Source of the DNA: Tubulanus polymorphus | Taxonomy: Eukaryota > Nemertea > Palaeonemertea > Tubulaniformes > Tubulanidae | DNA: 64,000 nucleotides | Assembly: GCF_964204645.1 (NCBI RefSeq) | Contig: NC_134025.1 | Span: 2,609,001 to 2,673,000 of the forward strand | Direction: 5' to 3' | Part shown: positions 1-64,000 of the stretch, one piece after another | Layout of the letters: each line of letters opens with the position of its first letter | Position numbering within the stretch: position 1 is the first letter of the stretch | The notes under the pieces: model-generated | Databases searched by the model: none | Told to the model about the DNA's origin: nothing | Seen by the model: only the letters and a program-made list of their open reading frames with translations | Translations under genes and position numbers: made by a program

Positions 1-1764
1 GAATTTGGGAGGTAGATAGAATGCATTTTGTAATGTCATTCCGAAATCTCATTCCATCTCTTGGAAACATTCTATGTTGAATTAATTCCAACGTGTACTG
101 ACTGTTCATTACCTGGTTTTTGTTATTTCTATTTTATTGCGTTAAACGATGTTTACACGTATTCATGTTTGTGTATTGTACATTTATTATTGTTGTTTGT
201 ATTAGGGATCTGTAGGAGTGTTCTGTCTTAGGTAAGGAATGTATTTATAATCTCACATTTCCAGTAATCCAAAATGTTCTCAGATATATTTGTATCTTAA
301 CAGCTTAGCTCTGTAGTATTATTTGTAATATGTAATTAATGTAACTTGCATCCTCGCCATATGGTATAGTAATATATAATATGTAACATAATAGATAAAG
401 ATATGTTGTTAATTGTTGAAACAGTGATCAAATATGTGATAAGATTTTAATCTGTATGTGTAATTATATTTTTGGAATTTTATAAGTCGAATGGGCTGGG
501 TGGTAAGTTGATGGCTGTTATGTGACATTGCTTGTGTATATTTTACTGATGCTGTCGATCTCTTGGAAATGTTCTATCCACTTATCTGTAATAATGTATT
601 TTTATCGGTATCTTTGTCCGCTTATTGTCCCCGTCTGTTTTGTAAGTATTCTCTGAAGAACATTTTTTTGGCAGCTTAAAAATGAATGTTGCTACTATAA
701 CGTTTTTACCTTAAATCGCCATTGAAAAAAGAACGATGGCTTTAATCGGTATATGTTGTAAATGCCATAGAAATCTCTTAATATCAATAGAGCTTATGAA
801 ATCTCAAATATTTGGTGGTACATCAGTATTCGGTAGATAATAAAACCGCCGTAGGTGAAAATGATGCATTTCGTTCGACATGTAATAAGCTTCAAGAAGC
901 CAATAAGATTATGGATGCCTTAACGTTTATTTATCTTGCACTATGCAGTATCTTTCGCCAGAAATATGAATAATAAGATACAAAGATCTGCATTATACCA
1001 AAAGGTCACTTTTAGTTTTATTGTTTACTCTTATATAATCGTTATTTTATGTTTGTTCTTTTTTTTTTGAGTAAAATGCTATGAAGCAAGTACCGGTATG
1101 ATTAAATTATGTTAGGGGGAAATGTTTGAAGCACTCAGGATGTACATGAGCTATGAATGAGATGATGCCTGTTATACGAGTCAGATTTCATTTTATTATT
1201 AAAAGCCTGTGCTATATAAGATGTTCTCGATTTTTGTTTGATTTCTTTTATCACCCGCGAAGGATTTTCATTAAGAGGAGCATACAGTTAGCTGTATCTA
1301 CTACAAACTGCTTTACTGACTAGAGGAAGGAGTGTGCTTCGCTCCATCGTAGATGGTTATGTTGACCACTTACAAGAACGTCCCGGAGTCAATTAAGACA
1401 AAGACATGGTTCTGAGCAAGTCTGCTTTTTGAAAAAAAAATTAAGTCCTTTATCTTTGCTTGATTTTCAGTGCTATCTGTCGACCTGAAAGATATTTGTC
1501 ATGTACGTTTGTGGATACTTCGTGTTGATTTCACCGTTGAGGGTGAATTGTTTCAGTCGATGGTAATGCTTGATTAGATAAAATGATTCTTAATTTGTAT
1601 TAACCAATATCCTTCAACAACAAACCATCAAATGGTATTCCCTTAAGATATCAGTCATGCTTCAATGATCAACCTCATGAACAACTACAAATCGTTCATC
1701 CGTTGAAATATGCGAGGAGATGCTCCGATTCCACGGGTATAACCAACTCTAAATAACAACGAAA
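1..1764. other. No gene recognised
   Basis: AT-rich sequence with no reading frame resembling a protein family and no convincing splice-bounded exon. It could be the 3' untranslated region of a plus-strand gene whose coding part lies left of the window, or intergenic DNA. I see no repeat worth naming here. Confidence 0.4.
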
Positions 1765-1793
1765 ACAACAAATCAATGGATGAATTACCGGTT

Positions 1794-1799
1794 TTTATT
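1794..1799 (-). promoter_or_regulatory. Candidate CNOT2 poly(A) signal
   Basis: The minus strand reads AATAAA here, about 930 nt downstream of the CNOT2 stop codon. It would give a 3' UTR of roughly 0.95 kb. No closer strong signal was noticed. Confidence 0.4.
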
Positions 1800-2729
1800 G
1801 TCACCTAAGACACAACTGTTCAAGTTATGCCTACTTTACATTGATTAAAATTACAAACTTATTTCATACAGCGTCATTAGACTAATTATATCACATAGCT
1901 TCAGATCATTGTAAATTTACTGAAATTTAATAACAAGTTGTTCCTTCATTTGAGACGTTTCACAATAGGACATTTTGATTATGATCTATGTAAAGTAGAC
2001 AAACACTAGAGTTCTACTGTGTCACATTATATTCATCTGTTAATACTAAATATTAAAACTGTACAACACTGTACACATCAAGAGTATCTGACTGGCAAAC
2101 CCTTTATAGCTGCAGCTCAACACCGAGCACCGACATGTACTCAACTCAAATTACACAAATATCTCCCAACTTTGTTACATGTCAGAATGAGATCTGCATT
2201 TATAGATATCGATACAGTCAACCTCGGTTAATCCTTCCCCTGCTAATCCGATGAAGATTGGAATTTTTAGTTTCGAGTGTTTTTAATTGTAGTGATTTTG
2301 AATAGGCAATCTAAACATCATTAAACTGGATACTATACAAGGTTATGGGTTGAAATAATAGTTTACAGTGGAACCTCGTTACAACGAAGTTCAGGGGACC
2401 AGAAAATCTGTTTGTTATTGCCAGTATGAAAATAATCAAATTGTCTTACTTGGGACACTATTTTATATTTGTTATAACCGATGAATTGTTATATCCTGGT
2501 TCGCTATATGGATTATAGCTAATTTGAGGAAATTGAGGAGTTTTTAGTAATACGGATTAACCAAGGCTGACTGTAAATAGAAAATTGTGCCGAAGACGAG
2601 CAGAATTTCATATTCGATCTCCATAGTCTCATTCATTGTTTGCAGGGTTCAATACATCATTGCTTCGTGCACCGAATACATCATCACATATATAAAACAT
2701 GTCCTCGACAGATTGACCACCAGGTGGCG

Positions 2730-5700
2730 CTAGTGAGCCATGATCGGTTGCGATTGATTATGTTGTAACGTCGCTGGCAGGTGAGGTCGCTCTTCTAACT
2801 TGTCGTATTCCAAATGAAATTCTTTCGCTACTTTCCGCCAGTTTTGCACATCAAAGAAGTAATAGGTTCCGCGTTCGTAAGAGTTCGTTTTGACGATCGG
2901 GTCCATTCCCGGAGCTCTCGTGATCCATACACGTTCCTCCTTGTGGTATCTCCAATCTCTGTTATATCTGTAATATAACAATACAGATCCTGTTTATGGA
3001 GATTGCAGTGATAAATCAATAGACATGAAGACAGGTAGTACTTTCGCTATAACTGCATAGAAGCTTCATGAAGTCGATTGAGAAACAACATGATTTATAG
3101 GGAGAGTGACACAATAGAGAATACTGAGTGAGTTGGATAACTACAAATAAATCAATGAGTGATTATATAGGAATATATTACTTACAATTCAGCTGCAGCC
3201 GCCAACTGTAAAACATCCCCTCCATTCATATAGAACAGATAAAACAATAAATCTTCACCGTATCGATTCAACTTGATCGGAGCAAGCTATAAAATAAAAC
3301 ATAATTCAGGATACTTTACGATTCATAACCAATTGATAGACGCAGCAGGTATAGAAAGTGACATTTACCTTATCCCTGATGAAAATATTCGTTAAATATT
3401 CAGAAGGAACATGAAAATCTGAAAAAAATAATATACCGGTTAACATTTCAGAGACTATAGTAAAATGAATAGAGAAATTGGATGGAATTGTTTGAAAGTA
3501 TGTACCAATATCCTGAGGTCGACAAGGAGCATCCGCCCATGGACTTTGAAACGTACTGTATAAACTCCTATAATAAAAACATACATAATATCATACATGA
3601 ATCTTGAAAAAAAAAAAATCAGCAATTACAGTTAAAAATACAGTTTACATCGGTTAACCGAGATTGAGAGCTAATGATGATGATAATTACTAAAACTCTT
3701 ACTCAGGTGAATTGAGATTGAGACCCAGCGTAGTTAGATCAATGCCCGGTGCTAGTGCGACTAAATTAGGATCAGTTTCAGCAGCGCGAATAAACGTCAA
3801 TAACCCGACCATTCCAAACTGATCTGTTACCATACCTTGAGGAATGTTTGATACCGTACCTATAAAACACAAACAAACAATAAAACAATGAACACCAATC
3901 TAACTATCATCACAGATATATCACAACTAACAGTTGGTTATACGATAGTCAAAATTAGTCATTTGGTGGACACCTGGTGGATCCTCACTCGCCACAAGCG
4001 GAATCTTTGAATGCCACAATATAAAGTTTTCATTATGTGTTCATGATTCTGAATTTGTTTCCATATATTGTCCACACTTACCATCAGGATGTGTCTGAAT
4101 TTTCTTTTGCGTAGAACTATTAGTTGAACTAGTGCTGTTACTGCTTGACTTATTCTCCATACCCGGAAATAGTTTATTGCTTTCCTTACTACTAAACGCA
4201 TTTTCAAACGTACTAGCACCACCTGGACCACTTAGCTAGAAAAAAAAAAACAGCCATCAATTCGCAATAATGACTTGATCATGAAAAAAAAAACCTCGAC
4301 TTCATTAAATGATTTCTTACCACTTTCCCTAATGAGTCTTGTATAGGAGGTTGAGGATCTACAAAAAGATGAACGATTCGTTAAACTTAATGCATGAAAT
4401 GACAGATTAAGAATGATTCTACCGTAAAACCCACTGCACTGTAAATAATATCCAGATAAGATCAAAATTGTGATATAACTGATCCAAATTAAGCAGATTT
4501 GACTGTATTTATCGTACTTACTCGATGAGCCTGGTAAGGCAGGGAAATCCTCTTGTTGTATCGTAAATTCAGGTTGTTCACTTTGCGATTTACTCACCAT
4601 ATTCACTGAAATCAAATTCAAATGATCGATCATTATATTATAAAGCGGTGATAAAGGGAAAATACACGAAAACGAAACCATTTTATTTCCTGATTAGATG
4701 TTAATTTGATAACAGTTCAACCATTCACCAAGTGCTAGCTAGTATTTTTTAATCGTCGGGGTATTGAGTACAACTTTACAATAAGTCTCTAACGATAGAC
4801 TATATACCAATACTACTGAGCTCAGACTACAGTGAAAACATACCATAATTACGCCCGCCAACTGGAGGCATAGGATTTAAAGGTGGCACTCCTGAAGACC
4901 GGTTTCCAAGTGTCGGAAATTCCGAGAGGTCCAGAGATGAATGGTCTGCAATATTCAACATTAAATACGCTATTCCGACTTGTAATTTGTGATGAACCCG
5001 TACTTAGATTAGACCCGTTATTTTCTATGGTTCTAAAAGACTTAAGGTAAAGTTGTTAATAAGATGATCTCGTACGAATTAAAATTTGCGCCCGGGGAAC
5101 GCGGGTGTATAGAAATAAAGAATTACCTCTAGAATACGTTGAAGATGTTAAACTGAGATGACTTCCAACTCTGTAACATAAATGATTGATTTGTTAACAG
5201 GGCGACGCGCAGAATCAGTTCCCACATTTCTCCGAGCAATATCCTGAAATCCAAACAATTAAATGCACCATCGATCAAAAAGGCATTAATCAATGACGAT
5301 TTTTTTTCTGAAGTCTAGTTGTGCACCGCAGTCTCCTAAGTAACCTATTCGCTCAATGGTAACAGATATACGTAATCACAGCACCTTGTAGTCATTAGTT
5401 TAAACATGGAAACACCATCAAAATACCATCAACTTCTTAAACCTGTCATCGAATATCTTTTGATCGTAAAAAGTTGACCGTATTCAACGAAAGCGGGAAA
5501 TTCCCGCACAGTTAAAACAATAAACAACGATAACTAAAACAATATAAACAACAAACTGTCGAAATGAAATTACGAAGTGAAACGAAATTCATTCGGAAAA
5601 GGGACACGTTTTAATACCAGACACCTCGGTGCAAAACCACTGGGGATAGAGGGTGAGAGGTTTACTCACGATTGTGACGCTTTCCTTTGGAAAGCACCAA

Positions 5701-7924
5701 CAGTCGAGCCTCGCTGATTTCCTATACTCGATGAGAACATAGATCTGAAAAGAATTTATATCTAAAAGTGTACCCGACCCCGGTGAAAAGGGAGTATCGC
5801 TCGTATCATTTTCAATAGAGCAGTGATTGAATTGAAGTAAGACACCCGAGAACCTTAAACCTAGAACTAGACATTCATAAAACCTGCAAAAAAATTCAAT
5901 CATACTCGACTTAAAAACAAAGTGAACACTGGCAGGAGTCAGATTGATGAACGTCGTTACTTTCTCTTAAACTTTTTCACAACAAAATACCAGTAATTTG
6001 CACATAATCTTTCCAAATTTTTTCACGTGAAGGTAGAATGACATAAGCAGTTCCTGATCACGATCTGGACTGATTTCCTAAAATTCAACACAGCTCAGAT
6101 GAATTCTGAGCTGTACGGTATATAGCATAAAATAGGGAGTAAAATATTTTGGAGGACACTTATGTTAGCTTTTTAACATTTTTTCATAGATTTTGCTCAT
6201 TTTTCCACAATTTTTTAAGCTGACATCCATTTTTCTCACTTTCACATCAATCTGACCCCTGCCCGAAGTAGAAGGCCTACTGTCAAACCAAGAAATATTA
6301 CAACATCATTCTGTTTTTGTTGATAATGCGAGTTATAACACAAAATGGTTAGATTTCCAACGCAGTGATATTCAATCCCGGAGATTCATGCATGTACTTA
6401 ACTGTTGTTTGATCAGGACAAATTCTTCTTTTTTTAAAAGTCAAATCTCTTTTTTTCGAAAACTAATTCATGCATTGAACGATAAAATAGTGAATGAAAT
6501 TGACACCAGGATGGTGATTTCACGAACTGAGGAAAACCCAACCAGGAATTGCAATCATTGTTACCAGACTTCCTTGATTTTCCAATGACCAGGTATTCTT
6601 TACCTGATTCAGCCACACATAGATTAATTACATACGACCTTAGTCTCTAACTGAAGTGGTCTATAAAGTCAAGTGTAGCGTGTCATCAGCAGATGTGATT
6701 TTCAAAATAGAATTCATCACGACTTTATCAAGGAAGTTGTGGAACTATGAGAGTAGGTATTCTACAACTGATTTATCATTATACATGATTGATTTACCTG
6801 TTTGGCGAAGACTGTTGAACACTGAAAGGAAAAGTACCAATACCACTCGTAGGGGTGATGTTCCGTGGCACTTGACTGTTGTTTACATTTCTTTGTTGTA
6901 TCGATATACTACCCATACCTGAAATATAGAATAATCAATATCATTGCATCAAACGTAAGACTTTCACGTCCGTGTATGATTACAATAAGAAGAGTCACTA
7001 CTCACCGGCAGGTTGACCATAGAAATTAGCATTCACACCAGACAGTTGAGATGGAGAGGGAGATGTCATCATCTAAAACAAATATACAGTAGACTCATCT
7101 AAACACGAATATTGTATACTTATTATAATTGTATTATATATCACCAGATGGCGTATCTATTCTGCGCCCGTTTTTAGTTCTTGAATGAATTGCATTTATT
7201 TCATGAATGGAACAGGATCCAGATGTAATGATAATATGGTAACAAACCTCTTTGTCGGGCCGAAATAAACTTTGACTGTTTGAAGACATATTGAAATACA
7301 TACTGGGCTCAGTATCTTCATCTTCACCGAAAAATCCCTAAAATACAAGACATTACGCAACGGTTTAAACCATTCAGGCACTCACTGCATTCATACAAAA
7401 ACGGCTTCAAAAATAAGTGACTCCCAAACCATAAACTGACAGCTTTATTGGACAGTTGATTCATGACAGAATATACAGCAATATTCATGAAAAAATAGAC
7501 AGCCATACTAACCATAAATTGACAGCTTTATTTGACAGTTATACGACATACCTTGTTTTTGATACTATTCAATGATTTATTCGACTCCATTCCGATGATA
7601 TTCATTAATTTTCTGCGTCCTCCGCCCGGAGATAAATCAGCGTTTGTTTTCCTCGTCATATTTCCGTACCTGCAATTATGAAATAACAGTTCGTACAATT
7701 ATGAAAACTGCAGAAGCGGCCATTTTTAAGCTCTTCCTCAAGTTGATACTCACTGAGAAGCGTTCCAATTATTACTGGCAACAGAAAATTGGTCAGAGTT
7801 AAACCTATAATGAAATAAATGAGAGAAAATTGTTAAATCATTCAGTTAAAATGATCTTGTAGCAGTTTTGTGAATTTACTTACTGTCCAATACTACTAGT
7901 GCTACCAGTCATACTGCCAGCCAT
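2730..7924 (-). CDS. CNOT2: CCR4-NOT transcription complex subunit 2
   Basis: CNOT2 pairs with CNOT3 on the CNOT1 scaffold of the cytoplasmic/nuclear CCR4-NOT deadenylase. Sixteen coding exons (minus strand): 7924-7884, 7804-7754, 7669-7552, 7337-7248, 7072-7006, 6918-6798, 5170-5127, 4945-4844, 4605-4522, 4358-4321, 4235-4082, 3859-3703, 3567-3506, 3418-3369, 3286-3186, 2967-2730. The sum is 1518 nt, or 505 aa, against about 540 in human. The last five exons encode the NOT2/3/5 domain: NIPQGMVTDQFGM, FIRAAETDPN, CRPQDIDFHVPSEYLT, DWRYHKEERVWITRAPGM and KVAKEFHLEYDKLEERPHLP are near-identical to the vertebrate protein. Mid-protein DLSEFP and EDFPALPG repeats also match. The N-terminus is least sure: the frame stays open upstream of ATG 7924 (GGHTAIYWSD) to an acceptor-like AG, so another 5' exon is possible. 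Confidence 0.93.
6510..6600. repeat. Degraded dispersed repeat (AGGGAAAA type)
   Basis: Within a CNOT2 intron. It has the alternating GGAAAACCC / AGGAATT / CCTTGATTTTCCAATGACCAGG texture seen in other introns of this window (about 17.75, 19.3, 28.8 and 43.5 kb). It is probably an old copy of one interspersed family; boundaries are approximate. Confidence 0.3.
7428..7542. repeat. Short direct repeat in CNOT2 intron
   Basis: A segment of about 31 nt, accataaa-y-tgacagctttatt-k-gacagtt, occurs twice, at about 7428-7458 and 7512-7542, with two differences. It is a local duplication of unknown meaning. Confidence 0.5.
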
Positions 7925-9213
7925 ATCAGACCAGTATATAGCAGTGTGCCCTCCTGAATTAGTAAATTTAGGCTTTCATCTATCAAATATACCCCCTCAC
8001 TCACTGACATATGTACGTACAAACGTATGTACCAAACAAATGATAAAACAACTTATTTTAATTTTAAATGAATATAGCCTGCTATAAACCGCTGGGATAG
8101 GGAGGAAAAGTAAGAATTGAAGTAGGTACCGACTGTCAGTAGCGAGATCAGCGTTCAACTTGTAAGAAAATGAAAAGACTGATGATGATAGCACACCACA
8201 ACAGTTAGTCAGTCACACAGACAGAACAGGTCTCCAGGAGAAAAACAGGAAAAGTTGAATTAGGAATAGGTTAATTATTTCTTGTTTCTAGCAGTTTTCT
8301 GGCTTTAAACAGAAAGCTGAGAGAACTATTCAGTAGATATTTCTGTTAAATATAACGAGATCTATTAATCCACCACCTAACAATAGTTCTTTAAAGAGGG
8401 ATTAACCTTTAAACGCTTAATTTATCGTTCTTTTTGTGCTAATTCACAGTTTCCAAAACCAACATGGCGGACGTACTCGAATGGACTCGGACACCGAACC
8501 GGACCACGAACTAACCCGAAAACAGTCACCTGCACCGATTACAACTGAAAGGTCAACACCAAAGCGTTGAACTAACTGTCCAGTCATGTGAAACAGTAAC
8601 CAATTACGAATTGACCATTGTCAACACTCATCGAAGCATCTTGCAGGGAGGACTCCTCTTAATAGATGGCAGCACTATCGAAAAAAGCTGTCAGTAAAAT
8701 GGAGTAATTTCACACACACATGGTTCATCATTATCTCTGTTTGTGTTTTAAACCCTTTTCCTTGATCATTATACACTTAAAAGGTGAATGATATGAGATT
8801 TATGAATATGAACATATTTTCTAAGTTTCATCTTATCTTTGCTAAATACGTAACGTTACCAACAACAAACCAGAATCAGAGTGAGGAAGAATCACACGAC
8901 GACTTGTTAAATGTTGACTGACACTGTCACTTATCACTGGTACTAGAAAAAAGTATGTTTAATAGTAGTCTGAAACCAGTCGTTGTTACGGTTCCCAACA
9001 ACCGGTTCCCTACGTTGTTTGAGGAACAAAGGCTAGGTACTAGGATACTGGGCTCAAAAGATTTTAGTATCAGGTCCCTGTGCTGTGGCAAGAATAAATC
9101 ACCCTGCACTCCGCTCTGCTCTCTCTCATTTCTGTCTTTTATAGAAAAGTGTCTCATCTATCCGTCATCATCAAACTCACACGTCATTCCTTGTTTTACC
9201 TATTTTTAGGGCC
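7925..9213. promoter_or_regulatory. Divergent promoter region of CNOT2 and TCEANC2
   Basis: The two start codons are 1.29 kb apart and face away from each other. The interval contains AACATGGCGGAC at 8461-8472, which matches the YY1/initiator-type ATGGCGG element often found just downstream of housekeeping start sites. No TATA box was seen. The ATG inside the motif opens a 16-codon frame (8464-8514) that could be an upstream ORF of a TCEANC2 leader. Transcription start sites are not determinable by eye. Confidence 0.45.
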
Positions 9214-10344
9214 ATGGATAAATTTGTCGTGAAGAGGCCGCGAACTAAAGATTCTTCTCCGATTAAAAGCCCTAAAAAAAGTAAACAACTTCAGCTGCGA
9301 GATCTCAAAGTGAGTAAAAAGAGTTTTTGGAGCGACTTTTGTATCCCATGAATTATAAACCTCCCAATCCTTTAGAAACCCATTGAATCTTTATGTCATG
9401 ATGATCTGATAATGTTATTTATCTGATCGATGAAAGATTTATCATTTGAATTGTGTTGTTTTATTTTGTAGAGAGTCGTCAACATAGACGACATCAAACG
9501 CTATAAAGCGATGTTAGATCTACCCAAACAGAGCGATGAAAATATTTTGGAAGCGCTCACGGAACTTCAGAAAAAAATCCCTCCGAGACATGTTTTCCAA
9601 TCAACTCAAATAGGTAATTCATATCTGCATTGAAAATTTGTTCAGAACTCAACTGATTTGATTATGATTTATGTATTCTGTTTGTATTTTGTAGGTAAAT
9701 CAGTGAAAAAGTTTCGCAAATCAGAGAACGAAACTATTAGGGAACTGGCGAAAAAAATTTGCAACGAGTGGAATTCGTTTTTCGTGAACCATCAACAAAA
9801 AGGATTATTAGAAGTGAAATGTGACTTGAAAACAGAGAAATTCCGTGAAAAAGCTGCGACATTATTGTCAGAGGTGTTAGAAATAGAGGTAGAATGTGCA
9901 TTATATCAAGGATAACATCTCAATTTAACATCTTCAGGGGTCAGTTGTACATCTTTAACTTAGGTCCAAAGTGATCTATCTTAAGACTGGTCTCATGTAG
10001 TTAGATTGGCTAAAGAACTAAGATGGTCTTAAACTGATCTTTCAGTATTACAGTATTACTGATCCCTGCTTTTGCTTGAAGACATGCCCGGTAATTCCTA
10101 CTGTGCTTAAAAAACAAACCTGATCATTAACTTAATTTTTCAGAACAATCACATTCTAGTGGAGAACATTGAACGAGAAATATTTCATCAAAGCAAAAGA
10201 CTAATGAATAATGTGTATAAAAAAGCCACGCGAACGATGGTGATGAAATTAAAAACGGATAGTAATGCCAGACAGAATCTGCTTGACGGGACAATCAATG
10301 TGAAAGAATTTGTTTCGTTATTCGTCAAAAAGGGCTCAATTTGA
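9214..10344 (+). CDS. TCEANC2: TFIIS N-terminal/central domain-containing protein 2
   Basis: Four exons: 9214-9309, 9472-9613, 9695-9888 and 10144-10344, giving 633 nt or 210 aa, close to the roughly 208 aa of the human protein. The start MDKFVVKRPRTK matches the vertebrate start, and the exon carrying it begins four bases before the ATG (acceptor at 9208-9209). The middle (KRVVNIDDIKRYKAMLDLP, then IPPRHVFQSTQIGKSVKKF) is the TFIIS N-terminal helical domain (LW domain). The C-terminal LVENIEREIFHQSKR resembles the TFIIS central domain. The catalytic zinc ribbon of TFIIS is absent, as in this family. A Pol II-associated role is inferred from homology. The gene is divergent from CNOT2 and convergent with the ERM gene. 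Confidence 0.92.
9955..10045. repeat. Dispersed palindromic repeat, copy A
   Basis: Lies in the last TCEANC2 intron. It contains GTTAGATTGGCTAAAGAACT and CTTAAGACTGGTCT, shared with a second copy in the BRF1 intron at 35722-35895. Mirrored TTAAGAC/GTCTTAA blocks suggest a small foldback transposon (MITE). Borders are approximate. Confidence 0.6.
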
Positions 10345-10455
10345 CGAATTGAAGACTGATCTGTGATGAGCACTCTGTTTTGTGGTGAAATTCTAATGTG
10401 AGGTTAGGATGACCCAGTTTTGCAGTGCTGGTTTAAGTTCGAGTTTAAAAAGTGT

Positions 10456-10461
10456 AATAAA
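10456..10461 (+). promoter_or_regulatory. TCEANC2 poly(A) signal
   Basis: AATAAA about 110 nt after the stop codon. A longer 3' UTR toward 10.8 kb cannot be excluded. Confidence 0.5.
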
Positions 10462-13400
10462 TTGATACTAGAACAAGATCTTATTTGAGAACTGTGAAAC
10501 TGGATCCCGAAGTCAAACTATGACCGTATTTGTGTCTTACCGACTCCATGATGTTTATGTGACGCTGTTTTGATCATGATCTGATCAATATTTAATGCAT
10601 TTATGATCTCCAAACCTAAGAGATATTTATTTAATGAATCTTTTTGTACTCTGTAATTACCTCTTTGTTTTTTGCGTAATATGATTATATCTTAAAACAT
10701 TTTCTATCATGTAAAGTTAATTTCAATGTATTGTGTATCGTGTAGTTAACTTGTCATCATGATTTTGTGAAAATACAATTTTTACTTTTTCCAATGATTC
10801 TGTTCTTATGTCCTTTGTCTGCATGTTTCACATACTCTCTGATGGATTTATGCTCAGCAACAGCTTTAACCTCAGAACTTAGTTGATACACCTTTCACCA
10901 TATATGACTATTTCGTCCACTCGACCAATTCCTAAACCCATGGAACTCCAAAACAAAATAAAACCACTACAGTAATTTATAATTTTCATATTTTATTGCT
11001 GATATTAAGGATTCAACAGTACTGAGAATCATCGAAAAACAGTAGAATTTCAATTCAACATATGCAAATCAATTCCGAATTCTTCCAACACGTGGAACCA
11101 AGGAAATTTATACCGTAATCATTATCTCTACATTTCATCAGCACATGTTAATAAACATCATTGATGAAATAAGTATTGAAAATGTAAGCGAATTATTGAC
11201 AACCGAATATTTCAAAAGGGCACTTAAAACCCCATGTGTAATACTGTACATATATAAAGATAGCCCACAGGATGGATCTACAAGAAACGAATTTGTGCAC
11301 ACTCCTAAAATAGCTTTGTTTTAGTCGACAATATTTTGTAACCAATTGGCTAATAAGCATCAACATCTTAGATGTTTGAATCCAATAAACCATACCCAGT
11401 CCCTCGGATCCAGCCTGGGAATCGAGCTTTATCACAAGCTCTACTTATATCAAAATATATCTTAGTTATTTTGTGCATGCACGTATGGACATTTAATGGA
11501 CGAGGTTTGGACACTTTATCAAAAGAAAATCTGAAATTGTACATTATGGCAGGATTAAACATGAGAACCTTTCCGTACTAAATATGAATCCAAAGCAATG
11601 ATTATTTCAGCTATCTCTGTAATAGAATGCAGCCCTTCTCATCGACTTTCCAAAAGATGATTCTATACGAAGACCGAAATTCCAATTATTCGGAACAAAT
11701 TCAAAATTTAAGTACTAAAAGCTTATAATTACGAAATTGTTCTAGCGCTGATATTACATTTAGATTGAAAATCATGTGTTTTTAAGAAAAAATGACTGTT
11801 CTGACTTGACCAGTAAAATCTGATGCAATTATATCGTAAACTGAATGAAGAAGCGTTTCAAAGATGAGATTAATACATTTAAAGTGAACGAAGCCTGGAA
11901 TTGCAATCAATACTTACAATTCCAATAACTGATTTACATGTAAAAATAGTAATCAATGATGATTATAATAATAATATTAATGATAATAAATTTCCTATGT
12001 TCTACATGAAGTTAGATGAGAAGTTTAGTCAGAATTTAATAACAAAGTTAAGCCGTGAACTTATCAACGTGTGCGCTCAGGTTCAGCAAGATTTAACACA
12101 GACAAATTTGGTCGATTTTCCTACGGTAAACAAATGATCCGATATTAATATTTCAGGATTCAATTAATGTTCTACGTAGCCGATACACGCAAACTGAGAG
12201 TGATAAATATAATCTAACATGTTTAATCTAAACGTCCTTTTGAGCTGAATTTTAAGTCACGACAAGTCCTGAATTACATGTAATTAACCTATACAGTTCA
12301 TATGATACATATTTATATATAGATATATATATATATATCTATACATATATATCACAAAATCATATCATTATGAAATATTTTCAGCTTCTACTTATATAAA
12401 ACATCCATTATATTGTAGCTTTAAGTTAACGGCCTTGGCGCAAGGATTGCGACTTGAAATATTACTTATATAAAACAATACCATATGACACTTCATTAGT
12501 TTTCTGATCCCTATCATATTTCTCCCTACAACTTGGAGCAGCTTCTCGTTTTAATTCTATAAACCGTATAATAATCGTATTTATTCATATATTCATTCGG
12601 ATAAACTCAAATATAACGTCAGGTGGGCTAATCACAGCGATAAGATAGGTCCTTCTGAAAAGTGGTCCGCTCGGTTCCAGGTTAAATACCTCTAATGATA
12701 ATAATAACCCTGGTTAAAACTACACAAAAATAAATTCTTGAATTACGTAAATCATAATGAAAATAACATAACTGTTGCATTGCTTCGAGAAATTCAAGTA
12801 TCTTGGGGGGTGATTTTTCACCATTTGATATTAAACGACAAATCATTCGGATGGTCAGCTCTATATAGCACAGCACCTTGTGTGAATCTAAACACATTTC
12901 ATAAACCGTTCTATGAACATTCTACATAAAAGTCATCGATATCAAGCACCTAATCAATAAATGGAATTATACAAGATGAATCTTACAACCTGAACTAAAC
13001 AATGCAGATAGAAAGATATTCATCAGCATCATAAAAATGGAATGTGATGATTAAGCAGTTTGCGACAATCAATATCAACATTGATTTTAATGAAACTGAA
13101 CTATAATTTGGCAGACTTTAGTTGGATCCCTGTTTTAATCATCCCTAAACGACCTTACGATCAAACCGACAATCTCTGTACAATCAGATAGACTGACTAA
13201 GTCTCAGTCGCCGTGATCCCACTCTATCGACCGAACACTGGCTATAATACATGTAGTTATAATCAATAATAATAACAATAATAATACATGATATTTCTGG
13301 TAATTATCATTTTGGCCGGATATTGTACCAAACGTATGCCCCCAGTTATACATAACAACTTCATGATGATTAACTAAGAAATGTACCGAAGGAACAGAGA

Positions 13401-13605
13401 TGAATACCGTCAACTATCACTAGGTTGAATCTGATACTTTTTAATCAAACTACGCACTCGTTCAGTGTTCCTTCAGCGACATTTCTCACTCTCTGTAGAA
13501 AGCTTACAAATTTTCGTATTAATACAGTTTATTTATCTTTATTTATTTATATATATGTATGTATAAACCGATTATGTATATATGATATCGCAGATGTTGA
13601 ATGGT
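10462..13605. other. Convergent 3' region of TCEANC2 and ERM
   Basis: No coding exon was seen. Minus-strand AATAAA motifs lie at 13528-13547, just below the ERM stop, giving a short 3' UTR. Another at 10992-10997 would give a 2.6 kb 3' UTR ending close to TCEANC2. An AT dinucleotide tract occupies about 12312-12352. Confidence 0.45.
12312..12352. repeat. AT-rich microsatellite
   Basis: Runs of TATATATA with interspersed GATATA and CTATA, largely self-complementary. Simple repeat in the presumed ERM 3' region. Confidence 0.7.
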
Positions 13606-23652
<10,047 letters not shown>

Positions 23653-26600
23653 CGTACTGAAGTGAAGGAATTCTAATTCTTCCTGGAAAATAATCAACAA
23701 GCTTTCTTTTTATTAAAGGTGAAAAATTGCAACGAAAAGTCCAGTTTTAAATCGTTGTTATAGCTGTTGCACTTTGATTAGCCTTAGGGGTGGGTCAACC
23801 TTCCAAATCATCTAAAATTAGACTTCACATTTTTTAAACAAATTATACAAAATCTATATCTAGCCAGGCCTATTTGAAATACAGTGACAGCGATATCTAG
23901 TCGTGAACAAATTATGCAACAAAGTTGTATTTTCATCTTCAAATCAGTGTTCTAGCTGTGGTTGTACATTGCCTGAAAGGAAGCAAAACTGCCATGAAGA
24001 TCTGGCTGGACTTCCCAAAAAATCTAGACTTTTTTTCACCTAAATTGTAAATTTGTCTATTAAGCGCAATTACCTCATGAAATACAGTAAATCTCAGTGA
24101 TCTCTATATCTACACTAGTGACCAGTACTCGTCAGGTAGTGGTAGTAACCTGACAGCTAGTTAACGCTAATTAGTTTACGACAGTACTGTAACTGACGTG
24201 TGTGTGACGACTGTCGAATCGAGGAAAAGCCGGAAGTGATTTTCACCACACAAGTTTCAGTAATATTTATGAATGTTACATAAACAGTCACTGCAAACAG
24301 TTCACATACGATGATAAAACTATTTTTTCCCTAACGTCTGACGTAGATATTACTTAATAAATCACTTTCGTTAGAGCGTTATAGCTGTACTTACCGGCAC
24401 AACTATAGACAGTATCGCGAACGTAAAAAACCAATATGGCCGCGACCGATGGGTGGATCCCGGTATGTGTCAATCAAATACCAACCGCGCGCCTTATGAG
24501 TAATCAAATCAAACAGCGGTCAAATAAACGAAGGGTCAAATTTAAAACGGATTTATTTAACCGTAATCTTTCAATTATAATACAGCTAAACAGAAAATAC
24601 GGTGTTGTATCGGGATTACATTTTTGGGTTTCGAAACCATTTTTGTGGTTTGTTGGCGATCGCGGGAAATCTATCGCGGGTTCGAATCCCATCATAAGAC
24701 TGTACGTCAGTTCAAACCTGAATCGCGGCGCGAGTTCGATTTGATCTACGACCAATTATCTAACTTAGATAATTGCTCGTAGATTTGATGAAGTGCAACC
24801 ATCTAAGAGCAGTCCATGGTGCAACCTAACCTACTGACTTGTGCGATGAATATAAGCACGTATACTAAAAACATGCATTACACCCGCTGTTTCATTGATA
24901 AAATGTGGTGAATCCCCCTTTTAGCACAGTTGATCAGTTTGTGAACTTAGGTCGTTAGAACGCGAAATGCGTACTTGCACGAGAATAGTTCACCCAACGC
25001 CAACCTATGGCAAATCTAAAGATTCCGCGAGTGTGGCCATGGAAGGATACTGGATCTTACGTCAACTCCCTAATCTAACCAGAGAATATGACAGCTAAAA
25101 TAGTGATATGCATTGTGACCCGACCATATTGGACGTCTGTTGAAATGATACCCTAGGAAAGGTTAAAGATTTAAAAGAAAATTTCTGAATTTCCCGCAGC
25201 CCTTCCTCAGTAAAAAATCACAACTTTTTTTACATTCCAATTAAACAAAAAAAAAAACAGCAAAAACTTTTTCTTTCTATTACTTTATTGGTCTATCATT
25301 ATTCACCATAAGAGAAGATATTTTTCATAATAGTTTGTCCATTTTTCCGCATCTATCTCAGCACATTTATAACAGCAACCTTTCAATCATCAAATTGGAA
25401 AAACTAATTTCTAAAACATTCTAACTTGATACATAGAGATTAATTCTTTTTTTAATGTAAAGCAATAGCAAAGATGCAGTAAAAGCTGCAAACTGCCCAG
25501 TGGGCAAATTATATGTTTCTCCAGATAACAATTTTGGAAAAAACGATTCATAACAACATTCAACGAGTTACATTCAAATATTCATCCAACAAATAAATAA
25601 CATTACACCACTCTTTCAAAATATGTGTATTAACAAATAAGCTCAACAAATTAGACAAAATTCAAATTTTTGACTCTAAAAAACTGAGAATAAACTCTCT
25701 ATTTACTACTTCTACTACAACTATTAGTTTACCTACTGGGTATAAATGCGGGGAATAAGGCATGATAGATACGTAAATGCATAGCGAGGGACAAAAACCA
25801 AAATACTTTTTGCATGGAAGTAAACCCATGAATTTGGCATTTCAGCGCATTTTTTTTTTAGGAAATTACTGAAAAATTAATCAATGAAGGGAAAATTCAA
25901 CAGGAAACATTTAAATCTCATACAATAGTGTACAAAACAATTTTGGGCATATCACTGTGTGATTTTCTGCCCAGTCAGTCGAAAACAACTGATCTTTTGG
26001 AATATTTTTCACGGCATCGGACACTTTGTATAAATAAAATTAGTATAAACCAATGAGACAAGTACTCCATTTAACAATATCAACTAAGCTAACGACACAT
26101 AGACTAAATTATTGAAAATCAATTTGTGTACAAAAAGTGTGCTCTATTTTGTTCCAATTTCATATGCAATCCGAGTAAAATACAATTTAAAAGAATTTTT
26201 ATGTCGAAGCTGAAAGTTTATAAGTAAACTTACAGCGACCCAGAATTGTTGATTTAACCCATAAATACCCAAGTTTCAATACTTTAGAGCACTTAATTTC
26301 AAGAGCATTAGAAATTATCAGCATTTTCATCTCATTAGTCAATATATCATAGCAATACAGTTTAACTAATCATTCGTTCAATTGACGCAGAAATATCTAC
26401 ATTGTACCTCATTAAATACCGAGGAAGTGATAAAAACCCTGAGACAATTTCTGATCTCTCATCAAAGTCAATCTGTTTATATATCATACAGAGGTGGGCT
26501 ACATATTTGTTCATTTTAATACAATAATAATTTTAATACATTCGTTGAAATCCTCAGGTATAATCAATACAATATGTTTTAGAAAAGCATTACCAGTAAA

Positions 26601-27271
26601 GTAATTTAGCAGTTGTATCTGCCTCATATAAACACACATTTTACATACCTTTTTTGGTAAACCGGTCTTTTATAACTAGCACTGACCCAGTTTTGCATAG
26701 GTGGGACTGAATGTAGTTAAAAATTAGCTCTTTCATCAATAATACTATAATTGTTCCACAGCATTCTTGAACGTCAAAGTTAATACATCATCAAAATGAA
26801 AGTTCAATAAAAACATCACAGATTTTCTATTGTTTGATTGAAATGTATGTTCTTGATGAGCAAATTAATTCTCATACACCATTATCAAGGACATTTAACG
26901 TTTGATTGCATTTGTACAGAATGGTGGGTCTTACTTTGTTTTAAAAATAGGGAATGTTCGGATAATTAGAGCAAACATTAATATATATATAAAATATTGA
27001 TTTTGCTTCCATCATAACCAGGAATTATGAACTGCACTTGGCTTCAACTGTTTGTTACATCATATATGAATACTATTTTTGGATATGTAGAAAAAGCTAT
27101 TAGCATTGGAAGAATAAAGCCAGTGTTTCAAATACATCAACACCGGTTAAAATATTATAGAATGAATGAGATCAGAGCGCAATGTTATTATAGTAGCAAT
27201 ACATCTTATATATTCGTTCAGGAACTTTTTCTGGATTTCAAGATATCTGCGTAAAATCTACATTCCATGGT
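23653..27271. other. ERM upstream region and KIF25 3' region
   Basis: No convincing coding exon. At 24428-24441 CCAATATGGCCGCG resembles a YY1/initiator element. The ATG there (24436) opens nine codons, then GTATGT, so it may be an orphan plus-strand first exon or a promoter mark. From about 25280 to 27271 the sequence is AT-rich and could be a long KIF25 3' UTR. A minus-strand AATAAA is at 25284-25289. Confidence 0.35.
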
Positions 27272-30200
27272 CTAATGTCTCAAGAAAGGAATAGCAGACT
27301 TGGGTCGACTCACTTCTTTACTGTTATTGTCTTTAGTTTCTTTAAGATTGCGTTCTGATGATCTTCGTTTGAGTACCGGTCCACGTTCAACTTGACGCGC
27401 TCTCGTTCCGAACTGCAAACATTGCATAGTTTCGGTCACGAAACGAAGTACAGGCGAAACACATAACATCAACATCAGTTTAGCATCTCCACCTAAAAAT
27501 ATTAAACACGCCATTTAGATTAGAAGCAGAGTCAATTACAGAGTTTGGAGAACCCTCTCCCTGGGCATCAAATGTAAATTGTCATGAGAGCACTGCTCAG
27601 ATTTATCAGAAGCCAGAAATTGTAGGCAGGAAAAAATTCTAATCAGGATTTAACATTAAAGACTGCAAAGCTTGGAAAGAACAGCTACATGGTAATATGA
27701 GACTAGAAATGACCTGAATCGTGAAATTAAACAACATTGAAGTTAATGACCAGAGACTAGATATAGTAAATAGAAGATATGTTAGTAGTATACCTATAGA
27801 ATCAGCGAGTAAGTGTGTCAGTTTACAGTTTCTATACGGAACATGAGAGCGTTTGTCCGATAATGCACCCAAAACATCAGCTAATGCCGATAAACTTTTG
27901 TTGATATTCGAAGCTTCTCTCAACGCGGCACCTTTAACACCAGACATTCCTGAAATCATTAACAAGACGATAGAAATTTTATACTGATGGGAAACAGATA
28001 ATGACTTCATTTCATTTATCAACACCAAGATATAATTGGATGAAAAAGTGTTTGTACTTGATGAAGACTGAAAAATTATTATTCCGAATGATTATTTTCA
28101 TATAAAATTCAAATGATTTTACTATAACGTTAAATTATGCTGATTTCCAAAAGCAAAAGCTGGGAATCGTGCGGTATGGCAACTCAGATTGAAATGCCTT
28201 CAAACATTCCGAAGATTGATGAAGATAATAATGATGATACGTGTTATAAGTAAGGTAACTCACCAACACATTCACTTCCAGCCAAATCAACCAGTTGCAG
28301 TTTAACTCGTGTTTGTGGTAAACTCGTGGACGGAGATGAGGAACGACTAGACAAGGAACTAGTACTTCCTGAAGCTTGCAGCGAATTCTTTCTTGCTCGG
28401 AATGAACCTCGTGGAGATGCTGTAAGCAAAAGAATAAAATCTTCGTCAGATCCATGATTACAATAGCTATGATCTGAATCAACTGTACAGAGACTGTAGA
28501 CGTACACGGAACAGACAATGTATCGCTATTTGATCGGATTTTAGTGATCGGAGATTCAGGTGGACAGCAGCATGTTTTATAGATACTAATAGTCACCACC
28601 AGGTGGCTACGACTGGAATGCTCGTGGACAGCAGTAGTTGTTTCTTGTCGATTTTTCAAACCTTGATGAATATATGTCATGATTGTTTCAACATTTTCAG
28701 CAACTCTGAAATACACACGAATAGAAAATTCAGTTGAAAAATTACAAAGAGTATATCGCACATCTATTGTCGTTATCACGAGGTTTTTACTGCCAGAGCT
28801 TGAACAGATCAGGGGGAATCCAAAATTGCCAGATATCACTGACCCTTGATGAAAAAATGAATTAAATCTTTTAAATTATAATATATTCTTAGTGGGGGCT
28901 ATATTCTCAGTCAGAATTCCCTGAATAAATCCGGAATTCCCTGATTTACCTGATCTGTAAGGTCCCTGTACTATCTTAATTGATGGCAAGTTACTTACTT
29001 GGATACGACAGTAGGTGTGTGCATTCCCCCATCCGGATCTTTCACAACATCATGTTTAACAGTAGCATCCGAACCCAGCAAATCTCTTATTTCATTGTTA
29101 TATATTTCAACTACTGAGATTTCTACTGTGTGTGAACCTTCCGGCCATTCTTCGAGCAACCTACATCGAAAACAATTGTTTTACATCAAACACTCAACAA
29201 ACAGTAGATATCAAGAGGAGGATATTTGAGAAGAAGTGGTTAGACTCTCAGATTACAGGTAATGGGTTCAAGTGTGTCCCTGGGCAAAATACTTATCCCT
29301 CATTGGCTCTATCCATCAGGAGTAAACAGGGATCTGGTCAAATGGATGACCCCTGAGCACTAAGTAGCAACTCTTGTAATACATCTCATCAGGGAGAGAT
29401 GACCGGTTCAATAAGAGATAGATAGGCTCGGGGTCAAAATAACATTAAAAGTAAACTGAAAGGATTGAACGCTGTATTCAAATATTATATAGGATTCATA
29501 TGCTCTATTAATGACAATAATTATATCAAACCTGAATAATTCCCTGTTAGCTCGAGGTACGAGGCCTTCATCGTCATTTGTGACACTCAAATCGAAGTCC
29601 GAGTCATTTCTATGACTACCAATCATAGAATGTGTTTTACCACTTCCTGTTTGACCATAGGCCATTATACATACATTATACCTGCAAAAAAAAACATTAT
29701 GACAAATTATTATCAATCGATTACTGGAAAATTAAATTCAAATACAGGAAGATTGTTATTTACCCATCTAGCAATGAGGTAATCAATGGCTGGACATCTT
29801 TGAATACATCCATTTGTGTTGTGGACATTCCAAGTACCCTAGAATTCATTAATACCAAACACACATATAAAAAATATGATATATTTACCAATATATCAGT
29901 GGTATAGATAACAGACATTTCATAAGAATTAAACTGATGAAAATGAAAGGCAAATTCTTCCGATTTTTTAATTCTAAAAAAATAGATTTGGCGTTTAATC
30001 TTATAGATTTGTACATAGTGGGTTTTAATCTTATCATCTGTCTGTCCTCCACGTTTAAAGTGAACAGAGGCTTTTCTTTCAACAAAAAATGTTTTACTAT
30101 TACCTGTCAAATTCAAACACTTTTGTTTGTTTAGATGTGTTTACCACTAGAAGTTCCTAAAAAAATTCAAATTTTACAAAACAATTACCAGAACCTATCA

Positions 30201-31775
30201 TTTCAAAACCTTTCAACTGAATTAAGTTCACAATCAGTGTTACATACCTCATCAATTGGGTTAACAATTTCTTCGGATGGGGTCCCCTGCCTGAAATCAT
30301 GAAATAACAATAATCAATCAATGAAATTACTGTTTCAATACAAAAATAGAATGAGGTAATGTATGAAATATTCATTACATTCCAACAGTGTCATGATCTT
30401 GCCCAGCGCTGTCAAAATCCAATAACGGTCTCAATCGACAATGGACCCGTATATTGCCCCTTAGTTCCTGAAAATTATATAATTTACCAACATTATCATT
30501 TTATTTCAGAAATCAAAGCACAAAGTTTTCAGATTATTCAATTATTACCATCAGAAGATTATGCAATTCTTTTCTCCTTTTCTTTTCTTTAGTGTATTTT
30601 TCATCGAGTTCAGTATAAGAGGCTTGGATTGTTTTCACAGATTTTTCAGTTTCGGACAATTTTTCAGTAAGCTCTAATATAATAACGATAATACAATTAC
30701 ATATTGATATCAACAACTAAAGACTGTAACTCAATGGGACAAGGAGGAACTTACCACTTATTTCAGTTTTATAAGCCGTGTCTTGTTTTAATGAGAACAG
30801 TGGAGCTATATTACCCTGATTCAAATGAGATAACGCCATCTGACATTGTTCTTCAAATTGCTGGGGCAAGGTACATGCAGATTTTCTCACAAGAGTCAAT
30901 TCCTCTCTTAAAATCTAGAAAAACGAATCGTTCCCTCAGCTAAATGAATTCAAAATTTCAAAGCATTTCACATTTGAATTTTCACTTTTCCCAAACAGAA
31001 AAGTTCCAAACTTCTAAATATTTCCAAAGCCAGAAATATTATTTTGAAATGAATTAAGATTTTGAAAGTTTGAAGATTTCCCTGTACTGTGAGACACATG
31101 AAAAAATGTGAAATACAATAATCATGATTCACATTGATTATCTAAACATTCATGACTGATAGGTAGATTACACGTATTATCAGCTAACTCCAGACCGAGA
31201 TAGAAATAATACCTGGATTTCAGTTTTTAAGCGACTCAAATTGATCGTAATTTGTCGACTTTGATATTGTTCACCGAGAAACATCTGAAGTGCATTGTCT
31301 CTAGCGAGTCGAGCGCTCTGAAGGCTTCCCTCTAGTTGTGCAAGTTTCAAATAAAGCATCGCATTTTCAGTTTCGAGGCTGAAAATCCTTTCATCTTTTC
31401 TCTGAAAAACAGAATTTAATCTTTCAGAAAATAATGCAAATGCATCAAGAGAAATTTACAACATTCCAACGAATGTCAATGACTCATCAACAAGCCACTT
31501 CCTGACCTGCCTCATTATTGTTTGTAGGGCAATTTTCCCCCCACTCAATTTCCCACTAATAAACAAAGTAACTTTTAAAAATAAATGCGATAATTGATTT
31601 CTAGAATAAAATTTCAACTCATTCAGGTATTCTCTAGAATTTCACATACCCTGATGTTGCCTTCGTAAATCTTGATTTTTTCGTCCAACACGTAATTCGA
31701 AATCGTGTTGTTCTCGCCGTCTGACGATACTATCGATTTACGTGAGATTACTCCTCTCCGTTCACTAACACTCAT
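27272..31775 (-). CDS. KIF25: Kinesin-14 family motor KIF25
   Basis: Kinesin-14 motors are C-terminal, microtubule-based and usually minus-end directed. Exons: 31775-31650, 31401-31213, 30914-30755, 30673-30549, 30467-30379, 30290-30248, 30156-30104, 29838-29764, 29681-29532, 29160-28999, 28705-28506, 28419-28264, 27949-27794, 27492-27272; 634 aa. Residues 43-200 are coiled-coil-like. The kinesin-14 neck [14 protein letters not shown] starts the motor at about residue 201. The P-loop [10 protein letters not shown] ends at about 303, switch I is SSRSH (421-425) and switch II DLAGSE (502-507). [38 protein letters not shown] and RARQVERGP match KIF25. A Ser-rich insert (about 465-490) precedes switch II, where human KIF25 also has an insertion. 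A possible donor (GTGAGT) at 27313 could extend the C-terminus. It is head-to-head with BRF1. Confidence 0.92.
28795..28975. repeat. Dispersed repeat (AGGGAATTCCC type)
   Basis: KIF25 intron copy of the family noted at 17.75 kb. It shares GGAATCCAAAATT-, GACCCTTGATGAAAAA and GGAATTCCCTGATTTACCTG blocks, and its ends carry partly mirrored CAGATCAGGG / CCTGATCTG. Confidence 0.5.
29230..29400 (+). mobile_element. tRNA-derived SINE
   Basis: In a KIF25 intron, antisense to the gene. An A-box-like AGTGGTTAGACTCTCAG and a B-box-like GGGTTCAAGTGTGTC are followed by CCCTGGGCAAAATACTTATCCCTCATTGG...CAGGAGTAAACAGGG. That second part resembles the body of widespread invertebrate tRNA-derived SINEs (CCTTGGGCAAGGCACTT...AGGAGTAAATGGGT as I recall it). 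The 3' border is uncertain, and the copy looks diverged. Confidence 0.65.
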
Positions 31776-32461
31776 TGTCCGCCGCAAATGCATCAATCTA
31801 GATCACAGACTTTCGCTAAAACACCGAATGAAAACGGAGAAAACTTGCACATTTCCTAGAGATAACTATTCCGAGATTTCCAAGTTTTGACAGCTCAAAA
31901 AATCAACCGCAGCGCCGTCTAGGAAAAACAGGAAATGGGAAAAATCCGGATATGGATCGACCATCCTCATCCGAGTTTTTAGGATATCCAACATGTCCAC
32001 ACAAAGTGTGGATTAAAAAATCGGGTACGAATTTCTGTAAAATAAAATCATTTGAAATGAGATTTTATTTTACCCGTTTATGTAATAGACTGAGTTTATT
32101 CCTTTAGGTTTTATATACTGCTGTCTTGATACATGTTTTTATTGTAAAATGTTTTTTCTTGAAGAAGAAAAAACAGTTTTCAGTCACATTAAGTCATCAT
32201 GTACGTAGTCTGTGCATAATCCGTACATGTCAAACTAAGTGACACCATCATTAATAAGCCTTGCATTGCGTGACATGCTTGAGTCATGACTCAAAATATT
32301 TTTTTTAATGTGTTTACAGGTTTGGAACAATGATTTAGAGGATCAGTTTTGAGCGGGCAAAGAATTTTTTTTACAAGACGAGCGATGTTTGATTGATTGT
32401 TAACGTCTTGAACTGCTGCCTCTATCTTCCTCGCTGCTGTCACTCACTGAAAACTGTAAAC
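31776..32461. promoter_or_regulatory. Divergent promoter of KIF25 and BRF1
   Basis: 686 bp separate the two start codons, which point away from each other. No TATA box was seen. Just 5' of KIF25 the sequence is locally GC-richer (CGCAGCGCCGTCTAGG). It probably holds both start sites and both leaders. Confidence 0.55.
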
Positions 32462-35400
32462 ATGTCTAGTACAGTGTGTTCTCATTGTAATAGCAGTGAT
32501 ATTGATATCGATCCAGCCCGCGGAGATGCGGTAAATATATATATATTAACGTGAAAGTTTCCTGGGGTGTTCGGATAATTACGGTCGGATAATTCCCCAC
32601 ATTTATTATGCCCCCTCCCACAATTCCTGCCAAATTAATCGGATATTCTTGGCTCCTGTTACTCGGATAGAAAAATGTCCTCATAAAGGTTCCTGTACAG
32701 TGGCAATTTCCATGTGGCGAGTTGTCAATTCTTGGGTGAAATATTAAACGTTATTTCGGGATAACAGGACCATGAATAGCGGGGAGCTGTTGCCCTTCCC
32801 TCTGAAATTTTTGCTAATATTGTTGTTTTGTCCTATAAAAATTCATTGTAGAATCCTTCGCTTGGGACTGACCAAAAGTAAAAAAGGGCCTAACAGTTTT
32901 TGTTAGGGTGTATTAGAAGAATCGTTTTAACATTCAAATGCTAGGTCCGGCCTTGTGGATAATGCAGCAATATTTCACTGTTGTCATCATCGTTGGATTT
33001 TGTATGATTTAAGGTTTGTACTAATTGCGGTTCCGTGTTAGAAGATCAGATTATTGTATCCGAAGTTCAATTTGCCGAAAATGCTTTGGGAGGAGCTTCG
33101 GTCATTGGACAATACGTTCCGAACGAAGGTCAGTATTGCGTAACTAAAACCAGCGACTCTTTACTTTTCTAAAGACGATGTGAAAAAGATATAAAAATTC
33201 TACTATACACTGATACAATGTGATTTATAAGATGATTTTCTAATCGAAAGGCGCTAAAAGCCACAGTTTAGGAACTGGTTTCCATCACGGTTTCGGAAAA
33301 GAGTCGAGAGCTATCACGTTGCAGAACGGCAAAAGGAAAATACAAACGCTCGGAGGTCAATTGAAGTTGAACCAGCATTGTATCGATACGGCGTATAACT
33401 TCTTTAAAATGGCTGTCGGCAAACATTTAACTCGCGGTCGTAAAACTACTCACGTTACGGCTGCTTGTTTGTATCTAGTTTGTCGAACTGAAGGCACTCC
33501 ACGTATCCTTGAAATATCAATAAATACTCCGCAGTCAACAGTGGCAATTGAGGAGTCCGCTTGTTTGCTCAGTTTGTTGTCATTTCCTTCATGTTCTCTA
33601 TAGATATGTTGCTAGATTTCAGTGATATTCTTCAAGTAAGTTCCTCATTATTTTCTCAATGCCGAGTAAGTTTTTTAATCAATGCTGAACTTAACGAAAT
33701 ATTTTTTGTTTGAAGGTGAATGTGTACAGTTTGGGTCGAACTTACCTACAACTATCCCGTGAACTATGTATCAATATTCCGGCTATGGGTAAGTCAGAAT
33801 TATTCTCTTTTATAAACTGTTACGAGAACCAACTATCTGTCTGTCTGTCAGTTAGGGCTTGGAGTAATCATTGTCAAATGATAACTCCAAGGTTAGCGTT
33901 AGGTGAACTTAGTTTTAGACTTAATCATTACCGGTAAGATTTTATAATCGGATGGGCTTAAACCCATTGATTTTGAGGTTTGTGAAACTTAACCACAGAC
34001 ATGCACTGACTAAGTAATGTGAACTCAACTGGGCTTTGATGTGTCCAAAAAAGGTGTCATCATCTAGTTGAATATCTTGTACTAAATGAATCAGAATGAA
34101 AATACAAATTTGAAAAAGGATTGTAAGGTCTTTCATAATACATTTATTAACATCACGAGGTATCAACCAATGTACAATTTGCTGCAAATAACAATATTAA
34201 GTAACCTAACTACATTTATATTACATTGAAATGAATTTGTTCTGAACATGATTTCAAGCATTAGTCGTGCCAGTGTTCTCCATAACGGGTTTTAGAAGGG
34301 CAACCACTCAGTGTCATCTTTACCCAGTTCAAACACCTGGTGCCTTTCTAGTTGAAGACAATATTTACAAGGATAATTACTTCTTTAAAAGTAATGGGTT
34401 TATTTCACTCTAAAGATTGCACCACAATTAAGCTTCATTTTCAATATATTCTGGTAAAAACCCTAAACCCGCGACGAAAAGCTTAGCATTATTTCAGCCT
34501 CCACAAAAATGATCATGAAATGAGACTGGTCATAGGCAATAGGAACCCTACTAAAGAATGAATGTAAGGCCTCTAAAATCCCAGCATATCGAGAACACTG
34601 AATACTAATTAAAAGTTAAATCTCTACTCAAACTGGATTTATTTCGGTCAACAATAGAAAATCAGTTCCGGTATTTGTCCACCTTGTACTCCGGTACCGT
34701 TAGTACTATCCGACGAACACTGAAACTGAAACGTGACTTTTCCGCAAGTCACTTCGGCCATACCTTCCTGACCGAAGTAACTCAACTCAGCACCGTCTAA
34801 AATAGCGCTCGCCGTATAGAAAACATCGGGTTCGATTTGAATAGGATTATCGAATAGAACTTTAAATGTGTTACTCGAACCGTCGGAGAAAAATTTCGTA
34901 TTTCTCGATCCGAGAATGTGTCCGTTCCGTTTGAGTTCGAGTTTCACGGAATATTCGGCGGCGCCGTTACTCGAACCGTACAATCCGTATCCGGCTACGA
35001 ATATTCGCTTATCGACTAGAAACTGAATACTATCGCATCGGCCTCGGTATCGCCATTGATTACTGCGATACGCCGACGATTGAAATCTATGAGTACGTTG
35101 AGGAGGTAGACCTCCTCTCTGTTTAACGGGAAACGGTAACGCCGGTTTTACCGATGCGGTGAAATGTAAGAATATCTCGTTCGTTTCTTGTAATGTTAGT
35201 ATGTCGGATTGAGCGGGTCCGTTCGCGAACTCTTCCAACTCCATCGTCGGCAAACGTATCAAATACAAGCTGCGACCGAGAACTTTTCGCAGATTCGTCG
35301 GATTCGTTTCGATTCCCCGTCTTAAACATTCTACTTCCGACCATCGATACGCCGCGTTGAACAGCGATATTTCCTTCGCGTTCAACGTCTCGCGCGCTAA

Positions 35401-38400
35401 AACGGTTTCGAGCGTTTTATAGTCGATGTCGACGAAGCCGTCCGATCCTAAAGCTTCCTCGGCCTGCGCGTCGATCACTTCCCAACAACGTAACATCAAC
35501 TCGTTCTCTTCGAACAAACAACTCTGACTGAGAAGAACGCAAGCGTTTTTCGCGCTGAGACTTGTTTCCAGGTATTTGACGCACGCTTGAGCCATGTGAG
35601 GTACGATGTACTTCTTTGCGGCGTATAGTGTTGTCAGTACAGTGTCTGGCTCTAGTTCTATTTCATCTGTATACATGTACCTGAAATTATTGCATACAAT
35701 AGTCAATAATTCGTCTGGGGTTAGTTAGACCAGTCTTAGAACGTAGCTAATCTAAAAACCCGTCTTAAGATTTAGGATCACATTTGAACTTGTGTGCAAT
35801 GCAGCCATAATCGAGACTTGAGTCCAAAAGTGGTCTTAAGCCTTAAGACTGATCTAAGAATGTTAGATTGGCTATAGAACTAAGGTATAAAGTCTAAGCC
35901 ATGACTTATGCAACCGACCTCGAGGAATGGTTTCACAATGGAATTACGAAGCAGTTTTCCGAACATACGTAGTTAGTTACCTAAGAAGGTTCAAGAAAGC
36001 CGTAGGTTCCACATCTGGTATTGATATCGCGGAGGTTGTATTGCTAGATAAATCACCATATAACATCGCGTAGAACACAGAACTAGCAGTGGCTAGTACG
36101 TATTTATGAGCTGGTATCCGTCGACAGTCTGGTGGTTGCCCGACTAAGAAATGAATATCTGCCATCAATTCATTATTCAACATCGAAGCATTACGATCTC
36201 TAACAGTGCAAGTACTTGCTTGCCAGTTGTGTTCATTCGTATTCGGTCGTTGATTCGATCTTTTTTGCGGGCTGTACGTAGTTGTGTTAATTACCTCTTG
36301 GTTTCCTTCCTCGTCCGAGTTAAAAGAATTATCTGAAATGGAATTTTTTTTTCTATCCGAATATATGTCACGAAACTATGATTATCTAGCTGATTATCAT
36401 TAGATAGATATAGATTACTCATATACTGTGGGAGTCATACACAGTTTATATACAGTATGATTGTTAGTGAATGAATGAAATAGTTACAATACATGTAGTT
36501 CAAGAATTGAATAATATGATAGTAATAGAACATACCTAACTGATCGGCTGTGAAAGGTTTACGTGTTTGATTCGAGTCTGTATTACAGAATTTAGTATGC
36601 TTGGATGCCATATTGTTATTATTGTACAGCAATCCCACAATGCTGTTCCAGTACTGTTGAGAGAAAGACTAGACAGAAAGGTTATCAAACAGTGCTGACA
36701 TCTGTCGTGCTGAAAATGCATTATTCAGTACACTGAATTCGAATAAGAAAACTACTATAGTTAGAACAAATGTGTAATCGTTTTTATAGTAATAATGATA
36801 AGTCTTATTCTTGTATAGCTCTATTATTTTCGATATGATAAGCTATTGTCTAAGATTGTATCCAGCCAGTTCCTCTCATACGACGAAAACTGCCTTGCAA
36901 CTAGTTTTTTTCTTGGTGAAGGCATTGCAAAAATGCTTCCCTTATGGGTCCTTATATTACTGGAAAGTACTTCATCCTCAAGCAAAAAGTCCTTTTGGGT
37001 CTAAAATTGCCGTAAAAGTCAGTTATCCTGGCATCAACACTGGAAACCCTGTAGTTGTCTCCAGTTACTTTGTCGATATACGCTAAGCTTTAGAACCGGA
37101 AATTTGTGATATGATTAAACTATTATGTGTTCTAAGTTTGTCTTACTTGTTGCATTTTAGACCCGTGTCTGTACATACATCGTTTCGCGCATAAGTTAGA
37201 ATTCGGTGAGAAAACCCACGAAGTCTCGATGGTAGCTTTGAGATTGGTTTCCAGGATGAAAAGAGATTGGATTCATACCGGCCGGCGACCTTCTGGATTG
37301 TGTGGAGCCGGTAATTAAAACTACAGATACAATAATGAGATATTGTTTCATAGGCAAAAGAATGATGGAGAAAATGTATTTATGTATTTTCAGCATTACT
37401 TGTCGCAGCGAGATGGCACGGTTTTAACAGAACATTTAAAGATTTATTACGAATTGTTAAAGTGTGCGAAGCTACCTTACGCAAAAGGTAAATTCTCTAT
37501 TCATTTCTGATTTCGAGTTTTGGCATCGTTTTCCGGTATTCAGATTAGTGACGTATAAATGTTGCAGATTGAATGAATTTGAGGAGACTCCATCGTGTCA
37601 GCTCACGATGGATGAATTTCAGAGGATTGATCTCGAAGAGGAACAGGATCCACCTTCATTTACTCAGGGAAAACGAAAAGCCAAATTAATACAGGTAAGT
37701 GTCGTGTATACATCTCAATGGTCTTATTGATGTGAGAAATTGATGTTTGGGTGAAAGATTGTGAAGAAATCATGAAAATGTGTGAAAATTCGAGAAAATT
37801 ATCTTGTAAAGATATTTTTGTTCCCTTTTTGTGCCATATGGTATATTGATGTGAACATACCTAATTTCATCAATCTGACCGTTGAGAGATTCATATGACT
37901 AATAACGGTGCAGTTTAATTGTTGTTGAATATTGAATAGATGGGAGAGCATGATGAAATGGGAGAAGTCACTCAGGAAATATCTCAGATGCAAAAAGAAA
38001 TAGAAAAAGCACTGGAAGGACCACTTAAAAAGTCGAAAAAATCTAAATTAATTGATTGTAAGTATGCCATTACCTAGATACAAATTTGTTGATATGCTTC
38101 AGGCTTCAAATTGTTGAAAGCTCTAAATTCATCTTCATATCATCATCATAATCGTCTATATTTTCAGCTGCATGTGAAGATTCTCTATTAAATGAAGAAA
38201 GTATATGTAATGATGATTTAGCGCTGTCAGATGATATTTGCCAAAAAACTCAACCAAACGTTGATGAATTATCGGTTACCACTGATGATCTAATTCCAAA
38301 TACAAGTGAACAATTAGCGATTGTTTCTGAATCAAGCGCCGGACAATCTAGTCAAAATTCAACCGCTTCATCGAGTGTCAAATTCGTGCCTTCGGTCCCG

Positions 38401-40730
38401 AAACTTATCGAGGACGTACTCGACGATCGCGATGAAGAAATCAGAAAATTGGAACAAACCGAAATGGATAATATCATAAAATGCGGGAAACCGTTGTGGG
38501 AGAATGTGGCTGATGGTAACTCGGAGGATATCGGGCCTCGTCCTAGTGCCGCTAGTTTAGGATTAACAGAATCTATAGAACAGTGTATGACTGTATCTAA
38601 TCTGGAAGGTGAAAAGTTAACGTCGTCCTTCATGTGCCGTGCGACTGTGGAAAATTTCAGCTAATGTTTTGGTTGTGTTTATATTCAGAGAGTTGTGAAG
38701 AGGGTGGTGAACTAAGTCTTGAAGGAATATCTGATGATGAAATAGACAGAGTAAGTCACAACTATTATCTGCTGTATTATTTGTGGGAGAAACAACTAAA
38801 CGTAACCCGTTTCACGTACCGGTATTACTTTCAGCTGTATATTCTAAGCCCTCCTGAGGTAAAGATTAAAACTGAAGTTTGGATGACTCTGAATGCGGAC
38901 TATTTACGTGAACAGAAAGGTCAGTTTAATTAGCCTTCTATATCAGACTTGTATTAGTTGTCTTCTATCTAAGCATTTCGTTTCGCATCAATTTACAGAG
39001 AAGCAGGAAAGAGAAGCCAAACTCAAAGAAGAAGGCTTACAAAAACCGGAAAAGAAGGTTTGTTATTAAGCATCCATTGTGTCGCATTTGGAATTAGCAA
39101 CATCGCTAATGTCTATTTCAACCTGACTTGAGAGCACTTCGGGTGGCCTAGCTCAGTCAGTTTTAGTAGTACATGCCTGATAAAAGTCTTATTAGAACCA
39201 GAAAAGACAGGCAGCTGACCTAAAATATCGTTTTTTAATCCACTTTAAACTGTATAGAAGGATATCCAAAGAGTCTGCATTGAGAGGGGTTCCTGAGAGA
39301 AAAGAGACTCCATGATTTGAAAGTTTAACAATATGTCTCCATGCCTACTAACTGAAGGGTTGAGGTAGGCATGGAAACATATTGTTAAACTTTCAAATCA
39401 TGGAGTCACTTCTCTTCAATTAACCCCTTTCAATGAAGACTTTTTGGATATCCTTCAATACAGTTTCAAATGGATTAAAAATGATGATTTAGGTCGACTG
39501 CCTGTCCTTTCTGGTGCTATTAAGACCTTTATCAGGTATTTACTACCAAAAATGAGCGAGCTAGGCCACCCAGAATGCTCTCAAGTCAGGTTGAAATAGA
39601 CATTAGTAGTAACGCAGTGTAGTGCACGTGTAAGCGATGTTATGATTTTTCCGTAGAAACGAAAGACGAAAAAGAAACCGATACAAGCAAACACAGCCGG
39701 AGAAGCGATAGAAATGATGTTGGCGGAGAAGAAAATATCGAGTAAAATTAACTACGACGTTTTAAAAGATTTGAATCGTTTATCGGAGAGTAAAACCGTA
39801 GCGGCATCAACTGTAATAGAGAACAACAGTATCGTCATTCCTGCCTCACCTACCCCTAATAAACTATCATTTGAAAGAAGGTAAATCATATCAGACCTAC
39901 AGGGTCCAGTTCCACAGTTCTGAGTTAAGATTTGACCCTGGGTTAAAACATTGAAAATGAACTAACTTTAACTCAGAGTTAACTCTAACTCACAACTGTG
40001 GAACTGGGTCCAGGGTTCTTACAGATCGGGGAAATTTCTCTGAACTGTAAGAACCCGAGTATTTGATCCAATGATGAATTTCCTGAATTCTTCGCATCTT
40101 ATTTTCAGATTCAAACGTACGTCTAGCATATCACATGATATTAAAGCTGAAAATATGGTAAATTACATACATAAGTAAACATTTTCAAAAAGGAATCTGT
40201 CTTACCGGGTATTTATTCTAGATATTCAATATTTTATATTTTCAGTTTGCTTCCCCTGCGAAGCAGATAAAACTCGAACCAGATGTTGTAGTTGAATCAG
40301 GTCCAATCGATCATACAAAAGAAGGTTCGTTAAGGCGATGTATGTTGTACTCTGAATCAGGAATTGAATGGATTTATTCATTTTCAAATTGTTTATTTTA
40401 GATGAAGGCGAATGCGAAGAAGATTATTACGATGAAGATGATGAACATCAGCATGTCAGCGCAGCTCAACTGATGGGCCACACAGGTCAGTTTATGAAAA
40501 GCGGGTGTTATTACTGTCTTTACATACCAAGTTGTTCTTAAGTCAGGACGCAAGCCGTCTTGTTGGAGCGCTGCGCAATAAAAACAAATGGATTATTGTT
40601 AATTATTAGTTTGATTTCACAATTCCATATATTTTCTAAAATTCTTTGATTTTCTATATCAAGTGGAATCGTTTGTTTTTCTCTTACAGAAGATGATATT
40701 GAAGCGTATGAAGAGGATGATTATTACTAA
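32462..40730 (+). CDS. BRF1: TFIIIB 90 kDa subunit, BRF1
   Basis: BRF1 is the TFIIB-like factor that recruits Pol III with TBP and BDP1. Eighteen exons: 32462-32530, 33014-33128, 33251-33502, 33604-33635, 33716-33788, 37161-37310, 37394-37487, 37568-37694, 37940-38057, 38168-38608, 38689-38750, 38835-38919, 38999-39057, 39657-39880, 40109-40157, 40246-40324, 40402-40485, 40690-40730; 717 aa. The zinc ribbon is C6-X2-C9-X15-C25-X2-C28. Two cyclin folds follow ([38 protein letters not shown]). [20 protein letters not shown] and [20 protein letters not shown] form the TBP/BDP1-binding homology II block. The tail is acidic. One 3.37 kb intron (33789-37160) contains a complete antisense gene. Poly(A) signals lie at 40953-40962. 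Confidence 0.95.
34628..34633 (-). promoter_or_regulatory. Candidate BTBD6-like poly(A) signal
   Basis: Minus-strand AATAAA only 15 nt after the stop codon; other candidates lie further downstream, so the true 3' end may be longer. Confidence 0.35.
34648..36611 (-). CDS. BTBD6: BTB/BACK/PHR-domain protein, BTBD6-like
   Basis: A Cullin-3 substrate adaptor family. Three coding exons: 36611-36536, 36332-35981 and 35680-34648; 1461 nt or 486 aa, about the length of human BTBD6. After a low-complexity N-terminus, the BTB domain spans roughly 75-180 ([49 protein letters not shown]). The BACK domain follows ([11 protein letters not shown]-type block at [17 protein letters not shown]). A C-terminal PHR domain has [28 protein letters not shown] and [24 protein letters not shown]3 is the closest alternative, and this may be the single pro-orthologue. 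The whole gene lies inside one BRF1 intron on the opposite strand. Confidence 0.93.
35722..35895. repeat. Dispersed palindromic repeat, copy B
   Basis: Inside the nested BTBD6-like gene's intron. GTTAGATTGGCTATAGAACT and CCTTAAGACTGATCT match copy A at 9955-10045. The left half carries mirrored AGACCAGTCTTAGAAC...TAATCTAAAAACCCGTCTTAAG, giving a foldback shape typical of a MITE. Confidence 0.6.
39107..39605. mobile_element. 495-bp foldback element in BRF1 intron
   Basis: A long imperfect inverted repeat. ATGTCTATTTCAACCTGACT at 39109 is mirrored by AGTCAGGTTGAAATAGACAT ending at 39603. The arms, about 230 nt each with scattered mismatches, meet near 39356 at CATGCCTACTAACTG/TGAGGTAGGCATGG. 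Both ends abut TA (39107-39108, 39604-39605), compatible with a TA target duplication. Near each tip GGTGGCCTAGCTCAGTCAG resembles a tRNA A-box, so two inverted SINE copies are an alternative. No coding potential. Confidence 0.75.
39900..40018. repeat. Small foldback repeat in BRF1 intron
   Basis: GGGTCCAGTTCCACAGTTCT near 39901 is mirrored by CAACTGTGGAACTGGGTCC near 39993. TTAACTC blocks lie between, giving a stem-loop of roughly 115 nt; probably a short MITE. Confidence 0.6.
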
Positions 40731-41714
40731 GATGCTGCGAGGTTCTATAAGGATTACAGTGCTGAGTGCAGTTGTAACAACAGTGCAATAGATCTAGAAA
40801 TAACATTCCCACATAAATTAAATGGATTCGTTTGGATATGATCTTTAATGGTATAAACACTCCTCATTAGGGTTAAGAAGTTTGACTATCAGTTGAATGA
40901 TTTTTACAAATTGAATTGTGTTTAGAATTTGTTGTTAATATTATTCATTGTAAATAAATAAAGTAGTGGCATTTGATTGTGTTTCTGTTTGTGTCTGGTG
41001 CGATAGGATCAGCACACTAGGAATTTCATTCATAACTAGAAATCTGTCGTCATTGTCTTTTTGAAAAAGGCCCTGGTTTGTGTTTACTTTTTAACAAAAG
41101 TGACAAAAAGCGCTATTTTTACTTTAATTATGGAAAAATATTTATTTGTAGCATAGATAGTAAAAAGCACACTTCTGGGCAATTTACGTGTCCTTTTTGG
41201 TCCCGTGAGATCCGAGGAAAAGTGCAAACTACAGTGTTGTTTCAGTGCTGTTTTAAGAGCCTGATAATTTTATTCGGAATCCGGCCCGCAAATCGGAAAA
41301 TTTGTCCTGTACGGTAGCTCAAAGGTTTTGGCAAGCGAGTATCACATTAGTTCACGTTTATCCCGCTATCATTATACATAAGGGCAGCACTAGACAGTCG
41401 ATATAGCTATTTTTAATGCGGCGGGCTAATAATGTTTTAAGCAAAGCGATCAACGCTAATGTTTTGTTAAATGAAATCTGAAGCCACTTTTTGTTTAGAA
41501 ATGATTAGAGAAGATACATGTAGGCAGTAGTGAGAGATTTGAGGACGAAGACATTGTACAATAAAAGTAGCACGGTAACAATAAAAAAATTGTATTGATA
41601 TTGTAGCGGCAGCATTTTTCTGACCGTCTAGTGCTGCCCCCAGCTTGTCAAAATGACAAAATAATAGAATGCAAAATGCTGATATTTTAGTTTTTGCAGT
41701 TGGTAATCTGTGAA

Positions 41715-44700
41715 ATGGCCAAATATACTGTTGGGGAGATCATACATCTGAATGTAGGTGGAGAAAGGTAAGGAATCGAGTTGCCTGTAAGGCTGAAAAC
41801 CGTTTATTTACTCAAAATGCATTAATTACTTCCTTCCTTCTATTTATCAATTTAATTTTATTGAGTCAGTGACTGTGCCTATATTATTCCTTTCAGTGGT
41901 GTATTCAATTCAGAATGAAAGTTAAGCCATGCGCCCTCTTCGATTATACTATCTTTTGACTCCTATGTTCAGGAGGTTTCGGTTTCTACCAATCCATCCA
42001 TCTCTGACGACAGAAATCTTCGAAGTTCAAAGCCCTCTTTACAATGGCAATGCATTACCTAGTCTTAAAGAATATTCCATCTTTCAGAAGAGCACAATCA
42101 AAAGGAGTCTGTAGGACTGTTTGCTGATTTATGCTGTGTTGAGTAATCCTATGCAATATTTCATTTATAGATTTTCGACCTCAAAGCAGACATTATCATG
42201 GATACCGGACTCATTCTTTTCAAGGTACAGTTGGTCATCAGAGACAAAGATTCAGACTATAGATAAAAAAGCTGAGCAATAGTTTTATTTGTTTCTCTGT
42301 ATTTTAGCATGTTAAGCGGAAGGATTGCATCTCAGAAAGATGAAGCAAATGCAGTAAGTAAAACCTACTTTACGCCCTACTTTTTTGGGCTACAAGTGAA
42401 TTTCAATATTTGGTTATTGACTATAAGCAATCTTCATCTTTTATATTTCAGATATTTATTGATCGTGATCCAAAACTGTTTGGCGTAATACTTAATTACC
42501 TCCGAACAAAAGATATTAATTTAAGGTAAGATTTTAGTTTGAAACACAATTCATTTCAATCATTTTAATGAATCGTAACTTATGTTTAGATGTGATTTAT
42601 TTAGTGGTATTGATTTACACGCTTTGAGACACGAAGCTGAATTCTATGGGATAACTCCACTACGTAAGTATACTATAGTAAAACCTCCTATAACAAATGT
42701 TTTTTCTTTGGATCCCAAACAAGAGAACCTCCACAATGAATGTAGTGAATACTTTTTCTGGTACCAAACGAAAATTTGACCTCTCTCGCTACTCACATGC
42801 CAGTGCTGGATTCAATGAAGTATGATGTTGTTGTTTTTTAGTTAGGAGAATCACATTGTGCGCAGATCTCGAACAGAATCCATGCGGCGATGTTCTTTTT
42901 CACGGTTTTCTTTACGCTCCTGGTAAAATTACTTGGAATTCATATTTTCTTCAAGTATAGCAAGGCTAAGATCGATGTTGAACTTGTGGTTTTCAATTTC
43001 TGTAGATTTATTGGATCGGCAAAAAAGAGAATCCTTGACAAGTATTGAAGTAGAAATAGCGGCTGGATCAGCCGGCCATGCAGTTGAAGTAACTACTCAA
43101 TGTGATCATTTTCAGAGGTTAGTTCATAACACGCGACAAAAAGGTTTTCTTTTTCTTCCAATGTTTTGAAATGATTGTTCTGATTATAGATCTTTGATTA
43201 TAACCTGCTATTACAGATATAAATTACTATCATCATTTGATACAAAACAAGAAATTCTGTTTAATCTTACTTTCAGAATACAAATTTTTTATCAAATGTG
43301 TAAAGCATCGTTGATAGTTGGTGTGATTTGGTTTGGTTTATTTTTGTATTTTTAGACCATCGTCTTGTGATTCAAGATTGCTTGGCTCTAGTTTAAATTC
43401 CTCACCAGATTTACGATCTTTGAGATCCGAATTAGGAGCAGCTCTTCCTGCTGCGTGTAAGTTAACAGGTTCTTACATTCCTACAGGGAAATTAGGGAAA
43501 ATTAAGAAATTACGGATTGATTTTTCCCTTAAGAGAAAATCACACAATTCTGACTCTTCTTAAAAATCAGGGAAAATTTGGGAATTTGTATTTTTGGTGT
43601 CTTGACCTTGCTGGTGATGAGTGGAACACGGATCGTTTAGAGAAGTTACAACCCCAACCGAGGATTTCCAATAATTTGATTAGGGAACTTTTGGTCAACG
43701 GTTATGGTAAAGCAGGGATGTATCGGGGTATTTTGAATTTCCTGATCCATAAAAATCCTGTCTTTAGAACGAGTATTTCCTGTTCTCACTAGATCAATAT
43801 TCTTTACAGCCATTCCGTGTTCTTTCCAAGATCCCATGAAAGTAACAATTGTTCGAGGCCATCACAACTGGATCGCGGTCGCTTATCTGCATTTTGTAGC
43901 TTGTTACAGGTAAAAACCTCGACTTAGAAATCATTCACAAAATGCCAGTTCGAGTCTGTACTTTATATTCCTTTTATTCCTTCTATAGAATGAAAGATTC
44001 AACCGGCTGGCACCTGGCCTGGACGAGTCCGTGTCTCGGAGCGGTGGTTGAAAGAATCGCTTTAAACGCTAAAGTCGTAGCAAATCCTAATCAAGACAAC
44101 ACGATTAAAATGGTCGCCGTTTCATCAGGAAGTCAAATTCGTTTGTGGAGTATTAAAGATGGCGGCGAAACTAAAGAAATTGGTAAATTTGTCTATGATT
44201 CTCAGTTCAAATAACGTTATTTCTCGCCTGATGTTATGAATAAGATAAATTTTGCTATTTCAGGTGTGTTTAACTTGTCTGTACACGTGGACTCATTATT
44301 CTTCATCGGAAGTCAGTTAGTCGCCTTGAGTCATACGGGTAAGATCGGAGTATGGCACGCTATGACTCTTAATTGGCAGGTATGATAATCGCATTCAACC
44401 ACTGTAAATTGCATCTTCATCATCAAAAAGTATGAATTGAAAATATCTGCTGTTGTCTATAATTTACAGGTACAAGATGTGGCGCCGATCACAAGTTTCG
44501 ATACGGCTGGTTCATTTCTACTGTTGGGTTGTAAGAATGGATCTATTTACTATATAGGTAATAAATATAGCTATCTATAAACTATTTGTCTTCATGAATA
44601 TTAGTTTCGATTCATTGATCGATGAGGTGTTTATTTCAGACATGCAGAAGTTTCCATTGAGAATGAAAGATAATGATTTACTAGTGACCGAATTGTATAA

Positions 44701-47039
44701 AGATCCTGCAGCGGACAGCGTAACGGCTTTAAGTGTTTATGTTACCCCTAAAACTAGTAAGTTGACGCTTCATATAACGAGTTATCACTTCTTCCATCTT
44801 GGAAATTATATGATTTCGTGCTGTATTTGAAGGTCTCAGCGGTAATTGGATCGAAATCGCGTATGGTACGAGTTCCGGTAATGTGCGTGTGATCGTTCAA
44901 CATCCCGAGACAGTTGGACAGGGACCTCAACTTTTCCAGACATTCACAGTTCATCGTAGTCCGGTGACTAAAGTCATGCTCTCCGAGAAACACCTTGTAT
45001 CAGGTACGTGTGGTCGGTAAACCACCCCTCATAACACCGCAGTATTCAAACCTAAACACTTTATCACACTAACCCACACCACTTCAGTATACCAATCACA
45101 ACCTATTTATTTCAGTGTGCAGTGAATATAACCATGTAAGAACTTGGAGTATGACTCGATTTCGTGGTATGATCTCAACTCAACCGGGTTCCACTCCTTT
45201 GGCTTCGTTCAAAATAATGTCTCTCGAAACAGTGGAACCACAGTTGAATTACGCTGCCGGGAATGATTTTGGTGAGTTTTTAATTTGCTTTCGCCTGACT
45301 CGGTTCTATGACTACGATCTGAAATTCTTTAATCTATTTTGGGTTCTAGGTCCATTTGGTGAACAAGACGACCAACAAGTATTCGTTCAGAAAGTTGTTC
45401 CAGAAACCGATCAGTTATTTGTCCGTTTGGCATCGAATGGCAAACGGTTAGTATCGGTATTCACAAATAAAACCGAGTCAAATCTAAATCATGAAACAAT
45501 CTTCAGAAAGACTTCAACTGTTTTTCAGGATGTGTACTATTGAGTCAGTAGATGGTAGTAGTATTAGTGCATTTTGCGTACATGAATGTGAAGGATCTAG
45601 TCGTATGGGTTCTAGACCGCGTCGATATATATTCACTGGTCATTCTAATGGCTGTATTCAGGTAACATATACACAGATAGTGTCATCAATCTGCACGCAA
45701 CATCCATCCCCTCGTCGGAAATTGATAAAAGATGAAAAGATGACATTAATAATGAGCAAATAGAGTCTAGAGCTGTAATTTACCGGTATTTATTAGTTTT
45801 AACTATGTCCTAATAGTCATCTTCAGCAATACAGAATACGTTGTTACAAAATTACGAGATACCAAAATACACTTTACTTTCAAAAAGTGAATGTCCAGAC
45901 TTTACTCTAAAAAGGTGAATGCCTGCTGCAGGGGATGGATCCCAGCTACAGGTTGATACACGCAGTAACTGAAGTGACCTGAAAAATGTTGTTTTGAGTT
46001 GCTTCTCTTGATCTGACCCCTATTCCGGCTAAACCAATTACTCGCATTTGATGAATACTCATTATTCATATTCGTATAAATATAATGATTATTCATATTT
46101 ATTTGATATCTATGTAAATATCCTGTGTCAATTTTGTAGATGTGGGATTTGACTACCGCTTTAGATTTAGCTATAAAGGGTGAACAAAGTAAGTACTCAC
46201 CGCAAAAGTGTTTCGTTATTTCTTTCAAGTATATTATATAATTTATTGTTCACATCCTGTGAGGGAAGGGAGTTGACACTATTTTAGGAAATGCTGCTGA
46301 ACTAGATTTATGACGGATTGTTGTTGTAATGAATATAAACTGATGAACTCATTACCCTCAGACTCCTCAGTAATCAGTGATGAAATTGTTTGTCGAGGCA
46401 TTATTTATTGATGGACAGATATGGATAGAAATTATGGACTAATTGAACATAGTTATAGAAAATATCCTGAATAGCTCAATGACCTTGATTACTTGAACTT
46501 GGAAATTGACCGGGAAATGTTTGGGTAATATTTGAATCAATCACACTAGAATTAATGCGTCCTGTTTTTAGTCAGCATTTTCGACGTTAAGTTCAGGAAA
46601 TGTCTCATTGTGGATGAAAATTCCAGGGGCCGATTTAGGCAGAGCCCAGAGTCCCCCATTTTTTGCCAAACTAGCCGGTACACTTTCATAATGGTTAAAG
46701 TAACAAATTATTGCTGGTCATTTTGTTTTAGAATTCCTGTAGATTCTTAGAAAATGATCTGTTTCTTCCAAATATTTTACAGGGAGGACCCCTAAACTAT
46801 CCATAAAAGGCTTAGCGAACCTATGCGTACTGAATAATTGATGTCTTCTAAATATTTTTCTTTCAGAACCAGAACTTGGTGGACCGACGTGTGAAGAAAT
46901 GATTAAGTTACTCGATCAATGTGATCTGAGCAGTTCGTGTAGTCCTACACCTTGTGTTAGTCCTTCACCGTCATTAATGGTGGCAAAGAGTCGTAGACAT
47001 GTAACTCCTCAACCATCGACCAGTAACAATTCTACATGA
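41715..47039 (+). CDS. KCTD3: KCTD3/SHKBP1-type T1-BTB and WD-repeat protein
   Basis: Nineteen exons: 41715-41767, 42171-42224, 42308-42353, 42452-42525, 42590-42663, 42842-42922, 43006-43117, 43356-43456, 43810-43909, 43989-44182, 44264-44379, 44470-44557, 44640-44756, 44833-45003, 45116-45271, 45350-45446, 45529-45661, 46140-46188, 46867-47039; 662 aa. An N-terminal KCTD-type T1/BTB domain ([65 protein letters not shown]) is followed by a beta-propeller-like region of WD-type repeats ([39 protein letters not shown]). This architecture is shared by KCTD3 (an HCN3 channel partner) and SHKBP1, so it is probably their pro-orthologue. The C-terminal tail is short and Ser/Pro-rich. Poly(A) signal at 47370-47375. 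Confidence 0.92.
43465..43790. repeat. Dispersed repeat (AGGGAAATTAGGG type)
   Basis: In a KCTD3 intron. CCTACAGGGAAATTAGGGAA and AATCAGGGAAAATTTGGGAA run one way; TTTTGAATTTCCTGATCC follows near the far end. It belongs to the family seen in other introns here. Borders are approximate. Confidence 0.45.
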
Positions 47040-47375
47040 ATTTTATCATAATCAGCTTCTTGTGTTTAATGTAAAACAGCTCAATGATTCGTGCTAATAA
47101 CGACTGATAGAACACTCTGAGTCCATGTTGTAACAATGATATACAAAATCCCTCAATCAGAAAGTAAATAGATTCCGAAAATATGTTTAATGGTTTGTTT
47201 TTGACGTTTTTACTATATATAAATAACTTTAATTATAACTTAAGTATTCCTGATGATGACTTTTTAAAATAGTTGAAATGTCGAAAATGAATTGTTAACT
47301 TGACGAGGCTTTTGCAGACTTTTCTTCATTCTGTATTGTTGGATTTTCTATATTGTTCGTGCTAATGATAATAAA

Positions 47376-49105
47376 AGCAAATGTGATATAATAATGCGTG
47401 AACTGTGTTGTTGTTTTTGCCTCAGACTCTTGACAGTTCCTGTCAGTTTCGGGGATTTGCCTAAATCCCATCAGAGAGTGACAGATTTTTATTTTAGTTT
47501 ACTCTGATACTGTTATCATCTAATAGGAATTGTCGGTTTTGAAGGAATCCATGTGCGACTACCTGAGAACGCAAGAGCGTTTACAAATTTTCCGAAAAAC
47601 CGAATGAAGAAGGCAGAGGACAGGGAGTACCGAACAATAATACGAACGAAAAGGCATCAAAATATTCTCCATTCCTTCAATGACACATTCTTAAAGTAGC
47701 CTTCCATTGGATACATTATTTCAATTATAGCATATAATCTGTTCTAGAGAATGACAACACTAATTAGTTACCGAAAAGTGCGTAAATAGTATTTTTGTAG
47801 GTTAATTGTGGAATTCAATACGAGGACACATTTCATCGTCCATAATTTCATTACCTTATGTCAATACATATATGCACACACTGGTAAATAGAAATATCAT
47901 GCCGGCCATGTTCACAAGTCGTGACATCTTAGTTTCTTTCATACGTTAAAAAAAATCCCATCTAGTTGTTTAAGCGAACAAAAAAACTTGGTAAATGAAT
48001 ACGAAAAACGGATGATTGACATCTCGGGACAATCATCAATGGCATCCGTTATCAAAAACAGATGATTGTTCATTTATACCAACGAGAAATGATAATAGCT
48101 ATAGATTGCAAATTGAATATCATTGTCATTTAGATGATGTTACGCAAACATAATGATTACATCTTTATTTATCTTGATAATTTTCTTTTTTCATGGATGC
48201 ATAAAGTATATTAAAGAGAGGAAAGGACATGGGGCAAACCAAACAAACTTTTTATTCTATCCAAATTATTTTGTATGAAAATTGCCGGCTCTCTTAGATG
48301 AAATAGACTCAGTTAAGAAGCACTTTATGCTCTGTATCGTTTTATATTTTAATCCTATTACTTATCCTGTTTTATGTAAAGCGTTACGAGTCTGTATAAT
48401 GAGAATAATAAACACTATCATGTTATCTCACGCTGCGTGGGACGTTGTAGTTGCTGGGAGAATTAGATTAAATACCGGTACAATTTCAAACGGATTTTTG
48501 GGAATTATGATATATAACTGATAAACAGTCGACAGGCACATCATCCTGTAATGACTATTTCTAGACATTAGAAAGAAAATATACCGTGTTAGTGAATTTT
48601 ATTTTCTATCGGTCTCTCTGACACATCGCGGACTCTAATAGTCCATGGCCACATCACCTTGTAAGACTCGATATCAACTTCTACACGACTAACATACACG
48701 ATTCACACGTAGGTCCGATTTCTGATATCATAACGATGCCATCTTAGGATCTGTTTTAACTTTATCGCAGGGTGATGAGGAAGCAACTGAATAATGGAGA
48801 TAGACGGTAAACAAAATGAAAAAAGTAGGCGTTTGGTGACTTAATGATTCGTTGTAGGAAATATGTAGTACTTCTTAGTATTTCAATCATAAAAGCGTTA
48901 GATGTAAAATATATAGCATCATTTTCAGAGATAATTATGATGGAGACAACAGTTCGCTGTAATTATGGTAATTTTGAGCTATTACTACGTAAACAATGTC
49001 AATTGATCTTGTTTTTTTAGTGGAGATGCTGCTGAACAAATAACTGTTACTGCTTTTGGATTATGATGAAATAATTCTATCTATCCCTAATTACTCCCTG
49101 GCACT
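47376..49105. other. Intergenic, nothing recognised
   Basis: About 1.7 kb of AT-rich DNA between KCTD3 and the vWA gene. A frame at 48282-48521 has no family resemblance and no splice support. Probably contains distal regulatory sequence of the vWA gene, but nothing specific was seen. Confidence 0.4.
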
Positions 49106-49116
49106 TATATAAATAG
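49106..49116 (+). promoter_or_regulatory. TATA box of the vWA gene
   Basis: TATATAAATAG, a full consensus TATA box, 64-74 nt upstream of the start codon. It predicts transcription start near 49137 and a leader of about 40 nt. The other genes here lack a visible TATA box, suggesting regulated, tissue-specific expression of this one. Confidence 0.75.
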
Positions 49117-49179
49117 CCGCATCACGCTCTTCCATTCATTGCCAAAATCGGAGAGCCGCGACTGCAGCACGGTCTGAAG

Positions 49180-52150
49180 ATGGGTTACCTGAAACTGGTT
49201 TCGTTGTTTGTACTCGTTGTCCAAGCTGTAAGTAATCTTTAGATTTGTTTGTCTGATATTGTCTGAAATCAATAGAATCTTGATAGAAATTAAAGACACA
49301 TCAAAAAAAAATATATGTCATCAATGATTTATCCATAAAACTAGAATTGCTGTTTTATTCTTGTTTAAACGGTTTTTTATTCCACCATGAATTCATCATC
49401 AGTGAATATAGATTCAGATAGAAATTAATTATTTTTTCTATTTTCCGAACGCTATTCTATAAAAGAGAACAACAAAACATTGACCGAATGCATTATATGT
49501 CATCTCACGTGTAACAAAAAATTGATGTCATTTTTATTGTAGATATCATGGACGGACGCAAAAGGTAAAATAGAAAGGAGCCATGAAATGATAACATTGA
49601 CAATGAAAATAAAGGAAATATAAAACATGAATCTGTTCAATTTGAAAAATCGTATACCAAATTATCATTGTATTAAATCATTTATTGTATTATTATCATT
49701 AAGCGTGTGGAATCGCTGATATAGTTCTGATCCTGGACGAGTCAACCAGTATCAGAAGCGAATCTTACAATCAACAACTAGTATTTGTCCGCAAGATGGT
49801 CGAAAGTTTGAACATTGCACCTGGTCAATCGCAACTCGGAATCCTGTCGTTTGCTTCGCACGCCAAAACCCGCTTCAATCTGAATAGATACACGAATAAG
49901 GCCGACTTGCTTAAAGAAGTGAAAACATTCAAGCAGATGACAGGAGACACTCATACGTGGGAAGCGCTTGAACTCGCGAGAAAAACCACCTTCAAGCCAA
50001 AAAACGGCGCCAGACCAGACAAGGTTCCTCAAATAGCGTTCGTGATTACGGATGGTAACTCACAGCAACCGGACGATACTGCCAAACAAGCCAAACTCAC
50101 CCGAGCTGCTGGAATCGACATATATGCCATCGGTGTCGGGGGAGGTATCAGCGACAAAGAATTACTGAATATCGCTGGAACGAGAGAAAAAGTGCTTTTG
50201 GTCGACGATTATGATCATTTAGTCGAAGCGCAACACCGTATACTCGATAGATTTTGTGCGGGTAAGAAATCATATTTCTATATTCTAATAATTACTACAT
50301 GCAGAATAAACTGCACTTGCTCATGAGTATGATATTCTATTGCTTTTTATTTCATTTTCAGATCAACCAAATGACCAGGGTATGTATGTCACAGTAACCA
50401 TTACTAATCATCCACACCACGCATATTTTCATTTTTCTGTTTTACGTATATATAACCAATATATACTACACATTTCGTTTTAAGGTTTATGCGCAAAAGC
50501 TGATGTCGCTTTCGTGATGGACACACCAAATGCTCGGCAAGTAGATTTAGCGGGAGCCAACGAGTTCATGAGAGTAATTACAAAAGAATTAGAAATCGGT
50601 GACAGGGTGAAGGTTGCATCCGTGCCGACCGAATGCGTCGAACTAGCGAAATTCAAACTCAACGCTCACGATACTAAAGAGAAAGTGCTCGATGCATTAC
50701 AGGTAGGTAATTCTCATCCATAAACGTCGACCACATCGGATTCAGAAAATTTTGAAATTTGATGAATGAAAATTAACGATTCGCTGTGAAAAATCTATGA
50801 AATGCCAATTTCCAGGGTGATTTGTGTAAGTGCGAGAGAGATGAGGTATACAGGCCAAAACCCTTTGTCATATTCATGTAAATAAAATCAAACTAACCAA
50901 AATATATGTATGTATGCAGGCAAACTAACCTACTAAACCGTAGTTAATTATCTTGCTTATCACACATTATTACTAACACTTTTGACTTGTAACCAGAAAC
51001 TTATGAGGGCAGTTTTTATTACAAAAAGGGAAATCATCGATATCAAATAAGCTCATCTTTTAAGCAAAATTAAGACTATTATTATATGAGATTATTATTT
51101 GAGAAAGAACATATATTCTATGCTCGAACCTATGACATTCTCGTGGAACCCAGTGCGCTATGCGCACAACCGATATGTTGTGGAATACCAGAAATACATA
51201 AAAAGGATGTATTTTTGGTAACATTTATAGGAGTTAATACTCTGTTCAGGAGTCCGTTATCTATGGTGGCCGATTCGGGCCATACTTAAAAATTTTTCTG
51301 TACGGCGAAAGTAACGATAAAAAAATTCATCACTCAGCCACCATTCAGAATCAGCCACCATAGTTATCCAGTCATTTTCGGATTATGAATTTAAAGTAAT
51401 CCACGGGTCCGTTGGTTTAATTACTTACTGTAGTGACAAATGAGATGCCTTGGTAAGACATTGTAGAAATATAATTTTGTCTATAGCGCTTCAATTAATA
51501 TATCTATACCGATATGATCATAGTTCAAAAACATATTTTTTTGGTATATTAACTGAAATTACGCTTTCTCTATTCTACATCCCGCTATATAATGGATTTC
51601 CTGAAGAAATTCGATAACAATATAAAAACGAATTTTCTTCGAATTATGTAGTTGCACAAGAAATCGAAATCTGGTTTGACTTCACTTCTGTCGATGGCTC
51701 GCTCTGAAACTTTCACATCTGCAAACGGTGGCCGATCTGACGCTAAAAAGGTGATCGTTCTGGTGACAGATGGTAAACCGGGACATGTATCTGAACTTCA
51801 AGCTGAAAGCGAGAAACTGAAATCTGACAACTTTGAAGTGTTTGTTTTGGGAGTTGGTGACGCCGTAGATGCGAATGCGCTGAAGAAAGTAGCTACCAGT
51901 GAGAATCATTACATCGCTGTTTCTGATTACGAATCACTTCGCAAGAAAAAAGATGACGTTGTTGCCGGAGTTTGTAAACATCCCGCCGCCAAAAAGGTAT
52001 ATATCTGACAACCATAAGAACACTGTGAAACTTGAATAAATATATCATACATTATAGATGATCAATGATAATCCGATATCTTTCCAGACCAAGAGAACTC
52101 TAGAAAGCATCATTGAAGAACTAAGCATGTTGGAAGAAGCATCTGGATAG
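49180..52150 (+). CDS. Secreted protein with two von Willebrand A domains
   Basis: Seven exons: 49180-49227, 49543-49564, 49704-50261, 50362-50379, 50485-50702, 51652-51996, 52088-52150; 423 aa. The start MGYLKLVSLFVLVVQA is a signal peptide. Domain 1 (about 25-205) has an intact MIDAS DESTS (35-39) and FVITDGNSQQPDD, typical of matrilin/collagen-type vWA folds. Domain 2 starts CAKADVAFVMDTPNA (about 218-232) and keeps IVLVTDGKPG and VFVLGVGDAVDANALKKV, but its MIDAS reads DTPNA, so metal binding is probably lost. The last exon is a short heptad-like helix (TLESIIEELSMLEEASG), reminiscent of the matrilin coiled coil. Exons of 22 and 18 nt flank domain 1. A role in extracellular matrix or biomineral matrix is inference. 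Poly(A) signal at 52337-52342. Confidence 0.87.
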
Positions 52151-52342
52151 ACAATTTTAAAATTACACACTATAAGATTGTGAGCTAACCCGAGTAAATG
52201 TTTCAATTTGATTGATTGTAAAGTAGTCTGGTTGTCAAAACATGTTTTAAGAGATAATGTTGTATATTCAATTTAAATAACTTATAGCTGTTTTATAATC
52301 AGATGCCGTGTTATGAGAGTGCTTTTAGTCAATGTAAATAAA

Positions 52343-54899
52343 TTGCCCGCGCCGCTGCCTCCGATTCATTGCCGTTCCAGACTGCTTCGCGCTTTTTTCG
52401 TCTCAATACAACAATAATCAATCCTCGATATGAATTGAACTTTCTGTGTTTTCTCTTTTTTCAACTATTGTTTCATCTATCGGTTTATTCAAACATCGAA
52501 ATTTCAATGGGATATGTGACTTCTGTACGACTTCAGTGGCCCATGGCATCTGACCCTTTATCCCCGAGCTTCATGGAACTCGTTTATGTGAAAAATGGAC
52601 GAATTATTGACGAAAGGATTAACAATGATAATACGGTGTCTGCAGTGTGTGGAAGTCTATCCCATCGAACGAAAAATGTTGTGAGAAATTGAGTTTCATT
52701 ACAAGACGATATTATTCAACATTTCAACTACTAGATCTCTCTGCAGGGATTTTGTCCACGAATTGTTACTGTTTTCATTTTATTTTGTGTCGGCCGATTT
52801 CATCAATTTTTCCAAAGGATTATTCCCAGAAACCCATAGCGAACACCCACAGAAGAGGACCGTTCCTGCGTGGGAGCCTGCTGTGTGCTGCAGCACAAAC
52901 ATAAAAATGTACTAATTCAACTTATGGCACTATATTTATGGTGTCATCAGAATGATAAATCTTCTAACTTTATATCAATTTCATCACTTAATGCCTTTTT
53001 GATAGGCCAACCTAATGTTGTGATGACAGCGTGGTAAATTATTACAACGAACTGCAGTGTGTAGTATAGATCTGACGGCACCGGGTACCAGCAGCACGAT
53101 GATTTATGTTGGGGTACATGAACTTGAATGATGGTCAGACTATCTTTCGCGAGTTTAAGATGCTTCCGAACAGTCTGGACAAAACTAAATCTTCCTTGGC
53201 CCAGACCCACTAAACACTAGGCCCACACGCGGCTAGTCAATTGCGACAATTGGTATAGTATTTCAAAGGCAAAATTGCAGAACTTGACTACTTTCACCTT
53301 GGTGCGGCGCTGGCACCAGCCTGAACGATTTTAGATATACCCGGTACCACAGGGGCTCGTATCAGAGTTGTAGGTAATGTAAAAACGATAATCTGTTAAT
53401 CCAATGTATATAGTATAATATTCTATATAGAATATTATAGAATATTATACTATATACATTGGATTAACAGATTATCGTTTTTACATTACCTACAACTCTG
53501 ATACGAGCCCCTGTGCCCGGTACCGGTATTTATTAAAGATCAAAAAGTTAGTTCACAAGGATTTTACATGGAAATACCATCGGTGCTTTCTGTCACCGGG
53601 TATTATCTTTCGTTGCATTTTCTTCGTTTCTTTTCGTTAAGCCGCCGCCGTTCTATGGTATAGGCTAATGTGTGTGGAATGTGGGATTCGAACTTACTGA
53701 TATTGAAAGCAGTATTCAACCCCTCCCTAAATGATTGCAATAAATACTCACCCTTGCTAGATAAAATCAAATTTACTTTATTGAAAGTGGTAACTTTTCT
53801 GGATAAACAGCTTGAATTATCCGAACGAATGACTGAAGATCTTTGTATAAACCTATTTCATTTTTTTTAATAAGATTCTGGGTATCTGTACCCGGACATT
53901 AAACTGTTGGTAAGTAAGCTTTCATTTGAATTTTATGCAGATTCTTTTTGCACCGAAATTTTTTTTTCGCGTTTCTTATTCTGTTCTGTTCTGAATCTGG
54001 GGATTTCTGAGCCTGGGCTGACGCGACGACACTGAGTCCGAGAGTGAGACAGTTATTATTAGCGAATTACAGGAGCCAGGCATATCGAAGGTCTAATGTC
54101 TGTAGCTGCGTTATAGGAGTATGGCGGGAAAATATAGTTTGGTTTGTCTAAAAAAATAATTAAAGAATTCAGGACAGAGCTTTTGAAAGCATTTTCAAAA
54201 AAAATCCACAAATCAGAAAACCTAAACTTAACCCCCCCCCCCCCCCCCATATGGACTGAATGGTGATTTCAGATATTTTTTCCATTACAAGATTTATTAC
54301 CCAAAAACTCTCCCTTGTGATGACTTAGTCTTAGATCTGTCCTTTGATGGCTAGGATAGTAGAAAGGTAGTCTAGTACCTAGCTAACAACGACTGGTATT
54401 CAGACTAGTAGAAAGGGTAATAAACATTATTGCATTCGAGAACTCAGATAATCAATAACAATTCATTAATCATTCTTGTAGGACAAATTAATTTTGCATG
54501 TAGGCCTTAAGATTTTCGGTGGGGATAGAATAATCACAACAATCGACCTCCTCTCTCTTTTCCTCCAAATGGAGCTCATTAACATTGATAAAATATGAGA
54601 CACATTAGTGATTGAGGGTCTCGGCTGACAACAGATGCTCACTGAAAACATCACAATATAACATCGTAACAGAAGGATTTATAATCAGTGGTAGCCACGC
54701 GTGCCCTGCAGAGCATAAAGACCTGAGTATAATAGCCACATTATCAATTGAGGATAAATACATTTTTCAGACTCACTGAATTAAATTATTGTACAGTTGT
54801 AAAGGGATTATTAGGCTATATGCTTCATTAACTAATAGAAAGTTGCCGGCTTATTTAGGTTATACCCCGATATATGATTTTCATTGCTTCGATTTTTCA
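52343..54899. other. Intergenic region upstream of the zinc-finger gene
   Basis: No supported coding exon. It contains the perfect palindrome at 53348-53515 and a 17-base C run (54232-54248). The GC-richer patch around 53998-54050 could include an untranslated first exon of the downstream gene, whose first coding exon starts after an acceptor at 54899-54900. Frames at 52369-52692 (+) and 52947-53210 (-) resemble no family I know. Confidence 0.4.
53340..53523. mobile_element. Perfect 80-bp palindrome with 8-bp target duplication
   Basis: Arms 53348-53427 and 53436-53515 are exact reverse complements over 80 bp, separated by 8 nt. The outer ends CACAGGGGCTCG/CGAGCCCCTGTG abut identical direct repeats CCCGGTAC (53340-53347 and 53516-53523). 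An 8-bp duplication plus CAGGGG-like tips suggests a hAT-superfamily foldback MITE. Identity of the arms implies recent insertion or arm correction. Confidence 0.85.
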
Positions 54900-54903
54900 G
54901 GAT

Positions 54904-54973
54904 ATGTCAAACTGGTGTAGTAGTGATAATAACAAAATGTCTGGTCGAATTTTAACGCATCAAGGTATAAGAG

Positions 54974-55004
<31 letters not shown>

Positions 55005-58000
55005 TGCTTCCAGATACAATAGAATGATGGTTAATAGCACAAGTAATGTTACTACTCCTCATCAGGGACAAGGTTACCGGTCAAATCGTCCGTGGCAACA
55101 AGGAGTCACCACTAGCACTACTGGACTGCGACCCCTTCTCGACGATCCCGGACCTCGACCCGGAGGGATTGCGAATCAAACCAATCGCTTCGAAAATATG
55201 AGTGCGAGGAATCTATCGAATGAGGATTATTGGAACAGCGACGGTAAACAAGACTACAGACCGAAACCTGCATTGTTAGCCACGCCGCAACAACCCGGCA
55301 CGCACGCTCAATCTATTCAAACAACCGATAGACAGTCCAAACATTTTCAAAGTTTTGGGGAAAAAAATGTCTACCGACCCGAGTCGCCTACGAAAGAGTA
55401 TCCGGGAGATGCGAAAATTGTCGCGGAGAAGGTAAGATATATCGTGTGCGTTAAAATGAAATTTTAATTTCACCTCATTTTTTGAGTGACTTGGTAAATT
55501 TCACTTACAAACTCGTTTACCAGGGGTGTTTAATTCTTCAACTATTTTATGGATTTATTATCTTTGTGACTGTAGTCTACTGTAGATGGAATCGCGTTCA
55601 TTGATGACTGATACGTGGTGATCACAGATGTTTAGATACATTGCGCATCGATGATTATTGCACCATCTGTGTTGATGTGTTGTCTCTAAAATCTGTTCCT
55701 TATGATAATTTCTGAATGCATACAAACAGAAATGGTATAGACGTTGACACTGTTTTCAATGACTTTTAGACGTTAACTTATTTTCTGATTCGATTTGATT
55801 CTATTTTTCAGGCGAATGATTTACCGTTCTTCTGCAAGGTAGGTGTTTTCTACGAATTGTTTTTCTCTTTAATAAAATGTTATAAACTCGGGCCCTTCAC
55901 TTCTTAAGTAAGATGGTAGAACATGCTCATTCCCAGATTCACAAAAATGACTCTTTATCTCGGGATTTCTTGCATCTAGATTATATCTACCTTTTGACAC
56001 CACGATTTTCTGGAAACTGATATTAATCTCAATATTTCAGAGTTAGTATATATTCATATATTCAATTTCAATCAAAACAGTTTAAGATACCCATGCAATG
56101 ACCTTAGAAAAAATATATATTCAACTCTTATCTAAATATGTATGTATCTAGTGTGTACCATATCTGCTACATAATCCTTGTTCGTGTATCTATTTGTCTT
56201 ATCTGTATCTTAGCGATCGTCTGTTAAGCTAAGCTCAGGCTCGGAAGGAGTCTTTTCGACATGAGTTCACTTACGATCGCGACGGATTGATCGCAGTTCG
56301 ATCGTAAGGCAAATCGCGAGGATAGAACAAGTTCTATTTTCTATGACCCGATCAGATCTTCGTAGCCAATCAGCGACTATTTTGCTTCAAATAACTTAAA
56401 GACTCTCGGCGATGATCGAATCGTAATCGACTGAGGTGGTCTTACGATTGTGAGACAAATGAATCAGCTGTCACGTGTTTACTGCCTCTGGTTCTTACGT
56501 CGATTTAATCGTTTTGTAAGTCGACCTGGGCTTAGCTTCAATCCTGTCCCTTCCTTAGTAACATCTACATTCATTTCTAAAATTACTCTGTATCATTGTC
56601 ATGATATTTTTGTTTCTCTGATAATGAAGTTTAGTTTACATTTTTGTGACGCATATCTTTTTTATCGATTGATCAGTGCATGAAGTTTATCATACTGTAA
56701 TTCAATATGTCTTTCATATTTCTAGGCTTGTAACATTAATTGCCACAATTATCATCAGTACGCGAATCACTGTCAAGGCAAACACCATCGAATGCTGTAC
56801 GATCAGTTAATCGCACAAAAGGTATTACTTCACTATCTTTACCATCAAAAATCAATGTATATTTGTAACTGTTAAAACATAGATTATGCTAATCCACAAG
56901 ATGGAATGCATAGAAATTTTAGGCTTGGTCCGCTCCTGAAATTTCTGAGATGCCCCAAAAATGTTGATCAAAATGAAGTGAAATATTAAAATGTGAAGTG
57001 AAAATTAAAAAAGTTAATTCATGCGGAATAAATCCATAAGGATCAGAATGTTAAGGATTCATTTATAAATCTTTTTTTTCAAATTCTATTTCAGATTGCA
57101 AACGAAAGTGAAAGACAAGCAGGTATGTATATTTTATATTACAATTCTAGGCACTGTTAATACGAGCTGAATGTGTATGGGCCAGCTGTTCATTTAATCA
57201 ATCAAATTACATTGTACGTGTTGCTAAGTTAAAAAAATGTTTATAATCAAACTCTATTTTACCGTCACAAAAAAACAACAAAAATGTATTATTATAAATT
57301 AATGTTTTGAACGGTCTACTGGTAACAGCTGAGGTGTGATTGACGTAATACCTAGCAGCAGCCGCAGCAGCAGCAGCAGTAGTCAATTTGAACGAATAAA
57401 GGACCTGTTGGAATCCAGATGTGAGAAGCAGCGACACATGTGTGTGAGTCCATGTATAATTTGGCGCTAATACGGAGACAGTTGGTGAATCCTTGGGGTT
57501 CCAATTATGGTTTTGAAAATGCCTGGATCGGATTTTCAAATAAGAATCTGTTTGAAATTATTTGTCCTATCGAATTGCAGTAAAACCATGTTATTTGGTC
57601 AGGACATCCATCAGTATTATCAGACTAACAACAAGAGATGTGGACAGTTCCAACTATCTTCAACGGGATGAAAGAAGGCAACTTAAGCGGAAGAAGATGA
57701 AATGCTTTTTCAATAGCTATTTTTGTAGTGATATTATAGGCTGTTCTGGTGGTCATCGTAAACAGTGAATTATTCTTGACGTGAAGAGATGTTCATGGAA
57801 AGATCCAGTTGAAAATTGTACTCAACTTCGCTAATGCTAAATCAGTATAATTATCAACTTTATACTCAACAGTCAATAGGTGTCATATATCCTGTCGGTT
57901 TCGTACTCCAAGATCTCAAGTATCATTCATACATATGTTTCATGATGAAATTTATATCTAGAGTGTCATCGATGTGAGATGACCTTTCACAGGAGTCGTC

Positions 58001-60104
58001 GAACTGCAATCGTTGATCGTTGTGACATAGATTTGGTAGAGTGAATGCTACAATGAAATTGAATTTAATGCATCTGATGGTTTTCACCTACCGGTTGTTT
58101 CCTTGTCGTAGTTGATGCAAGTCTAGTCTTTGAATGAGAGCGAATTTATGGATTTCTGTCTTCAAGAAGTGAAATTCTGGGATTTTATTTTCAAAATTTT
58201 TTCTCTTCGTCTATTGACTTGCTTGAGCGCCACTCGGGGTTTATGAGTAGGTTCAAGGTTTCTTTTTTTCTGATGAAAAGAGAGTCATCAACGCGTGGAA
58301 ACTTCAATCTAGTAACTCTGCTGCCACCGGGATCAAACTGACTCGGCCACTAAAGCTCACCTCTTCAATGTTCGGCCCTAAAATGAGAAATAAGTCTCTT
58401 AAACGTGTCGGGGAATTAAGAGGTTTATCTTCAGCAATCAGGTCAACTTCAGAGATGAAATTAGGTCAACTTCAGAGATGAAATTAGGTCAACTTCAGAG
58501 ATGAAATTAGGTCAACTTCAGAGATGAAATTAGGTCAACTTCAGAGATGAAATTAGATCAACTAGAAGACTGTTTCATATTGTACTGTACAGTTTTTGCG
58601 GAGGCTTCATAGTTGAATTGGTACTAATTGGCTTTTGGAAATTGAATACATTTATTTAATTGAACGATTAATATTTACTTTACTTTCAGGACAGCTTATT
58701 TCATGTTACTTATGTTAAGTTGCACGGTGTTATGCTTTACGACACAGAAATCTTTTTCCAGATTGCTTTCTAACTATTTTAGGGATTGATTTTAGATTGA
58801 TATGATATTATTAGTTTTTTCGCATATATTTATACTGAAGATATGTGTATCATTTAGTTGATTCAAAATACGGCGATGTAAAAAGAGTGGAAAAATCGTT
58901 GCCGCCTTCTCGTATTGAGAATCAAAATGAATCGTCATCCGCAAGATTTTCTCATCCTCCGGCAACGGAATCTGTTCGGTAATTATAAAGAAGTTAATTT
59001 TGGCCTGATTTCTGTTGGCGTAATTTCCCGGTATCTGAATTGTTGTGGACTACGTTTATTTCTAGGATAACGCCACGTCCAACATATACAAATAGCAGTA
59101 CACTAGATCGTGGTCATTCGAAGGATCCTGAACCGAAAAAGGTCTCGATGCATGATTGTCAGTTTGGTAGTAGCACTGCTAGTACACAAAAACAACATAT
59201 TGAATTTCCTTTTCAAATTGCAGGAAACGCAACCTGAAAAAAGAAATGACCCCGAAAAATCTCAATTGAGCGATGAAGTAAGCACCAAATCTGGGTTGAT
59301 CAGGATAAGGTGTTATATTCGTTGCAGAGTTAGTCGTTGGATGTGGTCTGTCAATATTCATGTTCTCATCATCTCTTGTAGGACTTATTGCAGAAACTTA
59401 TTCAGCAGTTTATCTTGTATAAATCGCAGAAAATGACGCCCAGTTCGAACAAACAAAAGAAAAAAGATAAACAACTTAAACTTCTGAAATTGATGCAGGG
59501 TTTGATCGCGATGTTGAGTCAGGAGATGCAAGTACGGCCGGAAGTGGTACAAATGTCCGAAGCGCTTGATATTGCTCAGGAGTCCTCCGGGGAAGAAGAT
59601 AATGACGACCATAATGGTATTCTATCATCTTTAAGCATACAAGAATTCGATTTTTGTACATTTGCTTCTTTCTGCAGACGATGATTTCAGCTTTCGCTGT
59701 TATTGTCATCATCTTTTCTTGACATTCACAAATTACTACCATTACCATTTCTAGAATCGAGTAAAGTTTCTACGAACGCGTCGGCAATGGTTAATTCTCA
59801 GACAGCCTCGGCAGCAGATAGAATTCCGACTGTTTTTTCAAATCCATCACAGATGATGACACCGCAGAACAACGATTTATTGTCTAAGATACTTCTTCAC
59901 CAGAGTCAACAACCTTCACAGCGGCAACAACAAGCGCTGGGAGGATTGCTATTGGGAAGTGGTTTAAATCTACCCCCCGTCAGTCAGATGAATCAAGTGG
60001 CCAGTGTGTTAGGTGGACTTTTGAATATACCTTCAATTCTACCGGCTGCAAATGCTTTACTGAATTCTGTACCTATTGAACAACAGATATTAGCATTACA
60101 ACAA

Positions 60105-60136
<32 letters not shown>

Positions 60137-62224
60137 GCAGATAGCTTCATCACAGTTAGATAATGAATTACAGTTCAATTCATTCAATATGGAACATCAA
60201 AGGCAGCAGGCAGCGATGCATTTAAAACGACTGCAAGATTCTGAAAATGCGAAAGCAAATTGGAACCTGACGAAACCGGCATTTAAGAGTAATAAACGCG
60301 AGAATGTAACAACCAGGAATCGCCAGTCCTCGGAGAGAGCTGAAAAGGATAGTTTTTGGGTGAATTGGCACGCACGAGAGGAAGAAAAAGAGAAAGCCAT
60401 CTTAGAAGAGGCTGAAAGAATCAGAGCTCGTAGTATCGATACAACGAAATCTAGTGAACAGCAAAATGAGCCGCAATTTCCCAAAGGCCACACCGAAGCT
60501 ATGCCTGGTAATATGAGTGCAGGATATCAACAGAAACAAAATCAGAGAAATACTGTTTATGAGAACAAATCTTCAGGAAGAGACAATCGGGAACTTCAAG
60601 ATACAAGAACCGTAATCAGAAAATCAAAAGAAAACCTTCTAGAAGAAAAGAAACCGTCGTCGTCGAATAGAAATAAAACCGATATCGATCGAAGACGCTC
60701 GTCGAAAGATCAACAACAAGAGCCGAGGCGTAAATCCGGATCACCGAGACACGCAGCGGAAAATACCGATAGATATCACAGAAATAACAGCGGGAAAGAT
60801 CATCATCAAAGAAAACCAGACGAAGCACGAACGAAAGATTCGAGATATCACCGCAAAGGCAGAAGTCGATCTCGTTCTCCGAGACGTCGCCCTCTGAAAC
60901 GAAGAAGCAAATCTCCCACTTCACATCGACCACTGCACAGATATAGATCTCGCTCTCCAACGTCTAAAAAGAGAAGCAGACACGATGACGATAAGGATCG
61001 CGTTGGTTTGTCGAGTGAACCGCACGTTTTTGACGCTTCGGTCGTTTCGGTTGTATACGGTGGTGTTATGAATGCATTGGTAAGTGTGATGTAGAATCAA
61101 CTGCTCATGGAATTCACTCATAGATGGCAAACTTACACAAAGGATGACTACCGTATGTCGCCTTAGACGTCGCGAGACTAGCTGCGAGAGCTTCGATGCG
61201 ATTCCTATCTTTTACCGCGATGAAAATAATCTGAAATTCACGTGAAAACATCTGACAACTTCTTCAAAATACACATCATTCAAATGACATCCACATGAAA
61301 TACGTTCAGTTCTTTGTCAAATAAGCAGCTTTTCAACTCTTCCACAAACCATATACATGTATTTGATCTCAGTTAAAATATCAATGAAAATTTAATACTA
61401 TAAAACTAGATTTCAAGCTATGTTAACTAGTTACAACGATCTACTAAATGAATACAGTATTATCTATTCATTTTGGACTAATGTGGTTCATGAGAAATTC
61501 AAATTAAACATCAAATTTCACACAACATTTATGTGCAAGTGGATACTATCGGATTAGATCAAAAAGCTGGATTTAACTGATTCGACTTCGACTACATCTA
61601 TGAACGTTCAAATAAGTTATTGTGTAGAAACTTTGTTCTTATCATTGTGTACTTTTATATTCTAAGGCTCCTAATAGTGTGAAAGAACCCGGAGATCTTC
61701 ATCTAGCTACACGAATGATTGCCGAATTAACTCGCGGAGCTATGGTAATTTCATATTTCTTTATTATATTACATGGCTATTATATTTCATTCGATGTGAA
61801 GTAGATTGACATGATCCTTCATGATACCTCTTCATTTGAATCATGTGTAATGTGTTACATGCGGGTTAAACACGACACCAAATCAATTACTTTTCACTTG
61901 CTTCACCCCGACTCATGCCAGCTTTTTTTTACTTTGCAGCTCGCTCTTCAAGGTCAGTTCACCGAAGCTGATAAGTTAGTTCTTCAACAAACTGCAGCTG
62001 AACTCTCTTTACAGTTCAGCGCACACGCACTTATGCCTGCGTTTCAACTAGCAGGACACATGTCGATCGACAGCGTCAAATATTTGATGAATATGCGGCC
62101 TAATGAGCGTGATGGAATGTTAAAATATCTCTCATCTAGTCAAGGACTGTTGAGACACATTATTAAGGAACCGTCGGCATTGTGCGACTTTGCCGAACGA
62201 AAAAAATATTTGCAAACAGATTAG
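54904..62224 (+). CDS. U1-type zinc finger, polyQ and RS-rich nuclear protein (unnamed)
   Basis: Twelve-part model, eleven coding exons: 54904-55431, 55812-55838, 56726-56821, 57095-57122, 58858-58978, 59066-59141, 59224-59277, 59382-59616, 59755-61079, 61667-61744, 61940-62224; 950 aa. The start is the first ATG after an acceptor at 54899-54900, so a non-coding exon lies upstream. A Q9 tract (about 26-34) is followed by a single U1/matrin-type zinc finger C184-X2-C187-X12-H200-X5-H206, split by an intron after K185. Next come a basic/acidic segment (QKKKDKQLKLLKLMQGLIAM, ESSGEEDNDD), a Q14 tract, and an Arg/Ser block (GRSRSRSPRRRPLKRRSKSP). The end is a hydrophobic helical region (APNSVKEPGDLHLATRMIAE ... 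AFQLAGHMSIDSVKYLMNM). RS plus U1-finger suggests pre-mRNA processing; this is inference. I do not recognise an orthologue. Poly(A) signal at 62562-62567. Confidence 0.82.
54976..55002 (+). repeat. CAG repeat encoding Q9
   Basis: Nine consecutive CAG codons in the first coding exon of the zinc-finger gene. Confidence 0.85.
57355..57383. repeat. Intronic CAG repeat
   Basis: GCAGCAGCCGCAGCAGCAGCAGCAG in an intron of the zinc-finger gene, same sense as the coding CAG tracts but not exonic in the model. A fourth triplet tract besides 23.6, 55.0 and 60.1 kb. Confidence 0.7.
58441..58555. repeat. 23-bp minisatellite, five copies
   Basis: Five perfect head-to-tail copies of ggtcaacttcagagatgaa-atta, with partial copies at both edges (tcaggtcaac before, gatcaact after). 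Intronic in the zinc-finger gene. Perfect identity suggests recent expansion and likely length polymorphism. Confidence 0.92.
60099..60140 (+). repeat. CAG/CAA repeat encoding Q14
   Basis: Fourteen glutamine codons, mostly CAG with three CAA interruptions, in the large exon of the zinc-finger gene. Confidence 0.8.
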
Positions 62225-62567
62225 TTTGAATATCGATGATGCATGTACATGTATGTTTATATATATGAACCCTGCTTCAATTTAGATAATTTTGTCAGCA
62301 AAGTTATGTACGTAATTATCAATGAAAGATCGTACTACTATTTACGAAAGTCTCTCGTATTATTACTACTTAATAATTCATTAATTTTTCACTAAACCGA
62401 TAACTTTCAGTACTTTTGATACAGTACTTAGGTTCAACGACCTCTTCCAATCCCAACGAAAAGTGAGATTACCGTAAAAAAAAGTGCAAGATATCTTTAT
62501 TAAGTTCAAACTCACGATAATGTTGTAAATAATGAAATCAAACTCTTGTTAATTGTGTAAGAATAAA

Positions 62568-64000
62568 CGTTTTATCATGTGATCCAATGATTTGTGGCTT
62601 GATTTAATGCTTTACCGAGGACATGCGACGACATTGGACAAATCAACAATTCTATCGGTTGATAAAACCCACAAGGAAGTAATTAATGAACTCGATCAGT
62701 ATTCTATAATTATAATCATTTATTACATTACGTTTCAACAGCTATGTATTTCTACGTATATGCACTAGCGTTAATTCCAGCATCATCTGATTATAGCATC
62801 TAGGTTTATCAACGCAGATCAATTACCAATAGAATGTTCTTGACCATATCCGTATTAAAATTTTCCATTTAACATGTTTTTCATACATGTTTTATAATCA
62901 TTTATCATAGATATGCTTCAAATGGAGGAGACAGCAGAATATAGATGCAATCAACGACAATGTTGATCTCAATTATAAGAATCTAGTGAAATTTTATTAA
63001 TATTTTCATATAACGAATCTTCTAAAATAGCATTTTACAAACGCTATGATCACATGTAAGAAGATTGTTTGGTACGATGTGAGAATCTCAATAAATCACT
63101 ACAGTAGGCAGCACATATCGATTTAACTAAGCATGTGGAAGTGTAAGGAATAATTTTGCTAATAACCGTAATGAAATTTCCGGACATTAGAAAAGTTACT
63201 TTTTTATATACATCAGAATAAAACATCATTTACAGTGAATATGAAATAGCCTAGTTTTCAATAATTAGTCTGCGTTTAATCTTCATTGCCATGTCTCCCC
63301 ATTTCCCAGACATTTTTCCTGATGGTTTGAAAAAAGTTCAATAGAAATTCATTTATGAAAAACAGTTTTACTGACAGATTTTAATGTCATGGGTCCATGA
63401 ATACAAGCATTGTTTATTACAATATAGATTTTACCATACAAACATCATCATCAGTGTGATTCCATTAATTCATATTATAATATACCGAAAGATTTCGCCA
63501 TCTGAAATGCCCTCAGCATTTCAAAATACAGAGAAACAAAAGTACATGTACATCTACGTTAACAACATTATCGATAAACTGGCCTATGTAAGATAATACG
63601 AATGTTGTATTCATAACACGTAATATTATGAGTGGTATGGCATATATCTCAGATCATACACAACAAATGACTATTCTAGTGGATACTAACACTAGAATTA
63701 GTTACAATTAGCTATCAAAGCATTTAGAGTACAATCACCGATTCAACACAAAACTTACTGACTTTTTTAAGAGAGCAGTTTTAACCATACCTCCTTTTTT
63801 ATTTTACATGGGATATACAAAGAGTAATAACAGCATGAAAGTGCACAGCTGAAACCCCTCAACCCCAGACATTGTCAGCAGATGTCATTCCTCTTCAGCC
63901 CTTATTTCATTACATAGAGCATACCGTGTATATATATATAGGTTAAAAGGTTTAATTCAGTATGTACACTGTGCGTTAGATACAATGATCTACCATTCAT
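62568..64000. other. Right edge, nothing recognised
   Basis: AT-rich DNA after the zinc-finger gene's poly(A) signal. No family-like frame or splice-bounded exon on either strand. A short TA microsatellite lies near 63930. It may be intergenic, or the 3' region of a minus-strand gene beyond the window. Confidence 0.4.

Follow-up and report, generated by a model that had tools for sequence, protein, structure and literature searches.

In the window, that is, the whole stretch of 64,000 nt of Tubulanus polymorphus DNA analyzed here, the coding region of a BTBD6-type gene lies wholly within one intron of BRF1 and on the opposite strand, the nesting being seen for the coding sequences only. The pair can be regarded with good confidence as an ancestral nested antisense arrangement, in which a BTBD3/6-type gene was located in BRF1 before the protostome-deuterostome split and has been retained there since, a linkage of the two genes that is probably older than the divergence of molluscs, worms, and vertebrates. 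The cause of this retention is less certain than the ancestry. BRF1/BTBD6 is a neat, not unprecedented, addition to a known phenomenon, the very old nested gene pairs.

The host gene BRF1 starts on the + strand with an ATG at 32462, and its exons E1 to E8 form one open frame as far as 37694, with consensus GT-AG junctions, in a window that contains no N. The coding exons comprise (i) E1 to E5 (32462-32530, 33014-33128, 33251-33502, 33604-33635, and 33716-33788) and (ii) E6 to E8 (37161-37310, 37394-37487, and 37568-37694), homologous to the yeast TFIIIB 70 kDa subunit (E 3e-26); the encoded protein displays Pfam matches to the TFIIB zinc ribbon (PF08271, 4e-12) and to the TFIIB cyclin repeats (PF00382, 6e-55, in two stretches). 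Further downstream on the same strand, the BRF1-specific C-terminal domain PF07741 is matched in two exonic stretches, 38835-38921 and 39660-39776; a search of the whole 267.8-Mb genome gave no match to this domain outside the BRF1 locus of the window, and BRF1 therefore appears to be single-copy at the sequence level. The host intron, located between E5 (ending ...CINIPAM) and E6 (starting DPCLY...), spans 33789-37160 (3372 nt), displays GT-AG ends and phase 1, and outsizes the other six BRF1 introns measured (80-483 nt); the exon models thus yield the boundaries and the phase that an earlier note on this DNA had proposed. Between the 3' exons of BRF1, the region 39192-39599 holds two similar reading frames on opposite strands, which suggests an inverted-repeat element.

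The nested gene is encoded on the − strand by three coding exons joined at GT-AG junctions, including (i) exon 1 (36536-36611), which opens with MASKHTK... at the first ATG after an in-frame stop, (ii) exon 2 (35981-36332), where the BTB domain starts, and (iii) exon 3 (34648-35680), which contains the remainder of the BTB domain, the BACK and PHR domains, and the stop codon. The frame comprises 486 amino acids and zero internal stops, and Pfam recognizes BTB, BACK, and PHR in this order, PHR at 2.4e-49. The complete three-exon BTB-PHR gene that the earlier note had described on the opposite strand inside this intron is hence matched to the base. An origin of the gene as a retrocopy was rejected, because the gene has introns.

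On the side of the stop codon, 859 nt (33789-34647) separate the BTBD6-type gene from E5 of BRF1, with − strand AATAAA signals at 34643, 34404, and 34148, whereas on the side of the start codon 549 nt (36612-37160) separate it from E6. If the entire transcript is nested, the latter stretch would have to hold the BTBD6 promoter; its composition is not unusual and it lacks a CpG peak, and a promoter scan of the bacterial type, not applicable here, stayed at chance level. Exon 3 is itself CpG-rich, with an observed/expected ratio of 1.9 and up to 2.4 in 300-nt windows, compared with 0.96 for the whole window and 0.4-0.6 for the flanking parts of the intron. In addition, a short dispersed repeat occupies 33919-34012 of the host intron, near the 3' end of the BTBD6-type gene, with about 40 copies scored genome-wide, mostly 72-85% identical.

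Among solved structures, human BTBD6 (2vkp, E 4e-45) is the best relative of the nested BTB domain, with 72.5% identity over this domain, whereas the nested PHR domain shares just 46% identity with that of human BTBD2. On the other hand, a second BTB-BACK-PHR gene, at 10.147-10.162 Mb of contig C5, carries two PHR pieces that match human BTBD2 at 86% and 77% identity. These comparisons assign the nested gene to the BTBD3/6 type, found once in the genome, with the BTBD1/2-type gene lying separately on contig C5, a classification from pairwise domain identities. A third PHR-bearing locus, at 6.287-6.294 Mb of the same contig, is probably MYCBP2-like, as its repeated PHR pieces indicate. Searches with BTBD6 queries in further genome and viral contigs met no animal DNA and returned a lone 13-residue viral match, attributable to chance.

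The earlier note had placed human BTBD6 within the BRF1 locus, and published hg19 coordinates lend partial support to this overlap: a methylation study assigned chr14:105715658-105715970 to both BRF1 and BTBD6 by coordinate overlap (PMC13115854), and a repeat survey gives chr14:105695251-105707600 as a BRF1 intron (PMC4079513), so that BRF1 runs well past the methylation region. Taken together, these coordinates would put human BTBD6 inside BRF1, on the far side of the exon starting at 105707601. By a count back from human Arg223/Ser226, c.544/c.545 (codon 182) would be the position of the homologous human intron; the human BRF1 exon coordinates and variant positions predicted by the same-intron hypothesis were not found in the literature, a result that is uninformative. 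We take human BRF1 to be a minus-strand gene and BTBD6 a plus-strand gene (14q32.33), and BRF1 exons near 105,707.6 and 105,718 kb presumably flank BTBD6, positions that would fit its location in the same BRF1 intron. We infer the same intron in human, as we do common ancestry and entrapment. The human and Tubulanus loci are alike in the orthologous host, the co-orthologous guest, and the overlap of the guest with the host, and differ in that human introns are far larger, one human BRF1 intron comprising 12,350 nt.

In cattle, gene lists place BRF1 next to BTBD6 in the order NUDT14-BRF1-BTBD6-PACS2, whereas the genes recognized around the pair in the window comprise a kinesin, a VWA gene, and one of the CNOT2 type, which argues that the pair persisted through a change of its surroundings. 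A single PACS gene, in mammals a neighbor of BRF1, was found at 26943384-26946516 of contig C1, the contig that also carries BRF1, 24 Mb distant; this location agrees, if weakly, with an old common chromosome.

The reading that we favor for the persistence of the pair, with some reserve, is passive entrapment in an essential, single-copy host. The BTBD6-type gene would be transcribed independently by Pol II, in the direction opposite to BRF1 and presumably from a promoter of its own within the 549 nt that precede its start codon, and splicing of the BRF1 pre-mRNA would discard the antisense copy of the gene with the intron. With BRF1 essential (TFIIIB) and apparently single-copy, an inversion or translocation separating the two genes would have to break BRF1, and the guest could be freed only by duplication followed by loss; because any separating breakpoint would cut such a host, entrapment explains the retention best. 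Vertebrate BTBD3 functions outside BRF1, so that nesting is unnecessary for the function of the protein. Nevertheless, overlaps that human still shares with insects or nematodes are very few; being trapped is thus no guarantee of persistence, and selection may contribute to some extent.

Shared regulation, the explanation suggested in the earlier note, would have selection keep the nesting through shared cis-elements or mutual regulation, such as antisense transcription or a common chromatin domain, and we consider it unlikely. A single human SNP acts as an eQTL of BTBD6 as well as of BRF1, and one human CpG is associated with both genes, but such co-association is expected of any two genes on the same DNA. 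Against coupling also stand the unremarkable composition of the stretch upstream of the BTBD6 start, the unrelated roles of the two proteins, and the activity of vertebrate BTBD3 away from BRF1. In its favor, the overlaps conserved between human and mouse are enriched in convergent and nested antiparallel ones (PMC2330155). As co-eQTL and co-methylation are what overlapping genes would display anyway, the passive explanation suffices and shared regulation is not upheld.

A more specific version, improbable in our view, is that the BTBD6 promoter fires in both directions, one of its products being an N-truncated BRF1 mRNA. A methionine lies 24 codons into exon E6 of BRF1, equivalent to human Met205, the residue at which a 473-aa human BRF1 isoform presumably starts. 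If true, this promoter would yield a Brf isoform that starts from the E6 methionine, is devoid of the zinc ribbon and the first cyclin repeat, and is conserved between lophotrochozoans and human, which would account for the inseparability of the pair.

As to the age of the nesting, the protostome side of the comparison is secured by the Hox cluster of this genome, located at 5318228-5634756 of contig C6, where ten Hox-type homeodomains are arranged compactly on one strand. They include Lox5 (with KLNGPNG after the homeodomain), two members with IKELN (Lox2/Lox4), and Post2; Post1 was not among the matches in this cluster. We take the Lox5, Lox2/Lox4, and Post2 signatures to mark a lophotrochozoan, and the genome is accordingly that of a protostome. 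Searches for mitochondrial COX1 and for molluscan hemocyanin gave no match. Provided that the human intron is the same, it is highly likely that the BRF1/BTBD6 nesting predates the protostome-deuterostome split. The earlier note had advanced this dating, which is partly supported, by the nesting in this genome, the protostome Hox set, and the human overlap, with the identity of the human intron presumed from exon positions.

The alternative of two separate entries of BTBD6 into BRF1, one in the vertebrate and one in the Tubulanus lineage, is very improbable. Nested genes do arise often, and most overlaps are lineage-specific (PMC2330155); however, the same guest family would have had to enter the same host out of about 20,000 possible ones, with a chance of ~1e-6 in a rough estimate (a few percent nested genes multiplied by 1/20,000 hosts). 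The guest has introns and hence did not arrive as a retrocopy, and its orientation would be opposite to the host in both lineages, taking the human orientation as assumed above. Independent insertion in both lineages being so unlikely, nesting before the split is the best reading, and other lineages may have lost it. No literature on BRF1/BTBD6 nesting or on its deep age was found, although the supplement of PMC2330155 might list the pair, and no paper was found on Drosophila lute/Brf.

Nested antiparallel genes are the most conserved class of overlap in PMC2330155 (Solda 2008), 52% being conserved between human and mouse, and the same study counts only three overlapping clusters common to Ecdysozoa and vertebrates, all of them nested antiparallel, which makes long retention unusual; BRF1/BTBD6 may already figure among its ancient clusters. 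Synapsin/TIMP, the best known of the ancient antisense nestings, is the nearest parallel; its nesting is documented in animals as distant as Nematostella and human (PMC2825198), and it resembles BRF1/BTBD6 in that an opposite-strand guest lies in one intron of a conserved host and in that the guest is found outside the host too after duplication, as for the BTBD3/6 family. The two pairs differ in that synapsin is a neuronal phosphoprotein whereas BRF1 is a general Pol III factor, and in that synapsin/TIMP nesting is documented in many phyla, BRF1/BTBD6 nesting in one lophotrochozoan and human. Similarly, LRRTM genes are protein-coding guests in a conserved intron of alpha-catenin hosts, a nesting whose origin is placed within vertebrate evolution (PMC3933685) and which would hence be younger than that of BRF1/BTBD6.

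Only a handful of overlapping pairs have been traced back to early animals, and BRF1/BTBD6 would be a further one. Its housekeeping Pol III host, devoid of a functional link to the guest, would help to tell passive entrapment from regulatory constraint, and the nesting would offer a clean synteny character for animal phylogeny.

As a positive control, the synapsin/TIMP pair could also be traced in this genome, across an assembly break. TIMP is located at 6822-7109 of contig C3 on the − strand and the downstream synapsin exons at 12350-15290 of the same contig on the + strand, whereas the upstream synapsin exons occupy 16668710-16675022 of contig C8, at the very end of its 16677571 nt. The C8 end and the C3 start share a 40-bp satellite in matching orientation; the break in the assembly therefore probably falls within the host intron of synapsin, and C8 and C3 are probably neighbors. 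This break inside another host gene is what could be said for BRF1/BTBD6 being an artifact of misassembly or a pseudogene taken for a gene, a reading that we hold to be almost certainly wrong given the N-free window, the exons continuous on both sides of the host intron with consensus junctions, the intact 486-aa frame with complete domains, and the recurrence of the arrangement in human. As the parts of synapsin and TIMP stand in nested order across the break, the genome probably keeps this second ancient nesting as well.
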